Origin: Nocardia speluncae NBRC 108251 | Lineage (GTDB): Bacteria; Actinomycetota; Actinomycetes; Mycobacteriales; Mycobacteriaceae | Direction of reading: 5' to 3' | Assembly: GCF_001613245.1 (NCBI RefSeq) | Contig: NZ_BDBZ01000002.1 | Location: 62,001 to 126,000 of the forward strand | Length of the DNA: 64,000 nucleotides | Shown: one piece after another, positions 1 through 64,000 of the stretch | Position numbering within the stretch: the stretch's first letter is position 1 | Layout: each line of letters starts with the position of its first letter | The notes under the pieces: model-generated | What the model was told of the DNA's origin: nothing | Seen by the model: only the letters and a program-made list of their open reading frames with translations | Databases searched by the model: none | Made by a program: the position numbers and the translations under genes

Positions 1-573
1 GTCGCGCACCGCGGCGATCAGCGGCGCATTGTCCCCCGCCCGGTCGTCACCGACCTCGTGTGCCGCCCCACCACGATGTACCCAGGTGATATCGACCAGC
101 GCCTTGGACGGTAGCGCGATCTCGTCGGACGCATCGGCGACCTCGACGAAAACCTTCGCGGGGGCACCCTCGGGCAGGGCTTCCACCGCGGCCGAGATCG
201 CGGGCAACGCGGCCTCGTCGCCGGCCAGCAGATGCCAATCGGCGTCCGCACGCGGCGCGTAGGCCCCGGACGGACCGAAGAAGGTGATCTGCTCGCCGGG
301 CCGGACGGTCGCCGCCCACGGTCCGGCGATTCCCTCGTCACCGTGCACCACGAAATCGATGGCGATCTCGCGGGCCACGGTATCCACCGAGCGGACGGTG
401 TAGGTGCGCATCACCTCGCCGTCGGGCCGGTCGAACAGCAGCTTCACATAGGCGTCGGTGAATTCGTTCGCGGTGAAATCGTCGAATCCGGGATCGCCCA
501 GATGGACGCGGACGAGATGTGAGCTGAGTTGCTCGGTCCGGGCCACGGTCATGGTCGTGCGTTTCCTGGCCAT
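1..573 (-). CDS. Siderophore-interacting protein (FAD-binding), 3' end cut by window
   Basis: The first 191 residues are visible; the C-terminus lies beyond base 1. The protein opens with a ferredoxin-reductase-like beta-barrel (a TYTVRS stretch, then DFVVHGDEGIAGPWA and FFGPSG) and continues into the NAD(P)-binding half (DADWHLLAGDEAALPAI). This is the order of the SIP/ViuB family of flavin-dependent cytoplasmic reductases, which release iron from imported ferric siderophores. The ATG at 573 is preceded by a strong GAGGAG ribosome site about 5 bases upstream. A symmetric TTAGGTATACCTAA lies just above that, suggesting iron control. The gene is divergent from a PapA-like acyltransferase gene. 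Family assignment is firm; the substrate siderophore is unknown. Confidence 0.88.
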   Translation of the reverse strand, partial: MARKRTTMTVARTEQLSSHLVRVHLGDPGFDDFTANEFTDAYVKLLFDRPDGEVMRTYTVRSVDTVAREIAIDFVVHGDEGIAGPWAATVRPGEQITFFGPSGAYAPRADADWHLLAGDEAALPAISAAVEALPEGAPAKVFVEVADASDEIALPSKALVDITWVHRGGAAHEVGDDRAGDNAPLIAAVRD

Positions 574-589
574 CCGGCCTCCTCACTAA

Positions 590-603
590 TTAGGTATACC
601 TAA
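590..603. promoter_or_regulatory. Candidate iron-responsive operator (IdeR/DtxR-like half sites)
   Basis: TTAGGTATACCTAA is a perfect 14-bp palindrome, 13 bases upstream of the ribosome site of the siderophore-interacting protein gene. TTAGGT and ACCTAA are the half sites of actinobacterial iron boxes, but here they are 2 bases apart. The best alignment to the 19-bp IdeR consensus matches about 12 positions. The location fits an iron repressor; the spacing is atypical. Confidence 0.5.
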
Positions 604-721
604 GCAACGTACCAGCCTCATCGGAGCCGCTGTGTAGCATCCGTCTCGTCCGGACCGAAATATGAGGCAATGAAGCCATTTCGGGCTAATCTCTCACCAA
701 CATCCGGACAGAGGCACCACC

Positions 722-1963
722 ATGACCGCGGCTACCGTCATCCGAGCGCTGGCTCCCAGCGAACAGATCTTCGCCTTCAGCGAGGTTTTCGTCGGATATT
801 GCGCGCGCCTATCCGGCCGATTGGACACCACCGCCCTGGCCGCCGCGTACGAGGCACTGGTCACCGCTCACCCGATGCTGGGCGCTCAGCTCGTCTCCAG
901 TGAACCCTTCGGGCATACGCTGGTGGCCTCCGGCCCACCCGAGATCGTGCTCACCGTGGCCGACGGCGATCCGGAACTCCTGCTCACCGGCGCCGAACCC
1001 GACCAGCGGCGCGCCCTGGGCTCCGTCCATGTGGTGCGGTCGGCGACCGGCGCGAGCGTCACCCTGCTCGTCCATCACAGTATCGCCGACGCGACGCACG
1101 CGCTCCACCTCTACGAACAGCTGTGGCGGTGCTACTCGACCGCCACCACCGGCCGCGCGCCGTCCCTGCCACCGACCCGGCAGCCGCAGCCGGTCGAAGA
1201 TCTGCTCGCCGCCCGCGGGATCATCCGCCGCCCCGTCCCCGGCCGGGCGGAACCGCCCCGCCACGAACCCCCGCTTCCCCCTCTCGACGCCCTCGCCACG
1301 AACGACCACGAATACCCACCGCTGATCACCACCCGGTGCCGTCTCAGCCGAGAGCACACCGGTGCGCTGGTGTCCCACGGGCACCGCACCGGGGTAACGG
1401 TGCACAGTCTGGTGGCCGCGGCGCTGCTGCTCACCGAAGCCGAGGCCCGCCGGCGTCCGGTGTCCGGCCTGCAGTGTTCGTATTCGGTAGATCTGCGGCG
1501 CCGCGTCCGGCCTGCGATCGAGCCGACCGAGGGCACCAATGTGCTGGGTTTCGCCGGTTACCGACCCGCGCCCGGCAGGACACATACCCTCACCTCGCTG
1601 GCGCGGGGTGTCTTCGGCGCGTTGCGGGACGGTCTCGCCACCGGCTACGTCCAGCAGACTCCGTTACAGCTGCCCGACACCCTGGCGGCACCGCCGGCGA
1701 ACCCGTTCGACACGGTGATGACCACGAATTGGGGGCGATTACCCGGACTGTCCGGGCCTGCGGCCGAAATCGACGATTTCCGCACCACCATGATCGCCAA
1801 ACCCGATCCCACCGGCCGCCGGCCCCCGCAGCCCGGTGGAGGAACCAGCATCGTCACCACCTACGACGATCGGCTCAGTATCGAGATCCACCACCCGCCG
1901 GAATTCGCCCCGGTCCAGCGTCCGCGCATCGAACGCCTGCGCGCGCTGCTCACCCGGCTCTGA
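722..1963 (+). CDS. PapA-type acyltransferase (condensation-domain fold)
   Basis: 413 residues, the size of stand-alone PapA5-like acyltransferases, which transfer acyl chains from carrier proteins or CoA to alcohols of lipids. The catalytic signature HHSIADA is at residues 118-124; the usual final Gly of HHxxxDG is Ala. A second conserved patch, FDTVMTTNWGRL near residue 325, sits where the family carries its structural DFGWG-like motif. No carrier domain is fused to it. The ATG has AGAGG about 8 bases upstream. It is divergent from the siderophore-interacting protein gene and convergent with the metallophosphoesterase gene. The acceptor is not predictable; a surface-lipid or siderophore modification role is inference. 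Confidence 0.8.
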   Translation: MTAATVIRALAPSEQIFAFSEVFVGYCARLSGRLDTTALAAAYEALVTAHPMLGAQLVSSEPFGHTLVASGPPEIVLTVADGDPELLLTGAEPDQRRALGSVHVVRSATGASVTLLVHHSIADATHALHLYEQLWRCYSTATTGRAPSLPPTRQPQPVEDLLAARGIIRRPVPGRAEPPRHEPPLPPLDALATNDHEYPPLITTRCRLSREHTGALVSHGHRTGVTVHSLVAAALLLTEAEARRRPVSGLQCSYSVDLRRRVRPAIEPTEGTNVLGFAGYRPAPGRTHTLTSLARGVFGALRDGLATGYVQQTPLQLPDTLAAPPANPFDTVMTTNWGRLPGLSGPAAEIDDFRTTMIAKPDPTGRRPPQPGGGTSIVTTYDDRLSIEIHHPPEFAPVQRPRIERLRALLTRL

Positions 1964-1990
1964 GGCAGGTACCGACCCTTCGCGGTGCGG

Positions 1991-3316
1991 TCAGACTGCC
2001 TGCAGCGAAGCGAGTTCCAGCACGGTGATATCCGACGGTGCCGCGACCCGGACCGGCGGCCCCCAGGCCCCGGCACCCCGAGTGACGTACAGCGCCGTAG
2101 CACCGTAGAGTTCCAGCCCTGCCACGGTCGGGTTGGCCAATCGCGCCAGCAGGTTTCCCGGCCACAACTGCCCTCCGTGGGTGTGGCCGGACAGTTGCAG
2201 GTCCACGCCGTAACGCACCGAATCGTGCACCACCACCGGCTGGTGGGCAAGGAGAACACAGGCACGTTCGCTGTCCCGGCCGTCCAGTGCCGCCGCGAAA
2301 TCGGGGCCGCGGCCGATGGTGCTGCCCGCGGGATCGTCGACCCCGGCGAGATCGAAATCGGGCAGGCCCACCCGTTCGTTGAGCAGGACCCGCATCCCGA
2401 GTTCCCCGACCCGGTCCAGCCAGGCGTCGGCATCGGAGTAGTACTCGTGGTTGCCCGGGACGAAGTAGGTGCCTAACCGGGCACTGAACCCGGCGAGCGG
2501 TTCGGTCTCCGCGCGCAGATCCGCAACGCTGCCGTCGGCGAGGTCGCCCACCAGGACGATGAGGTCGGGGCGGGTGTCGTTCACCGTACGGACAACCCGT
2601 TCGCAGAATCCACGGCCGAGCGCCGGGCCGAGATGCAGATCACTGACCAGCGCGATCCGCAGGCCGTGTGCCTGGGCGGGAAGTTTGGCCAGCGGTACGG
2701 TGACCCGCCGCACCATCGGCCCGTCGAGCACCCCGTAGGTACCGGTACCCACCACCGCTCCCGCCGTGAGAACCGTCGCGCCGGCCGCTATCCGGGAGAT
2801 GAGCATCCGCCGCGACAGTGGCCCCCGTACCGGTGCCGGCGACACCGGAGATACATCCGGCGGCGGCACCTGGGAGGCCGCCGGCGCCGGCCGGGGCGGC
2901 TCCCCGCCGTCTCCGACCGCCGCCCGCACGGGCTCCGGCGCCTGCGCCGCAAGTGCGGGGGCGGCCGCCGGCCGGGGCGCGGCGGTTCCGGCGTCGCGAG
3001 TCTCGAGCCCACGCAACAGCAGCGGGCGGATGAGCTCTCCTGCCAGCACACCGATCAGCAGGTAGATGAACAGGGCAGCCCAGATGAAACCCGGCCACGC
3101 CGCGAGCCGCCAGAAATCCCAGGTCGCTCCGGCGAACACCGCACCGAACGCACCGCCCATCAGCACCACACCGAGGCCGAGCACCCCGGCGCCGATCGGC
3201 CGCCAACTCGAACCCGCTCGCGTGGTGTCGCGGACCAGCCGTCGCCACAGGTACCAGTGCAACCCGGCGAGCACTACCGCCGCGGCGAGCCCTGCGAGCA
3301 CGGAAACTACTACCAC
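1991..3316 (-). CDS. Membrane-anchored metallophosphoesterase
   Basis: 441 residues. The N-terminal third has three to four hydrophobic helices (about 1-22, 45-68, 72-100), a Pro/Ala-rich linker, then another hydrophobic segment following RRMLISRIAAG (about 165-195). The C-terminal calcineurin-like phosphoesterase domain shows all metal-binding blocks in order: SDLHLG, GDLADG, PGNHEYY, LLAHQP and SGHTHGGQ. This is the YkuE-like group of dimetal phosphohydrolases, here tethered with the catalytic domain probably outside the membrane. The GTG start follows GAGAGG about 8 bases away. It stands alone, 27 bp from the convergent acyltransferase. Substrate unknown; UDP-diacylglucosamine or other phospholipid-type substrates are possible. 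Confidence 0.85.
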   Translation of the reverse strand: MVVVSVLAGLAAAVVLAGLHWYLWRRLVRDTTRAGSSWRPIGAGVLGLGVVLMGGAFGAVFAGATWDFWRLAAWPGFIWAALFIYLLIGVLAGELIRPLLLRGLETRDAGTAAPRPAAAPALAAQAPEPVRAAVGDGGEPPRPAPAASQVPPPDVSPVSPAPVRGPLSRRMLISRIAAGATVLTAGAVVGTGTYGVLDGPMVRRVTVPLAKLPAQAHGLRIALVSDLHLGPALGRGFCERVVRTVNDTRPDLIVLVGDLADGSVADLRAETEPLAGFSARLGTYFVPGNHEYYSDADAWLDRVGELGMRVLLNERVGLPDFDLAGVDDPAGSTIGRGPDFAAALDGRDSERACVLLAHQPVVVHDSVRYGVDLQLSGHTHGGQLWPGNLLARLANPTVAGLELYGATALYVTRGAGAWGPPVRVAAPSDITVLELASLQAV

Positions 3317-3509
3317 GGAGGATGCCTCTCCCTGACCGATGACCTATGCGGATGCTGAATCTACCCGTGCCCGCTCGGCGGTCCGTGGCCCCCGTTCCCC
3401 TTGCCCGCCGCCGCGGCACCGGCGCGCACCGGGTAGACCCGATAGCAACCATGGATTGAACCATGTCAGCGCAACTATCGTCGGTGCCGGCTTCTTCTCG
3501 GCATCCGGC

Positions 3510-5684
3510 TCACGCCGAGCCGCTGATCCCCAGCCCGCCCATACCCGGCGGAAACTCACCGTTGTGCCCGCCCGCCAGTAGCCATTTCAAGATTTTCCCG
3601 GTTTCCCCGCGCGGCAGGGCCGGCAGGAAAGTGACGTCCCTGGGCACCGAGAACCGGCTCAGTCGATGCCGAATATAGGTGCGCACCATATCCGGGTCCA
3701 GTCCGGACCCTTCGTGTTTCACCACGAAGGCGGCCAGCCGCTGACCGAATTCCGGGTCCGGAACACCGACCACCGCGACCTCACTCACCTGCGGCAGATG
3801 CGCGAGGGCCTCTTCCACCGGTCGCGGAAAAACGTTCTCACCGCCGGAGATGATCATCTCGTCGTCGCGGCCGGCGATGAACAATCGCTCGTTGACATCG
3901 AAATACCCGATATCACCGGTATCGAGCATGCCGTGTGCCTCGTCCGGCGGCGCGGCGTTCACGTAGCCGTCGAACAGCATGTGATTACCCACGAATATAT
4001 GTCCGGTGGCGCCGACCGGCACCGGTTTGTGGTCCGGGCCCAATACCGCGACCCGGGTTCCGAGCGGCGGACGGCCCGCGGTGGTGGGTGCGAAACGCAG
4101 ATCCGCAGGAGTCGCGATGGTGGCCCAGGACACCTCGGTCGATCCGTAGACGTTGTAGAGGATATCGCCGTAGGCGTCCATGAATCGCAGGACCGTGGCT
4201 CCGGCCAGCGGTGCCCCGCAACTGATCACATGCCGCAGGCTCGAGGTGTCGTACCGGGCGCGCACCGCAGGCGGGAGATCGAGGATGCGGTTGACCATGG
4301 TCGGCACCACGATCATCGTGGTGATCCCGTATTCGGCGACCAGGTGCAGGCAGTCCTCGGCGTCGAAACGTTCCGGCAGGATCACCGTGGACCGCAAGGC
4401 CGTGCTGAGCTGCAGACCGGCCAGCCCCCAGGTATGGAAAAGCGGTGCCGGAATGAGCATTGCCGATTCCATTTCGAGCGGAATCCGGGACAACAGCGCC
4501 GCGATGGTGGCGAACCCCTTGGGGTGCGGGCGCCGCGCCCCTTTGGGAACCCCGCTCGTTCCGGAGGTGAGAACGATCAGGCGGCCGGGATGGGCCGGTA
4601 TGCGGAAGTCCTTCTCCCCCATATCGATCAGATCGTCGACGGTGTATCGATCCGGGAACGGTGGCAGTAGATCGGTGGTGAACCGGGGCAGGTCGGCGTG
4701 CAGATACTGCACCAGCTCCTCCAGGTCACCATCGACGAACAGGGCCGACAACCGGTGCCGCTGGACGATCTGCTCGATGGTGCGCGCGGCCAGGCCGGCA
4801 TTGAGCAGGGCCACGTCCACACCGAGTTTCCCGGACGCGACCATGGTTTCGATCATGCCGGCATGGTTGCGCGACAGGAGGCCGACGGCATCGCCGGCTC
4901 CGAGACCTACCGCTGCCATGGCCCCGGCGAGCGCGGTGGTGCGTTCGTCCATCTCAGCGAAGGTCCGGGCGCCCCGCTCATCGATCACGGCCGGCCGGTG
5001 CGGCGAGTAGGCGGCTCCGGCGGCATAGCCACCCGCCAGGTTGAATCCCCATTTATTCAGTGACAGCAGCTGTTTGACCGCAACCTGCGCGTTGGTTCGC
5101 ACCACGCCGCTGGCGGTGACCTGCCGCATCACTCCGAAGCTGCGGCGTACCGGCGATGCCTCCCCGTTGGCCACGACCGAGGTGGGGACGCCGCGCACGA
5201 TATCGGCGATCCGGCGTAAACCCTTGACTGCCCACTCCTGGACGGCGGAATTCGACAGGCCGGCCACGTGCCGGTGCACCCGCCCAGGAGTGAAGAAGGT
5301 GACCGCGATCCGGCTGCGATCTCCCTCCCCGGTCAACCGCAGCGCAGCGAAGCTACCGATCTCCGGCACGTGCAGTTCACAACTTTCGTACCAGCGGCCG
5401 GTGACCACCCGCACCCGCAGCACCCGGATACCCGCGCCGGGGGTGCCGATACGGAACTCGAAGACCGGCTGGGCTCCTGGAATGTCGAGCCTGGAGCAAG
5501 CGCCGATCCCGGTGAATACGCGCGGATAGGTCTGCGGGTCCAGCAGCAGATCCCACATCGCGGCGCGTGCCGCGGGCAGATCCGCGACCACATCGATGAC
5601 GTCGGTAACCAACTCGTACAACTTCTCGTCGGCCCGCAACGGACAACTGGGTCGGCGGGGAAACCCATCTGTAACGTCGCTCAC
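3510..5684 (-). CDS. SRPBCC domain fused to acyl-CoA ligase (FadD-like)
   Basis: 724 residues, about 170-200 longer than a normal fatty acyl-CoA synthetase. Residues about 15-165 read as an SRPBCC/polyketide-cyclase-like lipid-binding domain (MWDLLLDPQTYPRVF, then strands ending RIAVTFFTPGRVHRHVAG). From about 210 onward the ANL adenylation fold follows, with the P-loop LTSGTSGVPKGARR, the Y-G-S-T-E motif (VYGSTEVSW), the hinge DTGDIGYFD...GRDDEM and the C-terminal catalytic lysine context GETGKILK. It should activate a carboxylic acid with ATP and CoA in the cytoplasm. The GTG start is the first in frame. Monocistronic, with its 3' end 193 bp from the metallophosphoesterase start. The N-terminal domain may select or present a hydrophobic acid (inference). 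Confidence 0.85.
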   Translation of the reverse strand: MSDVTDGFPRRPSCPLRADEKLYELVTDVIDVVADLPAARAAMWDLLLDPQTYPRVFTGIGACSRLDIPGAQPVFEFRIGTPGAGIRVLRVRVVTGRWYESCELHVPEIGSFAALRLTGEGDRSRIAVTFFTPGRVHRHVAGLSNSAVQEWAVKGLRRIADIVRGVPTSVVANGEASPVRRSFGVMRQVTASGVVRTNAQVAVKQLLSLNKWGFNLAGGYAAGAAYSPHRPAVIDERGARTFAEMDERTTALAGAMAAVGLGAGDAVGLLSRNHAGMIETMVASGKLGVDVALLNAGLAARTIEQIVQRHRLSALFVDGDLEELVQYLHADLPRFTTDLLPPFPDRYTVDDLIDMGEKDFRIPAHPGRLIVLTSGTSGVPKGARRPHPKGFATIAALLSRIPLEMESAMLIPAPLFHTWGLAGLQLSTALRSTVILPERFDAEDCLHLVAEYGITTMIVVPTMVNRILDLPPAVRARYDTSSLRHVISCGAPLAGATVLRFMDAYGDILYNVYGSTEVSWATIATPADLRFAPTTAGRPPLGTRVAVLGPDHKPVPVGATGHIFVGNHMLFDGYVNAAPPDEAHGMLDTGDIGYFDVNERLFIAGRDDEMIISGGENVFPRPVEEALAHLPQVSEVAVVGVPDPEFGQRLAAFVVKHEGSGLDPDMVRTYIRHRLSRFSVPRDVTFLPALPRGETGKILKWLLAGGHNGEFPPGMGGLGISGSA

Positions 5685-5938
5685 AATAGCCCGGCGCCCC
5701 CGTTATTACCAGCGAGTAGCACCCGCGGCGGGGAGGCTCTGTGACAGGTCACGAAGCGAATTGCCGGATATTCACCACAAAGCCCCGAAAGCCCGCCGAC
5801 CCCATAATTGGAGGTTGCCCAAAGCTTTCTGCGACAGCAGTGTGAGTGCTCCCAGCCACGGCCCACTCCGGCCACACACCCACTGTGCGCGAATTACATT
5901 CGGCGCCGTACAAGCAATGGCGACCCCGGAGGAAGACC

Positions 5939-6166
5939 ATGCCCGAGACCCGGCGCCGAGTGGTCCGCAACCACACCGACGAGATCCTCAACTACTTCGG
6001 CAAATGCAAATCATGCGGCTATCCGGCGCATGCGGAGTCCAATCGCCGCATCTACGACACCGGCGAAATCGAAACCCTGGTCATTGCCAGCTGTGATCTG
6101 CCGTGCGGCTGGTCCGACCAGGTCTCGCCCACCACGATGACCGGCCCGGCCGCACGCCGGGGCTGA
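5939..6166 (+). CDS. Small cysteine-rich protein, putative zinc ribbon-like
   Basis: 75 residues starting at an ATG with an excellent GGAGG site 6 bases upstream (5928-5932). The protein has two cysteine pairs, KCKSCGYP (CxxC) and SCDLPCGW (CxxxC), about 25-30 residues apart, flanking a short charged strand region. This spacing is compatible with one structural zinc site. An upstream in-frame extension exists but lacks a ribosome site. The gene precedes an LLM oxidoreductase on the same strand by about 70 bp and may be co-transcribed. No named family was recognised. Confidence 0.65.
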   Translation: MPETRRRVVRNHTDEILNYFGKCKSCGYPAHAESNRRIYDTGEIETLVIASCDLPCGWSDQVSPTTMTGPAARRG

Positions 6167-6235
6167 CAGTGGTGGTCACCGCCACCGCAGCAGGGCGGCC
6201 AGGGCCGCCACCCGGCCGTACGGCACGATAGGCCC

Positions 6236-7156
6236 ATGGAACTGCGTATCTTCACCGAACCGCAGCAGGGCGCGGACTACACGACACTGCTGCGGGTGGC
6301 CAGGACCGCGGAGGAACTCGGCTTCGGAGGCTTCTTCCGTTCCGATCACTATCTGCATATGGGATCGGTGGACGGCCTGCCCGGCCCGACCGATGCGTGG
6401 ATCACCCTGGCCGGCCTGGCCCGCGAGACCAGCAGGATCCGGCTCGGCACATTGGTCACCGCCGCCACCTTCCGGCTGCCGGGACCACTGGCGATCCAGG
6501 TCGCGCAGGTGGACCAGATGTCGGGCGGTCGCGTAGAGCTGGGGCTGGGCACCGGCTGGTTCGCCGAGGAACACGCGGCATACGGTATTCCTTTCCCGGA
6601 CAACAAATTCGACCGATTCGAAGAACAATTGGCGGTGATCACCGGACTCTGGGAGACCGCGCTCGGCGAAACCTTCGATTTCACCGGGAAGTACTACGAA
6701 CTTCGCCGCTCACCGGCGCTGCCCAAACCGGTTCAGCAGCCCGTTCCGGTGATCGTCGGCGGCCAGGGCCCGAAGCGGACACCGCGGCTGGCGGCACAGT
6801 ACGCGAGCGAGTTCAATATCCCGTTCCTCTCCGCCGACGAGAGCGCCGCCCAGTTCGAGCGGGTCCGGGCGGCGGTGGCGGCGCAGGGCAGGGCCGCGGA
6901 CAGCATGGTGTACTCCAACGCGCTCATCGCCTGTGTGGGTACGAGCGAGGCCGAGATCGCCCGCCGGGCCGCCGCGATCGGGCGCGAGGTGGACGAATTG
7001 CGCACCAACGGGCTGGCTGGCTCCCCCGCGGAGGTCGTCGACAAGATCGGCCGCTACCGCGAGATCGGCACCGAGCGGATCTATCTGCAGATCCTCGACC
7101 TCACCGATCTCGAACACCTGGCGCTCATCGCCAACGAGGTCGCCACCCAATTGTGA
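6236..7156 (+). CDS. LLM-class F420-dependent oxidoreductase
   Basis: 306 residues of luciferase-like monooxygenase fold. Typical patches are RTAEELGFGGFFRSDHY near the start, the RIRLGTLVTAATFR block, then QMSGGRVELGLGTGWFAEEH and VIVGGQGPKRT, in the family order. Mycolata carry many such enzymes that use reduced or oxidised coenzyme F420 for hydride transfer on diverse substrates; the substrate cannot be read here. A perfect GC-rich inverted repeat just after the stop probably ends transcription from both sides. It follows the small Cys-rich gene at close range. Confidence 0.88.
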   Translation: MELRIFTEPQQGADYTTLLRVARTAEELGFGGFFRSDHYLHMGSVDGLPGPTDAWITLAGLARETSRIRLGTLVTAATFRLPGPLAIQVAQVDQMSGGRVELGLGTGWFAEEHAAYGIPFPDNKFDRFEEQLAVITGLWETALGETFDFTGKYYELRRSPALPKPVQQPVPVIVGGQGPKRTPRLAAQYASEFNIPFLSADESAAQFERVRAAVAAQGRAADSMVYSNALIACVGTSEAEIARRAAAIGREVDELRTNGLAGSPAEVVDKIGRYREIGTERIYLQILDLTDLEHLALIANEVATQL

Positions 7157-7160
7157 AGTC

Positions 7161-7192
7161 GCCGGTGGGGGACCGTCCGGGCCCCCACCGGC
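7161..7192. terminator. Hairpin terminator between convergent genes
   Basis: Arms GCCGGTGGGGG (7161-7171) and CCCCCACCGGC (7182-7192) pair perfectly over 11 bp around a 10-base loop. It lies 4 bases after the LLM gene stop and 4 bases before the end of the convergent gene, with no T-run, so it could act in both directions. Confidence 0.7.
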
Positions 7193-7196
7193 TCCG

Positions 7197-8645
7197 TCAG
7201 TAGGCGCCCGCGACCCCACCGAGCAGATGTTCGAGAGTTTCGTAGGCCGGAATATCGACCACATCGACGAGATCCGGGCTGACCTGCACATCGTGCTCGG
7301 TCACCACCTCGTCGAACCGGGCCGCGTCGCCGGTGCGGAACCCGTGTTCGGCGGCCAGCGCCTGCAGATCGGGGTCGGTGTGCAGCAGAGTCCCGATCTC
7401 CTCCCCTTCCGGGGCCAGCGGAACCAGGGCGTGCCGGGACAACACCGTCGGTGACGGGTACAGCAGGACCATCTCGTCGCGCAGGCGGCCCGCGACCGCC
7501 GCGGCGACGTATTGCGCCTCGTAGATCCAGGTCATCGGAGTCGCACCCATCCCCGCGGTGAGATACTCCTCGAACGGACCTGTGCTCGAGCCCTCGGTGT
7601 ACCCCTGGGCCAGGAAGAGCCGCTGCAACGTAGGCAGAACATGCCGTTCGGCGGCTGCACCGCGCACCACTGCATGGTCGTTGACCACATAGCCGGCGAC
7701 CGCCAGATACATGGCCGCCGAATTCGAGGTGCGGATATCGGTCGTGCCGATCAGGATATTCTTCGCGACCGGATAGGTCCGGTTCCCCGCCAGTTCGTCC
7801 CACTGCACACCGCGCTGGACCATATCGATATAGGCGGCGAAGTCGAGTGCCGGGACGGGGCCGTCGTATTTCACCGCTCCGGCCGCGTCGAGAAGTTCCA
7901 CGATGGGCGTGAACGTGGCGATCGCCATCGGCGAATAGAACGGTGTGAACTGGGTCCGCACACCCACTTCGCGCTTCAGTTTCTCGGCCGCCGGCAGGCT
8001 GGACGGAAAGGCGAAGGCCTGCCCGGTGAGATCGATCGAGGTGGCGATCTCCCGTGATCCGGCCGCGTTCACCCGGACCTCGAATCCGTGGGCGGCAAAG
8101 ACGTCCGCGACCCGCGAATCGCCGAAGAACGCAATCTTCTCCGATCCGACGATTCCGGTGACGGCCGTCAGCGACGCCCCCGCAACCGGCGCCGCCGGAC
8201 GGGTCGCATCGGAGCCTGATCTCGTCCCCGCCCAGGCGGCCGCACCCGCCGCCACCACACCGGCCCCGGCAAGTACGAACAGCCCGCGCCGGCCGGTGGC
8301 CGGCGCACGGCCGCGTTCCGTGGAATCGATCCCGCCGGAGCCCATCGCGAGCTCATCGGCCGGCGCCGTGGCGTTGTCCGCCCCGATCGGTGTCGCACTC
8401 CCCGGATCTTGCTCGGGCTCCAGCTCGCGGCGCACCGCGCGTTCCACCAGAATGGGTACGAAATCGCGGACGGCGCTGCCGGAGAAACGATCGTGTGTCG
8501 TCCGCACCGCGACGCCCACCTCCGCCGCCGAGCGGTCCGGTGAATAGGCGGCGGCCAGCCGGTTCTCCAGTTCGTGAATCGCCTTCAGCTCACGCACAGC
8601 CTTGTCGTCGGGGGCCTCACCCTTGGGTGCGGTATCGAGTGCCAC
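7197..8645 (-). CDS. Membrane-anchored protein: three-helix N-domain, one TM, binding-protein-like ectodomain
   Basis: 482 residues. Residues about 15-78 form a charged helical region (AIHELENRLAAAYSPD ... DFVPILVERAVRRELE) resembling the three-helix-bundle domains seen in actinobacterial phosphatases and regulators. An acidic low-complexity spacer follows, then one transmembrane helix at about 121-139 (GLFVLAGAGVVAAGAAAWAG). The remaining 320 residues look like a periplasmic substrate-binding-protein fold (KIAFFGDSRVADVFAAHG; TRTSNSAAMYLAVAGY-like helix). The GTG start has GAGGAG 6 bases upstream. Topology would place the helical domain inside and the binding domain outside, as in a sensor or tether. 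Function not known. Confidence 0.7.
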   Translation of the reverse strand: MALDTAPKGEAPDDKAVRELKAIHELENRLAAAYSPDRSAAEVGVAVRTTHDRFSGSAVRDFVPILVERAVRRELEPEQDPGSATPIGADNATAPADELAMGSGGIDSTERGRAPATGRRGLFVLAGAGVVAAGAAAWAGTRSGSDATRPAAPVAGASLTAVTGIVGSEKIAFFGDSRVADVFAAHGFEVRVNAAGSREIATSIDLTGQAFAFPSSLPAAEKLKREVGVRTQFTPFYSPMAIATFTPIVELLDAAGAVKYDGPVPALDFAAYIDMVQRGVQWDELAGNRTYPVAKNILIGTTDIRTSNSAAMYLAVAGYVVNDHAVVRGAAAERHVLPTLQRLFLAQGYTEGSSTGPFEEYLTAGMGATPMTWIYEAQYVAAAVAGRLRDEMVLLYPSPTVLSRHALVPLAPEGEEIGTLLHTDPDLQALAAEHGFRTGDAARFDEVVTEHDVQVSPDLVDVVDIPAYETLEHLLGGVAGAY

Positions 8646-8776
8646 GTCATCTCCTCGGCGCCGGACAGCGAAATCGAAACGACCCGCCGGGCCGATCCAC
8701 AGCCGACAACCCTACCGCCACACCGTATTCGAACACTCCCATGAGCGGGCACGGCAGCCGATTCTCCGACCAGAAT

Positions 8777-10351
8777 TCACCGTGCATTTCCCGGCCGCTG
8801 GGCGGCGGTTTCCTCGAGGATCGCCATGGCGGCATTATGCCCGCCGATACCGCTCACGCCACCACCGCGAACGGTTCCGGCACCGCAGCGCAAGATATTG
8901 CGGTGCGCGGTATCCACCCCCCAGCGCTGCGCCGGTGTCTCGGCGACGCCGCTGCGATAGGGGAAAGACAGGTCACCGTGGAAGATATGCCCGCCGGGCA
9001 GGCGCAGGGTCCGCTGCAGATCGACCGGTGTGGCCACGTCCAGACACGGTGCGCCGCGGGCGTCGCGGGCCAGACAGTCCTGCACCGGTTCGGCCAATAC
9101 CATGTTCAGCTCGGCCAGAGTGGCGGCGACGGCAGCCTCCTTCGCTGCCTCTGGATCGTCGGCAAAAAGTCTTGCGGGGGTGTGCAAACCGAACAGGGTG
9201 AGCGTATGGCGGGTGTCGGGCGCGCCAGGGCCGGCGATACCGGGGTCGGTCAGTGTATGGCAGTAGATCTCCGACGGCGGCGCAGCGGGCATGCGTCCAG
9301 CGGCGGCCTCACGATAGGCGCGGTCCAGTTGTTCGTAGGACTCGGCGATATGCAAGGTCCCCGCGAATGCGTCCCGTGGGTCGGTCCCGGAATCCCGCAG
9401 ACGCGGCAGCCGGTCCAGCACCATATTGATCTTCAGCTGGGCACCTTCGGGTTTCGCATCCACCGGCTCGCCGAGTAACCGTGCCAGTTCGGCCGGCGCC
9501 GCGTTCACCAGGACGTACCGGGCGTCGACGCCGGCGGCCGCCGCACCGTCGGTCACGAAACGAACCTGTGCTGTCGCACCGTCGGTGTTCACCTCCACGA
9601 CCTCGGCGCCCGTCACTACATCCGTCCCGGCCGAACGCGCGCAGGTGAGGAGGGCATCGGTCAGCGCGCCCATACCCCCCACAGGCACGTCCCAGTCGCC
9701 GGTGCCCCCGCCGATCACGTGATAGAGAAAGCACCGGTTCTGGGCCAGCGACGGATCATGGGCGTGGCTGAACGTACCGATCAGCGCATCGGTGAACACC
9801 ACACCGCGCACCAGATCGTCGGTGAAATACTCCTCTATCACCTCGCCCAGCGGTCGCTCGAACAATGCCGCCCAATGCCGCGCACCGACGCGCTGCCGGA
9901 GCTCGTCCCGCGTGGGCAGTGGTTCGGTGAGGGTCGGGAACACGGCGCGGGCGACTTCACCGGTCATCGCATAGAACCGCTCCCAGGCCGCGAATTCCCG
10001 GTCCGATCCGGTGACGCGGGCGAAACTCTCCCGGGTCGCCGCCGCCGAGTTGTTGTCCACCAGCAGGCCGGTGTTCCCGGTCGGTGTGTAGGACGATATC
10101 CGCCGCTTCCGGGTGCGGAATCGTAAACCCAAATCGCGCACGATACGGTCCGGCAGCAGGCTGACCAGGTACGAGTAGCGCGATACCCGGATATCGATCC
10201 CCGCGAACAGCTGCGCGGAAACCGCAGCGCCCCCGGTGGTGGCCGCCTGTTCCAGCACGAGTACCGAATGCCCCGCCCGGCCGAGATAGGCAGCCGCGAC
10301 GAGCCCGTTGTGCCCACCACCCACGATCACCACGTCGTACCGAGCGCTCAT
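8777..10351 (-). CDS. FAD-dependent oxidoreductase, PYROXD2/phytoene-desaturase-like
   Basis: 524 residues from the chosen ATG; ATG 10357 is an alternative. The N-terminus is an FAD dinucleotide-binding motif, VVIVGGGHNGLVAAAYLGRAG, followed by the acidic end LVLEQAATTGG. The C-terminus has the second FAD contact, VSGIGGHNAAMAILEE. This pattern is COG1233, which includes carotenoid desaturases and the PYROXD2 group; the GGGHNG form and the end motif favour PYROXD2-like over true phytoene desaturase. No phytoene synthase or prenyltransferase gene lies beside it, so a carotenoid role is not supported. Substrate unknown. Confidence 0.8.
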   Translation of the reverse strand: MSARYDVVIVGGGHNGLVAAAYLGRAGHSVLVLEQAATTGGAAVSAQLFAGIDIRVSRYSYLVSLLPDRIVRDLGLRFRTRKRRISSYTPTGNTGLLVDNNSAAATRESFARVTGSDREFAAWERFYAMTGEVARAVFPTLTEPLPTRDELRQRVGARHWAALFERPLGEVIEEYFTDDLVRGVVFTDALIGTFSHAHDPSLAQNRCFLYHVIGGGTGDWDVPVGGMGALTDALLTCARSAGTDVVTGAEVVEVNTDGATAQVRFVTDGAAAAGVDARYVLVNAAPAELARLLGEPVDAKPEGAQLKINMVLDRLPRLRDSGTDPRDAFAGTLHIAESYEQLDRAYREAAAGRMPAAPPSEIYCHTLTDPGIAGPGAPDTRHTLTLFGLHTPARLFADDPEAAKEAAVAATLAELNMVLAEPVQDCLARDARGAPCLDVATPVDLQRTLRLPGGHIFHGDLSFPYRSGVAETPAQRWGVDTAHRNILRCGAGTVRGGGVSGIGGHNAAMAILEETAAQRPGNAR

Positions 10352-10690
10352 CACCATGGGTTGTCGATACCACACTCCGGCGGGCGACGTTGCCGACAGT
10401 GTTCAGGGCCGGCCGATACAGCCCACGACCTGCGGCGCTCCGTGTAGTTGGGCGCGCCTGCGCCGGTCCCCCGCAGTCGGTCGCCCGGTTATCCGTCGGC
10501 CGACCCCGCCCCCACACCCTCGCGGGCGATCCGGAAACGAACTCCGTTCATCCCCGGCAACTCAGCGCGGTGGCCGTCGCGAAGGCCGAGACCGACCGGC
10601 ACCGGACAAGCCGCTGCGCGCTCGATCGGTGCCGGGTCGGAGTCACGTTCGTGACACCGTGCACCGCCGGATCCGCACGCAAGCCGAGCG
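10352..10690. other. Intergenic stretch, no gene supported
   Basis: The 339 bp between the flavoprotein start and the stop of the TerD-AIM24 gene. Open frames on both strands lack ribosome sites and protein-like composition. It should contain the promoter of the flavoprotein gene; no clear terminator was seen. Confidence 0.5.
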
Positions 10691-12238
10691 CTAGCCGAGC
10701 AGACCGCCCAGCAGACCGCCGCTCTGACCTGCCTCCTGCCCACCACCGGTACCGCCGAGGAGGCCGCCGGGCGGAAGCTCGGACGGCTGCACGATGACGA
10801 AACCGCGGCCGGAGAACGAGAGCGTGATTCCCTCGCCGGTGCTGCGGCCGATGAGGCGGCCCAGCCCGAAGGAATCGTTGCGTTTGACCCCGGTCTGCAG
10901 GCTCGACGACCAGGCGATGGCCGCCTGCGGATCGGCGAAAGTCGGCTGGTCGACATTCAGCACGACCGGTGTGCCGTGACTGGTGATGGCGATCCGGCCG
11001 CGACCGGAGAACACACAGTTGAACAGTCCGGCGTTGCCGGCGACCCCGGCCGCGCCCTGCACCATCCGGATGTCATAGCCCAGGGTCGGATCGAAGGCCA
11101 GCACGTTCGACCCGTTGATGGTGAGCCCGTCGGTCCCGTCCAGGTCGATGATGTGTACCTCGGCGGCGCCGTTGGCGAGGAAGAGGTCGCCGCGGCCGGA
11201 GACCTTCATCAGCGGCACCCCTTCCCCCGTGAGCCGCTGCTGGATAGCGCGGCCGATGCCGCCGGATCCGAGCGCCTGGAAATGCAGGTCGCCCTGGTAG
11301 GCGACCATCGAGCCGGAGCGGACCAGCGTTTCGCCGTTCACCCCGACCTTGATCATCTTGCCGCCTTGTTTCTGGATGCCCATCCCAGAGACTTCGGCAT
11401 GACGCGGGTCGAACAGCTCGCTGTGCATCGGCTGAGCTCCTTGCTGAGGAAAGTGTGCTGGATTGTGCGGCAGTGCCGCAGGATACGGCTGCTGCGGCGG
11501 ATAGGGCTGCTGCGGTGGGTGTCCGGGCGCCGGTTGATGCCCCGAAGGATAGGGCGCAGGGTTCGCCGGCGGTAGTACCGGCGGATAGGGAGCCGCCGGC
11601 GGCGGATACGCCGGTGCGGGCGGCATACTCGGCGCCGGCGGGGGCGAATACCGTGGCGTCGCCACGGGGTTGGCGACCATGGTCGGATCGGTACGGGACG
11701 CCGGAGGCTGTTCCGGTGGTGCGGGCGACGGCGGTACCGGATCGTCGTCCACATTGACCCCGAACTCGGTGGCTATACCGGCCAGGCCGTTGTCATAGCC
11801 CTGTCCCACCGCGCGCACCTTCCATGCGCCGGACCGGCGATAGATCTCCACGCACACCACCGCGGTTTCGGTGCTCAACCCGGAGACCGGGAAGGTGAGC
11901 GTGCCCTGCGGGCCGGCGATCGTGGCCGTCAGCGATCCCACCGCACCGAAGGCCGGCGGTCCAGTACCGTCCAGGCTCGCGGTGACCACCACCTTCTCGA
12001 TATCGGCCGGAAGCATCGGCATCTGCACGTCGACCGCGTCCCCGGCTCCCCGGCCGTGACGGTAAATGACACCTGGGCCGACGGGTTGATTGAAGAAGAC
12101 GAAGTCCCCATCCGACCGGACCTTGCCGTTACCGGCAAGCAGCAGTGCCGAAACATCGACCGCCGCCGAACATGTCACTGTGACGGTCAAGCGGTCACCC
12201 GGCGCGGGCCGGTTCTCCCCCGGAGCGAGTGCGGTCAC
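10691..12238 (-). CDS. TerD-domain / AIM24-domain fusion protein
   Basis: 515 residues. Residues 1-175 are a TerD-type calcium-binding beta-sandwich (VDVSALLLAGNGKVRSDGDFVFFNQP, the family's signature with acidic ligands, then VCVEIYRRSGAWKVRAVGQGY). A Pro/Gln-rich low-complexity linker follows (about 180-275, repeats of PYPPQQ). From about 280 an AIM24 beta-helix-like domain runs to about 490 (GEGVPLMKVSGRGDLFLANG; SGRGFVIVQPSELPPGG). It ends in a Gly-rich tail, GGLLGGLLG. TerD proteins belong to chemical and membrane stress systems; AIM24 is of unclear biochemical role. The GTG start is preceded by a weak GAG site. Probably cytoplasmic or membrane-associated. Confidence 0.88.
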   Translation of the reverse strand: MTALAPGENRPAPGDRLTVTVTCSAAVDVSALLLAGNGKVRSDGDFVFFNQPVGPGVIYRHGRGAGDAVDVQMPMLPADIEKVVVTASLDGTGPPAFGAVGSLTATIAGPQGTLTFPVSGLSTETAVVCVEIYRRSGAWKVRAVGQGYDNGLAGIATEFGVNVDDDPVPPSPAPPEQPPASRTDPTMVANPVATPRYSPPPAPSMPPAPAYPPPAAPYPPVLPPANPAPYPSGHQPAPGHPPQQPYPPQQPYPAALPHNPAHFPQQGAQPMHSELFDPRHAEVSGMGIQKQGGKMIKVGVNGETLVRSGSMVAYQGDLHFQALGSGGIGRAIQQRLTGEGVPLMKVSGRGDLFLANGAAEVHIIDLDGTDGLTINGSNVLAFDPTLGYDIRMVQGAAGVAGNAGLFNCVFSGRGRIAITSHGTPVVLNVDQPTFADPQAAIAWSSSLQTGVKRNDSFGLGRLIGRSTGEGITLSFSGRGFVIVQPSELPPGGLLGGTGGGQEAGQSGGLLGGLLG

Positions 12239-12522
12239 CTCGTATCACCTCGACTCGACGCGTACCGGCACAGTCCGGTCCGCCGAGTTCCCCGGCGCGG
12301 GGCCGGGCACTCGTTCGATTTCTGTTCCACACCGACGAGTCTGACCGATTCCGCCCGCGCCGCGCTACCGCAAGACCGGGCTACCTGCCCACGGTCGCCG
12401 CTACCTGCGGTGACCCAGAAAACAGCGAAACTGAGAACATTCACAGCAGCAGCACAGCCAACCGACAGATCCCGGCGGCATTCTGGTAGCAGACGAGCGG
12501 AACTCGGCCCCGGGAGGAACCC

Positions 12523-12873
12523 ATGGTGGATATCGAGATCACCGGCACCACCGTCACTGTCCAGGTCCGCGGCGCGCACCGGGTGCTGTCGCTGTGCGAC
12601 CGGATCACCTTCGATCTGGCGAATATCGCGGCGGTGGCCCCCGCCGAACCCGACCTGCGCCCGCCCTGGGTTCGCGCACCCGGCACCTTCTTCCCCGGCG
12701 CCATCGCTGCCGGAACCTTCCGGGGCAAGGGCCGGAAGGAATTCTGGGACACACTCTTCGGTGGTAAGGCGGTACGTATCGAGCTCCGCGGCACCGATTA
12801 CACCCGGCTCGTCGTCGATGTCGAGGACCCGGCTACCGTGCTGCGGTCCCTGTATTCGGCCGCCGCCGCCTGA
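12523..12873 (+). CDS. Small conserved beta-rich protein, PH-like (unknown function)
   Basis: 116 residues starting at an ATG with GGGAGGA 5 bases upstream. The sequence is a series of short strands (VDIEITGTTVTVQVRG, KAVRIELRGTDYTRLVVDVED) closing with one helix (PATVLRSLYSAAAA), the secondary-structure order of bacterial pleckstrin-homology-like domains. It has no signal peptide or membrane segment. It stands alone, divergent from the TerD-AIM24 gene and convergent with the antiporter gene. No function can be assigned. Confidence 0.7.
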   Translation: MVDIEITGTTVTVQVRGAHRVLSLCDRITFDLANIAAVAPAEPDLRPPWVRAPGTFFPGAIAAGTFRGKGRKEFWDTLFGGKAVRIELRGTDYTRLVVDVEDPATVLRSLYSAAAA

Positions 12874-12890
12874 CCGGCGGCCTCCGGTTC

Positions 12891-12926
12891 GCCGATCGGC
12901 CTCCCTCGCCGCGGAGGCCGATCGGC
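12891..12926. terminator. Strong bidirectional hairpin terminator
   Basis: Arms GCCGATCGGCCTCC (12891-12904) and GGAGGCCGATCGGC (12913-12926) form a perfect 14-bp stem with an 8-base loop. It sits between the end of the small PH-like gene and the end of the convergent antiporter gene. Confidence 0.78.
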
Positions 12927-13016
12927 GGATCTCTGGGTACCTCACTGCCGGCCATGTCGCGCGGGGCCGGCGCCGGTCATCTGGTCGACGGCGCTCGTAC
13001 CCAGCTGTTCGATGGA

Positions 13017-14210
13017 CTATTCATCCGCGGTGTCGGGGGTCGGCTTGGGCTGCCGTGTGACGATCCGCATTACCGGTTCCACCACCCGGGCCGCGACCGG
13101 GCCGGCTATGGCCATCAACAAGACGTAGGTCGTGGCCAATGCGGCGAATTCGTTCGGTACGGCTCCGGCGTCCACGGCCAGGCCCGCGATGACGATGGAG
13201 AACTCGCCGCGGGCCACGAGTGCGGCGCCGGCGCGAGCGCGCCCCAGCCGCGACGAACCCGCATGACCGGCCGCCCACCAGCCGGTCGCGACCTTGGTCG
13301 CGATCGTGATCACCGCGAGCACGACCGCCCACGCCAGTACCGGCGGGATACTCTGTGGATCGGTTTTCAACCCGAACAGCACGAAGAACATGGCAGCGAA
13401 CAGGTCCCGGAGTGGTTCCAGGATCTTCGTGGCATTGTGCGCGGTGGTACCAGAGATCGCAATACCCAGCAGGAAGGCGCCGACGGCGGCAGATACCTGC
13501 AGTTCGGAGGCCACACCGGCCACCAACAGGGCCGAACCGAGCAGTTTCAGCAAGAAGATCTCGTTGTCCTCGCTGGACACGACCGCCGAAACATACTTGC
13601 CGAACCGCAACGCCACCACGAGTACGACGGTGACCGCCACCAGGGCAATTGCCAGCGATTTCAGGCCGGCGGCAAAACCCAGGCCGGCCAGGACCGCAGT
13701 GAGTACCGGAAGGTAGGCGGCCATCGCCAGGTCTTCGAACACCAGGATCGACAGGATCACCGGAGTCTCGCGGTTACCGAGCCGTCCCAGATCGTTGAGG
13801 ACTTTGGCGATGATCCCGGACGAGGAGATGTAAGTGACACCGGCCATGGCCAGCGCGCCGGTAGGCCCCAGGCCCAGCAGCAATGCCACGATCACCCCGG
13901 GTGTCGTGTTCAAGACGAGATCGAGCAGACCCGCCATCCAGGATCTTCGCATGCCTGTGAAGAGTTCGGCCGCACTGTATTCCAGGCCGAGCAACAGCAG
14001 CAGCAGTACGACACCGATCTCACTTGCGAGATGGATGAACCCGTCGGCCTCGTGTAGTTCGAGGAACCCCCCTTCCCCGAATACGAGTCCACCCACCAGA
14101 TACAAAGGAATCGGAGACATACCGATCCGGGCCGCGATGCGTCCGAGCACTCCGAGCCCGAAAAACACCGCCCCCAGCTGGATTATTGCCAGCGTGGTTG
14201 CATGATCCAT
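13017..14210 (-). CDS. Cation/proton antiporter, KhtU/KefB-like (CPA2)
   Basis: 397 residues, almost entirely hydrophobic helices (about 12), with the CPA2 pattern. FGLGVLGRIAARIGMSPIPLYLVGG opens the protein, and VTYISSSGIIAKVLNDLG plus ILVFEDLAMAAYLPVLTAV match the ion-binding core with its acidic residue. It lacks the C-terminal TrkA-N domain of KefB/KefC. Instead the upstream gene, 10 bp away, encodes a TrkA-C regulator, the arrangement of the KhtT-KhtU K+/H+ antiporter. It should export K+ or a similar cation in exchange for protons under alkaline or electrophile stress. It ends close to a strong terminator. Confidence 0.88.
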   Translation of the reverse strand: MDHATTLAIIQLGAVFFGLGVLGRIAARIGMSPIPLYLVGGLVFGEGGFLELHEADGFIHLASEIGVVLLLLLLGLEYSAAELFTGMRRSWMAGLLDLVLNTTPGVIVALLLGLGPTGALAMAGVTYISSSGIIAKVLNDLGRLGNRETPVILSILVFEDLAMAAYLPVLTAVLAGLGFAAGLKSLAIALVAVTVVLVVALRFGKYVSAVVSSEDNEIFLLKLLGSALLVAGVASELQVSAAVGAFLLGIAISGTTAHNATKILEPLRDLFAAMFFVLFGLKTDPQSIPPVLAWAVVLAVITIATKVATGWWAAGHAGSSRLGRARAGAALVARGEFSIVIAGLAVDAGAVPNEFAALATTYVLLMAIAGPVAARVVEPVMRIVTRQPKPTPDTADE

Positions 14211-14220
14211 CGTCTGAAGA

Positions 14221-14703
14221 TCAGCCGTCTTTCAGAATGCTCGCGGCGCTGTCGAGCCCCTCGGAAGTCCCCACCACCACCAGCATATCGCCGCCGGTGA
14301 ACACGAAATCGGGACCGGGCGACGGCATCGTCTGCCCCGCCCGCAGCACCGCCACGATGGAGACCTTGGTGCGGGTTCGCATCCGCGTCTCCCCCAGTGT
14401 CCGCCCATCGTAGGGGGAGTTCTCCCCGACCGGCAACTGCCGTGTGTTCACGCCGTCCATATCGCGGTACTCATTTCGGAGCTGGCCCACCAGCTGCGGT
14501 GCCCCGAGGAGATTCGCGAGAGTCCCGGCCTCGGCCTCGGTCATCGGGATCTGCGTGGTGGCATCGGGATCGCCGATCTTGGTGAAGATCAGGTCGATCG
14601 CCCCGTCCTTGTGGTCCACCACCCCGATTCGCCGGCGCACGGTGGTGAGTGGAAAATCCTTGCGTACGCCTATCCCAGGCAAGGGGGTCACTTCGACGTT
14701 CAC
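14221..14703 (-). CDS. TrkA-C domain regulatory subunit of the antiporter (KhtT-like)
   Basis: 160 residues, no membrane helix. The N-terminal 70-80 residues are a small alpha/beta domain (VEVTPLPGIGVRKDF). The C-terminal half is a RCK_C/TrkA-C fold (SPYDGRTLGETRMRTRTKVSIVAVLRAG, then DMLVVVGTSEGL), which binds regulatory ligands such as c-di-AMP in KhtT-type subunits. First gene of a two-gene operon, 10 bp ahead of the antiporter. GTG start. Length and order match KhtT of the KhtTU K+/H+ antiporter; ligand binding is inferred from the family. Confidence 0.85.
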   Translation of the reverse strand: MNVEVTPLPGIGVRKDFPLTTVRRRIGVVDHKDGAIDLIFTKIGDPDATTQIPMTEAEAGTLANLLGAPQLVGQLRNEYRDMDGVNTRQLPVGENSPYDGRTLGETRMRTRTKVSIVAVLRAGQTMPSPGPDFVFTGGDMLVVVGTSEGLDSAASILKDG

Positions 14704-14813
14704 AGTGTCACCTTAACTCGACTGTACGACGGTCCGATGGACCGTACTCCCTAGCCCTACCCGAACCGGGCCCGTCGCGAAACCCACGGGCCACAACCCC
14801 GGTGGACGGGCCG

Positions 14814-15695
14814 TCACGCGGGCGCAGTGTCGGCGGTCCGACCGGCCTGTTCTGCCGCGATCACCACATGCCGCATGAGCAGCGCCGTGGTCACCGGCCC
14901 GACCCCGCCCGGTACCGGGCTCAGCCCGGCTGCCGTGCCCCGGACCGATTCCGGATCTACATCCCCGACGATCGACCCGTCGGCCGATTCGTTGGTACCC
15001 ACGTCGATCACCACTGCGCCTGGACCGAGATTCGCGCCGGTCACCAGTCCGATCCGGCCGGCGGCGGCGACAACGATATCGGCGGCGGCGGTCACCGCTG
15101 GAAGATCGGTGGTGCGGGAGTGGCAGACGGTGACCGTCGCGTTCTCGGCCAGCAACAGCTGCGCCAGCGGTTTGCCGACGACATTCGAGCGGCCGACAAC
15201 GGCGACGTGACGGCCTTCGAGCGTGATCCCGTGATGTTTCAGCAGTTCGACCACGGCCTCGGCGGTAGCGGGCGCGAATCCGGCCGATCCGGCGGTGAGC
15301 AGGCCCAGCGACAGTGGGCTCACCCCATCCACATCTTTGGTGGCGGCGATGGCCGGGGAGACGTCGTCGAGGCTCACCCCGGCCGGGAGCGGGGTCTGCA
15401 GCATGATCGCATCGGTGGCCGGGTCGGCGCTGCGGACGGACAGTTCGGTCCGCAACGTATCGGCCGAGGCATCGGCACCCAGATCGACTGTGTCGCAGTC
15501 TATACCGCGGTTGGCGGCAGATTTCTTCAACGAGTTGACGTACCAGGCGCTGGCCGGATCGTCGTTGGCGACGATCAGCGCCAGACGCGGTGCCCGGCCG
15601 ATCTGTTCGGTGAGGGCCTGCGCCCGTGCGGTCGTCTCCACGTTGAGAGCGGCGGCGAGATCTTTCCCGGTCAGCGATGCGGTATCCACGAGCAT
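14814..15695 (-). CDS. FolD-like methylenetetrahydrofolate dehydrogenase paralog, catalytic Lys replaced
   Basis: 293 residues from the ATG at 15695, the normal FolD length; a longer in-frame start would add 38 odd residues. FolD converts methylene-THF to methenyl-THF (NADP-dependent) and then hydrolyses it to formyl-THF. The KDVDG motif, the NADP-binding VVGRSNVVGKPLAQLLL and the SPVPGGVGP end motif are clear. However, the segment that reads YVxxK in E. coli FolD (Lys54) reads YVNSLKK, with Leu56 at the lysine position, and QLPLP has become QTPLP. The lysine is essential for the cyclohydrolase half-reaction. This may be a divergent or monofunctional paralog; dehydrogenase activity is likely kept. 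Confidence 0.82.
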   Translation of the reverse strand: MLVDTASLTGKDLAAALNVETTARAQALTEQIGRAPRLALIVANDDPASAWYVNSLKKSAANRGIDCDTVDLGADASADTLRTELSVRSADPATDAIMLQTPLPAGVSLDDVSPAIAATKDVDGVSPLSLGLLTAGSAGFAPATAEAVVELLKHHGITLEGRHVAVVGRSNVVGKPLAQLLLAENATVTVCHSRTTDLPAVTAAADIVVAAAGRIGLVTGANLGPGAVVIDVGTNESADGSIVGDVDPESVRGTAAGLSPVPGGVGPVTTALLMRHVVIAAEQAGRTADTAPA

Positions 15696-15946
15696 CCACC
15701 CTAGTGCCGCGACCGGACGCGGCACGCGAGGGCGCCATCCGACACGGCACAGCGGCCGCGAGGGTACCGCCGGATCGACGGTTTGCGGACGCTGCCGGGT
15801 TTGAGACATGTCACGTGTCGGACAGCCGCAAATCCGCGGTCGCGGCCCTGTTCGGCCCTATGGTGAATTTCCACGTACCGCAAATCCGTCAGTTCCGACC
15901 CGATCACCTACGAGATCCAGCTCCCCCGTGGAAAGGTGTCGCCGTA

Positions 15947-16822
15947 GTGCACAATCGCAGAGGTCTGCAATATCTGGTGGCGGTCGCCGCCGCCGCAAGT
16001 GTGTCTCTCGCCGGTCTTTTCGGCGCGCCCGCTCAGGCAAGCCCTGAAACGGATGCCCTCTACAATTCCGCCCAGCGTCACTTCACCGAAGGTGATTCGA
16101 ATGCCGGTCGCGCCGTATTGCGTGATCTCATCGGCCGCGACCCGGCCGATGCCGAAGCCCTGTCACTGCAAGCAATCTGGTCCCATTACGCCGGTGACAT
16201 CCCGGCCATGAACGACGCCATGGGGCGCCTGCGGGCCGTCGACCCGGAGATGGCCGCGGGCACCGACCGCGTCCTGCACGGGATCGGGGCCGGGATCGCC
16301 ACTCTCCCCAATCCGCTACCGGCCCTGGTCGGACCGCAGACCGGCATCGTGGTCTTCGGTTTCGGATTGCTGCCCGACGGCACGCCCCGGCCCGAACTGG
16401 CCGACCGGCTGCAGGCCGCCTGGTTTCAGGCCATCGCCTCACCCTTCTCACCCATCGTCGTGAGCGGATACAACCCCAGCAACGGGATCACCGAGGCCGA
16501 GGCCATGCGTAATTGGCTGGTGGGCCGGGGGATTCCGGCCAGCCGGATCCACGTGGAGAACCGGGCCGGTTCCACTGTGCAGAACGCGCTGTACAGTGCG
16601 GAAATCCTGCACGGTCTCGGCGCTCACAGCGCGGTAGCGGTCACCTCGCCGAACCATATCCGGCGGGCGGTCGCCGATCTCTACGTCGCCGGAATCCCGG
16701 TGGTGGGTGCCACGACCTCGCTGAACCAGCTGGTCTCGCAATTGCCGCCGCCGAGCAAGCAGGCGCAGTACAGCATCTATCTGGACGCGACCCGCACGTT
16801 CCAGCTCAGCACCAGTCGCTGA
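15947..16822 (+). CDS. Secreted YdcF-family protein (DUF218)
   Basis: 291 residues from a GTG start with GGAAAGG about 10 bases upstream. A classic signal peptide is present: basic HNRRG, hydrophobic YLVAVAAAASVSLAGLF, then AQA-S cleavage near residue 29. Residues about 30-115 contain a TPR-like helical stretch (ALYNSAQRHFTEGDSNAGRA). The DUF218 core follows, with GIVVFGFGL, the conserved VVSGY strand, TEAEAMRNWLVGRGI, VENRAGSTVQNA and AVTSPNHIRRA. YdcF/SanA/ElyC-type proteins act in envelope biogenesis, but no activity is proven for this branch. Its last 17 bases overlap the convergent galT gene. Confidence 0.82.
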   Translation: MHNRRGLQYLVAVAAAASVSLAGLFGAPAQASPETDALYNSAQRHFTEGDSNAGRAVLRDLIGRDPADAEALSLQAIWSHYAGDIPAMNDAMGRLRAVDPEMAAGTDRVLHGIGAGIATLPNPLPALVGPQTGIVVFGFGLLPDGTPRPELADRLQAAWFQAIASPFSPIVVSGYNPSNGITEAEAMRNWLVGRGIPASRIHVENRAGSTVQNALYSAEILHGLGAHSAVAVTSPNHIRRAVADLYVAGIPVVGATTSLNQLVSQLPPPSKQAQYSIYLDATRTFQLSTSR

Positions 16823-17945
16823 TCACCGGCGTGGCGACGGCCGCCCGGATCCGGGCGGCCGTCTCCTCCGGGACGACATCGGCGACGAAGGCACCCATCG
16901 CCGCCTCGGACCCGGCCAGATATTTGATCTTGTCCACGTCGCGCCGGATCGAGGTCAGCTGCAGATGTAGCCGGACGGTATCGCGCCCGGTGTGCACCGG
17001 CGCCTGATGCCAAGCCGCGATATACGGCGTCGGATCCTCGTACAGGGCATCGATCCCGCGGAGCAATCGCAGATAGAGCGTGACCAGTTCGTCGCGCTCC
17101 GCATCGGTCGCCGCGGCAAGATCCGGAATATGCCGGTGCGGCAACAGATGGACCTTGAGCGGCCAGCGCGCCGCGAACGGGACGAACGCCGTCCACATCT
17201 CCCCCGCCAGCACCACCCGGTCACCGGCACGTTCGGTCTCCAGGATGCGCGCGAACAGGTCGGGCCCGAGCCTGCGCACGGATTCGAGTACCCGCACGGT
17301 CCGCGGCGTCACATAGGGGTAGGCGTAGATCTGGCCGTGCGGATGCGGCAGCGTGACACCGATCGCCTGCCCGCGATTCTCGAAAACGAAAACCTGCTCG
17401 ATTCCCGGCAGTTCCGACAGCACGGCGGTGCGGTCGGCCCACGCCTCGATCACGGTGCGCGCCCGGCTCGGGGTGAGATCGCCGAAGGACCCTTCGTGTT
17501 CGGGGCTGAAACAGACCACCTCGCAGCGTCCGACCGCCACACGTTCCCGGCCGAACCCGAGGTCGCTGATATCGGCGAGGCCGCCCGGCGCCGCCACCGC
17601 TCCCGTGCCGTCGCCGGGCAGTGCGGGCCCGAAGGACGGCGAACGATTCTCGAAAACAGCCACATCGTAGAGATCCGGGATCTCCGACGGATTGTCCGCG
17701 GTCTGCGGAGCCAAGGGGTCGCGGTCGGCCGGGGGAAGTACCACGCGGCCCTGCCGAGCGGCGGCGATCGAGATCCACTCCCCGTTCAACACGTCCTGGC
17801 GCATGATGGCGGTCGGCGGCCGGGGTTCCAGCGGCCGGGTGTCGATCCGGCGTTCGGGTCCGAGCCGGGTATCTGCGTCGTCGTAGTAGATGAGCTCCCG
17901 GCCGTCGGCCAGGGTCGCACTGCGCTTCACGATACGGTTCGGCAC
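16806..17945 (-). CDS. galT: Galactose-1-phosphate uridylyltransferase
   Basis: 379 residues. GalT exchanges UMP between UDP-glucose and galactose-1-phosphate in the Leloir pathway. The histidine active site is seen as TLPHPHGQIYAYP (the HPH triad), and the opening matches the family (DVLNGEWISIAAARQGR, VFENRSPSF). The second histidine block is LPHRHIPDL near residue 275, and a late LHLQLTSIRR strand follows. The GTG at 17945 was chosen because homology begins there; the much longer open frame upstream has no similarity. No galK or galE is adjacent. It is divergent from an NrtR-like gene and its end overlaps the convergent YdcF gene by 17 bp. Confidence 0.9.
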   Translation of the reverse strand: MPNRIVKRSATLADGRELIYYDDADTRLGPERRIDTRPLEPRPPTAIMRQDVLNGEWISIAAARQGRVVLPPADRDPLAPQTADNPSEIPDLYDVAVFENRSPSFGPALPGDGTGAVAAPGGLADISDLGFGRERVAVGRCEVVCFSPEHEGSFGDLTPSRARTVIEAWADRTAVLSELPGIEQVFVFENRGQAIGVTLPHPHGQIYAYPYVTPRTVRVLESVRRLGPDLFARILETERAGDRVVLAGEMWTAFVPFAARWPLKVHLLPHRHIPDLAAATDAERDELVTLYLRLLRGIDALYEDPTPYIAAWHQAPVHTGRDTVRLHLQLTSIRRDVDKIKYLAGSEAAMGAFVADVVPEETAARIRAAVATPVISDWC

Positions 17946-18089
17946 GCCTTCACGATAACCAGCTGAACAGGCCCCGGCCCTATCTCCGCGACCGGCGGGT
18001 CCCCGGCCGTGGCGTGGTGACGACACCCCGGCGTACTGCCCGGCGGCGGACCCGTGGGGCGCGGGGCCCGGATGCGGCAGTATGGGGTC

Positions 18090-18713
18090 GTGGACCAATC
18101 GGCGGTATCGGTGGATGTCGTGGCGTTGCGGTTCTGGACCGCGGACACCGCGGTCGGGTTCGGCATCGCGGCACGCGGCCACGAACCGTTCACGGGCCGG
18201 CTCGCGCTCCCGGGGGTGCTGCTGGGCCGGGGCGAACGCCTGGCCGATGCCGCGGCTCGTGCGGTGTCCGCGAAACTCGGTGTCCCGCGCGCGGCCCTCG
18301 GGCCGGTCGGGCAGCTGGTGACCTTCGACGAACCGCATCGGGATCCGCGCGGACCCACCCTGTCCATCGTCATGTGGGCGGTGACCGGACCGCACGAGGG
18401 GCCGGCACAGTGGGTCTCGTTCGACGAGCCACCGGCCCTGCCCTTCGACCACAACAGCATCGTAGCCACCGCGCGCGGCCTGCTCGCGGGGTTGCTGTGG
18501 AAGGATCTCCCGCTCACCCGCGCCCTTCTGGGCGCTCGGTTTCCGGCGACCCGCGCGGTCGATCTCGCCGCCTCACTGGTGGGTGCCCGGCCGGATGCGG
18601 CCAATCTCAACCGCACCCTGGCCGGAATCCCCGGACTGGTGAAAACCGGGGAACGGCTCCGTACCAGGGCCACCGGCCGCCCGGCCGCTGTCTGGGCGTT
18701 CCGCGACCCGTGA
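18090..18713 (+). CDS. NrtR-like Nudix-domain transcriptional regulator
   Basis: 207 residues from GTG 18090; ATG 18072 or 18054 are alternatives. The N-terminal 130 residues have a Nudix fold with a degenerate Nudix box: GVLLGRGERLADAAARAVSAKLGV aligns to GX5EX7REUXEEXGU but the catalytic Glu pair is lost (SAKLG). The C-terminal 70 residues look like a winged helix (LVGARPDAANLNRTLAGIPGLVKTGE). This is the NrtR arrangement, in which a non-catalytic Nudix domain senses ADP-ribose and the wHTH represses NAD or sugar metabolism genes. Divergent from galT by about 140 bp, so galT could be its target (inference). Confidence 0.78.
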   Translation: MDQSAVSVDVVALRFWTADTAVGFGIAARGHEPFTGRLALPGVLLGRGERLADAAARAVSAKLGVPRAALGPVGQLVTFDEPHRDPRGPTLSIVMWAVTGPHEGPAQWVSFDEPPALPFDHNSIVATARGLLAGLLWKDLPLTRALLGARFPATRAVDLAASLVGARPDAANLNRTLAGIPGLVKTGERLRTRATGRPAAVWAFRDP

Positions 18714-18856
18714 CCGTGACGCGACGGTACGCGTAGTCCCCTTCCCCCGGAAGGCAAGCCCGGGTCCGGGACGGCCCGCAGCGAAAGGATCGCCGGAGCA
18801 GCCGCTGACGGTGGAGCCGAAGGTGCCGGCCCGCGGCGCCACCTCATCCGGTCCGA

Positions 18857-19678
18857 TCAGCCCGGGGCCGAGCGGCTGAGCTCCTCCCACTCCTGACGCA
18901 GCCCGGCCCCGTCCCGTTCCATCTCCTCGACCAGGTCGTAGGACCGGCTGCCGACGATGAGCGCGACGGGCGGATTCGGTACGTCCACCAACCGCATGAT
19001 TGTTGCCGCGGCGGTGGCCGGATCCGGTCCGGCGTCCTCACCCCACATCGCGGCCATCTCCGCCCGGAGCGCCTCGTACTCCGGGAGGGGATCGGTCGCA
19101 GTGGTGCCGGTGGTGAACAGCCCGGTGTCGTAACCTCCCATTTGCAGGCTGGTGACCTTGATCCCGAACGCCGCCACTTCCATCGCCAACGCCTGGCCGA
19201 ACGAGTCCAGGGCCGCTTTTCCCGCTCCGTAGAATCCGACGGACGCCATTCCCCCACCACTTCCCATCGAGCTCACCTGCAGGATCCGGCCGCCGCCCTG
19301 GGCTCGCAGCAGGGGCACCACCGCTTGCGAAACCCATACGGCGCCGAAGAAATTCACCTCGAAATGGGCGCGGATCTGCTCCTCGGTGGACTCTTCCACC
19401 ATGCCGTACAGCATCCCGCCCGCATTGTTGACCACGATATCGACGCGGCCGAACGCGGCGAAGGCCCGCTCGACCCCGGCGAATACGGCGCTCCGATCCG
19501 AGACGTCCAGCGAGAACCGGACGAGGGTGCCGGGGTGGGTGGCGCTCAGGTCGTCCAGCGGACCGGTATCGCGGGCCACCGCGACAACCCGATCGCCCGC
19601 AGCCAGTGCGGCTTCCGTGAAAGCCCGGCCCAAGCCGCGCGTGGCGCCGGTGATGAACCAAGTTCGTGCGGTTGCCAC
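18857..19678 (-). CDS. Short-chain dehydrogenase/reductase
   Basis: 273 residues. Classical SDR blocks: TGATRGLGRAF (NAD(P)-binding), VNNAGGMLYG, the catalytic Ser in LQVSSMGSGGG, and YGAGK as the YxxxK pair. The start is GTG 19678 because AGGAGG (ending 19687) is 8 bases upstream; the GTG at 19687 overlaps that site and is rejected. Divergent from a TetR gene with two symmetric operators between them, so the TetR probably represses this gene. Substrate unknown. Confidence 0.88.
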   Translation of the reverse strand: MATARTWFITGATRGLGRAFTEAALAAGDRVVAVARDTGPLDDLSATHPGTLVRFSLDVSDRSAVFAGVERAFAAFGRVDIVVNNAGGMLYGMVEESTEEQIRAHFEVNFFGAVWVSQAVVPLLRAQGGGRILQVSSMGSGGGMASVGFYGAGKAALDSFGQALAMEVAAFGIKVTSLQMGGYDTGLFTTGTTATDPLPEYEALRAEMAAMWGEDAGPDPATAAATIMRLVDVPNPPVALIVGSRSYDLVEEMERDGAGLRQEWEELSRSAPG

Positions 19679-19687
19679 GATACCCAC

Positions 19688-19693
19688 CTCCTA
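19688..19693 (-). promoter_or_regulatory. Ribosome site that fixes the SDR start at 19678
   Basis: On the minus strand AGGAGG lies 8 bases before GTG 19678. The first in-frame GTG (19687) shares its first base with this motif and so cannot use it. Confidence 0.75.
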
Positions 19694-19697
19694 TTAC

Positions 19698-19712
19698 GAG
19701 ACGAACCGTCTC
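19698..19712. promoter_or_regulatory. TetR operator, SDR-proximal copy
   Basis: GAGACGAACCGTCTC is a perfect 6-bp inverted repeat around AAC. It shares the core ACGAACCGT with a second site at 19755, both inside the divergent SDR-TetR promoter region. Most likely bound by the adjacent TetR protein. Confidence 0.72.
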
Positions 19713-19754
19713 GGTTCGTGCCACCGAGTATGCAGCCACGAGCGCCGAAAAGTC

Positions 19755-19767
19755 AAACGAACCGTTT
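19755..19767. promoter_or_regulatory. TetR operator, regulator-proximal copy
   Basis: AAACGAACCGTTT is a perfect 5-bp inverted repeat around AAC, with the same ACGAACCGT core as the 19698 site, and followed by TCGTCTCG. It lies about 30 bp upstream of the TetR gene start, consistent with autoregulation. Confidence 0.72.
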
Positions 19768-19795
19768 CGTCTCGTCGGGTTGATACGCTGTCCGC

Positions 19796-20395
19796 ATGAC
19801 CACCGACCGGACTCCTGATCGCTCCCGCCGCAGCGAACGGTCTCGGCAGGCCATCCTCGCCGCAACCCGGGAGCTGATCGCCGAATCGGGATACGCGAAG
19901 GTCTCCATCGAGGCGATCGCCGCACGGGCCGGCGTCGGGAAACAGACGATCTACCGGTGGTGGCCGTCGAAGGGCGCGGTCATCTTCGATTCCTTTCTGG
20001 CACTGAGCGAATCCGCCGACGGCGCCGGCATAGCACTACCGGATTCCGGCGATCTCGCCGCCGACCTCACACTGGTCCTGCGTGCCACCGCCGCCGAATT
20101 TTCCGACCCCGAATTCGAGCGGCCCATCAGGGCACTCAATTCCGCGCTCATCCACGATCCGGAACTCGCGGCAAGGTACCGCGAAACGCTGGCCGCCCCG
20201 ATCGACGAAGCCAAGAAGGCACGGCTGCGCAGCGGTCAGGAAGCAGGTCAGCTCGACCCCACCGCCGATCTCGACCTTGTACTGGAGATGCTCTACGCGC
20301 CCCTTTTCCAGCGATGGCTGCTACGCACCGGGCCGCTCACCGACGAGTACGCCGATGCCTTGGTCGAGAACACGCTGCGCGCTTTCCGTCCTTGA
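19796..20395 (+). CDS. TetR-family repressor of the divergent SDR
   Basis: 199 residues. The HTH is typical: RQAILAATRELIAESGYAKVSIEAIAARAGVGKQTIYRWW with the K-x-x-I-Y-R-W-W recognition helix. The ligand-binding C-terminal domain is of the TetR_C helical type (FQRWLLRTGPLTDEYADALVENTL). Divergent from the SDR gene; two operators of common core lie between. The pair likely forms a one-component detoxification or catabolic switch induced by an SDR substrate or product (inference). Confidence 0.88.
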   Translation: MTTDRTPDRSRRSERSRQAILAATRELIAESGYAKVSIEAIAARAGVGKQTIYRWWPSKGAVIFDSFLALSESADGAGIALPDSGDLAADLTLVLRATAAEFSDPEFERPIRALNSALIHDPELAARYRETLAAPIDEAKKARLRSGQEAGQLDPTADLDLVLEMLYAPLFQRWLLRTGPLTDEYADALVENTLRAFRP

Positions 20396-20469
20396 CGCAC
20401 AGCGATCACCGCCCATGGCGCGCGCGATAATCCTGTGCACCGGACCGGTTGACCCGACAGACTGTGTCC

Positions 20470-21285
20470 ATGCCCGCTTTCGATATCGAGGCCGTCACCA
20501 GGGAGCTCCGCGCCGCGGGATGCGTTTTCGCCGAGGACGAGGCACGGTTGCTGGTGCACACTGCCCGATCCACCGGCGAACTGGCCGGACTCGTGGCACG
20601 GCGGGTCGCGGGGAACCCGCTGGAGTACGTCCTCGGCTGGGCCGAATTCAAAGGGCTGCGGGTGGGCGTGCGGGCCGGTGTCTTCGTCCCGCGGCGGCGG
20701 TCGGCGCTATTGGTGGACGAGGCGCTCGCCCTGGCCGAAGCCGATCCACCGCGGACGGTATTGGACCTGTGCTGCGGTTCGGGCGCACTGGGATTGGCCC
20801 TGATCAGCGAACTCTGCGGCCACCGCGACCCACTACCGGACCTGTACGCCGCCGATATCGACCCCGTGGCGGCCGACTGCGCACGCTGGAACCTCGCGGG
20901 CGTCGGTGGCCGGGTCTACCAGGGCGATCTGTTCGACGCGCTGCCCGCGCGGCTACGCGGGCGGATCGATATCCTGCTGGCGAACACTCCGTACGTACCG
21001 TCGGAGTTCCTTGCGCGGATGCCGCCGGAGGCCCGCGACCACGAACCGGCGGCCGCCCTGGACGGTGGCCCGGACGGGCTGGACCTCGCTCGTCGCACCG
21101 CCGCAGCCGCACCTGCCTGGCTTGCGCCCGGCGGCTGTCTGCTGATCGAGATCGGCACCGATCAGATCCCCGCCGCCACCGCGCTGCTCACCGGCAGCGG
21201 TTTCGCCGCGCGGATCGCCCGGTCCGCCGAGCTCGGCGCCACCGTGGCGATCGGCCTGCCGGCGACTGCTACTTCCGGCCCTTGA
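20470..21285 (+). CDS. PrmC-related protein-(glutamine-N5) methyltransferase
   Basis: 271 residues from ATG 20470. AdoMet motif I reads VLDLCCGSGALGLAL, the acidic motif is YAADIDPVA, and the catalytic NPPY motif of HemK/PrmC is here NTPYVP. Other PrmC features are conserved: NPLEYVLGWAEFKGLRVGV and GVFVPRRRS, where PrmC has VPRPETE. The NxPY change and missing PETE match the TIGR03704-type 'PrmC-related' subfamily of unknown substrate, not release factor methyltransferase itself. It follows the TetR gene by 74 bp and overlaps the convergent SDR gene by 17 bp. Confidence 0.82.
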   Translation: MPAFDIEAVTRELRAAGCVFAEDEARLLVHTARSTGELAGLVARRVAGNPLEYVLGWAEFKGLRVGVRAGVFVPRRRSALLVDEALALAEADPPRTVLDLCCGSGALGLALISELCGHRDPLPDLYAADIDPVAADCARWNLAGVGGRVYQGDLFDALPARLRGRIDILLANTPYVPSEFLARMPPEARDHEPAAALDGGPDGLDLARRTAAAAPAWLAPGGCLLIEIGTDQIPAATALLTGSGFAARIARSAELGATVAIGLPATATSGP

Positions 21286-22096
21286 ACTCATCCATCGAGT
21301 GATACACCCCGACGGTGTTCAGGAACAGATCCCGCAGTTTCAGCGGCAGCACACCGGAGAGGACCTTGTTGAGGCGGGAGGTCCACGGCATGATCACCAC
21401 GGGGGTGCCCTTCTTCATCTCCGCCCACGCGGTCGCCACCACTGTGTGACGGTCGAGAATCGGCGTGAACCAGAACCCCGTGGCGCCCTCGAACATGCCC
21501 GTATCGATGTAGGTCGGGCAGAAAGTGGTGACCTTGACATGATCGTGTCCGGCCTGGCCCAATTCGATACGCACCGAATCGGACCAGCCCAGCGCAGCCC
21601 ATTTCGACGCGGCATAGACGCTCATCCGCGGGTTGTGCACCAGACCGGCAGAGGAAGCGATGGTGAGAACGCGGGCCTCGGTGGTTCCCGCGACCATGGC
21701 CGGCAGGAATTCCAGCGTCACATACATCGGCGCCAGGGCGTTGATGGCCATGGTCCGTTCGATATCGTCGCGGTCCTTCGTTTCCCAGAAGTACGTGTTC
21801 CCCCGCACGATTCCGGCATTGTTCACCAGTACGTCGATATCACCCACATCCACCCGCACCGATTCGGCGGCCGCCGCGACGGCGTCCCGATCGGAGATAT
21901 CGACGGTGTAGGTGTGGATCGCACCGGAGGCTGCGGTGAGTTCGGCCGCGGTTGCGCGCAGAGCGGTTTCGTTGACATCCCAGAGGACCACCGCGGCGGC
22001 GCCTTCACGTACCGCCTGTTCGGCAAACAGTTTACCCAGGCCCATGGCGGCGCCGGTGATCAGCACTTTCTTACCGGCCACCGTGTCCAGTTTCAT
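21269..22096 (-). CDS. Short-chain dehydrogenase/reductase, paired with aldehyde dehydrogenase
   Basis: 275 residues from ATG 22096 with AAGGA 9 bases upstream. SDR motifs: VLITGAAMGLGKLFA, VLVNNAGIVRGN, catalytic Ser in TIASSAG, and YAASK (YxxxK). The C-terminus is extended with a hydrophobic-basic segment (SRLNKVLSGVLPLKLRDLF) that could associate with membrane, as in long-chain alcohol or retinol dehydrogenase-type SDRs. Downstream partner of the aldehyde dehydrogenase gene (59-bp gap), suggesting sequential alcohol-to-aldehyde-to-acid oxidation. Substrate unknown. Confidence 0.87.
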   Translation of the reverse strand: MKLDTVAGKKVLITGAAMGLGKLFAEQAVREGAAAVVLWDVNETALRATAAELTAASGAIHTYTVDISDRDAVAAAAESVRVDVGDIDVLVNNAGIVRGNTYFWETKDRDDIERTMAINALAPMYVTLEFLPAMVAGTTEARVLTIASSAGLVHNPRMSVYAASKWAALGWSDSVRIELGQAGHDHVKVTTFCPTYIDTGMFEGATGFWFTPILDRHTVVATAWAEMKKGTPVVIMPWTSRLNKVLSGVLPLKLRDLFLNTVGVYHSMDEFKGRK

Positions 22097-22155
22097 CGAT
22101 TCGGATCCTTGTTCATCGCAGAGAAATCGGGGATAACGGCCTGTTTCCGGCCGGC

Positions 22156-23727
22156 CTATTTCTGGCGCAGAGCTTTCATGACCCGGAAGTACAGTGTCAT
22201 GGTTTTCGCCCACATCGCCTCCGACATCCCCGGCAAGGGCGCGATCGGCAGCATCCGCTGGACCGCGATGGTCTGGGTGTCGACATACTTCAGCAGGCCC
22301 TCGGGACCGTGCCGGCGTCCGGTACCGGAAATTCCCACACCGCCGGACGGTGCGTCCGCACTCCCCCAGGCCGCGATGAAACCCTCGTTCACATTGACCG
22401 AGCCGGCGTTGATGCGGGCCGCGAACTCGCGCCCCCGGGCGGCGCTGCGCGACCACACACTGGCGTTGAGACCGTACGGGGTGTCGTTGGCCCGGGCGAC
22501 CGCCTCATCGTCGTCGGCGACCTTGTACACCGAGACGACGGGGCCGAAGGTCTCCTCCCGGTACACCGTCATCTCGGCGGTGACATCGGTGAGCACAGTG
22601 GGTTCGTAGAAGTACGGGCCGAGGTCGGGCCGGTGTACGCCGCCGGCCAGCACGGTGGCACCCTTGGCCACCGCGTCGTCGACATGCGCGCGAACAGTGT
22701 CGAGCTGACGAGAAAACGTCAGCGAACCCATGTCGGTGGTGTAGTCCAGTGGGGCCCCCAGCTTCATGTCTTTTACCGCCGTGACGAATTCACCGATGAA
22801 CCGGTCGTAGACCGATTCGTGCACATAGATACGTTCCATCGATTCGCACAACTGCCCGGCCGAGGCGAAACTCGCCCGCACGGCGGTTTTGGCGGCGGCC
22901 ACCGGATCGGCGTCGGAAAGGACGAGCAGCGGGTTCTTCCCGCCCAGTTCGAGTGAACAACCGATCAGCCGCTCCCCCGCCTGGCGGCCGATGGTCCGGC
23001 CGGTGGCGCTGGAACCGGTGTAGTCGACGTAGTCGGCGCGGTCGATCATCTCGCCGCCGATCACCGAGCCGCGGCCGAGCACGATCTGCCACAGCCCCTC
23101 GGGCAGACCGGCCCGGACCGCCATGTCGACCGCCCACAGTGCGGTCAGCGCGGTCTGGTTATCCGGACGGCCCACCACCGCGTTCCCGGCGACCAGAGCC
23201 GGCAGGGCATCCGAAACCGCCAGTGCCAGCGGGTAGTTCCACGGCGAGATCACCGCGACCACACCTTTGGGCCGCTGCCGCACCTGCACATCGGTGAGCA
23301 CCGGCAGCACTCCGCGCGGATTACGGCGGGCCAGCAATTTGGGGGCGGTGGCAGCGTAGTACCGGGAATTCACCGCCACATCGCCGACCTCGTCGAACGC
23401 GTGCACCCGGGACTTACCGGTTTCGGTCTGCACGATATCGAGAATGGCGCCCTGCTCGGCCAGCACCAGATCGTGGAAGCGGCGCAACACCGCGGCACGC
23501 TCCCGGACCGGCACCTTCGCCCACTGCCGCTGGGCCGCGCGGGCCCGCTCGAAGGCGGCCTCGATATCGGCGGCCGACGATTGTGGCAGTTCGGCGATGG
23601 CCTCGCCGGTGACCGGTGCGTGGACCGTGACGGCGGGCGCACCACCGGCCGCGGCCCGCGCGAGCAGCCGTTCGACCACGTCCGGGGTGAGTGCGCCGGT
23701 GGCAGCGGGACGCTGGGCGGTCGTCAT
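22156..23727 (-). CDS. Aldehyde dehydrogenase, succinate-semialdehyde dehydrogenase GabD2-like
   Basis: 523 residues from ATG 23727, chosen because AGGAG is 10 bases upstream (ATG 23736 sits too close). It catalyses NAD(P)-dependent oxidation of an aldehyde to the acid. Key signatures: VISPWNYPLALAVSDALPAL, the Glu motif CSLELGGKNPLL and the catalytic Cys in SAGQLCESMERIYVH. Length and these variants match mycobacterial GabD2. A C-terminal hydrophobic extension after TIAVQRM is shared by that group. Operon with the downstream SDR; divergent from a TetR gene with a candidate operator. Long-chain aldehydes are an equally plausible substrate given the SDR partner. Confidence 0.82.
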   Translation of the reverse strand: MTTAQRPAATGALTPDVVERLLARAAAGGAPAVTVHAPVTGEAIAELPQSSAADIEAAFERARAAQRQWAKVPVRERAAVLRRFHDLVLAEQGAILDIVQTETGKSRVHAFDEVGDVAVNSRYYAATAPKLLARRNPRGVLPVLTDVQVRQRPKGVVAVISPWNYPLALAVSDALPALVAGNAVVGRPDNQTALTALWAVDMAVRAGLPEGLWQIVLGRGSVIGGEMIDRADYVDYTGSSATGRTIGRQAGERLIGCSLELGGKNPLLVLSDADPVAAAKTAVRASFASAGQLCESMERIYVHESVYDRFIGEFVTAVKDMKLGAPLDYTTDMGSLTFSRQLDTVRAHVDDAVAKGATVLAGGVHRPDLGPYFYEPTVLTDVTAEMTVYREETFGPVVSVYKVADDDEAVARANDTPYGLNASVWSRSAARGREFAARINAGSVNVNEGFIAAWGSADAPSGGVGISGTGRRHGPEGLLKYVDTQTIAVQRMLPIAPLPGMSEAMWAKTMTLYFRVMKALRQK

Positions 23728-23788
23728 CGTCGGCATTCTCCTGGAGCGAGGATGTGCCGCGATCGGTCCGCGGCACGGCGATTAATTG

Positions 23789-23800
23789 AACAGTAGTGTT
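23789..23800. promoter_or_regulatory. Candidate TetR operator, ALDH/TetR divergent region
   Basis: AACAGTAGTGTT is a near-perfect palindrome (10 of 12 positions symmetric) in a locally AT-rich 30-bp island between the divergent aldehyde dehydrogenase and TetR genes. It is a good candidate for the TetR binding site; no second copy was seen. Confidence 0.5.
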
Positions 23801-23904
23801 AATGTAATGCTCGTGCGGTGTGGAGTGTCAAGAGGCACGGTGCGGAAAACAGCCGGGCACCGGTACCGGCTGTGGGATGTCACAGCGGTCCGGGCAGGCA
23901 CAAC

Positions 23905-24684
23905 GTGAGCGCACCGGCCCCGGGCCATGACGGCACGGCAGGTGTCACCGAGCGCCTGCAACGGCCGGATGCCGACCCGCCACCTCGGCGTGGCCGGCCA
24001 CCGCAGACCCGGGCACAGGCCGAACAAGTACGCGCCCGGATCGTCGACGCCACCGCCGAGGTATTCGCTCGCGCCGGTTCCCGCGGTCTGAGCGTGGCCC
24101 AGATCATCGACCACGCCGGTCTCTCGCGGCCCACCTTCTACCGCTATTTCGCCAACGCCACCGAACCGCTGCATGTGCTGCTGGAGGTATCGAACGCGGA
24201 ACTGGTCGGCGGGATCGCGGCCGCGCTCGAAGCGACCGGCGAGGGTGTGGAACTCGGTATCCGGCTCATCGACGCCTACCTGGACTGGGCCCGCGGGCAC
24301 GGCGTGATGCTGCGACCGCTGTTCGCCGAACTCCACGATCCGGCCTCACCGGTCTCGGCGTACCGCAATGCCGCGCTCGACGGCATCCGCGAGAACGTAA
24401 GCGCCAAGTTCACAGAACTGGGCCGCACGGTGCCCGGACCGCTGGACCTCGATGCCGCCCTCCACGTCTGCGAGTACGTGGTGTACCGGATCTCGGCTGC
24501 CTCCGGACCCGGCGGCGAACCCGATCCGGCCACGGTCGCCGAGGCCCGGCTCACCATGATCCGAGTGGTACTGGCAACACTGGGCAATACCGCCGACTTC
24601 CGGTACGCCATGGGACTGCCCGGGCTGTTCCCCGCCGCCCCGCAGGACGCGGCCGGAGCCGTCACCGCAGGTCAGGAAAATTGA
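23905..24684 (+). CDS. TetR-family regulator
   Basis: 259 residues from GTG 23905; a longer start at 23818 adds unlikely residues. A 35-40 residue polar extension precedes the HTH (RARIVDATAEVFARAGSRGLSVAQIIDHAGLSRPTFYRYFAN). The C-terminal ligand domain is unassigned. Divergent from the ALDH-SDR operon, which is its probable target through AACAGTAGTGTT. Its last 13 bases overlap the convergent recD gene. Confidence 0.85.
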   Translation: MSAPAPGHDGTAGVTERLQRPDADPPPRRGRPPQTRAQAEQVRARIVDATAEVFARAGSRGLSVAQIIDHAGLSRPTFYRYFANATEPLHVLLEVSNAELVGGIAAALEATGEGVELGIRLIDAYLDWARGHGVMLRPLFAELHDPASPVSAYRNAALDGIRENVSAKFTELGRTVPGPLDLDAALHVCEYVVYRISAASGPGGEPDPATVAEARLTMIRVVLATLGNTADFRYAMGLPGLFPAAPQDAAGAVTAGQEN

Positions 24685-26579
24685 TCGGTCTGATCGAGGC
24701 TCAGTCCGCTGGCACGCAACACATGCCGGTCGATCGCCGCCCGGATGGCTTCCTCGGTTCCCAGGATGCGTACGTGCCGGCGGGCCCGAGTGATAGCGGT
24801 GTACAAGAGTTCCCGGGTCAGCAGGCTCGACCCCGGCTCCGGTAGGACGATGGTCACCGCATCGTATTGACTGCCCTGACTGCGGTGGATCGTCATCGCG
24901 AAAACCGTCACCACGGCGGGGAACCGGGTGGGATGGATCAGCAGCGGTTCCTCGCCTCGCTGCAATGCCACCCGCAGCGATCCGTCCGGGCGGCTCACGA
25001 CCACCCCGGTATCGCCGTTGTAGATCCGCGCCTCGTGATCGTTGGCCGTCACCAGTAGGGGTTGCCCCGGATACCAGGTGCCGGTCCGGTGCTCCGGGCT
25101 CGCGGCCCATTCGGCCGCCGTCCGATCCCAGTGCTCCACCCCGTACGGGCCACGACGATGAGCACAGAGCAGGCGATGTGATTCGAACGCGCTCAGCGCC
25201 GTCGCCGCATCCCCGGTCACCGCTGCGGCGGTGACCCGCTGCGAAGTGGTGACGATATCGGCCCGGACAGCGACGATATCCTCGGGGCCGCGCAGTTCGA
25301 GGGTATCGCCACCGGACCGCAACAGTTCCAGCGCAGCGTCGGTATCCCCGGCGCGGACAGCGACCGCCAGATCGGCGATCCGGCCGCCGAACCGGCGTCC
25401 GCGGGTGAGCCGGACGATTCCGCCACGCAACCGTTTACGCTCGGGCTCGGTGAGCGCCTCGGCTACTTCCGATGTCCCGGCCCGGGAGGACGCACCGGCG
25501 AATCCGGGGTCGGCGGCGAGAATCGTCTCGAATGCCGGATCGGGTGCGCCCAGGAACGGCGCGGCCACCAGATCCGCGAGAACCGCCCCCGCGTCCACCG
25601 AGGCGAGCTGATCCGGGTCTCCGGCCAGTACGAGCCGCGTATCCGGGCGCAGCGCGCTGAGCAACCGGCTCATCATGGTCAGCGAAACCATCGAGGTCTC
25701 GTCCACGACGACCACGTCGTAGGGCAGGCGATTGTGCTCGTGATAGCGGAACCGGGTGGTGCGGCCGCGCTGCCAGCCCAGCAGGCGGTGCAATGTCGCC
25801 GCCGAGAGTTCCGGGAGGCCGAGCGGCCCGGCCTGATCGCGGACGGCCTCCTGCAATCGTGCCGCCGCCTTACCGGTGGGTGCAGCCAGCGCGATCCGCA
25901 GCGGTGCACCCCCGGGTTCGGCGGCGCGGTGCGCGACCAGCAGCGCGAGAATCCGGGCGATGGTATGCGTTTTTCCGGTACCGGGTCCGCCGGCGACGAC
26001 GGTGGTCCACGCAGTGGCGGCCAGGGCCGCGGCCAGACGCTGCCGGTCGGGAGTATCGCCCGCCGGGCCGAAAAGCCGGTCGAGTTCGCGGCACACCACG
26101 GCCGGGTCGGCAGCCGGATGACCGGATGCCCGTGCGGTGAGCACCCGGCGAATGATTTGCTCCTGCCGGTAGTACCGGTCCAGGTAGAGCAGCGGACCGG
26201 CCCCCGGCCGGGCCGGTTCGGTGAGGCGCAGTGGCCGCAGCGGCCCGGCCGGGCCGCCGCACACGAGCGGACTGTCACGGACCGCGTCGATCACCGTTTC
26301 CTCGTCGGGCCAGGGCAATTCGGTGAGGTCGAGCTGATCGGGGTGTTCGTCGTCGGTGTCCACACCGATATCCCGCATCCTGGTCAGGTCCAGGCAGACC
26401 GATCCCGACCGCACGGCACGTACCGCCAGCGCCGCCGCGAACAACACCGGTTCACGGTCCTCTCCCGCGAGTCGGCCCAACCGGGCGGCCACATGCACAT
26501 CCGCGGCCGACAACACGCCGGCCTCGTTGAACTCCCGCAGTATCCCGCGCCCGCGCTGCGCCACCCGGATCGGTATCAC
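24672..26579 (-). CDS. recD: RecD, exodeoxyribonuclease V alpha subunit
   Basis: 635 residues from GTG 26579, which overlaps the recB stop in GTGA (4-base overlap), a translational coupling signature. The 5'-3' helicase motifs are clear: Walker A GGPGTGKTHT at 197-206, VVVDETSMVSLTMMSRLL (motif II) and FAMTIHRSQGSQYDAV near the end. It is the fast 5'-3' motor of RecBCD, which processes double-strand breaks. Third gene of the recC-recB-recD operon. The much longer open frame upstream is antisense-like extension inside recB. Confidence 0.92.
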   Translation of the reverse strand: MIPIRVAQRGRGILREFNEAGVLSAADVHVAARLGRLAGEDREPVLFAAALAVRAVRSGSVCLDLTRMRDIGVDTDDEHPDQLDLTELPWPDEETVIDAVRDSPLVCGGPAGPLRPLRLTEPARPGAGPLLYLDRYYRQEQIIRRVLTARASGHPAADPAVVCRELDRLFGPAGDTPDRQRLAAALAATAWTTVVAGGPGTGKTHTIARILALLVAHRAAEPGGAPLRIALAAPTGKAAARLQEAVRDQAGPLGLPELSAATLHRLLGWQRGRTTRFRYHEHNRLPYDVVVVDETSMVSLTMMSRLLSALRPDTRLVLAGDPDQLASVDAGAVLADLVAAPFLGAPDPAFETILAADPGFAGASSRAGTSEVAEALTEPERKRLRGGIVRLTRGRRFGGRIADLAVAVRAGDTDAALELLRSGGDTLELRGPEDIVAVRADIVTTSQRVTAAAVTGDAATALSAFESHRLLCAHRRGPYGVEHWDRTAAEWAASPEHRTGTWYPGQPLLVTANDHEARIYNGDTGVVVSRPDGSLRVALQRGEEPLLIHPTRFPAVVTVFAMTIHRSQGSQYDAVTIVLPEPGSSLLTRELLYTAITRARRHVRILGTEEAIRAAIDRHVLRASGLSLDQTDQFS

Positions 26580-29500
26580 GACCCGCCTCCTGCCAACAGG
26601 TCGGACAGCTCGGTGATCAGGGCGGGCGGCGCCGTCCAGTCGAACACCCCCGCACCGTCGGGGGTCTCCGGTCCGATCATGCCGCGGACGAACAGGTAGC
26701 GGATACCGCCGAGATGTGCGCCAGGGTCGTAACCGGGCAGCCGCCAGCGCAGATACCGGTGCAATGCCACCGAGTACAACAGGGCCTGGAGCGGGTAGTG
26801 CGAGCGGATCATCTCGGCAGCCATCCGGTCGCGGGTGTAATGCGCGACGGTGAGATCGCCGGTGCCCAGCCGGTTCGTCTTGTAGTCGACGACGACGAAC
26901 CGTCCATCGGTGGTGCGCAGCACGGCATCGATACTGCCGGTGAGATAGCCCCGTAACGGGGTGGCGTCGAGGGCGCCGAGTTCGTCGGCGTAGGTGTGGA
27001 AGACATCGCCGGGAGCCAGCCGGGACCGCACCAGCGCCGCTATCCGGTGCAGTGTGGCCGATACGGCGGCGGGTGTGTCCCCGCCGGCCAGCGGCAGTTC
27101 GAATTCGAGCTCGCACAACCGGTCCCGGTCGGGTATATCGGCGAGGGCGCCGAACCCGATCGGGGTGCGCAGGACGGCGAGCAGCGCCTCCGCAAGCAGG
27201 TCCGGATCCGCCTCGGACAGCATTTCCCCCACCGCTTCGGCGCAGCGGGCCGCCACCTCGGCGGCCGGGTCGGCGGAATCGGTGCTCACCCGCTCCAGCA
27301 CCGCATGCACCAGGGTGCCGAATTCCGCGCCGTAGGGCAGCGCGTTCATGAGCGAGGCGGCACCCGGCTCGGGTTCGGCCAGCGGCGCCGGCGCCTCGGG
27401 TTCGTCGTCGGGGCCGAGCCCCGCCTCCGGTTCGGTATCGGGCACCACATTGTGCGCCGTGGCGGTGAGCGCCGAGTAGGAGGTCCGCCGCCACTGCTCG
27501 TCCAGCTCCCGGTCGAAGGCCGCCACGGCCAGCGCGCCCTCGGCGGCTCCGGCGGGCGCGCGATACACCGGTACCTCCGGGCTCGGATCCGCCGCCGTGA
27601 CCGAGATGGTCTCCGCCGCCTCCGCGGCCCAGGCGCGGATCCGGTCCACCACCGCCGCGTCCTCTTCGACCGGCGCGCGAGGTTTCGGCTGTGCCGAATC
27701 CGGTGTCCGGCCGAACAGCAACCGGTGCAGTGGAGCTACCGCGGTCCCGAACGACGGCGCCCACCAGGCGACCACCTGGCAGCACGCACGGGTCAGCGCC
27801 ACGTAGCACAGCCGCAGTTCCTCACCCGCCGATTCGGTGTCCGCACGCTCTTTCCGGGCGTTGTAGCCCGGCGCGTCGGGGCCGCCGATATCGAGCACCC
27901 GGGCCCCGCCTTCGTGCATCAGCAGGGTGGCGGGCTTCGGATCGGCCGAACTGTCCCAGGCGAACGGCAGGTACACGATCGGGAATTCGAGTCCCTTGCT
28001 GGCATGCACGGTGGCCAGTTGCACCGCGGCCAGATCCCGGTCCAGCCGCCGGCTGCGCCCGGCGACCGAGCCCGAACCGGGCTCCCGGATACGGTCGGCG
28101 AGCCATCTGGTGAGGGCGGTGAGCCCGAGCCCCTCGGTGGCCGAGACCTCGTCGAGCAGTTGGGCGAGCTGGCGGATATCGGTGAGCCGGCGCTCGCCGT
28201 GCTCGACGGCCAGCAGCCGCGGCACCAGCCGGGTCGCTGCCGCGAGTTCCTCGAAAACGGCCGCGAACCCGGCACGGGCGAACAGGCGGGCCCCATCGCG
28301 CAATTCGGCACTGACCCGCCCCACCAAATCTGCCCCGCCGGTATCCATCTCGGCGCTCGTGTACCCGAATATCGGAGTGAGTGCGGCCAGCCGCACCCGG
28401 TCTGCGCGATGCGGCTGTTCGAGCGCCGACAGTATCCACAACCAATCGGTAGCGCTCGGGGTACCGAAAACACTGCTCCCACTGGTCAATACGACAGGCA
28501 CGCCCGCGCGTTCGAGCGCCTCCCGGACCACCTCCAGCTGGGTGTGGGTGCGTACGAGCACCGCGATATCGCCGGGTCCCAGGGGATGCCCCGCCTCCGC
28601 CGGCTCCCCGCCGGAGCCACCGGTGTGCGCCGCCGGCCGCCGGCCGGTCGCCTCGGTGAGGACCGTGCCCGACTCCAACAGGGCGACGATATCGGCCGCC
28701 AGATCCGCCGCGACACGGGCGCGCTGCCGGTGGATATTCGGAAATCCCGACATACCCCGCGGTCCGGCCCCGGTGCGCGGCAGGCACCGTAACCGCAGCG
28801 CCGTGACCAGTTCGGCGGGGCCTCGCAATCGGGACCACGGCCGGGTCGCGGTCACCGGGGGCACGACGATCTCGTCGTGCCCCAGCGCGGCCCCGCCGAG
28901 CAGCTGTTCCAGCGCCCGCAGCAGACCGGCGTCACTGCGGCGGTTGGTGGTGAGTTCGCGGCGGGCGCTCGCATGCCCCACGGCATCGAGATAGCTGAGC
29001 ACTTCGGCGCCACGGAACGCATAGATCGCCTGCTTGGGATCGCCCACCAGCACGAGTGTGTTGTGACCGTGGAATGCCCGGTACAGGATCTCCCATTGCA
29101 GCGGATCGGTGTCCTGGAATTCGTCCACCAGCACCACCGGATACCCGTCGCGGATGCGGCGGCCCGCGCCGGGGCCACGGACCGGGTCGGCCAGGATATC
29201 GCGCAGCAAGACCAGCAGGTCGTCGAAATCGCGGACACTCGCAAGCCGCTTCCGCCGTTCGGTTTCCGCCCGCACCGCAGCGGCGAAGGCGACCCGCTGC
29301 GCCGATACCTCGTCGGTATCCGGGGCGAGAACCGCCTGCCGGTCGCGCACAGCGGCGGTCGCGAACCGGTGGGCCTGTTTGACCGTGAACGGCGCGGGAG
29401 TGCGCGCATAGCGGCTCAGATACAGGTCGTCGATCACCGCACGGGTGAGATCGTCGGCCTCCTCCACCAGCCGCACCCCGGGGTCGAGATCGCCTGCGAC

Positions 29501-29944
29501 CCCCAGTTCTGCCAGCATGCGGCGGCAGAAACTGTGCGTGGTGGCGATCACCCCGGCATCGAAATCGGAAAGCGCGGTGAGTAACCGGCCCCGGCGGGCA
29601 GCCACCTCGCCGTGATCCGCGGACGCGAGATGGCGCACCAATTCATCGGTCGCCGCGCGCGCGGCCACCGGGTCGGCCAGCGCCGCGGCGACAGTGACGA
29701 ACCGGTCGCGCGTCCGTTCGCGCAGTTCCTGGGTGGCTGCGCGGCTGAACGTCACCAGCAGCAGCCGGGATATCGGGATCGCGGCCTCGGCGACATAGCG
29801 GACGGCCAGCCCGACGATCGCATAGGTTTTCCCGGTTCCCGCACTGGCCTCCAGCACGGTGGTACCTGTCGGCAGGGCATCGCAGAGCGCGAACGTATCG
29901 CCGGTTGCGGGGGGTGTGGTGGCGGTCGCTGTCACGGGTACCAC
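26576..29944 (-). CDS. recB: RecB, exodeoxyribonuclease V beta subunit
   Basis: 1122 residues. Helicase motif I EASAGTGKTYAIV (32-44), motif II VVLVDEFQDTDPLQW, and later YVALTRACCQVVAWW (motif VI). The C-terminal nuclease domain has the metal motif FVVVDYKTNR (Asp and Lys of D-x-K) near residue 1035. RecB combines the 3'-5' motor and the only nuclease of RecBCD. The GTG at 29944 lies 25 bp after recC. Size is close to E. coli RecB (1180). No residue loss was seen in these blocks. Confidence 0.93.
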   Translation of the reverse strand: MVPVTATATTPPATGDTFALCDALPTGTTVLEASAGTGKTYAIVGLAVRYVAEAAIPISRLLLVTFSRAATQELRERTRDRFVTVAAALADPVAARAATDELVRHLASADHGEVAARRGRLLTALSDFDAGVIATTHSFCRRMLAELGVAGDLDPGVRLVEEADDLTRAVIDDLYLSRYARTPAPFTVKQAHRFATAAVRDRQAVLAPDTDEVSAQRVAFAAAVRAETERRKRLASVRDFDDLLVLLRDILADPVRGPGAGRRIRDGYPVVLVDEFQDTDPLQWEILYRAFHGHNTLVLVGDPKQAIYAFRGAEVLSYLDAVGHASARRELTTNRRSDAGLLRALEQLLGGAALGHDEIVVPPVTATRPWSRLRGPAELVTALRLRCLPRTGAGPRGMSGFPNIHRQRARVAADLAADIVALLESGTVLTEATGRRPAAHTGGSGGEPAEAGHPLGPGDIAVLVRTHTQLEVVREALERAGVPVVLTSGSSVFGTPSATDWLWILSALEQPHRADRVRLAALTPIFGYTSAEMDTGGADLVGRVSAELRDGARLFARAGFAAVFEELAAATRLVPRLLAVEHGERRLTDIRQLAQLLDEVSATEGLGLTALTRWLADRIREPGSGSVAGRSRRLDRDLAAVQLATVHASKGLEFPIVYLPFAWDSSADPKPATLLMHEGGARVLDIGGPDAPGYNARKERADTESAGEELRLCYVALTRACCQVVAWWAPSFGTAVAPLHRLLFGRTPDSAQPKPRAPVEEDAAVVDRIRAWAAEAAETISVTAADPSPEVPVYRAPAGAAEGALAVAAFDRELDEQWRRTSYSALTATAHNVVPDTEPEAGLGPDDEPEAPAPLAEPEPGAASLMNALPYGAEFGTLVHAVLERVSTDSADPAAEVAARCAEAVGEMLSEADPDLLAEALLAVLRTPIGFGALADIPDRDRLCELEFELPLAGGDTPAAVSATLHRIAALVRSRLAPGDVFHTYADELGALDATPLRGYLTGSIDAVLRTTDGRFVVVDYKTNRLGTGDLTVAHYTRDRMAAEMIRSHYPLQALLYSVALHRYLRWRLPGYDPGAHLGGIRYLFVRGMIGPETPDGAGVFDWTAPPALITELSDLLAGGGS

Positions 29945-29969
29945 CTGAGGTATCCGCTACGCGCCGTGC

Positions 29970-32900
29970 TCATGGCGCCCCCTGTTGTTCGGCCCGCAGA
30001 AGTGGCACCCAGAGGCGGCGGGCGATGGAACCGAACCGCGTACTTTCCACGGGTTCGCCGGCGGGCGCCCCGGCGGCAGCCAGACGGCTCAGGTCCGGTG
30101 CAGGGCCCCATACATAGCGCAGATTCCGGTCGGTGTGCTCGGCGAAATCACGTTTCTTGTCCCCGCCACCGAATTCGCGATCGGCGGCGACCATGGCCTC
30201 CTCCGGCGGGAGGCGCCGGAAACGTGCCTCGGCGTAGGCGGCGGTGGTCACGGTCGGGATCGGCAGCGGTTCGGCCAGGCCTGCCTCACGCATTGCGACC
30301 AGTGTCCGCAGAATTCCGCTCGCTTCGTCCGCGGCCGGCGCAGTGAGTTCGGCGCGCCAGGCAGGGGTCGGGAAGCGTCCGCGCCCGGTGACCGCGGCCC
30401 GCCAGGCCCGATCCTCGGTCACGGCCAGGGCAAGCACCGAAACCCACGCTGCGAGCCGGTGTTTCGGCGCGACCCGGGAGTACGTGGTGCGCACCACGCG
30501 GTCACCGCGCACCTCGGCCACGGTCCCCGTCAGGCGCCGGCCGCCACCGAGATCGACGGCGATATCGATATCGCGGGGCGGTTGCTCGTAATCCGGTGCG
30601 GCGGCCCGGAACAGCGTATCGACCGTCCGTTCCACCCGGTCCAGCACCACACGGCCCAGTTCGGCCGGCGGTAAGGTGCCGCGCCGCCATTCCGCCGCCC
30701 GCAGCTCGGCGGGATCGGCTCCGGCCAGCCGGGCGGTCAGCATCCGCTCCCCGAGCGACCAGGTGTCGAGACCACCCAATTCGATCGGCAGCCGATCGGC
30801 GATCTCCTCTTCCTGGTCGGGGATCCGCAAACCCAGCCGCTGCCAGAGGAATCCGCGCACCGGATGCTCCAGGAAGGCAATCAGCTCGGCCAAACCGATT
30901 TCGGTGGTCTCGGCTGCGGGCAGGGTCCGGGTGAAGGGGTTCTCCGCGGGTTCCGCGGTACGCAGCGTCGCTTGTGCCCCGGCGTACGCGGCGGTATCGA
31001 AGGAGAATGGCGCCGCGGCGGCGAAATTGCGCCGGTCGTGCGGTTGCAGTGGGTGGCGGGTGAGGACCGCGGACATCCCTTCCGGTCCGACATGGGCCCG
31101 CACGGTATCGAGTAGCTCCGCAACGGGTACCGCGGGCGGACGGTACGCACCGGTCACCGGGTCGGCGCCCGTATGCACCACCACCAGGGTGTCGCGGGCG
31201 GCCATGATCGCATCCAGCAGCAGTTGCCGATCCTCCGACCGCGGATCGCGCTCTCCCAACAGCGGATCACGCGCGGGGATATCGTCGCCGTCGAGCCCCG
31301 GGCCGCGGGGAAACACCTCGTCGTCCACGCCGAGCAGGACCACCACCCGGTGCGGGACCGAGCGCATCGGGGTCATGGTGCAGACAGTCAGCTCGCCCGT
31401 GCGGAAATTCGCGCGCGTCGGGGTGGCGGCCAGCCGGCTCTGCAACAGTTCGGTGATATCGGCGAGCCGCAGCACGGTATCCCCGGCGTGCGCCGTGGCC
31501 GCCGCCAGTTCCCGGCGCGCCTCGGTACGAATCCACTCCTGTGACGGGGCCACATCGGTGAGGAGGTCCAGGGCGCGGCCCAGTATCGCCGACCACTCCG
31601 CGGCCGGTGCAGGTCCCTGGAGGTCGCGCAGGATCGAGGCGAGACGGTCGATGTATTCGGCGAACCGGCCCGCCAGGTCGATATCGTTGCTGTCCACATC
31701 GTCGAGTGGCAGGACCCGGTCCAGCCAGTCCTGTGAACTCTCGTCGGCGGTGACACCCAGCAGGATCCGGTCCAGCGCGGCGTTGAGGGTGTTCTGCTCG
31801 AATTCGCCGAGGCCGAAAGCATGCCGTTGCCGGCGGCCGATCCCCCAGCGGGCACCGGCCTCGACGGCCCATTCCCGCATCCGCTCGATATCGTCGTCGT
31901 CGAATCCGCAGGCCCGGCGCACGGGTTCGCAGGCGGCCAGATCCAGGACCTCGGTAACGGTGACCCGCCCCCGCGCGAGTTCCAGAAGCAGCGCCACCAG
32001 ACCCAGCAGCGGATTGGTGACGCCGCGACCCCGGTCGGCGAGTCGCACCCGCAACCGGTGGCCGGGATGCGCCACGGCGTCCGGTGGCTCTGTTCCGGCC
32101 GGTCCGGGTTGGCCGAACGCCGCCCGCACCAGCGGGGCAAAAGATTCGACCTCCGGACACATGATCACGACATCGCGTGGTTCCAAGGTCGAGTCCGCGG
32201 CGAACAGCCCGAGCAGGCATTCCCGCAGAACCTCCACTTGACGAACGGGGCCGTGACAGGCATGGATCTGTACGCTCCCGTCACCGCTGTGCAGACCGCC
32301 ACCCGGCGGCCGGTCGTCGTCGCGGATATGCGCCTGTAGCGCCTGCAGCAGAGTCTCCGGTTGCGGCCGGCCGGCGACGGAACCTTCCGTACGCCGGAGT
32401 CCTTCGCCGAGAGGTCGTTCCGATGCCCCCGCTTCGGCCGACACGGCACCCGGCGTCACCGGGTGGCGGGTATCGGTCTCGGCGGCCGGCAACCGCAGTT
32501 GCAATTCCCGGATATCGCGGCTCAGCCCCGCAAGCAGTGGATGCCGCACCAGCGTGACCGAATCGTCGTCCACCCGCGCGACTTCCACGGAGTCGCGGGG
32601 GCCGGGGACTGTGCGCGGAGCCCGCCGGTGCAGGTCCAGCGAGTTCCACATCGCCGGACTCGGATGTGTCAGCCACAGGTGGAGGTCCCGATGTTCGGCC
32701 AGGGCGGCGAGTACCGCCAGATGCCCCGCGGGCAACCTGGTCGCTCCGAAGAGCGACAGCCGGTCGGGCAGCGTGACAGCACCCCGTGCCGCCCGCAGAC
32801 GCGCGCACGCGATGGGTAGCCGCTCCGCCGGGCCGGGGGCACCGACGGCCGCGCGTAACCGGCGCCACAGGGCGGGCTGCCAGACCAGATCATCCGGGAG

Positions 32901-33458
32901 CGGACGGCCGGTGCCGTCGGTATCGGCCCCGTCCGCCCATTCGGTGATCAGGTGGGGACGCTGGACCGCGTACCCGTCGAACAGCATGGCGAGGCGGGCT
33001 GCCGTGGCGTACCGCCGTCCGAGCCGATGCGCCCCCGCCGCCGGTTCGGAATCGGTTTCTGTCCCGGAGGCGCGGGCGGGATCCAGCCCGAGGTGGTGCG
33101 CCAGTACCGCGCACCACGGTTCGTGCACCGCATCGTCGATCACCCGCAGCAGTGTCCAGACCACCCGGTCGTGGCCCCACGGATCCGTGTGCGCGCCGAC
33201 ACCGGTGACCTGGGCCAGTACCTCCTCGACCAGGGCGGCCGGGGCGGGGAAGCGGATATTGGCCGCGATCCCGTCGCCCACGCCGGGCGCAGCACCGAGC
33301 ACACCCGAGAGTTGTTGCGCCAGCCAGCGCTCCACACCTTTGGCGGGTACCGCGATCACTTCCGTGGCGAACGGGTCCGGCAGCGGATCGGCGAGCAGCA
33401 CCGCAAGCGCGCCGGCGAGCGCGTCCGCGCGTTCGGCACGATGGATGTGCAGCGCCAT
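29970..33458 (-). CDS. recC: RecC, exodeoxyribonuclease V gamma subunit
   Basis: 1162 residues from ATG 33458; homology begins MALHIHRAERADAL and an upstream in-frame extension is rejected. RecC is a helicase-like scaffold that grips the fork and reads Chi; its blocks are visible as FATEVIAVPAKGVERWLAQQLS near the start, the ADSTLEPRDVVIMCPEVESFAPLV segment, and VVLLGVDDEVFPRG with the inactivated helicase motif. First gene of recC-recB-recD. The RecBCD complex acts in homologous repair and, in mycobacteria, in single-strand annealing. Confidence 0.92.
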   Translation of the reverse strand: MALHIHRAERADALAGALAVLLADPLPDPFATEVIAVPAKGVERWLAQQLSGVLGAAPGVGDGIAANIRFPAPAALVEEVLAQVTGVGAHTDPWGHDRVVWTLLRVIDDAVHEPWCAVLAHHLGLDPARASGTETDSEPAAGAHRLGRRYATAARLAMLFDGYAVQRPHLITEWADGADTDGTGRPLPDDLVWQPALWRRLRAAVGAPGPAERLPIACARLRAARGAVTLPDRLSLFGATRLPAGHLAVLAALAEHRDLHLWLTHPSPAMWNSLDLHRRAPRTVPGPRDSVEVARVDDDSVTLVRHPLLAGLSRDIRELQLRLPAAETDTRHPVTPGAVSAEAGASERPLGEGLRRTEGSVAGRPQPETLLQALQAHIRDDDRPPGGGLHSGDGSVQIHACHGPVRQVEVLRECLLGLFAADSTLEPRDVVIMCPEVESFAPLVRAAFGQPGPAGTEPPDAVAHPGHRLRVRLADRGRGVTNPLLGLVALLLELARGRVTVTEVLDLAACEPVRRACGFDDDDIERMREWAVEAGARWGIGRRQRHAFGLGEFEQNTLNAALDRILLGVTADESSQDWLDRVLPLDDVDSNDIDLAGRFAEYIDRLASILRDLQGPAPAAEWSAILGRALDLLTDVAPSQEWIRTEARRELAAATAHAGDTVLRLADITELLQSRLAATPTRANFRTGELTVCTMTPMRSVPHRVVVLLGVDDEVFPRGPGLDGDDIPARDPLLGERDPRSEDRQLLLDAIMAARDTLVVVHTGADPVTGAYRPPAVPVAELLDTVRAHVGPEGMSAVLTRHPLQPHDRRNFAAAAPFSFDTAAYAGAQATLRTAEPAENPFTRTLPAAETTEIGLAELIAFLEHPVRGFLWQRLGLRIPDQEEEIADRLPIELGGLDTWSLGERMLTARLAGADPAELRAAEWRRGTLPPAELGRVVLDRVERTVDTLFRAAAPDYEQPPRDIDIAVDLGGGRRLTGTVAEVRGDRVVRTTYSRVAPKHRLAAWVSVLALAVTEDRAWRAAVTGRGRFPTPAWRAELTAPAADEASGILRTLVAMREAGLAEPLPIPTVTTAAYAEARFRRLPPEEAMVAADREFGGGDKKRDFAEHTDRNLRYVWGPAPDLSRLAAAGAPAGEPVESTRFGSIARRLWVPLLRAEQQGAP

Positions 33459-33785
33459 CTCTGCCCTTCCGCTCGGTCCGGTCGCCGGTGTTCGCCCGCA
33501 TCCGCACAGCTCGGGCGACTCTCTCGTCCACCCGTTTATACGCCCCGCTACCGACAGCGCCGGGTGACCCCCCACGACGACAGAGGACAACCCCCGGACA
33601 GGTGGTCATCATCCGAATGTCCCTAGCGCCGAACGCTTCTACCGGATATCAAGCCGTTTCGCACAGTGATTTAGCGCACACGAGTCACCGACACGCGGCC
33701 GGATGGCCGGGATCCGGCGGAGGCGCTGTGTCACAGTGCAACCCCGGGAGGAACGGGTTACCGCACGAAAGGCTGGTTCGCGTCG
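33459..33785. other. Intergenic region upstream of recC
   Basis: The 327 bp between the recC start and a small downstream ORF. It should carry the recCBD promoter on the minus strand. A modestly lower-GC segment (33600-33680) is present. No gene, clear operator or hairpin was recognised. Confidence 0.5.
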
Positions 33786-33998
33786 ATGAAAGCGCTGGTT
33801 GTTCCCCTGATACCGAGAGACGGATTCACCGTCCGCCGCTCCGGGAACCGATGGGAGCTGGTCAACTCCCGGCACTACGGGCGGACCGTCGTTCTGCATT
33901 CGTGGCCACGGGATCGGCACACCGAGGCGTTCGAACACTGCTATCGCCTCAACGGCCGCCCGGTGGCCGATCTGAAGGCCACGGCCCGGGTCCACTAG
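33786..33998 (+). CDS. Small hypothetical protein, 70 aa
   Basis: An ATG with GAAAGG about 12 bases upstream opens 70 codons: MKALVVPLIPRDGFTVRRSG ... KATARVH. Composition looks coding (balanced, strand-turn pattern, no low complexity). It carries no signal peptide or known motif. The beta-lactamase-like gene follows 52 bp later on the same strand. Moderate confidence that it is real. Confidence 0.5.
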   Translation: MKALVVPLIPRDGFTVRRSGNRWELVNSRHYGRTVVLHSWPRDRHTEAFEHCYRLNGRPVADLKATARVH

Positions 33999-34050
33999 CG
34001 GAACACGGAAAACGTGCGCTCCGGTCGCCGATGTGACAAGGTGTGTCCTC

Positions 34051-34929
34051 GTGCGTTACCCCCTGATCACCGGTGCTGCGCCCCGCGTGGCCGCACCCGC
34101 CACAGTCCTGGCCGCCGCCGCGATCATGTTCGCCGGTGTGCCTGCGGGCCTGCCCGCGGCCGATGCCGTTCCACTCGCGCACACCCAGGGTTGCGCGCAC
34201 GGTTTCGACTGCGATCTCGCAAGCCGTATCGAAACCGTCAATTCGTATCTCGGTTCGCGACCGGGCGTCACCGGCTATGTGATCCGGGACCGGAACACCG
34301 GTGCCGTCTACTCCAGTCCGCACGCCGAGGAGATGGTGTGGACCGCGTCGACGATCAAACTCGCCATCGCACAGGATCTGCTCAACCGGGCCCGCGTCGG
34401 CGCGATCGCCCTGCCGCCGGAGGATCGTGGGCTCATCGAGCAGATGATGTCGACCTCCAACGACCAGGCCACAGATATCCTCTGGAACAAGTACGCGGGT
34501 CTGGACCGGATGGCTTTCAACAACGCCTTCCGCGCCAACGGGATGACCGGCCTGGCTCCGCAGCCCTCACCCAACCCCGGACCGCACTGGGCATTCCAGA
34601 AGGCCACCGCAGCCGATCTCGACCGGCTCATGTCCAATGTCCTGGACCGGATGCATCCCGACGACCGCTCCTACCTCCTGGACCTCATGCGCCGCGTCGA
34701 TTCCAATCAGCACTGGGGCGTCTGGGGCGCCGGGTCGGCGATGCGGCCCGGCCTGAAGAACGGCTGGTCCGACGAGCAGGGCGGCTGGGTGGTGAACTCG
34801 GTCGGTTTCGCCGGGCCCGGGGAGCGCTACACCCTGGCGATCATGACGGCCATGAACGGTGAAGGCGGCTACCGAGAAGGCTCCGAAACCGATACCACCG
34901 TTGCCGAATACCTGCTGTCCGGCCGCTGA
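34051..34929 (+). CDS. Secreted beta-lactamase-like serine hydrolase
   Basis: 292 residues from GTG 34051 (AAGGTG about 9 bases upstream); GTG 34033 is an alternative. A signal peptide runs to about residue 39, with a hydrophobic core AATVLAAAAIMFAGVPAG-like and ADA. The transpeptidase/beta-lactamase fold has SxxK as TASTIKLAI, a loop SND (MMSTSNDQATDILW) in the SDN position and KNGW in place of KTG. It lacks a recognisable class A omega-loop Glu. Probably a penicillin-interacting or D-Ala-D-Ala-like hydrolase of the envelope; beta-lactam resistance cannot be claimed. A long hairpin terminates it against the convergent P450. Confidence 0.8.
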   Translation: MRYPLITGAAPRVAAPATVLAAAAIMFAGVPAGLPAADAVPLAHTQGCAHGFDCDLASRIETVNSYLGSRPGVTGYVIRDRNTGAVYSSPHAEEMVWTASTIKLAIAQDLLNRARVGAIALPPEDRGLIEQMMSTSNDQATDILWNKYAGLDRMAFNNAFRANGMTGLAPQPSPNPGPHWAFQKATAADLDRLMSNVLDRMHPDDRSYLLDLMRRVDSNQHWGVWGAGSAMRPGLKNGWSDEQGGWVVNSVGFAGPGERYTLAIMTAMNGEGGYREGSETDTTVAEYLLSGR

Positions 34930-34950
34930 ACCTCCGCGCCCGAACCGTTT

Positions 34951-35009
34951 CCGGAGTGCCCGGCACCGATTCCCCGCTTCGGACGGGGTACCGGTGCCGG
35001 GCGCTCCGG
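34951..35009. terminator. Long bidirectional hairpin terminator
   Basis: Arms at 34951-34968 and 34992-35009 pair over 18 bp with one G-U wobble. The loop itself contains a small CCCCG/CGGGG helix. Position: 22 bp after the beta-lactamase-like gene stop and just before the P450 stop (35014). Confidence 0.78.
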
Positions 35010-35013
35010 TGTC

Positions 35014-36498
35014 TCAGGTGAGACGTCGCAACCGCATCGGAGCGTCGTCGCGCGGGAACGGAATCGTGGTGAAACCCCAAGGCATGCGGTAGTTCTTCGG
35101 GAAGCTCCACGCGTAGTCGCGTACCAGGGCGGAGATGATCGTCTTCACCTCGAACGTGCCGAAATGCATCCCGATGCATTTGTGCGACCCCGCACCGAAC
35201 GGCATCCACGCAAGCCGGTGGGATTTGTCCTCGCGGCGCTCGTCGGAGAACCGCAACGGATCGAAAACCTCGGGATCGGTCCACAATTCGGTGAGCAGAT
35301 GGTTGACCTGATAGCCGAGGTCGACCGGGGTTCCGGCAGGGATGTAGTGCCCGCAGATCTCGGTGTCGCGGACGGCGCGGCGCACCATACCGGGCACCGG
35401 CGGCATCAGCCGCAGGCTTTCCTTCACTACCAGGTCCAGGTTGCGCAGGCTGTCCAGATCGGTGATGGCAGGCGAATCGTTCGTCAGATCCAGCGCCAGG
35501 ACCTCCTCGCGCACCTTCTGCTGCCACTCCGGGTGTTTACCCAGGTAGTAGGCGACCGCGGTGGCGGTGGTGGTCGTGGTGTCGTGCGCGGCCATGATCA
35601 GGAAGATCATATGGTTCACCACGTCGTCGTCGCTGAACACCGAACCGTCCTCGGCGCGCGCGTGGCACAGACCGGAGAAGAAATCCGGCGCATCACTACG
35701 CCGCTTCTGCGGCAGCATCGCGCGGAAGTACTCCTCGAGTACCTTGCGGCCGCGTAACCCGGCCCGCCATTTGCCGCCGGGCACATTGTGCCGGACCAGC
35801 GCGAGCCCGGCGTGCGTGCAGGCCACGAACGCGTCGGTGAGTTTCGTGCGTTCCTCGCCCACCTCGAGTGCCATGAAGGTTTCGCCCGCGATATCGAGCG
35901 CCAACTCCTTGATGGCGGGAAACAACTGCACGGTCCGGCTCGCGCCCGCTCCCTCGGGCACCCAGCGGCCGATGGCCGCCCGGACGACCGGTGTCAGTTC
36001 GGCCAGATGCGCCGCCAGGCGTTCCCGGGTGAATGCCTGCTGCATGATGCGCCGATGGAACATATGTTCGTCGAATTCGAGCAGCAGCAGACCGCGCCGG
36101 AAGAACGGGCCGATGAAATAGTCCCAGCCCTGCCCGAAATCACGGCGGCGGCGGCCGACGACTTCGTCGAGCGCTTCCGGACCCGCGGCGAACACCCGCT
36201 CCATCCCCATCGAGCTGTTGAGCGTAACCGGGCCGAACCGGCGGTACCGGTCCAGCATCTCGGCCGGACCCCAGCGCATGTAATGGAGAGTCCGTCCGAG
36301 GTAGGGCAGGCCCCCGTCGCCGCGCACCGCGACGGTACGGTGCCGGCTCGGCGGGGTGGCCAGGGTTCGCGGCCGCTCGGGGACCTGCAGCAGCAGCCGG
36401 TCGAGTACCTGGCGCCGGGGTATTTCGATGAGCGCCGAATTCTCGGTATCGGTGCGCGCCCGCGAGCCTCGCGTGACGGCACGGTCGACGGTGACCAT
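35014..36498 (-). CDS. Cytochrome P450 (CYP136-like)
   Basis: 494 residues, close to mycobacterial CYP136 (about 490) and longer than typical soluble bacterial P450s (about 400). The I-helix oxygen motif is AAHDTTTT, ExxR is ESLRLMP and the heme-cysteine loop is FGAGSHKCIG with Cys near residue 441. The ATG has AGGAGG 7 bases upstream. It should mono-oxygenate a lipophilic substrate with electrons from a separate ferredoxin or reductase; none is encoded nearby. Family P450 is certain, CYP136 is by size and flavour only. Confidence 0.87.
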   Translation of the reverse strand: MVTVDRAVTRGSRARTDTENSALIEIPRRQVLDRLLLQVPERPRTLATPPSRHRTVAVRGDGGLPYLGRTLHYMRWGPAEMLDRYRRFGPVTLNSSMGMERVFAAGPEALDEVVGRRRRDFGQGWDYFIGPFFRRGLLLLEFDEHMFHRRIMQQAFTRERLAAHLAELTPVVRAAIGRWVPEGAGASRTVQLFPAIKELALDIAGETFMALEVGEERTKLTDAFVACTHAGLALVRHNVPGGKWRAGLRGRKVLEEYFRAMLPQKRRSDAPDFFSGLCHARAEDGSVFSDDDVVNHMIFLIMAAHDTTTTTATAVAYYLGKHPEWQQKVREEVLALDLTNDSPAITDLDSLRNLDLVVKESLRLMPPVPGMVRRAVRDTEICGHYIPAGTPVDLGYQVNHLLTELWTDPEVFDPLRFSDERREDKSHRLAWMPFGAGSHKCIGMHFGTFEVKTIISALVRDYAWSFPKNYRMPWGFTTIPFPRDDAPMRLRRLT

Positions 36499-36748
36499 GG
36501 CAGAACCTCCTGAGAGATAGCACCTACCCTATTCTCTTTGTTGCAACCAGCTGGACGGTTTCGACCGAATCGGTACACGCTCGCCTCCCCCGAGACCGCC
36601 ACGCGATCGCTATCGTGGTGAGTTGCCACACCACCACGAGTGAACAACGGCGTCGGACTGTGCCCTCGACGAGTACTGCCACTACCGTGTGCGTTGTCGG
36701 ACATGATCATCACGGGCAGCACCGGCCCACCGCTGGCGAGGAGCGACC

Positions 36749-38218
36749 ATGAGCACGCAACCTGTTGGGGACGGCCGACACCGCGTCGTAGTGATCGGAT
36801 CCGGATTCGGCGGCCTGTTCGGGACCAAACACCTCAAGCGAGCCGACGTCGACGTCACGCTCATCTCCAAGAGCACAACCCACCTGTTCCAGCCGCTGCT
36901 CTACCAGGTCGCCACCGGAATCCTGTCGGTCGGCGAGATCGCGCCCGCGACCCGGCTGGTACTCCGGAAACAGAAGAACGCCCGGGTGCTGCTGGGCGAG
37001 GTCACCGATATCGACCTGACGCAACGCACTGTCACCTCGGTGCTACTCGGCGAATCGACCGTGACCCCCTACGACAGCCTGATCGTCGCGACCGGCGCAC
37101 AGCAGTCGTATTTCGGCAACGACCAGTTCGCCACCTTCGCCCCCGGCATGAAAACCATCGACGACGCCCTCGAACTACGCGGCCGTATCCTCGGTTCCTT
37201 CGAACAGGCCGAGGTCGCGCGGACGCAGGAGGAACGCGACCGGCTGCTCACCTTCGTGGTGGTGGGCGCCGGCCCCACCGGGGTCGAGCTGGCAGGCCAG
37301 ATCGCCGAACTGTCCGACCGCACACTCGAGGGCACATTCCACAACATCGACCCGCGCGATGCCCGGGTGATCCTGGTCGAAGGCGCGGGTGCGGTCCTCG
37401 GCCCCATGGGGCCGAAGCTGGGCGGCAAGGCGCAGCGCCGGCTCGAATCCATGGGTGTGGAGATCCAGTTGAACGCCCTGGTGACCGATGTCGACGCGCA
37501 CGGTGTGACGGTGAAGGACAAGGACGGCACCACCCGGCGGATCGAATCCGCCTGCAAGGTGTGGTCCGCCGGGGTGCAGGCCAGCCCGCTGGGCAAGATG
37601 CTGGCCGACCGTTCCGCCGGGACCGAAGTGGACCGCGCGGGCCGGGTGGTGGTGGAACCGGACCTCACCATCAAGGGACACCCCCACGTCTTCGTCGTCG
37701 GCGATCTGATGTCGGTACCCGACGTCCCCGGGCAGGCCCAGGGCGCGATCCAGGGCGCCACCTACGCCGCGAAGCAGATCAAGGCCGAGGTTGCCGGTAA
37801 CCAGACCCCGCAGGACCGGCGGCAGTTCAAGTACTTCAACAAGGGCAGTATGGCGACGATCTCGCGGTTCAGCGCGGTGTGCCAGGTGGGGAAGCTGGAA
37901 TTCGGCGGATTCATCGCCTGGCTGGCCTGGCTGGCGCTGCACCTGTACTACCTCGTCGGCTACCGGAGCCGGATCATCACGATCATCCAGTGGTTCGTGA
38001 CCTTCCTCGGCCGCGGCCGCGGCCAGATGGCGGCCACCGAACAATGGATCTTCGCGCGCCTCGCACTGGAGGCGGTGTACGGGGACAGCGAGGAGGGCGA
38101 GGAGATCGTGCGCGGTGCGGCGGGCCGCCGGCCGCCCGGCTCGTCACAGGCCAACCCCACCGGCAACGGGGTCCCGGCCACTGCCGAGAAGTCCGGGGGC
38201 GATCGTAAGGTCGGCTGA
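36749..38218 (+). CDS. ndh: Type II NADH dehydrogenase
   Basis: 489 residues. Non-proton-pumping NADH:menaquinone oxidoreductase, a main entry to the respiratory chain in mycolata. Dinucleotide motifs: VVVIGSGFGGLFGTKHL (FAD, residues 13-29) and LTFVVVGAGPTGVELAGQIAEL (NADH). The FAD-ribose site VFVVGDLMS and a quinone-site patch GAIQGATYAAKQI follow. The C-terminus has an amphipathic and hydrophobic region (FIAWLAWLALHLYYLVGYRSR) that anchors it to the membrane. The ATG has GAGGAG 6 bases upstream. Single gene between the P450 and the tandem secreted-protein genes. Confidence 0.93.
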   Translation: MSTQPVGDGRHRVVVIGSGFGGLFGTKHLKRADVDVTLISKSTTHLFQPLLYQVATGILSVGEIAPATRLVLRKQKNARVLLGEVTDIDLTQRTVTSVLLGESTVTPYDSLIVATGAQQSYFGNDQFATFAPGMKTIDDALELRGRILGSFEQAEVARTQEERDRLLTFVVVGAGPTGVELAGQIAELSDRTLEGTFHNIDPRDARVILVEGAGAVLGPMGPKLGGKAQRRLESMGVEIQLNALVTDVDAHGVTVKDKDGTTRRIESACKVWSAGVQASPLGKMLADRSAGTEVDRAGRVVVEPDLTIKGHPHVFVVGDLMSVPDVPGQAQGAIQGATYAAKQIKAEVAGNQTPQDRRQFKYFNKGSMATISRFSAVCQVGKLEFGGFIAWLAWLALHLYYLVGYRSRIITIIQWFVTFLGRGRGQMAATEQWIFARLALEAVYGDSEEGEEIVRGAAGRRPPGSSQANPTGNGVPATAEKSGGDRKVG

Positions 38219-38294
38219 CCGGCCGACATCCCAGGCGCCACCCCCCTCCGAAGCTAATATCGGGCAAACCGATAATTTCCGGAGAAAGGCGACC

Positions 38295-39398
38295 ATGGGT
38301 AAGCACAGAGCTCCCGGTGTCACCCGGCGCGCTACCGGATCGGTCGTCGCGGCGGGCGCGGTACCGCTCATCGCGACACTGATCGGCGCCGGTACAGCCA
38401 ATGCCGAAGCACTCCCCGCTCCACCCTCGATCCCGGCACTCCCTTCTCTGCCCGCGCTCCCGGCGGGCCTCTTCCCCCCGGCTCCCGCGCCGGCCGTGGA
38501 AAATGCGGCAATCCCCACCACACCCGGCCCGGCGCCGCTCACTACACCCGACGCCCCGGCGCCCACCGCTATGGCCACGAATGTTTTCACCAGACCGGCC
38601 GCGCCGGTGCCGGCCCGGCCGGTAACACCTCCGCTCTCCGCACCGCTCGCGGACCTGTTCACCGTGCCTGCCGACTCGGCACCGGAATCGGCCGATGCCG
38701 GCGCACCGGCTCCCGCTGCTCAGCCGCCGGCAACACCGGCCGCGCCGGACCCGGTCACGGCGGCAACCACCGCCGTCCAGGATGCTGTCCATTCGGTGAC
38801 CGATACGATCAGCGCGGCTGCGGCACCGCTGATTCGGCCCGTCCCCGCCATCGCACCGCCTGCCGCGCTCGCCGATCCGGGCGCGGCGCTGCTGTCCGCA
38901 CCTGCTTTTCGCACGCCCCGAGGCTCCCTGCCGGCGGCGCAGCCGGGCGTCCCCGAGGCGCCGATCGACGCACCGCCCGGCACACTGCGGATCGGTGATT
39001 TCGTGATCGCCGTGCCGTTCGATGCCGCCCCGGTCAACCAGGGCGCCGCGCAGGCCGAGGACCAGGTGTCGACCTACCTCGATTCGATGGGAGTGGAGCC
39101 CGGCCGGTCGGATCGGCTCGCCGCCCAGACCCTGGGTAACGCCGTCATCGGCGCCGGCATCGGCAACGCCGTCGCCGCGCCGGTCGCCATACCGTTCGCA
39201 ATGCTCGGCGCCGCACTGGGATTCGTGGCGGGGATACCGTTCCTGCCGACCGGCCTCGTCGTCGGCCCGGTCCTCGGCGCCGCGGTCGGGTACGGCATCG
39301 TCGCGGTGCCCGCCACGATCGCCGGGGCCGCACTCGGGGCGGCGTACGGCGTGACCGACGGTTTCACCACACCACTACTCGGCGGGGCCCAGCCGTGA
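38295..39398 (+). CDS. Secreted Pro/Ala-rich protein with glycine-rich hydrophobic C-domain (tandem copy 1)
   Basis: 367 residues from an ATG with GGAGAAAGG upstream (the leader is shared with copy 2). Basic n-region GKHRAPGVTRRATG, hydrophobic core VVAAGAVPLIATLIGAG, cleavage after ANA-E (about residue 39). The middle (40-230) is Pro/Ala-rich and disordered. A conserved domain starts near 230 (IDAPPGTLRIGDFVIAVPF ... GAAQAEDQVSTYLDSMGVE). Three or four small-residue hydrophobic segments follow (IGAGIGNAVAAPVAIPFAMLG, LVVGPVLGAAVGYGIVAVPA), glycine-zipper-like. It may insert in or line the cell envelope. Function unknown. Confidence 0.82.
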   Translation: MGKHRAPGVTRRATGSVVAAGAVPLIATLIGAGTANAEALPAPPSIPALPSLPALPAGLFPPAPAPAVENAAIPTTPGPAPLTTPDAPAPTAMATNVFTRPAAPVPARPVTPPLSAPLADLFTVPADSAPESADAGAPAPAAQPPATPAAPDPVTAATTAVQDAVHSVTDTISAAAAPLIRPVPAIAPPAALADPGAALLSAPAFRTPRGSLPAAQPGVPEAPIDAPPGTLRIGDFVIAVPFDAAPVNQGAAQAEDQVSTYLDSMGVEPGRSDRLAAQTLGNAVIGAGIGNAVAAPVAIPFAMLGAALGFVAGIPFLPTGLVVGPVLGAAVGYGIVAVPATIAGAALGAAYGVTDGFTTPLLGGAQP

Positions 39399-39840
39399 GC
39401 ACAGTCCGGTAGGCGGCTCGAGTCCCGCAGCCGGGCACCGGGGAGTGCGGCCTGTGCGTCCACAAGAACAGCGGTTCTGGTGTGGGTACCCGAGCCGGTA
39501 TCTCGGGTCGATACCGCGTGCCCGTAGTCGTTCCGAATTCCGATGAGTAGCCTGCCGAATCCGGCCCGGCTCGGCCGGATTCCGATCTGCCACGGCCGGG
39601 CGCCGGGTTCCCGGGTCATCGTTCGCCGGCATGAGGAATCGAGTCCGTCCGATCGATCACACAACCAGCGGAGCGGTCACTGCCGACCGGTACCGCAAAC
39701 CGACCGCTATCGATGTGCTGCGCAGTCTCGCTACCTGTTCAGGAACGCATTGCCCAGCAGTTTGAACAGGACGATCCCATCCGTCGCGCGTTCCGGTCCG
39801 AATGTCTGGCAAACCGACAATTTCCCGGAGAAAGGCGACC
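39399..39840. other. Intergenic spacer between tandem paralogs
   Basis: 442 bp. Open frames here lack ribosome sites and protein-like composition. It holds one clean hairpin (39557-39582). Separately, the 7-bp repeats CTGTTCA (39735-39741) and TGAACAG (39763-39769) are complementary. Its last bases are the leader repeated from copy 1 (GGCAAACCGA then TTTCC-GGAGAAAGGCGACC). Confidence 0.6.
39557..39582. terminator. Hairpin between the tandem secreted-protein genes
   Basis: Arms GAATCCGGCC (39557-39566) and GGCCGGATTC (39573-39582), 10-bp perfect stem and 6-base loop, 159 bp after copy 1's stop. Possible terminator or attenuator; no T-run. Confidence 0.45.
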
Positions 39841-40704
39841 ATGGGTAAGCACAGAGCTACCGGTCCGGCTCGGCGGGCTGCGGGATCGGTGGTAGCGGCG
39901 GGCGCGGTACCGCTCATCGCGACACTGATCGGCGCCGGTACGGCCAATGCCGAAGCACTCCCCGCTCCACCCGCGTCACCCCCGATTCCCGCTCTACCGG
40001 CGAATCCGCTCCAGCCGGCATCCGCCACACCCGATCCGGTCCGCGATCTCACCACCGTTGTACACGATGCGACCCAGGTGGCAGTACGGTCCGCTACCGA
40101 TACGTTCGGGATGGTGGCGGCACCGTTGCTTCCCGCCCCGCCGGCTCCGGCGCCGGCGGCGGTCGCCGAACCGGTCCCGACGCCGGCGACCCGGCAGTTG
40201 CCCACACATGCCTACCTCGCTCCGCAGGGCGAGTTGCACGCGCCGATGCCGGTGGCACCGGTAGCACCGATCGAGGCGCCGCCCGGCAAACTCCGGATCG
40301 GCAACGTCGTCATGGATGCGCCGCCGTTCGATGTCCGGGAGATCAATACCGGCGCCGCGCAGGCGGAAGCGCAGGTGGCGACCTTCTATGATTCGGTGGG
40401 CGTGGAGCGCAGCCGGTCGGACCGGATGGCCGCACAGACCGTGGGTTCGGCGGCCATCGGCGCATCGGTCGCCAATACGCTGGCTTCCCCGATCGCGACC
40501 ACCTCTGCGATGGTGGGGGCGGTCGCCGGGCTGATCTCCGGTGTTCCGTTCCTGCCGATCGGTCTCGTCGTGGGCCCGGTGCTCGGCGCCGCCATCGGCT
40601 ACGCGGTGATCGCGGCACCCGCGATGGCCGTCGGGGCGGCGGTCGGCGGGGCGGTCGGCGCGGCCGAAGGGTACACCGCCGCACCGTTCGGCGCGGCCCC
40701 GTAG
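39841..40704 (+). CDS. Secreted Pro/Ala-rich protein with glycine-rich hydrophobic C-domain (tandem copy 2)
   Basis: 287 residues, a shorter paralog of copy 1. Same start context (GGAGAAAGG, then GACC ATGGGTAAGC) and same signal peptide (GKHRATGPARRAAG, VVAAGAVPLIATLIGAG, ANA). The Pro-rich middle is about 80 residues shorter and unrelated in detail. The conserved domain aligns: IEAPPGKLRIGNVVMDAPPF, TGAAQAEAQVATFYDSVGVE, then hydrophobic ANTLASPIATTSAMVGAVAG and LVVGPVLGAAIGYAVIAAPA. It is closed by a 15-bp stem terminator. The pair looks like a recent lineage-specific duplication. Confidence 0.82.
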   Translation: MGKHRATGPARRAAGSVVAAGAVPLIATLIGAGTANAEALPAPPASPPIPALPANPLQPASATPDPVRDLTTVVHDATQVAVRSATDTFGMVAAPLLPAPPAPAPAAVAEPVPTPATRQLPTHAYLAPQGELHAPMPVAPVAPIEAPPGKLRIGNVVMDAPPFDVREINTGAAQAEAQVATFYDSVGVERSRSDRMAAQTVGSAAIGASVANTLASPIATTSAMVGAVAGLISGVPFLPIGLVVGPVLGAAIGYAVIAAPAMAVGAAVGGAVGAAEGYTAAPFGAAP

Positions 40705-40711
40705 TGATCGC

Positions 40712-40745
40712 CGGGTGTCCGGCGGCATGCGCCGCCGGACACCCG
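40712..40745. terminator. Strong hairpin terminator after copy 2
   Basis: Arms CGGGTGTCCGGCGGC (40712-40726) and GCCGCCGGACACCCG (40731-40745): perfect 15-bp stem, 4-base loop ATGC, 8 bases past the stop. Confidence 0.8.
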
Positions 40746-41038
40746 CTTACCCCGGTCGAGCAGTTCCTGCAAAAGGACCGCGCGAATCAGCGGTGCGCGG
40801 ACAGGCGAGGGCCGGCCACAGACGGCCGGAAACCCGCCGCGCCATGCTCGACAGCGCCCCCGAATATCAGCACCACAGCCGCACCGGCCCGACCGCACGG
40901 ATGACCGCTCGTCACGTTGGTCGAATCGCCGTTATCCGGTCCCGGCACGATGAGCGCGCGACCGGCCCCACCGAGACGCACCACGATGCCCGGTACCCCG
41001 CCGAGACCGAATCCTCCCGGCCGTGTTTCGATCCTCGC
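40746..41038. other. Upstream region of the cyclase gene
   Basis: About 290 bp between the terminator and the chosen GTG. An in-frame ATG at 40901 could extend the cyclase by 46 polar residues, but they do not resemble family N-termini. No other gene was recognised. Confidence 0.45.
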
Positions 41039-42145
41039 GTGCGCGCCGATATCGTGATCTGCGGTCTGGGCCCGGCCGGCCGAGCGCTCGCCTACCGATG
41101 CCTGGTGCGGGGTATGTCGGTGATCGTGGTCGATCCGAATCCACGGCGGCACTGGCGGGCGACCTACGCCGCCTGGACCGACGAACTCCCGGCCTGGCTG
41201 GCCGGCACCACCCTCGCGGCAACGGTCGCCCTGCCGCGCGCCTACGGCCTGCGCGCGCACACGATCCCCCGCTCGTACTCGGTGCTCGACACGGGGCGCC
41301 TCCAGCGCAGCCTCGACATCACCGGAGCCACCGTGCTCACCGGCCGGGCCACCAGGCTCGACCGGCACATCGTCACCCTGGATACCGGCCGGACGTTGCA
41401 GGCCGAGCGTGTGATCGACGCGCGCGGCCTGCGACGCCGGCCCGGCCGGGCCGAACAGACGGCCTACGGCCTGATCCTCGACGATCCCGGACCCGACGAG
41501 CCGGCGCTGTTCATGGACTGGCGTGCCGATAACGGCGCTGACCCCGGCTCGCCACGGTCGTTTCTGTACAGGATCCCGATCGGCGGCGACCGCGTCCTTT
41601 TCGAGGAGACCTGCCTGGTGGGGGCACCACCGATCGACCTCGGTGAACTCGCCCGCCGATTGCGCTGTCGATTACGAGCTCGCGGCATACCGGTACGCGG
41701 CGACGAACCGGTCGAACGGGTCCGCTTTCCGGTCGTGGGCGGCGCCCCGCGGCCGGGCCGATTCGGTGCCGCCGGCGGGTACTTGCATCCGGCCACCGGA
41801 TACAGCGTGGGGGCGGCTCTGGCCGCGGCCGGCGATATTGCGGACGGTCACACGCGCGTGCCGAATGCGGCCCGAGCCGTATATCGCCTGCGCCGCGCCG
41901 GGCTCCGGGCCTTGCTCGCGCTGCCGCCGAGTGAACTTCCCGGCTTTTTCGACGCGTTCTTCGAGCTCGATATCAACCTGCAATACGCCTATCTGTCCGG
42001 ACGCGCCGACTTCGCAGGCACCGTCGCCGCGATGACCAGGCTGTTCGCGGGAGTACCTCCCGGTACCCGCGCGCGGCTGGCCGCTGCGACACTCCATCTC
42101 CCGCCGCTCTCGCCCCCGGGGTCCGGTTCGGTCATCATGGAGTGA
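41039..42145 (+). CDS. Lycopene-cyclase-like FAD-dependent cyclase
   Basis: 368 residues from GTG 41039, where the dinucleotide fold begins (DIVICGLGPAGRALAYR). Features of CrtY/CrtL-type cyclases: early FAD loop, ATYAAWTDELPAWL (the family's WxDE patch region), IDARGL, a mid-protein FMDWRA, the YRIPIGGDRVLFEETCLVG block and GAAGGYLHPATGYSVG. The family converts lycopene ends to beta-rings without net redox. No other carotenoid gene is near, so it may act in trans or on another isoprenoid. Its stop shares one base with the ku start (TGATG). Confidence 0.8.
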   Translation: MRADIVICGLGPAGRALAYRCLVRGMSVIVVDPNPRRHWRATYAAWTDELPAWLAGTTLAATVALPRAYGLRAHTIPRSYSVLDTGRLQRSLDITGATVLTGRATRLDRHIVTLDTGRTLQAERVIDARGLRRRPGRAEQTAYGLILDDPGPDEPALFMDWRADNGADPGSPRSFLYRIPIGGDRVLFEETCLVGAPPIDLGELARRLRCRLRARGIPVRGDEPVERVRFPVVGGAPRPGRFGAAGGYLHPATGYSVGAALAAAGDIADGHTRVPNAARAVYRLRRAGLRALLALPPSELPGFFDAFFELDINLQYAYLSGRADFAGTVAAMTRLFAGVPPGTRARLAAATLHLPPLSPPGSGSVIME

Positions 42146-43071
42146 TGCGGTCAATCTGGAAAGGCTCGATCGCGTTCGGGCTGGTGAACGTCCCCGTGAA
42201 GGTCTACACCGCCACCGAGGACCACGACATCCGGTTCCACCAGGTCCACGCCAAGGACGGCGGCCGGATCAAATACGACCGCGTCTGCACCGTCTGCGGG
42301 CAATCGGTGAAATTCGCCGATATCGATAAACAGTACGAATCACCGGAAGGCGAGAAGGTCGTGCTCACCGACGACGATTTCGCCAAACTACCGGTGGCCG
42401 AGAAACACGAGATCCCGGTTCTGCAATTCGTCCCGTCGGAGCAGATCGATCCGATCCTCTACGACAAGACCTACTATCTGGAGCCGGATTCGACCACACC
42501 CAAGGCCTATGTGCTGCTGGCCGCCACACTCGAACGTATCGACCGCACCGCCCTCGTCCATTTCACGCTGCGTCAGAAGACCCGGCTTGCCGCGATGCGA
42601 GTGCGCGACGGGATGCTGGTGCTGCAGACGCTGCTGTGGCCGGACGAGGTGCGCTCGGTATCGTTCGAATCGCTGGAGGAGGCCACGGCGCCCCGGCCGC
42701 AGGAAATAAAAATGGCCGAAACCCTTGTCGAGTCGATGTCCGACGATTTCGATCCCGATCAATTCACCGACGAATACCAGGTCGAACTGAAACGGTTGCT
42801 GGAGGAAGCGATCGCCAGCGGTGACGGAAAGGTTGCCGAACGCACCGAGGAACCGGCCGAGGAATCCGATGCCGAGGTGGTCGATCTGGTCGCTGCGCTG
42901 CAGCGCAGCCTGGAGGCCAGCGGTGCCCGCGGCGGCGAGCAGTCCGGTACCCGTGGTGGTGGGAAATCCGGCGGTACGAAATCCGCCGGTGAGAAGAGTT
43001 CCGGCGCCGCGAAAACCCGCAAGACCTCCCCGCGTAAAACTGCCCAGAAGCGAACCCGTAAAGGCGCGTGA
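42145..43071 (+). CDS. ku: Ku DNA end-binding protein
   Basis: 308 residues from ATG 42145 in TGATG, overlapping the cyclase stop by 1 base. The Ku core is intact: MRSIWKGSIAFGLVNVPVKVY at the N-terminus, VCTVCGQSVKFADIDKQYE, and LRQKTRLAAMRVRDGMLVLQTL. Residues after about 255 form a Gly/Lys/Arg-rich basic tail (GGKSGGTKSAGEKSSGAAK) as in mycobacterial Ku. It recruits LigD for non-homologous end joining; no ligD lies in the window. Translation-coupled to an unrelated cyclase, probably fortuitous co-transcription. Confidence 0.93.
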   Translation: MRSIWKGSIAFGLVNVPVKVYTATEDHDIRFHQVHAKDGGRIKYDRVCTVCGQSVKFADIDKQYESPEGEKVVLTDDDFAKLPVAEKHEIPVLQFVPSEQIDPILYDKTYYLEPDSTTPKAYVLLAATLERIDRTALVHFTLRQKTRLAAMRVRDGMLVLQTLLWPDEVRSVSFESLEEATAPRPQEIKMAETLVESMSDDFDPDQFTDEYQVELKRLLEEAIASGDGKVAERTEEPAEESDAEVVDLVAALQRSLEASGARGGEQSGTRGGGKSGGTKSAGEKSSGAAKTRKTSPRKTAQKRTRKGA

Positions 43072-43079
43072 GCCCCCGG

Positions 43080-43601
43080 TTACAGGGCTTGGATGAACCA
43101 GTCCAGGAAGCCCTCGGACTCGGTACTGCTGCGGTGGTAGTGGAATCCGAGCTGATGAGCGAGTGCGATGTCCGATTTGTGGTCCGTATCGATTCGAAGC
43201 ACCGCCTCATCCGCCGAATCATTGCGGGCCAGATACCGGCAGGCCAGCACAATCGTCCGGCCGGGCACTCCACTGCCGCGCCACGGCGGGTGGATTCCGT
43301 AGCTGATATCGGCCTGGCGTTTCGCCAGGAATTCCGGTTCCAGCGTCACATCCAGCGTCCCCGCCAGCGCATACGACGATACGTCCACCACGGTAAATGT
43401 TTTCCGAGGCCCGTCGGTGGCCCACTCCGCGGCGCACCGTTCGAATTCCGCCATCGTCTTCGGTGGGCCGGGCCCGGCCGTCCGGCGCACCGACTCCCGA
43501 TCCAGGGCGGCCAGGTGCGCGGCGGCGTCGGCGACCTCGATCGGCCGTAGCCCGATCACCCCATCCGATATCAGCACGTGATCATGATCTGCATATTTCA
43601 C
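43080..43601 (-). CDS. GNAT-family N-acetyltransferase
   Basis: 173 residues if GTG 43601 is used; TTG 43613 is an alternative. Order matches GNAT RimJ/RimL-type folds: IGLRPIEVADAAAHLAALD at the start, AGTLDVTLEPEFLAKRQADISYGIHP (strands 4-5), the acetyl-CoA P-loop-like PPWRGSGVPGRTI, then VLRIDTDHKSDIALAHQLGF. Substrate unknown. Ends 8 bp from the convergent ku gene. Confidence 0.8.
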   Translation of the reverse strand: MKYADHDHVLISDGVIGLRPIEVADAAAHLAALDRESVRRTAGPGPPKTMAEFERCAAEWATDGPRKTFTVVDVSSYALAGTLDVTLEPEFLAKRQADISYGIHPPWRGSGVPGRTIVLACRYLARNDSADEAVLRIDTDHKSDIALAHQLGFHYHRSSTESEGFLDWFIQAL

Positions 43602-43753
43602 GGCATTCGACAAGCCCCATGGACGGCGAGCCGCCGAAGAGAATTACAGGGCGCACCGGAAAAGCCGGCGAGCAACAATTCCGCGACACGCAATCGTGCG
43701 GACACGCCCGCAGTACAGGACCGGCACCGTTTGCCGGGTGGATACTCGGGACT

Positions 43754-44659
43754 ATGACCGATAACCAGGAGGATCCGCATCGGCTCGTATCCGCTGCCGT
43801 GGTGGTGGGCGTGGACGGCACCCCCGCCTCTCATTCGGCCATCCGCTGGGGCGCCACGGTGGCCGCCCGGCGAGGGCGGCGGCTCATCCTGGCCTACGGG
43901 ATGAATTCCACCCCGGCCAAAACCTGGCTGGTCGCCTATAAGCCGATGGTCGACGAGGCCGTGCAGACCCTGCGCACGCACGGCGAACAGGCATTGGCCA
44001 CCGGCGTGCAGGTCGTCCACGAGGCCGCGCCGGAACTGGCACCGGACACCCTGCTCTCCGAACACAGCCCCGCCAAAATGCTGATCGAATTGTCCAAATC
44101 CGCGCATATGGTGGTGCTGGGGTCGCGCCGCGGCGGCGCGATCGCGCATCTGGGGTCGACCATTCTGGCGGTCGCTTCGCACGGGCAGGGCACCATCGTC
44201 GCGGTCCGCGAGGACAACGAGGACATCACGGACGGCCCCGTGGTGGTCGGGGTCGACGGCAGCCCGGTCAGCGATACCGCCGTCGCCGCCGCATTCGCCG
44301 AGGCTGCCGAACGGGGAGCCGAACTGGTCGCGGTGCACACGTGGAGCGACCTCACCTTCACCGAATTCGCCAGTACCGGTTACATCGAGATCCCGGCCGA
44401 GGATCTGCAGACCGCCGAACAGGCCGTGCTCGCCGAGCGGCTGGCCGGATGGCAGCAGCGCTACCCGGAGGTCACCGTGCGGCGCGAGGTGTATCCCTCG
44501 ACCCCGGCAATGCATCTGCGCGAATGGTCCGAACGCGCCCAACTGGTGGTGGTGGGCAGCCGCGGCCGGGGCGGATTCCGTGGACTGTTGCTCGGCTCGA
44601 CCAGTCAGTCGCTGATCCAGCGGGCCGCCTGCCCGGTCATGATCACCCGGCCGGGCTGA
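43754..44659 (+). CDS. Universal stress protein, tandem Usp domains
   Basis: 301 residues, two Usp domains (about 14-150 and 158-301). Each begins with VVVGVDG and the second ends VVVGSRGRGGFRGLLLGSTSQSLIQRAACPV, containing the ATP-binding GxxGxGx9G(S/T) motif. The first domain's equivalent is VVLGSRRGGAIAHLGSTI, a degraded version. Typical actinobacterial stress or dormancy protein; may bind ATP. Single gene. Confidence 0.9.
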   Translation: MTDNQEDPHRLVSAAVVVGVDGTPASHSAIRWGATVAARRGRRLILAYGMNSTPAKTWLVAYKPMVDEAVQTLRTHGEQALATGVQVVHEAAPELAPDTLLSEHSPAKMLIELSKSAHMVVLGSRRGGAIAHLGSTILAVASHGQGTIVAVREDNEDITDGPVVVGVDGSPVSDTAVAAAFAEAAERGAELVAVHTWSDLTFTEFASTGYIEIPAEDLQTAEQAVLAERLAGWQQRYPEVTVRREVYPSTPAMHLREWSERAQLVVVGSRGRGGFRGLLLGSTSQSLIQRAACPVMITRPG

Positions 44660-44680
44660 GCGATACGGCCGGGCTCCGGT

Positions 44681-45592
44681 TCAGCCGAGCAGGCCGGCGA
44701 GCAGCGCCCGGGTGCGCTGTGCCTCCGCGCCGCCGGCGAAGACCGAGGCGACGAATTCGGTGGCACCGGCGTCGAATACCTCCCGCACCCGGGCGGCGAC
44801 CTGATCCTCGGTGCCGATGATCGCGAGATCCGCCGGTCCGGCAGCGCCCTCACGGTCCATCATCGCGCGGTAGGACGGCAGGGTGCCGTAGGTGGCGAAG
44901 GTGCGGGCGGCCCGTTCTCGCGCGGCGTCGGCATCGTCGGTCACCAGCACCGGTAGTGCGCAGACGATACGGGCCGGGGACCGGCCGGCGTCCGTGGCCG
45001 CCGCGGTGATGGTCGGGGCGATATGCTCCCGGATCGTGGCCGGGCCGGTCATCCACAACACGGTGCCGTCGGCGCGGCGCCCGGCGAGTTGCAACATCCG
45101 GGTGCCCATGGCGGCCAGCAGGACCGGGATCCGGCCCTCGTCCGGGATTGCGAGCTCCAGATTCCCGGCCAGGGTTTCACCGGTATAGGACACGGGCTGC
45201 CGTTGCAGCAAGGGATCGAGAATCGAGAGGTATTCGCGCATATGGCGGGCGGGCCGCTCGAATCCGTACCCGAACATGTTCTCGATGACGACGCGATGGG
45301 ACAGCCCGATACCGAGGGTCAGGCGATCGGGGCCCACCGCCAGTGCGGTCGTGCGGGCTTGCTGGGCCAGCGCGCCCGGATGCCGGGGGTAGGTCGGCAC
45401 CACGGCCGTCCCGAGCTCGATCTCCGGTACCCGGCTGCCCGCCACCGCCAGCGCGGTGAGCGCGTCGACGCCGAAGATATGCGACATCCAGGCCGATACG
45501 AACCCTTCGTCGGCGGTCCGGTGCAGGTCGTCGGTGAGCGCGCGCAGGGCGTCGCTTCCGGATCGTTCACTGAGCAGAATACCGATCCGCAC
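44681..45592 (-). CDS. LLM-class F420-dependent oxidoreductase
   Basis: 303 residues from GTG 45592 with AGGAGG 6 bases upstream. Luciferase-like fold: ELGTAVVPTYPRHPGALAQQA, LTLGIGLSHRVVIENMFGY, PVLLAAMGTRMLQLAG. The subfamily commonly named TIGR03564-like F420 LLM has this block order. Substrate unknown. Convergent with the Usp gene. Confidence 0.87.
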   Translation of the reverse strand: MRIGILLSERSGSDALRALTDDLHRTADEGFVSAWMSHIFGVDALTALAVAGSRVPEIELGTAVVPTYPRHPGALAQQARTTALAVGPDRLTLGIGLSHRVVIENMFGYGFERPARHMREYLSILDPLLQRQPVSYTGETLAGNLELAIPDEGRIPVLLAAMGTRMLQLAGRRADGTVLWMTGPATIREHIAPTITAAATDAGRSPARIVCALPVLVTDDADAARERAARTFATYGTLPSYRAMMDREGAAGPADLAIIGTEDQVAARVREVFDAGATEFVASVFAGGAEAQRTRALLAGLLG

Positions 45593-45791
45593 TGCGGGCC
45601 TCCTGGACGGTTCGTAGGGGTCTGGACCTCGATGGTTGCGGCCCCGACCCTAATGGACGCGGGACGGCGGAGCGCGGCGCCGGACCGTGTGGCCGCAGCC
45701 GTGCCCATACCGCCGCGGTACGGATACCCGAGCCGACCGACGCGCCCGTGATTTCCTCGACCCCGGGGCCGCGGCGGGGCATGCTGTGAGC

Positions 45792-46682
45792 ATGGACGAG
45801 TTTGCGAGCTGGCGGTCGAACGGACAGCGTTTCACCCATCGCGGACACCAGATCTTCTGGCGGTCCGGCGGAACCGGTTCCGCGGGAACCTTGTTGTGCC
45901 TGCACGGCTTCCCCACCGCGTCCTGGGATTGGCACCGGATCTGGCCGGATCTGTGCGCGCAGTTCGCCCGCGTCCTGGCCCCGGATCTGATCGGGTTCGG
46001 CTGGTCGGCCAAACCGCAGCACTACGACTACACGATCGCCGATCAGGCCGATCTGTGCGAGCAGTTGCTGCGCGAACAGGGCGTCGAGCGCTACCACATC
46101 CTGGCTCACGACTACGGCGATACCGTCGCCCAGGAACTTCTGGCCCGTGACGCCGAACGCCGGGCCGCCGGTGATACGTCGCTGATCATCGAATCGGTAT
46201 GCCTGCTCAACGGCGGACTCTTCCCGGAGGCCCACCGGCCGCGACCCATCCAGCGGCTCCTGGCCGGCCCGCTCGGCCCGCTGGTCGGCCGGTTCGGCAC
46301 CGAGGGCACCTTCGCGCACAGCCTGGCCGCGGTGTTCGGCCCCGACAGCAAACCCGACGCCGACGAAATGCATCGTTTCTGGCTGCTGTGGTGCAGTAAG
46401 CACGGGAAACGCAACGGCCACAAGCTGATGGGTTATCTGGCCGAACGGCGGACACAACGGCAACGCTGGGTGGGTGCCCTCGTCCGGCCGCAGGTACCGG
46501 TCCGGTTGATCGACGGTTTACGCGATCCGGTGTCCGGGGAGCGGATGGCGCGCCGCTACCGCCGCGTCGTCGACGAGCCCGATGTGGTGGAACTGCCCGC
46601 TGCCGGCCACTACCCGCAGTTGGAAGCACCGCAGGAGACGTTGCGCGCATTTCACGAGTTCCACACGACCCGGGTCGGATAG
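45792..46682 (+). CDS. Alpha/beta hydrolase, MEST/PEG1-like with Asp nucleophile
   Basis: 296 residues from ATG 45792. The nucleophile elbow reads HDYGDTVAQELL (Asp in place of Ser) as in epoxide hydrolase/dehalogenase-type enzymes. The rest follows the eukaryotic MEST/PEG1 pattern closely: SVCLLNGGLFPEAHRPRPIQ, AVFGPDSKPDADEM, RWVGAL and AGHYPQLEAPQE with the catalytic His. The oxyanion motif is LHGFPTASWDW. No signal peptide. The reaction is not known for this family; hydrolysis of an epoxide, ester or halide is possible. It is followed 142 bp later by another hydrolase gene. Confidence 0.85.
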   Translation: MDEFASWRSNGQRFTHRGHQIFWRSGGTGSAGTLLCLHGFPTASWDWHRIWPDLCAQFARVLAPDLIGFGWSAKPQHYDYTIADQADLCEQLLREQGVERYHILAHDYGDTVAQELLARDAERRAAGDTSLIIESVCLLNGGLFPEAHRPRPIQRLLAGPLGPLVGRFGTEGTFAHSLAAVFGPDSKPDADEMHRFWLLWCSKHGKRNGHKLMGYLAERRTQRQRWVGALVRPQVPVRLIDGLRDPVSGERMARRYRRVVDEPDVVELPAAGHYPQLEAPQETLRAFHEFHTTRVG

Positions 46683-46824
46683 GTCCGGGCGCGGACCGGA
46701 ACGACGGGGCCCCGGCATGTGCTGCGGAGTGCTACCGTACGGCCGGATGCCGGTGTGGTGATCGGGCTCCGCACCGCTACCGCTCCCCGGGGGTCGGGTG
46801 AAGCACAGAACGAGGGGACACCGC

Positions 46825-47712
46825 ATGCTCGACCGCGACAGCGTATCCGGGCCGGATCAGCACATCCAAGGGGTCTCCGAGTGGGTGACCACCCGCGACG
46901 GCCGCCGGTTGCATGCCATGGCCCTGCCGGGCCCGCAGCCCGCCTCATCTCCGGTCGTCGTCTTCGAAGCAGGTGCGGCGGCCACTCGTTCCTCGTGGGG
47001 GTTGGTGCAACCCGAAGTGGGCCGTTTCGCGCCCGCCGTGGTCTACGACCGCGCGGGCTTGGGTCGCAGTCCCGCCGACCCGGCCGGTCGCCGTCTGGAG
47101 CGGATGGCCGATGATCTCGTCGATGTGCTCGATCATTTCGGGTCCGGGCCGTTCGTGCTGGCCGGTCACAGCGCCGGCGGTGTGATCGCCCGGCTCGCCG
47201 CCGCCCGCCGGCTCGACCGGATGGCCGGAATCGTGCTCGTCGATCCCACCGACGAGGCCGCGGATATGTTGTTCGCTCCTGCTTTCCGGCGCATGGAACG
47301 CGTGGCGATCACGGTGAACGGAGGGCTTGCCCGCTTGGGGCTGCTGCGCCGGATGTTCGGCCGCATGCTCGACGCGGTACCGGCGGATGTCCGCGCAGAT
47401 ATGGAGCGCGAGGCGTTCACCCCGGGCGTCGTCCGTACGCAGGCGGTACAGGCCCGGACCTTTCTCGACGATCTCGCGGCCTGGCGCGACCATCCGCCCG
47501 CCCGGGGCGATATCCCGGTCACTGTCATATCGGGCGCACGCGCGGGCGACGGTATGAATACGCGAGTCCGGGCCGCCGTCAACACCGCGCACGCGCACCG
47601 CGCGGCCGTCGCCGACGGGCGCCATGTCCTGGCGCACAATTCGAGCCACTATCCCCCGATCACCGACCCAGGGGTCGTGGTCGCGGAGATCCGCCGCCTC
47701 GCGGCGCCGTAA
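46825..47712 (+). CDS. Alpha/beta hydrolase
   Basis: 295 residues from ATG 46825 with GAGGGG 7 bases upstream. Serine nucleophile in VLAGHSAGGVIARLA. Oxyanion region VVFEAGAAATRSSWGLVQP, a YDRAGLGRSP loop and a late SSHYPP with the catalytic His. Cytoplasmic, substrate unknown. Upstream of lsr2 by 174 bp. Confidence 0.84.
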   Translation: MLDRDSVSGPDQHIQGVSEWVTTRDGRRLHAMALPGPQPASSPVVVFEAGAAATRSSWGLVQPEVGRFAPAVVYDRAGLGRSPADPAGRRLERMADDLVDVLDHFGSGPFVLAGHSAGGVIARLAAARRLDRMAGIVLVDPTDEAADMLFAPAFRRMERVAITVNGGLARLGLLRRMFGRMLDAVPADVRADMEREAFTPGVVRTQAVQARTFLDDLAAWRDHPPARGDIPVTVISGARAGDGMNTRVRAAVNTAHAHRAAVADGRHVLAHNSSHYPPITDPGVVVAEIRRLAAP

Positions 47713-47849
47713 TAGGCCACGTGGCGGCATCTCCGTGACAGCAGGCGCTGGTCGTCGCCCCCCGCCGTGCAGATCTGCGCCGCCACCGCGGTACCCGTGC
47801 ACCGACCGCGGCCGCCGCCGGTTCCGGTGCGCCGTAAGGACATCGCTAC

Positions 47850-47865
47850 GATTGTCGGGACAATC
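47850..47865. promoter_or_regulatory. Palindrome in the lsr2 promoter
   Basis: GATTGTCGGGACAATC: perfect 7-bp arms and a GG centre, 11 bases upstream of the lsr2 ribosome site GGAGGA. Candidate operator for a dimeric regulator; a -10-like TACGAT overlaps its left edge. Confidence 0.55.
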
Positions 47866-47886
47866 TGCCCACTTTCGGAGGAATGC

Positions 47887-48222
47887 ATGGCGCGCAAGGT
47901 CATCGTTGAGCTGGTCGACGACTACGACGGAACTTCGCCGGCGGAGGAGACCGTCACCTTGGCTCTGGACGGTGTCACCTACGAGATAGATCTCTCGGCA
48001 CGCAACGCCGGGCACCTGCGCGACATCGTCGGGGGGTGGGCTGTGCACGCGCGCCGGGTCGGCGGCCGGGTCACGAAGAGTAAACGTCCCGCCCAGTCCG
48101 CGACGGACACCCGGCAGACCCAGGCCATCCGCGAATGGGCCCGTTCGAACGGTATCGAGGTCTCGAACCGCGGTCGTATCTCGGCCGAGGTGCTCGAGGC
48201 GTACAAGAAGGCGCACAAATAA
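47887..48222 (+). CDS. Lsr2-family nucleoid-associated protein
   Basis: 111 residues from ATG 47887 with GGAGGA 4-5 bases upstream. Lsr2 bridges and silences AT-rich DNA in actinobacteria. The N-terminal dimer domain (ARKVIVELVDDYDGTSPAEE, VTYEIDLSARNAGHLRDI) and the C-terminal DNA-binding domain with its AT-hook-like NRGRIS and AIREWARSNGIEVS are present. Context differs from the main mycobacterial lsr2 locus (beside lysS/clpC), so this may be a second copy. Confidence 0.93.
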   Translation: MARKVIVELVDDYDGTSPAEETVTLALDGVTYEIDLSARNAGHLRDIVGGWAVHARRVGGRVTKSKRPAQSATDTRQTQAIREWARSNGIEVSNRGRISAEVLEAYKKAHK

Positions 48223-48460
48223 CGGAGAAGGGACGGCCGGGGTCCTGAAGCCGGCCGGAACCGGTCATAGGCGGCCCGGCCCGGGCGCGTGACACATCAC
48301 AAAAAGGTAACAGCACAGTCTCCGGAGACGACACAGAAACCGGTATGCCGATGCCGTGGCAGGGCCACGCGTTGTTCGGCACCGGTCGGAAAGCGTACGG
48401 ACGGCGGGAGCCGGTCATGCGCACGATGTGTTCACACCGGACGAAAGGCCCTGTTCCCTC
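48223..48460. other. Intergenic region before the mycolyltransferase
   Basis: 238 bp, probable promoter of the mycolyltransferase. A short lower-GC stretch (48290-48325, CATCACAAAAAGGTAACAGC) is present. No clear operator. Confidence 0.45.
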
Positions 48461-49528
48461 ATGCGATTATCACCGGCGACCCTCGCCCTCCGTAGCCGCC
48501 GCAGATTCTGGCTGGCCACCGCCGTGCTCGCCGTGATGATCCAATCCGTATCACTGGTCAGCGGTGGCGCTCCCGCCGCGCGGGCCGCCTTCGACCCCAC
48601 GGGTATGGATTTCTGGGTCGACTCCGCCATGGGCCCCATCAAATCCCGGGTGTTCCGCGCCGCCGACGGCAATACCTCGCGGGTGGTGTACGCGCTGGAC
48701 GGTATGCGCGCCCGGGAGGACCTCAGCGGCTGGGAAATCGATACCGATATCGCCCGGGAATTCACCGAATGGAATATCAATGTGGTGATGCCGGTCGGCG
48801 GGCAGTCCAGCTTCTACACCGACTGGAACGCACCCAGCAACTTCCTCGGGGTGCCGCCGGGAACCGGATCCGGGAACGGATCGTCGTCGGGATCGGCGTC
48901 GGGATCCGGCGGCCTGCAAGCCCTGGCGGAAGGCCCGGGGAAGTCCTACACCTACCAGTGGGAGACCTTCCTGTCTCGCGACCTGCCCGCCGCACTGCGC
49001 GACCGCCTGGGTTTCGCGAGCCAACGCAACGGCGTTTTCGGCCTCTCGATGGGCGGTAGTGCCGCGCTCACCCTCGCCGCGCACTACCCCGGCCAGTTCA
49101 GCTTCGCCGGTTCCTATTCCGGTTACCTGAACATCTCCGCGCCCGGTATGCGGGAGGCGATCCGGGTCGCGATGGTCGACGCCGGCGGGTACAACGTGGA
49201 TTCGATGGCCGCCCCGTGGGATCCGAAGTGGCTGCATATCGACCCGTTCGTCGCCGCGCCCAGCCTGGTCGCGCACAACACACGCTTATGGGTCTCGGCC
49301 GCCAGTGGGCTGCCCACCGCGACCGACGGGCCGAGTATCGGCACGGTCAACGGGATGGGCCTCGAGGCACTCGCGCTGGTGAACACCCGGGCATTCCAGG
49401 TGCGGATGGCGACACTGGGGGCGCAGAACGTGCACTACGACTTCCCCGCCCACGGTATTCACGCCTGGAACAACTGGGCCGATCAGGCGCTGCGGATGTT
49501 GCCGGACCTCTCGGCGAATATCGGGTGA
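48461..49528 (+). CDS. Secreted antigen-85-type mycolyltransferase with Ser/Gly insert
   Basis: 355 residues from ATG 48461. A signal peptide (basic SRRRFWLAT, core AVLAVMIQSVSLV, ARA cut near 42) leads into the Ag85 fold, which transfers mycolate to trehalose or arabinogalactan in the envelope. The Ser elbow is GLSMGGS (Ser196). The Glu is likely in GLEALALV and the His in HGIHAWNNW, completing the triad. Residues about 134-151 are a Gly/Ser-only run absent from M. tuberculosis Ag85, inserted before YTYQWETFL. The partner gene, 95 bp downstream, is a mycolic acid dehydratase-type gene. Confidence 0.9.
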   Translation: MRLSPATLALRSRRRFWLATAVLAVMIQSVSLVSGGAPAARAAFDPTGMDFWVDSAMGPIKSRVFRAADGNTSRVVYALDGMRAREDLSGWEIDTDIAREFTEWNINVVMPVGGQSSFYTDWNAPSNFLGVPPGTGSGNGSSSGSASGSGGLQALAEGPGKSYTYQWETFLSRDLPAALRDRLGFASQRNGVFGLSMGGSAALTLAAHYPGQFSFAGSYSGYLNISAPGMREAIRVAMVDAGGYNVDSMAAPWDPKWLHIDPFVAAPSLVAHNTRLWVSAASGLPTATDGPSIGTVNGMGLEALALVNTRAFQVRMATLGAQNVHYDFPAHGIHAWNNWADQALRMLPDLSANIG

Positions 49529-49623
49529 CATCCGTCGGCGGGCACCCGGATGACGGTGTCCCCGGCCCAGGTGCAAGGCAGTCGCTCAGCACTATCGATA
49601 TCGACTCGGTAAGGTTTGCGTTC

Positions 49624-50679
49624 ATGGGGAATGAGGATGTAATCGATTCCACCGGCGGCACTTTCATCGCCGGCGAACTCCCGGTGGGATTGCATTACCG
49701 CGCCCGCGACCACTATGTCGTGGGCCGGGAGAAGATCCGTGAGTTCGCCCGCGCCGTCCAGGATCACCATCCGGTGCACTGGTCCGAGGGCGCCGGTATC
49801 GACTACGGATACGACGGCCTGATCGCCCCACCGACGTTCTTCTCCGTGCCCGGATTCCTGGCGCAGGCCGAAATGTTCGAATCGGTGATGACCGGCTACG
49901 ACCTGAGCCAGATCATGCAGACCGATCAGGTGATCCGCTATCACCGGCCGATTCGGCCCGGCGACGCCTTGTCCTTCGAGGTCCATCTCCACTCGGTGCG
50001 CCACGCTTTCGGTGGCGACCTCATGTCGTTCGAAACGGCGGTCACCGATCAGGACGGCGCGCTGGTTCTGGTGTCACGGACCGATGTGGTCGGGCGCAGG
50101 GGTGCCGGACCGGATCTCGGCGAGCTGGGCGCCGGTGTTCTCATGCACGGTTTCCGCCCCGGCGCCGATCGCGCAACCCCTGTCCCGCGTGCAGGTTCGG
50201 CCGCCCGCACGGCGGGCCGGCCACTCGTTCTGGCCGGCGCGGAGCCGCCGGCCGGACCCTGTGCCCGCGATTTCGATACCGTCCGAGTCGGCGACGAACT
50301 ACCTACCAGGACGGCGCGGTTCACCATCGGAGATCTGGTGAATTACGCCGGAGTTTCCGGAGATCCCAACCCGATCCATTGGAGCGCCGAGGTCGCCGAT
50401 CGCGTGGATCTCGAGGCCCCGGTCGCTCACGGCATGTTGACGATCGGATCCGCCGCCGGCTTCGTCACCTCCTGGCTCGGCGACCCGGGTGCACTCCGGG
50501 AGTACGCGGTCCGGCTGACCAGTCCGGTTTTCGTCACCCGGGAAGGTGCCGAGATCGAGTTCGGCGGCCGGGTGAAGGCGACCGATCCGTCCGCCCGGAC
50601 CGCCACGATCGCGCTCACCGCCCGGCACCAGGGCCGCCGGGTATTCGGCCGCGCGACTGCTGTGGTCCAGCTGCGCTGA
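49624..50679 (+). CDS. Fused (3R)-hydroxyacyl-ACP dehydratase, HadA/HadB-like
   Basis: 351 residues. Two hot-dog domains: an N-terminal non-catalytic MaoC-like half (about 10-165, HYRARDHYVVGREKIREFARAVQD ... LIAPPTFF) and a C-terminal R-hydratase half (about 225-345, TIGDLVNYAGVSGDPNPIHW). The hydratase motif has the catalytic Asp and His. This equals a HadA-HadB fusion, the dehydratase of the mycolic FAS-II cycle or another long-chain elongation. The ATG 49624 was chosen at the start of homology. Downstream of the mycolyltransferase. Confidence 0.87.
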   Translation: MGNEDVIDSTGGTFIAGELPVGLHYRARDHYVVGREKIREFARAVQDHHPVHWSEGAGIDYGYDGLIAPPTFFSVPGFLAQAEMFESVMTGYDLSQIMQTDQVIRYHRPIRPGDALSFEVHLHSVRHAFGGDLMSFETAVTDQDGALVLVSRTDVVGRRGAGPDLGELGAGVLMHGFRPGADRATPVPRAGSAARTAGRPLVLAGAEPPAGPCARDFDTVRVGDELPTRTARFTIGDLVNYAGVSGDPNPIHWSAEVADRVDLEAPVAHGMLTIGSAAGFVTSWLGDPGALREYAVRLTSPVFVTREGAEIEFGGRVKATDPSARTATIALTARHQGRRVFGRATAVVQLR

Positions 50680-50756
50680 CCCGGACCGAGTTCGTGACGG
50701 TTGCCACTCTCCGCCGGACTTGACCACAACCTATATTGAGGTACCAAGCTGTCGAT

Positions 50757-51206
50757 ATGAGCGCAACAGCATTCGAACGGCCCACAGTCGAGGACAGCAC
50801 GGCCGACCACACCTCCGATATCGCGGCGATCCGGGAGTTGGTCAGCGATGTCGAAACCGGGTACAACACCAACGACGCGGAGTTGATGGTCAGCGGATTC
50901 ATCGCCAATGCCGCTGCGGGCAACGCGGTGGGCGCGATCATCTCCGGATACGACACCCTCCTGGATTCCGCCCGGCGCGGCCTGGCCGGTTTCCTGGCCG
51001 ACGAGTACGTGCGCTACGCGGTGACCGATATCGTTTTCCTGCGCCCGGATATCGCGATCGCCCACAAGACGGCCCGCGCGGTCACCGCCCACGGCGAACT
51101 CATCGACCGCGATCCTGCGATGGTCGCGCTGTACGTCCTGGTCCGGGAGGACGAGCGCTGGTGGGTCGCAGCGCGGCATAACACCCCGGTGCCCGCGAAA
51201 GCCTGA
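50757..51206 (+). CDS. SnoaL/NTF2-like protein (SgcJ/EcaC family)
   Basis: 149 residues from ATG 50757; a TTG at 50736 is possible. NTF2-like cone fold: SDIAAIRELVSDVETGYNTNDAEL (helices 1-2), then strands VRYAVTDIVFLRPDIAIAHKTARAV and MVALYVLVREDERWWVAARHNTPV. These are the marks of SgcJ/EcaC-type proteins, found near biosynthetic or stress genes. A TATATT -10-like box lies 20 bases upstream of the ATG. Function unknown. Confidence 0.8.
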   Translation: MSATAFERPTVEDSTADHTSDIAAIRELVSDVETGYNTNDAELMVSGFIANAAAGNAVGAIISGYDTLLDSARRGLAGFLADEYVRYAVTDIVFLRPDIAIAHKTARAVTAHGELIDRDPAMVALYVLVREDERWWVAARHNTPVPAKA

Positions 51207-51240
51207 CCGCAGTCGCCCGGCAGGCTCTGGGCGGCGGAGG

Positions 51241-51256
51241 TAATACCGGGGTATTA
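51241..51256. promoter_or_regulatory. Autoregulatory operator of the toxin-antitoxin pair
   Basis: TAATACCGGGGTATTA: perfect 7-bp arms with a GG centre. It overlaps a -10-like TATTAT (51252-51257) and lies 12 bases before the toxin GTG. RHH antitoxins typically bind such sites. Confidence 0.7.
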
Positions 51257-51268
51257 TCGTGGTTGTCC

Positions 51269-51571
51269 GTGGAACACGGGCAATACGAATGGTGGGCCGG
51301 AGCATACGACCTGCTCCACCGCAGCGGAATCGAGCCCTGGGAAGTATTGGAGGTGCTGTATTCACCGCGGCGGTGGCCCCGGGCGGCGACGAGCCGCGAG
51401 GGACTACCCACCGCGACCGTCTGGGGTCGTACCGACGACGGCCGCGCCCTGATCGTGTTGCTGCGGTGGCTCCGCGCCGATACCCGCTGGCAGATTCTGC
51501 TGGCGAGCAGGATGCGGCCCCACCAGCTCGCCGAGTACACCGCATGGGAGGCGACCCGAGATGATCGATAA
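51269..51571 (+). CDS. BrnT-like toxin
   Basis: 100 residues from GTG 51269; TTG 51263 is an alternative. Although divergent, the layout follows BrnT RNase toxins: an N-terminal YEWWAGAYDLLHRSGIEPWE, EVLYSPRRWP, then GRTDDGRALIVLLRW and WQILLASRMRPHQLAEY. BrnT cleaves mRNA until bound by its antitoxin. It overlaps the antitoxin gene by 11 bases and is preceded by a 16-bp palindrome. Assignment rests on pattern and context, not on a database hit. Confidence 0.68.
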   Translation: MEHGQYEWWAGAYDLLHRSGIEPWEVLEVLYSPRRWPRAATSREGLPTATVWGRTDDGRALIVLLRWLRADTRWQILLASRMRPHQLAEYTAWEATRDDR

Positions 51572-51890
51572 CGAACCCGACCCCGGCTACCCCCGAACTC
51601 CCGAGGCGGCCGAGGATTTCCTGAACACACTCACCTACGACGACACCGCGGGCCTGCCGCCGCTGCCGCCGACCACGGACCGGATCGAACAGGGAATGGT
51701 CACCACTTCCTTCAAATGGACACCGGACATGCGCGACCGGGTCCGGCGCAAGGCCGCCGAACACGGAGTGACACCGTCCATCCTGATCCGTCAGTACATA
51801 GAAATGGGCCTGCTGGCCGAACAGTCCGAGCGGATGATCCCGCTGGCCGACGCAGTCCGGGCACTCACCAGCCTGCCGCATTCGGCCTGA
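51561..51890 (+). CDS. Ribbon-helix-helix antitoxin
   Basis: 109 residues. After a short acidic-Pro region, an RHH/CopG core appears: VTTSFKWTPDMRDRVRRKA (strand and helix 1) and HGVTPSILIRQYIEMGLLAE (helix 2), followed by a C-tail. It should dimerise on the TAATACC palindrome and block the toxin. Translationally coupled to it by an 11-base overlap (ATG 51561, toxin stop ends 51571). Confidence 0.72.
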   Translation: MIDNEPDPGYPRTPEAAEDFLNTLTYDDTAGLPPLPPTTDRIEQGMVTTSFKWTPDMRDRVRRKAAEHGVTPSILIRQYIEMGLLAEQSERMIPLADAVRALTSLPHSA

Positions 51891-51985
51891 TCCCGGCCGG
51901 GGTACGACCCTGGCCGGAGCGGTATCAGCTCACGAGCGCTGTCGGCTGGGCGGCCATCGGCGCAGGCCCCGCGGCCCGCGACGGT

Positions 51986-52435
51986 GCGCTGAGGGACTAT
52001 CTCGTCGAGGTCGATGTCGCGAACCAGCTGCCGAACGCGCTGGATCGCGCTTTGCGGACCGCAATGGCCCGGCGTGCGCCGACAGTGGTGATTCTGCCCG
52101 CCGACCTGCAAGAAGAGCCTTACGAGCCGCCGTTCGTCACCGGCTCCATCGGACTGCTCGGCACCCGGCCCAGCTACGAACTGATGCGGGATTGCGACAC
52201 CTTGCTCATCGTGGGATCCGATTTCCTCTACAGCCAGTTCCTGCCGGATTTCGATCAGGCCCGCGGGGTGCAGATCGATATCGACGGCGCGCTCATCGGG
52301 ATGCGCTACCCCACCGAAGTGAACTTGGTGGGCGACGCGAAAGCCACCCTGCGGCAGTTGATTCCTATGCTCGAGCGGAGTGCGGACCGCGGGTGGCGTG
52401 ACACTGTCGAGCAGAATGTGGCCCGCTGGTGGGAG
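51986..52435 (+). pseudogene. Remnant of a thiamine-pyrophosphate enzyme (pyruvate oxidase/acetolactate-synthase-like), truncated with internal deletion
   Basis: An open but start-less frame matches the central part of TPP enzymes: VANQLPNALDRALRTAMARRAP, VVILPADLQEEPYE, GSIGLLGTRPSYELMRDCDT, QIDIDGALIGMRYPTEVNLVGDA and VEQNVARWWE. Intact members have roughly 80-100 residues between YEPP and VTGSIGLL; here they are joined directly (near 52133), so an internal deletion happened. Both the Pyr-domain start and the PP-domain end are gone. No stops break the frame, but it starts in no gene and drifts into the convergent catalase after 52435. Confidence 0.72.
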
Positions 52436-52477
52436 ACGACTCACCCGAGCCTCATCGCTACTCGCTGTCGTGGCATC

Positions 52478-52515
52478 GGGCCCGGCCGACATGTGGTCTC
52501 GTGCCGGCCGGGCCC
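52478..52515 (-). terminator. Hairpin terminator after katE
   Basis: Arms GGGCCCGGCCG (52478-52488) and CGGCCGGGCCC (52505-52515) form a perfect 11-bp stem with a 16-base loop. Located 28 bases after the katE stop on the minus strand. Confidence 0.7.
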
Positions 52516-52542
52516 AGATCTCCTGGTGACGACGCCGACGCT

Positions 52543-54696
52543 TCAGGCGGGTATCGCCGTGGTCTCGCGCTCCCAGATGCGGTGGCCGGCGAGCACCGTC
52601 GCAAAAGATTCGACGAAGCCGTCGGATACTGCATCGCCGGTCTGGAGCACACCCTCGACCGGAGTATCCGGCTCTGGTGGGACCGCGATACCACCGGCCC
52701 GGAACACCTCGGCCCCTGCACCCAGCGCCGCCACCGGTTTGGCGTGCTTGTATGCCTCGGTCACGAAATGCACCGCGGGTCCCGCGGCGGCAAGGCTGCG
52801 GGCGGAGGTTTCGCCCCCGGCCACGACCACCGCGTCGTAGAGAACCGATGCCACTGTTGCCAGGGTTTTGTCCACGGTCACGCTGCCGTCGGTGGCACCG
52901 CTCAGTTCGCCGCCGTGTTCGGCCAGTACCTCGGTTTCGGCGCCGCGTTCGCGCAGCGCCGTGCGCAACCGTTCGACGCCCGCTACATCGACCCCGTCCG
53001 CCGCGAGGACGGCGATCTTACGGGTGGCGATGGTGGGCGGTGGGTCCTTCACCTGCGACAGCGCCGGCGACAACGGGACGTCCTCCACCGGGCCGGCTTC
53101 AGGGGTAGGCAGCCCGAGCCGACCGGCGACACGGCCGGCCAGGTCGGGGTCGATCCGGACCAGCTGTTCGAGCGCATGCGAGCGGATCTCGACCCGCTTA
53201 CATTTCCCCAGTTCGAAAGCGAACGCGGAGACGATGTGCTCGGCTTCGGGCGCGGTCATACTGCGCCAGAACATGCGGGGCTGCCGGTAGTACTCCTTGA
53301 AGGTTTCGCTGCGGACCCGCAGCGTCTCCCCCTCCTCCCGCCGGGTGTAATGCCGGAAGACGTCCGCATCGGCGAGGGCCGGGCATCCGCCTCCGAGGGT
53401 GTTCTTGGTGTAGAACGCCTGGCCGTGCGGGATATCGTGGCGACTGTATCCGTCCTGTTGATGGGTGCGGACATCGGCCAGCGGCCGGTTCACCGGGAGG
53501 TGGGCGAAATTCGGCCCGCCGAGGCGAATGAGCTGGGTGTCCAGGTAGGAGAAATTCCGTAGCTGCAGTAGTGGATCGTTGGTGAAATCTATACCGGGCA
53601 CCACATTCGCGGTATGGAAGGCGACCTGTTCCGTTTCGGCGAAGAAATTGTCCGGATTGCGGTCGAGCACCATCTCACCGACCGGGCGCACCGGGACCTG
53701 TTCCTCCGGGATCATCTTGGTGGAATCGAGCAGGTCGAAATCGAAATCGAATTCCTGCTCCTCCGGTACGAGCTGCACGCCCAGTTCCCAGCGCGGGAAA
53801 TCACCGGCTTCGATACTGTCCCACAGGTCGCGCCGGTTGTAGTCCGGGTCTCGCCCGGCGACCTGCTGACATTCGTCCCACACCAGCGAATGCACGCCCA
53901 GGGCCGGCTTCCAATGGAATTTCACGAAGGTTCCGCGGCCCTCGGCGTTGACGAACCGGAACGTGTGGACGCCGAATCCCTGCATCATCCGGTAGCTGCG
54001 CGGCAGTGCGCGGTCCGACATCAACCACATGATCGCATGCAGTGTTTCGGGCTGTTCGGCCACGAAATCCCAGAGCGTATCGTGCGCCGACTGCGCCTGT
54101 GGGATCTCATTGTGCGGTTCCGGTTTCACCGCGTGCACGAAATCCGGGAATTTTATGCCGTCCTGGATGAAGAACACCGGGAAATTGTTTCCGACCAGAT
54201 CATAATTTCCCTGATCGGTGTAGAACTTCGTGGCAAAACCGCGGACATCGCGCACTGTATCGGACGAGCCGCGCGATCCGGCGACGGTGGAGAAACGGAC
54301 GAAAACCGGGGTCCGGGTGCCGGGATCGGTCAAGAATTTCGCGGCCGTGTATTCCGCCAGCGAATCGTCGTAGGGGCGGAAATAGCCGTAGGCACCGGCG
54401 CCGCGCGCGTGCACGACACGTTCCGGAATGCGTTCGTGATCGAAATGGGTGACCTTCTCGCGAGCATGGAAGTCCTCGAGCAGCGTGGGCCCGCGCGCGC
54501 CGACGGTCAGCGCGTCGTCGGTGTGGTCCACCCGAACCCCCTGCTGCGTGGTGAGGTACCCGCTTTCGCGGTCCTGTCGCAGTGGATCGAGCTGTTGTTG
54601 TTTGGGGTCGGCATCGCCCCGGCCTGCGCCGAGCGGGCGCTGCGCCGCCTCGGACGCGGCGGGGTTCGCGGAGCCCTGTTCCGATGTTCGGTCCAC
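52543..54696 (-). CDS. katE: Large-subunit catalase (HPII-like)
   Basis: 717 residues from GTG 54696 with GAGGAGGA 6 bases upstream; a longer in-frame start is rejected. Decomposes H2O2 with heme. The distal His is in [15 protein letters not shown] (His96), the Asn in [11 protein letters not shown] (about 170), and the proximal Tyr is in [16 protein letters not shown]. The C-terminal 150 residues are a DJ-1/GATase-like domain ([17 protein letters not shown] ... [16 protein letters not shown]) found only in large catalases, giving about 720 residues. Convergent with a TPP remnant. Confidence 0.93.
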
Positions 54697-54702
54697 GAGT
54701 TG

Positions 54703-54710
54703 TCCTCCTC
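54703..54710 (-). promoter_or_regulatory. katE ribosome site
   Basis: GAGGAGGA on the minus strand, 6 bases before GTG 54696, fixes the start at this GTG; the 64 codons of open frame further upstream lack any comparable site. Confidence 0.75.
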
Positions 54711-54886
54711 GATGGCGTGCCCGGCTGTGCCGTGCCCGGACTGTGAACATGGTCGTTTCCCGGTCGGCGGCTTCCCGGATCCGCGGGCGGCAAACACTCG
54801 GGCGCGCTCCGGGCAGTTCCTCCCGGCACGGCCGCCACGGCACCGCGGCCGCCGGCGGGCAGGCTGCTCGGGGAATAATCGCAGTC

Positions 54887-55606
54887 ATGAATGCGCGGGA
54901 CGAGCTGCCGGAGTCCGAGGTCGAACTCGTCGAACGAGTGGTCGGTGCCGGCGATCCGCTGGAAGTGGGACGGTTCCGGTACTACTTCGCAACCCGCAGC
55001 TGGGAATGGTCCGCAGAAGCCGCCCGTATCTACGGTTATTCTCCGGAAGTCCGGCCCACCACCGAGCTGCTGCTCTCGCATAAGCACCCCGACGATCGGG
55101 ACCGGCTCGAGGCCATGATCCTGTCGGTCGAGGACGGGGGCCCGTTCTCCAGCCGGCACCGCATCATCGATACGGCGGGCCGGGTCCTCGAAGTGCTCGT
55201 GGTATCGGAACCCATGGTCGACGAGGCCGGCGAAGCGATCGGTACCGAGGGCTTCTACATAGATCTGTCCACCACCGCGGACGAATTCCGCCGGGAAGCC
55301 CTCGACGACGCCCTGCCGCAGGTACTCGATGCCCGGATAGTCATCGAACAGGCCAAGGGTGCGCTCATGCTCGCCTACGGAGTCAACGCCGACCAGGCTT
55401 TCCATGTGCTGCGCTGGCGGTCGCAGGAAACCAACATCAAGTTGCGCCGGGTCGCCGAACAGATGGTTGCGGCTCTTCCGGGCATCGCCGACGACGAGGT
55501 CCGGCTACGCACCCGCCTCGACCACCTACTGCTGACACTGCACCACGACATCGGCGCGGGAAGCACCGACGGCGATCCTGCCGCGGAGCCGGCCTCTCAA
55601 CCCTGA
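54887..55606 (+). CDS. PAS-ANTAR regulator
   Basis: 239 residues from ATG 54887. A PAS domain (about 15-125; RFRYYFATRSWEWSAEAARIYGYSP, SSRHRIIDTAGRVLEVLVVSEP) precedes an ANTAR RNA-binding domain (about 150-205; ARIVIEQAKGALMLAYGVNADQAFHVLRW). ANTAR proteins bind paired RNA hairpins and prevent transcription termination. Divergent from katE, 190 bp apart. The PAS fold suggests small-molecule or redox sensing; targets are unknown. Confidence 0.88.
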   Translation: MNARDELPESEVELVERVVGAGDPLEVGRFRYYFATRSWEWSAEAARIYGYSPEVRPTTELLLSHKHPDDRDRLEAMILSVEDGGPFSSRHRIIDTAGRVLEVLVVSEPMVDEAGEAIGTEGFYIDLSTTADEFRREALDDALPQVLDARIVIEQAKGALMLAYGVNADQAFHVLRWRSQETNIKLRRVAEQMVAALPGIADDEVRLRTRLDHLLLTLHHDIGAGSTDGDPAAEPASQP

Positions 55607-55648
55607 CCTGCCCTGTTTGCTCAGGGCCGGACGGGGTAGCGCCGCCAC

Positions 55649-57643
55649 ATGGCGACAAGCGTTTTCCGTGACCGTCACGAGGCCGGGCGGACGCTCGCGA
55701 CGCTGCTGGACCGGTTCCGCGAGCCGGATACCGTCGTTCTGGCGCTACCCCGGGGCGGTGTGCCGGTGGCATACGAAGTGGCGCAGGCGCTGGGGGCACC
55801 GCTCGATGTCCTGGTCGTCCGCAGACTCGGGTCTCCGGGTAACTCCGAGCTGGCGCTGGGCGCTATCGCCAGCGGCGGGGTTCTGGTGACCAACCGTGAT
55901 GTCCTGGCCGCGGAACGGGTCGGCCCCGATGTCCTGGAACGGATAGCCCGCGCGGAGGGCCGGGAACTGCGCCGCCGGGAACACGCCTACCGGGGTGAAC
56001 GGCCACTGCTCGATGTCACGGGCCGGACGGTGATCCTGGTGGACGACGGCCTGGCGACCGGCGCGACGATGGACGTGGCGGTCCGCACGGTGTATCGGAT
56101 GCATCCGGCGCGTGTGGTCGTCGCGGTACCCGTCGCCCTCGAAGCCACCTACGCTGGGTTGCGCGCCCGGGTGGACGAGATGGTCTGCGCGCGGGTGCCT
56201 GCGGGGTTCGCCGGGGTGAGCGCCGAGTACCGGGACTTCACCCCGAGCTCCGACGAGGAGATCCGCGATATGCTCGGCCGCGCCGTACAGCTCCCGGCAG
56301 GCGAACAGCGTGCCGCCGCCACCGGCCCGGAGGTAGGTGTCAGGTCCGCCGCCACCCCGCTGCCCGACGGCGTCCCGTCCGACGACGTTCTGCTGGACTT
56401 GGTGGGTGACGCCCGGTACGTCCTGATCGGGGAGGCCACCCACGGCACCTCGGAGTTCTACGCCGCCCGGGCCCGGATGACGCGTGCCCTCGTCGAACTC
56501 GCCGGTTTCGACGCGGTCGCCGTGGAGGCCGACTGGCCCGACGCCCACCGGGCGAACCGCTATATCCGGGGGCGCGGCGACGACAGTGACGCCGAACAGG
56601 CACTACGCGGTTTCCAGCGCTTCCCGATGTGGATGTGGCGCAACACCGTGGTCCGCGATTTCGTGGAATGGCTCCGCGAATACAACGGGCGTGCCCCGGC
56701 GCGCACCGTCGACTTCTACGGGCTCGATCTCTACAGCATGCGCCGCTCCGCTGCGGAGGTCATCGGCTACCTCGACCGCGTGGACCCGGCCGCGGCACGG
56801 CGGGCCCGCGACCGGTACGCCTGTTTCGACCAGCACACCGATGAACAGCACTACGGTTACGCCGCCGCGTTCGGCGCCGGCGACGACTGTGCGGACGCGG
56901 TGGTCGCGCAGCTGACGGAAATGCAGCGAATGAGCACCCGGGAGCTGCGCACCGACGGGCACAGCGACCCCGACGAACGGTTCTACGCCGAACAGAACGC
57001 CCGCCTGGTCACGGCAGCCGAACAGTACTACCGGGCGATGTTCGGTTCCCGCGTATCGTCGTGGAATCTGCGCGACGAACATATGTTCGCCACCCTCACC
57101 GCATTACGCGCACATCTGCGGCAGCGCTCCGATTCCGAGCCGAAAGTCGTAGTGTGGGCGCATAATTCGCATCTCGGCGACGCACGCGCCACGGAACTCG
57201 GGTCGGCCGGCGAATTGAATCTCGGCCAGTTGGTCCGGCAGAACTGCCCCGGCGAATCCTGCATCCTCGGCTTCACCACCCACACCGGCACCGTACTGGC
57301 CGCCGACGAATGGGACGGCCGCCCCCGGGTGAAGCGGCTGCGGCCTTCCCTGCCGGGCAGCGTGGAGAATCTGTTGCACCGCACCGGGATCGAACGGTTC
57401 TTGCTGCGCTTGGATCGCGACCCGATCCCCGCGCTCGCCGCTCCCCAGCTCGAACGCGCCATCGGAGTCGTCTACCGGCCCGACAACGAACGGCGCAGCC
57501 ACTACTTCCACGCCCGGCCGGCGGACCGGTTCGACGCCTTGCTGCATATCGACGAAACCAGCGCGCTGACCCCACTCGACCTCGTCGCGTATCGCGGGCC
57601 GGACGAACCCGGGATACCTACCTCCACACCGTTTGAACCGTAG
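55649..57643 (+). CDS. Phosphoribosyltransferase / erythromycin-esterase-like fusion
   Basis: 664 residues. Residues 1-215 are a type I PRTase (VILVDDGLATGAT, 128-140; LALPRGGVPVAYEVA, 31-45). A 20-residue linker leads to an erythromycin-esterase domain (230-664) with LIGEATHGTSEFYAAR (259-274), VEADWPDAHRANRYIRG and WAHNSHLGD. Those blocks carry the His and Glu known to be important in EreA/EreB. EreA-like domains hydrolyse macrolide lactones in some bacteria; the role of this fusion is unproven. 42 bp after the PAS-ANTAR gene, likely one operon. Confidence 0.86.
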   Translation: MATSVFRDRHEAGRTLATLLDRFREPDTVVLALPRGGVPVAYEVAQALGAPLDVLVVRRLGSPGNSELALGAIASGGVLVTNRDVLAAERVGPDVLERIARAEGRELRRREHAYRGERPLLDVTGRTVILVDDGLATGATMDVAVRTVYRMHPARVVVAVPVALEATYAGLRARVDEMVCARVPAGFAGVSAEYRDFTPSSDEEIRDMLGRAVQLPAGEQRAAATGPEVGVRSAATPLPDGVPSDDVLLDLVGDARYVLIGEATHGTSEFYAARARMTRALVELAGFDAVAVEADWPDAHRANRYIRGRGDDSDAEQALRGFQRFPMWMWRNTVVRDFVEWLREYNGRAPARTVDFYGLDLYSMRRSAAEVIGYLDRVDPAAARRARDRYACFDQHTDEQHYGYAAAFGAGDDCADAVVAQLTEMQRMSTRELRTDGHSDPDERFYAEQNARLVTAAEQYYRAMFGSRVSSWNLRDEHMFATLTALRAHLRQRSDSEPKVVVWAHNSHLGDARATELGSAGELNLGQLVRQNCPGESCILGFTTHTGTVLAADEWDGRPRVKRLRPSLPGSVENLLHRTGIERFLLRLDRDPIPALAAPQLERAIGVVYRPDNERRSHYFHARPADRFDALLHIDETSALTPLDLVAYRGPDEPGIPTSTPFEP

Positions 57644-57746
57644 GCTTGCGTTACGCACCACCAGTGCCTCGCCCCCGCCCGTAACCGGTCGAGTGGGCTA
57701 GGGTGGTACGCAGTCACGCGTTCACCTTGAAACATGCAGGGTCGGC

Positions 57747-58334
57747 GTGACCGCGATGCGCGAACGCATCCTGAGCCGAGTCGGGTGCATCATGAATGCC
57801 GATACCAACTTCTCCTCCTTCGCTTCGGCCCATGCCACGTCGTCGTATACGCGCTCGCCCGAGCAGCAACTCCTCTTCCGGGTCCGGCGCCGGGGCGAGA
57901 TCATTGTTCTGTCGGCCCGCGGTCAAGCCGACGCGTACACGCTGCCGCTGTGGCGGCAGGAGGTGGGGAAGGCCGTCGAAACGGCGGCGGCCGGACGCGG
58001 CGCGCTGATCGTCGACACCACCAGACTCGAGTTCCTGTCGCTGCGCACCCTCGCGGCGCTGGCCGAGGATGCGGAACGCTATCGGCGCGACGGCGTCGAG
58101 ATATGCCTGGTCACCCCGAACCCGCGAATCGCCCGCCTTGCAGGCGGCGATCCGCGAATCGTCGCCCTACCGGTCTGCACGACGGTGGTCGGCGCACTGA
58201 CCTCGCTGCAACTTCACCGGCAGACCGAACGCCGGCCCGCGCGCCCACAGCCGTATCGGACCCCGCAGATCACCCGCGAAGACCCGGAAACCCAGCATGA
58301 CCGCCTGCTCCGTGAGTCGGCGTGGCGCAACTGA
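57747..58334 (+). CDS. STAS-domain anti-sigma factor antagonist-like protein
   Basis: 195 residues from GTG 57747; ATG 57756 and ATG 57792 are alternatives. The STAS fold occupies about 45-150: VRRRGEIIVLSARGQADAYT, LWRQEVGKAVETAAAGRGALIVDTTRLEFLSLRTLAAL and VCLVTPNPRIARL-type ending. The phosphorylatable Ser is placed at LEFLSLRTL as in SpoIIAA-like antagonists. Likely part of a partner-switching system; no anti-sigma kinase lies next to it. Confidence 0.8.
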   Translation: MTAMRERILSRVGCIMNADTNFSSFASAHATSSYTRSPEQQLLFRVRRRGEIIVLSARGQADAYTLPLWRQEVGKAVETAAAGRGALIVDTTRLEFLSLRTLAALAEDAERYRRDGVEICLVTPNPRIARLAGGDPRIVALPVCTTVVGALTSLQLHRQTERRPARPQPYRTPQITREDPETQHDRLLRESAWRN

Positions 58335-58454
58335 TGCGTACACCGGCCGGAACCGGCCGCTCAGCGCCCGGACGAACGTGGGGAGACACGGCCTTCCGAC
58401 GAGGTAGGGCGGTGGATGCGGCGGCTCGGAGCGCAGGCATCACACTGTTCGGTG

Positions 58455-60911
58455 ATGAAACTGCCCGAGCTTCCCGATCTGCCGATCCGTAGTGTTCTCG
58501 ATCGCATTGTCGAGATACTGACCGAACACGAGACGGCGGTACTGGTCGCACCGCCGGGCACCGGTAAAACCACGCTCGTCCCCTTGGCGCTGGCCGCGGG
58601 TGCCGCGGGGCGGGTGCTCGTCGCCGAGCCGCGGCGGCTGGCGGCGCGGGCCGCGGCCGGGCGGATGGCCGCACTGCTGGGCGAACAGGTGGGGGAAACC
58701 GTCGGCTACTCCGTAAGGGGGGATCGCCGAGTCGGGCGGCGGACCCGGATCGAGGTGGTCACGTCCGGGCTACTGGTCCGACGGTTACAGGACGACCCCG
58801 AGATGGCGGGCGTCGATACCGTCGTTCTCGATGAATGTCATGAGCGCCATCTCGACGCGGACCTGCTACTGACGTTGCTACTGGATGCCCGCGCCGGATT
58901 GCGACCGGATCTGCGGGTACTCGCCACCTCGGCGACCGTCGCCGCCGACCGGCTGGCGACGCTGCTCGGTGACGGCCGGCCGGCGCCGGTGGTGCAGGTC
59001 GAGGGCCGGACCCATCCGGTGAATACGACATACCTTCCGCCGTTACCACGTGAACGCAAGGAAGCGCAGGTCGCCCGTGCCACCCGGGCTGCGCTCGCCG
59101 GAACCGGCGGCGACGTCCTGGTTTTTCTTCCCGGCGCAGCCGAGATCCGCAAGACCACGACACTTCTGGCCGACCTCGACGACGTGGATATCGTTGCGCT
59201 GCACGGGCGGCTGTCGGCGGCGCACCAGGACTCCGCGCTGCGACCGGGGCCACGGCGGCGCATAGTGCTGTCCACGGCGGTAGCGGAGTCGAGTTTGACC
59301 GTGCCCGGTATCCGGGCCGTCGTGGACTCGGGACTGTCCCGCGTGCCGCGTATCGATCGGTCGCGGGGACTGTCCGGGCTGGCGACAGTCCGGGTTTCGG
59401 CAGCGGTGGCCGGCCAGCGCGCCGGACGGGCCGGTCGCGAGGCCCCGGGCCGGGTGTGGCGCTGCTGGGCGGAATACGAGCACGCCACATTGCCCGCCTA
59501 TCCCGAGCCGGAGATCCGCACGGCCGACCTGACCCGGTTGGCGTTGGAGCTGGCGTGCTGGGGCACCGCCGACGGGCACGGCCTCATCTGGTGGGACGCA
59601 CCGCCGGCCGGCGGACTGGCGGCCGGGCGCGAGGTGCTGCGAGTACTGGGGGCCGTGAACGAAGACGGCGCGGTAACCGATCGCGGGCGGCGGATGGCAC
59701 GGATCGGGTTGCATCCCCGGCTGGCGCGCGCATTGCTCGATGGGGCGGCCGTGGCCGGAGCGCGCACTGCCGCGGAAGTGGTCACCGTCCTCGACGACGA
59801 CACCCATACATCCGGCGTCGATCTGGTGGCCGGTCTGCGGGTGCTGCGGCGGGAGCGGCCGGCGCGCTGGCACCGCGAAGTCGAACGGCTGACCCGGACG
59901 GTCGGGGGACCGCAGGGGGCCGACGATCCCGCCTATGTCGTCGCGCTGGCCCATCCCGAACGGCTCGCCCGTCGCCGCGGCCCGGATTCCGCGAGCTACC
60001 TCATGGCCGGCGGCACCGCCGTGACACTGCCCGCCGGCGCCGGAATGGGCGACGCGGAATGGCTGGCGGTCGGTGTCGCGACGCGTGATCCCGGGCGGTC
60101 CGAGGGATATATCCGGCTCGCGGCGGTCGCCGATGAACAGCTCGCTCGCCGCGCCGCGGGGAACCTGATCACGACTGCCGACGAAATCGAGTGGATCGAC
60201 GGCGATGTGGTCGCACGGCGGATCGAACGCCTGGGCGCGATCACCTTGTCCGAGCGACCGCTCCGCGACCCCGATCGTCGCCTGCTCGCCGTAGCAGTGC
60301 GGCGCGGGCTGGCCTCGACCGGTCTCGGGCTGTTGCGCTGGGACGCGGACGCTGTCGCCCTGCGGCAGCGCCTCGATTTCCTGCACCGCACTCTCGGCGC
60401 CCCGTGGCCACCGGTCGACGACGAATCACTGCTGGCCGCCGCCGGCACTTGGCTGGGTCCCGAACTCGCCGCCGCCCGCCGCCGTGCCGACCTCGAACGT
60501 ATCGACGCCGGGCAGGCACTTGCGCGCCTGCTGCCATGGCCGGACGCTGCCCGGATGGACGAATTGGCACCGGACCGCCTCGAGGTGCCCTCCGGCAGCC
60601 GCGTACGCCTCGATTACGCGGCCGACCAACCAGTGCTTGCTGTCAAAGTGCAGGAAGTCTTCGGCTGGAAAGAGACGCCGCGCCTGGCTCGCGGACGGGT
60701 CCCGATCGTGCTGCACCTGCTCTCGCCCGCCCGGCGACCTGTCGCGGTCACCGCGGATCTGGCGTCCTTCTGGCATACCGGCTGGCCGCAGGTCCGGGCC
60801 GACCTTCGTGGCCGCTATCCCAAGCACGCCTGGCCGGAAGACCCCACCACCGTCCCCGCTCACCGGGGCACTGCCCGCAACGCGGGTCGCGGCCGGCCGG
60901 CACCACGCTGA
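58455..60911 (+). CDS. hrpB: HrpB-type DEAH-box ATP-dependent RNA helicase
   Basis: 818 residues from ATG 58455, where homology begins (MKLPELPDLPIRSVLDRIVE). Motif I GPGTGKTTLVPL is present as PPGTGKTTL, motif II is DECH (VVLDECHERHLDADLL), motif III SAT, motif VI QRAGRAGR. The C-terminal HrpB-specific domain (about 590-800) continues to RGRYPKHAWPEDP. HrpB is a DEAH helicase of unknown target RNA. It is followed by an 11-bp hairpin. Confidence 0.9.
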   Translation: MKLPELPDLPIRSVLDRIVEILTEHETAVLVAPPGTGKTTLVPLALAAGAAGRVLVAEPRRLAARAAAGRMAALLGEQVGETVGYSVRGDRRVGRRTRIEVVTSGLLVRRLQDDPEMAGVDTVVLDECHERHLDADLLLTLLLDARAGLRPDLRVLATSATVAADRLATLLGDGRPAPVVQVEGRTHPVNTTYLPPLPRERKEAQVARATRAALAGTGGDVLVFLPGAAEIRKTTTLLADLDDVDIVALHGRLSAAHQDSALRPGPRRRIVLSTAVAESSLTVPGIRAVVDSGLSRVPRIDRSRGLSGLATVRVSAAVAGQRAGRAGREAPGRVWRCWAEYEHATLPAYPEPEIRTADLTRLALELACWGTADGHGLIWWDAPPAGGLAAGREVLRVLGAVNEDGAVTDRGRRMARIGLHPRLARALLDGAAVAGARTAAEVVTVLDDDTHTSGVDLVAGLRVLRRERPARWHREVERLTRTVGGPQGADDPAYVVALAHPERLARRRGPDSASYLMAGGTAVTLPAGAGMGDAEWLAVGVATRDPGRSEGYIRLAAVADEQLARRAAGNLITTADEIEWIDGDVVARRIERLGAITLSERPLRDPDRRLLAVAVRRGLASTGLGLLRWDADAVALRQRLDFLHRTLGAPWPPVDDESLLAAAGTWLGPELAAARRRADLERIDAGQALARLLPWPDAARMDELAPDRLEVPSGSRVRLDYAADQPVLAVKVQEVFGWKETPRLARGRVPIVLHLLSPARRPVAVTADLASFWHTGWPQVRADLRGRYPKHAWPEDPTTVPAHRGTARNAGRGRPAPR

Positions 60912-61227
60912 ACTGCCTCCGGTCGGCCGGGCAAGCGGGCCGCCGACCCGCACTCGGCTCGAGTTCCGGGCCGAGTGCGGCGGCGGGGACGGGTTGATTT
61001 CGCTGTAGGACGGGAGTCGACACCGCGGGCCACCACCCGAGTACACGAGTGTGCGCCGTCGTGGCCCCGGCAGTCCGCGCCGTTGTCGCCTGCGATTCTC
61101 AGCGCACCGCAACGCGCAGATGGCAGTTTGCGCCGGGCGACACCCCGAAAATTTGCGCCGAGGTTGCCGGTGCGCGCAGACTCGATGCGGGCAACGGTCC
61201 TGCTCAGCTCGCACCGGGAGGTAACGG
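60912..61227. other. Intergenic region with hrpB terminator and lipoprotein promoter
   Basis: 316 bp. The 5' part holds the hairpin at 60948-60980. The 3' part should be the lipoprotein promoter. No gene recognised. Confidence 0.5.
60948..60980. terminator. Hairpin terminator after hrpB
   Basis: Arms CCGCACTCGGC (60948-60958) and GCCGAGTGCGG (60970-60980), perfect 11-bp stem and 11-base loop, 37 bases past the hrpB stop. Confidence 0.75.
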
Positions 61228-62187
61228 GTGACGTTATATCGCACGCTCACACTTTTCGCAGCCGCGCTGCTCGCCGTGGTGGGTTGCGGTGACGACCCGC
61301 ACACCGGCGCCACCCGACCGCCGGCGATCCCCGCCCCGCCGCCGCAATTCTGGTCGGCGCCGGCCGACACCCCGCAACAGCAGGCCGCCGTCGCTCAGGC
61401 GACCCGCCAGATCGACGTCTGCGCCCTGCTCCCCCGCGATACCCTCGACGACCTGGACCTCGGTGAGATCCGGGACGTCACGATCGGCCTCGACTCGTGC
61501 CGCGCCGTCCTGGGTGACCCGGCCCCGGCCGAAGCCGCCACCCTCACCTGGCATTCGACCCTGCTGCCGCCGCTCGCTCCGAGGATCGGCGCCAACAAAC
61601 AGCTCGGTGACGTGAACATCCTGCTGGTCCCCGACCGCGAGCCCGGCGCCCGCTCCTGCGGCGCCACCGCCCGCTTCCCCTCGGGCGCCGCCTTCTACCT
61701 CGGCCTCTCCATCCCGAACCGCGATTCGTGCGCGGTCGCTGACAGTTTGCTACCCGGTATGATCGACCGCTGGCGGCAGTCGCCGGCCCAGGGCACCTCC
61801 CCCGACACCGTCACCACGGTCCTCCTCGGCGCCGACCCGTGCGCCGTACGCGCGAAACTGGACGGCACCGCCGATACCGACCAGCTCCGGCTCACCCAAT
61901 GCCTGTTCCACTTTCGCGACGAAACCGCCACGGTGGCCTACGATTACCGCGTCACCGACCAGGTGCGCGCCCGTGCCACCGAGGAGAAGATCGACAACCG
62001 CACCGTGTTCCGCACGACCTCGCTCTACGACAGCCGAATCCCCATCTACTCGGCTGTCGTCGGCCCAGAATTACCTGCCGCCAGCACAGCTTTCGTTCCC
62101 CGCGTCCCGGCCGTCGAGGTTACCTCGGCCACCGACGACGTCGCCCGGCAGGTGATGTCGCAAGTCCTGACCCTTTTCCCGCAGTGA
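61228..62187 (+). CDS. Putative lipoprotein (DUF3558-like)
   Basis: 319 residues from GTG 61228 with GGGAGG 7 bases upstream. A signal with lipobox LLAVVGC (Cys about 20) marks a membrane-tethered lipoprotein; a Pro-rich neck follows. The body has paired cysteines (DVCALLPRDTLDDL with DSCRAVLG; RSCGATARFPSG with DSCAVADS; DPCAVRAKL with TQCLFHF) and two repeat halves, each starting with 'CALL/CAVR', a pattern of DUF3558-type actinobacterial lipoproteins. Role in the envelope unknown. Confidence 0.75.
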   Translation: MTLYRTLTLFAAALLAVVGCGDDPHTGATRPPAIPAPPPQFWSAPADTPQQQAAVAQATRQIDVCALLPRDTLDDLDLGEIRDVTIGLDSCRAVLGDPAPAEAATLTWHSTLLPPLAPRIGANKQLGDVNILLVPDREPGARSCGATARFPSGAAFYLGLSIPNRDSCAVADSLLPGMIDRWRQSPAQGTSPDTVTTVLLGADPCAVRAKLDGTADTDQLRLTQCLFHFRDETATVAYDYRVTDQVRARATEEKIDNRTVFRTTSLYDSRIPIYSAVVGPELPAASTAFVPRVPAVEVTSATDDVARQVMSQVLTLFPQ

Positions 62188-62252
62188 GGCGCTATCACGA
62201 TCACCGCAGATGAATTGCCCCGCCGCACCGAATACCTCCGGCCCGGAACTCT

Positions 62253-62786
62253 TCAACGGAACGCGATACCACCCCAGCCCAGCGGGAGCTCGACGCGGCC
62301 GGCCCGGATATCGGCGACCAGGTCGGCGTAACCTTCACGAGCTTGGGCCAGGTGGAACCACGCCGTGCGCCGCAAGCGCACATCTGCGGAGTGCCGGACG
62401 GTCCACCAAGCGTCGACATACCGCATCGCGACCTGGTCGATCACGTGTCCGAGTGAATGGGTGTGGCTGCGCGCCCCGGTGCCGTGCGGCAGATGCCGAA
62501 CCCGCCACGTATCGATAGCCGCCACCACCGTGGCGATCCGCCGCCGCGAGTCGGCTTCGCCGGATCGCAAGAGGCTCTCGCCCGGATTCATCGCCGAGGC
62601 CAGAACCGCGGCGCGCAGGGTTCCCAGTTCACAGGCCAATCCGGCCACCCCCGGGCTGCTGCGGGTCCCGAGATGACCCGCTATCGCGGCGAGCAACCGC
62701 TCGGGTGACAGCAGTTCCGCGGCGCCGCCCTCCTGCGGTCCACTGCGTGGGGAACAGCCGGTGCGGGTCCGGACATCGGCGTTCAT
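62253..62786 (-). CDS. DUF4254-like protein
   Basis: 177 residues. Helical with conserved SRRRIATVVAAIDTWRVRHLP and HTHSLGHVIDQVAMRYVDAWWTV, the DUF4254 signature (two helices around H-T-x-S-L-G and D-x-x-A). No membrane segment. Downstream partner of the SPW gene by a 4-base overlap (ATGA), thus co-translated. Function unknown. Confidence 0.7.
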   Translation of the reverse strand: MNADVRTRTGCSPRSGPQEGGAAELLSPERLLAAIAGHLGTRSSPGVAGLACELGTLRAAVLASAMNPGESLLRSGEADSRRRIATVVAAIDTWRVRHLPHGTGARSHTHSLGHVIDQVAMRYVDAWWTVRHSADVRLRRTAWFHLAQAREGYADLVADIRAGRVELPLGWGGIAFR

Positions 62787-63229
62787 GCCGCCCGACCCGA
62801 TTCTGCGCTTCGCGCGGCGCCGGCGGTCTCACGTTGCCGGATCTGACGCAGCCGGTATGTCACCACCTCGTCGACTCGCGTGGCTTCGGCGATATTTCCG
62901 GCCTCGTCGTTCACGTAGGCCGCGCCCGCCAGCAAGGTGAGTAGCAGGCCGGTTGTCCAGGCCAGCCATCCCGCGCCCTCGGCGGCGAACCCGCCGACCC
63001 AGGGCGCGATGAACAGCATGAGTCCGATGACCGACAGCGCCCAGTGGTCCTTGGCCGGATTGCGCGCCAGTAGTGACCACATCGCGAATATGACGGTCAG
63101 CGCGCCCAATCCGATGGTAAGACTCGTGCCGGCCGGCGTCGTCGGGACCCACACCGGGATCAGTGCGGTCACTGTCCCCAAGGCCATCGCAGCCCATCCG
63201 ACCGTCCGGTTCTCGATCATTCTCCGCAT
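62783..63229 (-). CDS. SPW-repeat-type small membrane protein
   Basis: 148 residues from ATG 63229 with GGAGG 6 bases upstream. Four membrane helices: VGWAAMALGTVTALIPVWV, SLTIGLGALTVIFAMWSLL, HWALSVIGLMLFIAPWVGGF and WLAWTTGLLLTLLAGAAY. It contains the PW dipeptide (IAPWVGGF) of SPW-repeat proteins. Divergent from a TetR gene with a perfect 18-bp palindrome between them; first gene of a two-gene operon. Role unknown. Confidence 0.76.
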   Translation of the reverse strand: MRRMIENRTVGWAAMALGTVTALIPVWVPTTPAGTSLTIGLGALTVIFAMWSLLARNPAKDHWALSVIGLMLFIAPWVGGFAAEGAGWLAWTTGLLLTLLAGAAYVNDEAGNIAEATRVDEVVTYRLRQIRQRETAGAARSAESGRAA

Positions 63230-63247
63230 GCCATACCTCCATTTCGA

Positions 63248-63265
63248 TACGCTACCCGTAGCGTA
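63248..63265. promoter_or_regulatory. 18-bp TetR operator
   Basis: TACGCTACCCGTAGCGTA: perfect 8-bp arms and a CC centre, between the divergent SPW and TetR genes and just upstream of the SPW ribosome site. Probably bound by the adjacent TetR. Confidence 0.75.
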
Positions 63266-63328
63266 GCATCAATGCTTGGCATGATGGAGCCAGTTGTGCC
63301 GGCCAGACACCGAGACGAGGGAGATCCG

Positions 63329-63913
63329 ATGAGCGATGCATCGGGAGCACGTGACGAACGGATCACCGCCGCAACACTGGAACTGCTGCGCACCAAAGGA
63401 CCGAGAGCAGTGACCGTCGAAGCCGTGGCCGCCTTGTCCGGGGTGGCGAAGACCACGATCTACCGTCGATACAGCAACCGCCGCGATATGCTCACCGCCT
63501 CGTTGAGTTCCGTCGCCGAGCCCGAGCCACTCGCGGATACCGCGACCTTGCCGATCGTGACGCAATGGGTTGCCGAACAATCCCGGTATGTGATCGACGC
63601 GAGTATCGGCGCCGGCGGACTGGCCGCGCTACTCACCGACGAGGACCCGGAATTCACCACACTGATCCGCGCGCTGCTCGTCGAGCACCGTCGCCGGCTG
63701 GCAGAGGCGCTCAGTCGCGCACTCACCGCGGAGAGGCCGCGATCGGAACTCGACGTCGAAACCGTCCTGGACATGATCGTCGGCGCCTATCTCGCGGAGA
63801 ACGCGCGCAGCGGCACCGCCCGAGACGACTGGACCGAGCGGGTACTGTCCGTCATCGACGCCGCACTGGGCAGCGGCCAACAGGATCGTCACCGGACCAG
63901 CCGATCGGCTTGA
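63329..63913 (+). CDS. TetR-family regulator
   Basis: 194 residues from ATG 63329 with GAGGGAG 5-6 bases upstream; an ATG 57 bases upstream is rejected. HTH: DERITAATLELLRTKGPRAVTVEAVAALSGVAKTTIYRRYSNRRDML. C-domain of TetR_C type. Divergent from the SPW-DUF4254 operon across an 18-bp palindrome, its likely binding site. Confidence 0.86.
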   Translation: MSDASGARDERITAATLELLRTKGPRAVTVEAVAALSGVAKTTIYRRYSNRRDMLTASLSSVAEPEPLADTATLPIVTQWVAEQSRYVIDASIGAGGLAALLTDEDPEFTTLIRALLVEHRRRLAEALSRALTAERPRSELDVETVLDMIVGAYLAENARSGTARDDWTERVLSVIDAALGSGQQDRHRTSRSA

Positions 63914-63967
63914 GGACTGCGGGGGTGTCCCTGGATATCGAACCATTCCCGCGTCGGAGCTCGGGTG

Positions 63968-64000
63968 TCAGCCGCGGTGGTAGCGCATTTCGTAGCTTGC
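63968..64000 (-). CDS. C-terminal end of an unidentified gene
   Basis: On the minus strand a frame ends ...ASYEMRYHRG followed by TGA at 63968-63970. Only ten residues are visible. The position, 54 bp after the convergent TetR stop, and the natural ending suggest a gene entering the window. Family unknown. Confidence 0.35.
   Translation of the reverse strand, partial: ASYEMRYHRG

What the first reader, a model, noticed from the sequence alone, without database searches (positions are those of the whole stretch)
38295..40704. Tandem secreted proteins with Pro-rich stalk and glycine-zipper-like hydrophobic domain
Two adjacent genes encode proteins with near-identical signal peptides, a divergent disordered middle, and a shared C-terminal domain. 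That domain combines a short beta-like start (IxAPPGxLRIGxxV), a helix (GAAQAExQVxTxxDSxGVE) and several Gly/Ala/Val-rich hydrophobic segments. Exported proteins keeping such segments could insert into or pore the mycolate outer layer. I do not recognise a named family.
Basis: partly seen in the sequence, partly recalled or inferred. Interest (0 to 1): 0.75.

Follow-up and report, generated by a model that had tools for sequence, protein, structure and literature searches.

The report
SigK-linked glycine-zipper envelope protein pair
Two neighbouring genes in a Nocardia genome encode secreted proteins of an unstudied family found only in the family of mycolic-acid bacteria; one has a promoter matching the regulator SigK, and close relatives sit inside plasmid DNA-transfer machines, so they probably work in the waxy outer envelope.

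Summary
That domain is an internal duplication of a ~34-residue glycine-zipper unit, behind a conserved RIG motif and an amphipathic helix.

No Pfam or NCBIfam family claims the proteins; public annotation calls relatives 'insoluble domain protein'. The family was found only in GTDB family f1 (mycolic-acid bacteria): 147 of 301 sampled genomes, none outside f1, none seen in Mycobacterium.

Two lineages emerge. (A) Chromosomal: in Nocardia, one or two copies directly downstream of ndh, mostly with an exact or near-exact SigK-type promoter (CCATCC-N15-CCGAATG) about 40 nt upstream. The exact motif occurs once in this 7.4 Mb genome, before copy 2, and also precedes sigK itself in other Nocardia. 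(B) Mobile: 42 of 42 carry QPGVT-like motifs, lack the promoter, and many sit in conjugative type IV secretion operons with cutinase and murein hydrolase, including on the demonstrably conjugative plasmid pRErm46.

Most likely these are Sec-exported proteins that insert glycine-zipper hairpins into the mycomembrane. Duplication, zipper spacing, restriction, promoter motif and operon linkage are shown. Membrane insertion and function are inferred; AlphaFold gave no usable model (pLDDT 34 and 43).

The parts
38295..39398 (+). Copy 1 CDS (367 aa): signal peptide, long Pro-rich linker, C-terminal glycine-zipper domain
39841..40704 (+). Copy 2 CDS (287 aa): same architecture, shorter linker
38295..38405 (+). 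Copy 1 Sec-type signal peptide, predicted AxA cleavage after TANA (residue 37)
   Evidence: sequence; 19-residue hydropathy up to 1.88; inference for cleavage
39841..39951 (+). Copy 2 Sec-type signal peptide, almost identical to copy 1
38256..38426 (+). Leader + signal block of copy 1, 90.7% DNA identity to copy 2 (39801-39972)
39801..39972 (+). Leader + signal block of copy 2, near-identical to that of copy 1
38958..39395 (+). Copy 1 C-terminal domain (RIG motif, amphipathic helix, two glycine-zipper repeats)
40264..40701 (+). Copy 2 C-terminal domain
39126..39236 (+). Copy 1 glycine-zipper repeat 1 (residues 278-314)
39255..39365 (+). Copy 1 glycine-zipper repeat 2 (residues 321-357)
40435..40545 (+). 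Copy 2 glycine-zipper repeat 1 (residues 199-235)
40564..40674 (+). Copy 2 glycine-zipper repeat 2 (residues 242-278)
39777..39804 (+). SigK-type promoter CCATCC-N15-CCGAATG, ends 36 nt before copy 2; the only exact match in the genome
38226..38254 (+). Degenerate SigK-type site (3 mismatches, ACATCC-N16-CCGAAGC) at the matching place before copy 1
36749..38218 (+). Upstream neighbour: type II NADH dehydrogenase (NDH-2)-like gene, 76 nt before copy 1; conserved neighbour of the family in Nocardia
   Evidence: enzyme name from sequence recognition, not from a profile search

Best explanation
The pair are Sec-exported envelope proteins of a family restricted to mycolic-acid bacteria. After signal-peptide removal, a Pro-rich linker would span the cell wall. 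The C-terminal domain (RIG motif, amphipathic helix, then two ~34-residue Gly/Ala helical units with central Pro and GxxxGxxxG spacing, joined by a PFLP.G turn) would insert as a glycine-zipper hairpin into the mycomembrane and oligomerise there. Copy 2, and most chromosomal family members of Nocardia, are predicted to be transcribed from a SigK-type promoter, so they are candidate envelope effectors of the Nocardia SigK system. Copy 1 has lost the consensus and is probably expressed otherwise, perhaps by read-through from ndh. The mobile lineage is the conjugation version, probably helping the type IV secretion apparatus cross or anchor in the mycomembrane. Shown by computation: architecture, duplication, zipper spacing, taxonomic restriction, promoter-motif footprint, operon linkage. 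Inferred: SigK dependence, mycomembrane location, oligomerisation, and any channel or anchor role.
For: Conserved signal peptide and C-domain, hypervariable linker. Duplication: 0 of 200 shuffles reach the observed score. Glycine-zipper periodicity over 105 proteins, and many 19-residue windows with hydropathy 1.6-2.1. Family only in f1. Exact SigK-type site once in 7.4 Mb, before copy 2. Of 52 Nocardia chromosomal members 39 have a site within 2 mismatches, 34-52 nt before the start; 0 of 42 mobile members; 0 of 52 for the motif read backwards. The same motif precedes sigK-rskA between whiB and groEL, the locus of PMC7509140, where N. asteroides SigK drives mpt70p. Of 150 listed exact sites in the genus, 26 lie 329-566 nt before the C-domain of a family member (chance ~0.03). 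Mobile members lie 5.3-12.3 kb from SCO6880-type T4SS genes in at least 25 loci, with cutinase, M23/SLT hydrolase, TraG/VirD4 and TrwC relaxase. One heads the T4SS operon of conjugative pRErm46.
Against: No structural model: pLDDT 33.8 and 42.6. No curated Gly-zipper model is passed (best 24.1 bits against a cut-off of 28.9). Nothing shows that the hydrophobic units lie in a membrane rather than packing together or being retained in the plasma membrane. The family is absent from the Mycobacterium genomes seen, which also have a mycomembrane, so it is not essential for one. The SigK consensus itself is from memory; no transcription data were available.
Confidence: 0.5

Rival explanations
1. Periplasmic tether: the protein stays anchored in the plasma membrane by its C-terminal hydrophobic hairpins (or by an uncleaved signal anchor), the Pro-rich part reaches into the wall, and there is no mycomembrane insertion.
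For: The hairpin units reach plasma-membrane-like hydropathy (up to 2.1 over 19 residues). The N-terminal hydrophobic segment is almost invariant between species, more than a cleaved signal needs.
Against: Clear AxA-type c-region (TANA-EA). Restriction to mycolic-acid bacteria is not expected of a plasma-membrane tether.
Confidence: 0.25
2. Secreted membrane-damaging effector or bacteriocin-like protein used against competitors.
For: Hydrophobic Gly/Ala hairpins; two of 26 members show a weak Bacteriocin_IIc similarity (best E 0.005).
Against: Core synteny in Nocardia, fixed place in conjugation operons, no neighbouring immunity gene recognised, and slow C-domain evolution.
Confidence: 0.07
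3. Soluble secreted protein whose hydrophobic units pack into an oligomeric core, for example a scaffold protein of the wall.
For: AlphaFold gives no confident membrane hairpin; the annotation name 'insoluble domain' says nothing about membranes.
Against: Zipper spacing and hydropathy; internal duplication conserved across lineages.
Confidence: 0.15

Closest known systems
'Insoluble domain protein' (annotation name, Rhodococcus and Prescottella plasmids; uncharacterised)
   Same: Same C-terminal domain, exported, Gly/Ala-rich units
   Different: Mobile forms have QPGVT-like motifs after the signal (42 of 42 against 0 of 76), many have ~105 extra C-terminal residues, none has a SigK-type site within two mismatches
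Gly-zipper outer-membrane proteins (Pfam PF13441 YMGG, PF13488 Omp)
   Same: GxxxGxxxG spacing in short hydrophobic helices of exported proteins; weak profile similarity in 8 and 4 of 26 members
   Different: Below curated cut-offs (24.1 against 28.9 bits); Pro-rich linker; no lipobox seen in the two signal peptides
Mycobacterial SigK regulon (mpt83/mpt70 - sigK - rskA)
   Same: Secreted proteins behind a CCATCC-N15/16-CCGAATG type promoter
   Different: Targets here are unrelated to MPT70/MPT83 (fasciclin-type); this genome's sigK ortholog has no rskA next to it
Conjugative T4SS of pRErm46 and related actinobacterial plasmids
   Same: Mobile relatives are first or near-first gene of the operon, with cutinase and murein hydrolase
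   Different: The window's pair is chromosomal, next to ndh, with no transfer genes recognised in its neighbourhood
NfpA/NfpB or MspA-type mycolate porins (from memory)
   Same: Exported proteins with paralogs in Nocardia
   Different: MspA-type porins are beta-barrels; this domain is Gly/Ala-rich with helical periodicity, and no profile matched

Membership tests
'Insoluble domain protein' family | Shared C-terminal domain by profile | tested here: met
   tblastn 51% identity in N. farcinica, 33-50% in Rhodococcus/Prescottella hits, several annotated with this name; alignment A3
Gly-zipper superfamily (Pfam) | Score above the curated cut-off | tested here: not met
   Best 24.1 bits against 28.9; P0002 14.7 against 25
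Gly-zipper superfamily (Pfam) | GxxxGxxxG periodicity beyond composition | tested here: met
Gly-zipper superfamily (Pfam) | Helical hairpin in a membrane | tested here: inconclusive
   Helices predicted, but pLDDT below 50 over the hydrophobic units
SigK regulon (copy 2 and Nocardia core copies) | SigK-type -35/-10 motif at promoter distance | tested here: met
SigK regulon (copy 2 and Nocardia core copies) | A sigK gene in the same genome | tested here: met
   C16 ortholog at 79% identity to a protein that passes NF007228; paralog on C28 at 56%
SigK regulon (copy 2 and Nocardia core copies) | SigK-dependent transcription | not testable with these tools
   No expression data
SigK regulon (copy 1) | SigK-type motif | tested here: not met
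   3 mismatches in this genome, 4-5 in close relatives
Conjugative T4SS component (window's pair) | Encoded within a transfer operon | tested here: not met
   Neighbours are beta-lactamase-like, P450, NDH-2, cyclase-like and Ku genes
Conjugative T4SS component (mobile relatives) | Encoded within a transfer operon | tested here: met

The most novel reading that the evidence does not exclude
A glycine-zipper protein family forms the outer-envelope section of conjugation machines in mycolic-acid bacteria, letting a type IV secretion system cross a mycomembrane, and Nocardia keeps it as a SigK-controlled chromosomal mycomembrane protein, in a genus where many species have lost the usual SigK target mpt83.
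Probability: 0.25. Interest if true: 0.85.

Novelty: new variant of a known kind. Interest (0 to 1): 0.62.

Why it matters
Two open questions become testable. First, what SigK controls in Nocardia, where published work found sigK active but mpt83 deleted and rskA truncated (PMC7509140); a conserved candidate target is now named. Second, how conjugation machines get through the mycomembrane; a conserved exported zipper protein at the head of those operons is a direct candidate.

Tried and rejected
Curated family searches (Pfam, NCBIfam) and the PDB gave nothing above cut-offs; the weak PDB rows (E 0.012 and worse) match only Gly/Ala-rich stretches. AlphaFold on copy 2 and on the copy 1 C-domain failed (pLDDT 33.8 and 42.6), so no fold search was run. 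Phage and viral collections hold no relative. Calling the pair itself part of a T4SS was rejected by its neighbours. A one-mismatch scan for further SigK-type sites in this genome gave mostly sites inside genes, 20 in all against 2 control hits, so no wider regulon is claimed. A bacteriocin reading was rejected as composition-driven. The pattern CCATCC-N16/17-CCGAATG for SigK is recalled from memory; a full-text search did not find it, and it is supported here only by the site upstream of sigK itself.

Full report
WHAT IS THERE. The window belongs to a Nocardia close to N. carnea/N. flavorosea. Copy 1 (38295-39398, 367 aa) and copy 2 (39841-40704, 287 aa) lie head to tail, 442 nt apart. Each has a 37-residue Sec-type signal ending TANA|EA, a Pro/Ala-rich middle and a shared C-domain. 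The block from 39 nt before the start codon to residue 44 is 90.7% identical in DNA, against 72% in the C-domain, which points to homogenisation by gene conversion or selection on leader and signal. In six closely related genomes the copy 1 protein varies from 364 to 459 aa, because of the linker, while C-domains stay 80-91% identical.

ANATOMY OF THE DOMAIN. Order: PI.APPG.LRIG; an amphipathic helix ending in DSxG..(R)SDR; hydrophobic unit 1; a PFLP.G turn; hydrophobic unit 2. Over 26 diverse members five columns are invariant (four Gly, one Pro). Units 1 and 2 are repeats of one another (hhalign probability 95.4, score 35.6; 200 column shuffles gave at most 21.4; reversed 13.0). Gly-Gly spacing over 105 proteins peaks at i+4, i+8 and i+12 (2.55, 1.74, 1.39 times expectation) and is depleted at several other spacings, which is the glycine-zipper signature. 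AlphaFold predicted two ~38-residue helices there but with pLDDT below 50, so no fold is claimed.

WHO HAS IT. In Nocardia 117 of 118 genomes have it, 1-10 copies each. In the GTDB family (f1) 147 of 301 genomes and 18 of 31 genera. In samples of 250 genomes of the order and 346 of the phylum every match was in f1. At least 17 genomes of genus g29 had none; g29 is taken to be Mycobacterium because one of its genomes has 83 PE genes. No phage or IMG/VR contig was found to encode a relative. Public annotation calls plasmid relatives 'insoluble domain protein'; no paper in the library uses that name.

TWO LINEAGES. A tree of C-domains separates a chromosomal group from a mobile group. Chromosomal group: in Nocardia the gene or tandem pair follows ndh, in the order (RecC-like) - beta-lactamase-like - P450 - NDH-2 - family gene(s), across distant species (some species lack the P450, and the simple gene caller missed ndh in a few). 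Mobile group: all 42 members carry QPGVT-like motifs behind the signal peptide, which 0 of 76 others do; many have ~105 extra C-terminal residues. Several of their contigs are 73-330 kb, fitting plasmids. Neighbours are cutinase (PF01083), M23/NlpC/SLT murein hydrolases, FtsK- or TraG/VirD4-type ATPases, a TrwC relaxase, an AAA_10 ATPase and the SCO6880 T4SS marker. At least 25 of 110 non-core SCO6880 loci have a family member 5.3-12.3 kb away and none at 12.3-30 kb; this is a lower bound because the match list was truncated. On pRErm46, shown to transfer at up to 10^-3 (PMC6794481), the member pRERM200c (E 1.3e-49) heads the operon with homologs of cutinase, murein endopeptidase, SCO6880 and the VirB4-like candidate. 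That paper suggests that cutinase and endopeptidase help DNA transfer through the envelope and cites a cutinase promoting conjugation of an R. fascians plasmid. The own genome's third member (contig C47, L004) is of this mobile type and lies directly before a cutinase-family gene, but no T4SS genes were seen in the ~20 kb examined.

THE PROMOTER. Upstream regions of Nocardia chromosomal members share CCATCC-N15/16-CCGAATG. The exact pattern occurs once in the whole 7.4 Mb genome, at 39777-39804, before copy 2 (control pattern 0). Of 52 Nocardia chromosomal members, 22 match exactly, 15 with one mismatch and 2 with two; none of 42 mobile members is within two, and none of the 52 matches the backwards motif within two. 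Chromosomal members of other genera or groups have 1-2 mismatches in four of eight cases. In 118 Nocardia genomes, 26 of 150 listed exact sites lie 329-566 nt before the C-domain of a family member, against 0.03 expected. A second recurrent site class lies between whiB and sigK-(truncated rskA)-groEL; the sigma factor passes NCBIfam SigK (292.7 bits, cut-off 226). This is the locus of PMC7509140, which reports SigK binding sites there, rskA truncated to 81 residues, mpt83 deleted, and N. asteroides SigK strongly active on mpt70p. That the motif is the SigK consensus rests on this plus memory of an earlier SigK paper. In the window's genome the sigK ortholog (C16) has no rskA between it and groEL and no clear autoregulatory site; a second SigK paralog (C28) sits beside a fasciclin-type, MPT83-like gene preceded by CCATCC-N15-CCGAACT. 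If the C16 SigK is free of its anti-sigma factor, copy 2 may be strongly expressed. Copy 1 has only a degenerate site (3 mismatches here, 4-5 in close relatives), so the two copies have diverged in control.

MECHANISM. The most economical reading is an exported protein whose two glycine-zipper units insert in the mycomembrane, with the Pro-rich part spanning the wall. It would serve as an envelope effector of SigK in Nocardia and as a mycomembrane-facing part of conjugation machines in the mobile lineage. SigK dependence, membrane insertion and any pore are inference.

LIMITS.

Noticed in passing
L004 (own genome contig C47:28659-29201); wider locus L062: Third family member of the mobile type, directly before a cutinase-family gene and a lipase-like gene and behind two HTH regulators; no transfer genes seen nearby.
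   Followed up: partly
L165 (own genome C16:145019-145564): sigK between whiB and groEL with rskA apparently lost altogether (only 57 nt between the sigK and groEL ends), a step beyond the truncation described for other Nocardia.
   Followed up: partly
L166 (own genome C28, around 61.5-62.8 kb): Second SigK paralog next to a fasciclin-domain MPT83-like lipoprotein gene, preceded by CCATCC-N15-CCGAACT.
   Followed up: partly
Mobile-lineage proteins, e.g. L104:8607-9977, L111:8905-10122, L080:7994-9505: Repeated QPGVT/QGGVT-like motifs right after the signal peptide in 42 of 42 mobile members and 0 of 76 others; meaning unknown.
   Followed up: partly
Nocardia cassettes L082-L087, L093, L099-L101: Recurrent accessory cassette: HTH regulators - family gene - cutinase - lipase-like - small membrane protein - regulator-like ATPase - MoxR-like ATPase - metalloprotein-like gene, without recognised T4SS genes; possibly a separate mobile system.
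   Followed up: no
window 38295-39398 against L005-L010: Copy 1 linker is hypervariable in length between close species (whole protein 364-459 aa) while the rest is constrained.
   Followed up: no
window 41114-43071: A cyclase-like FAD protein gene directly followed by (touching) a Ku-like DNA-end-binding gene; conserved next to the pair in close relatives.
   Followed up: no
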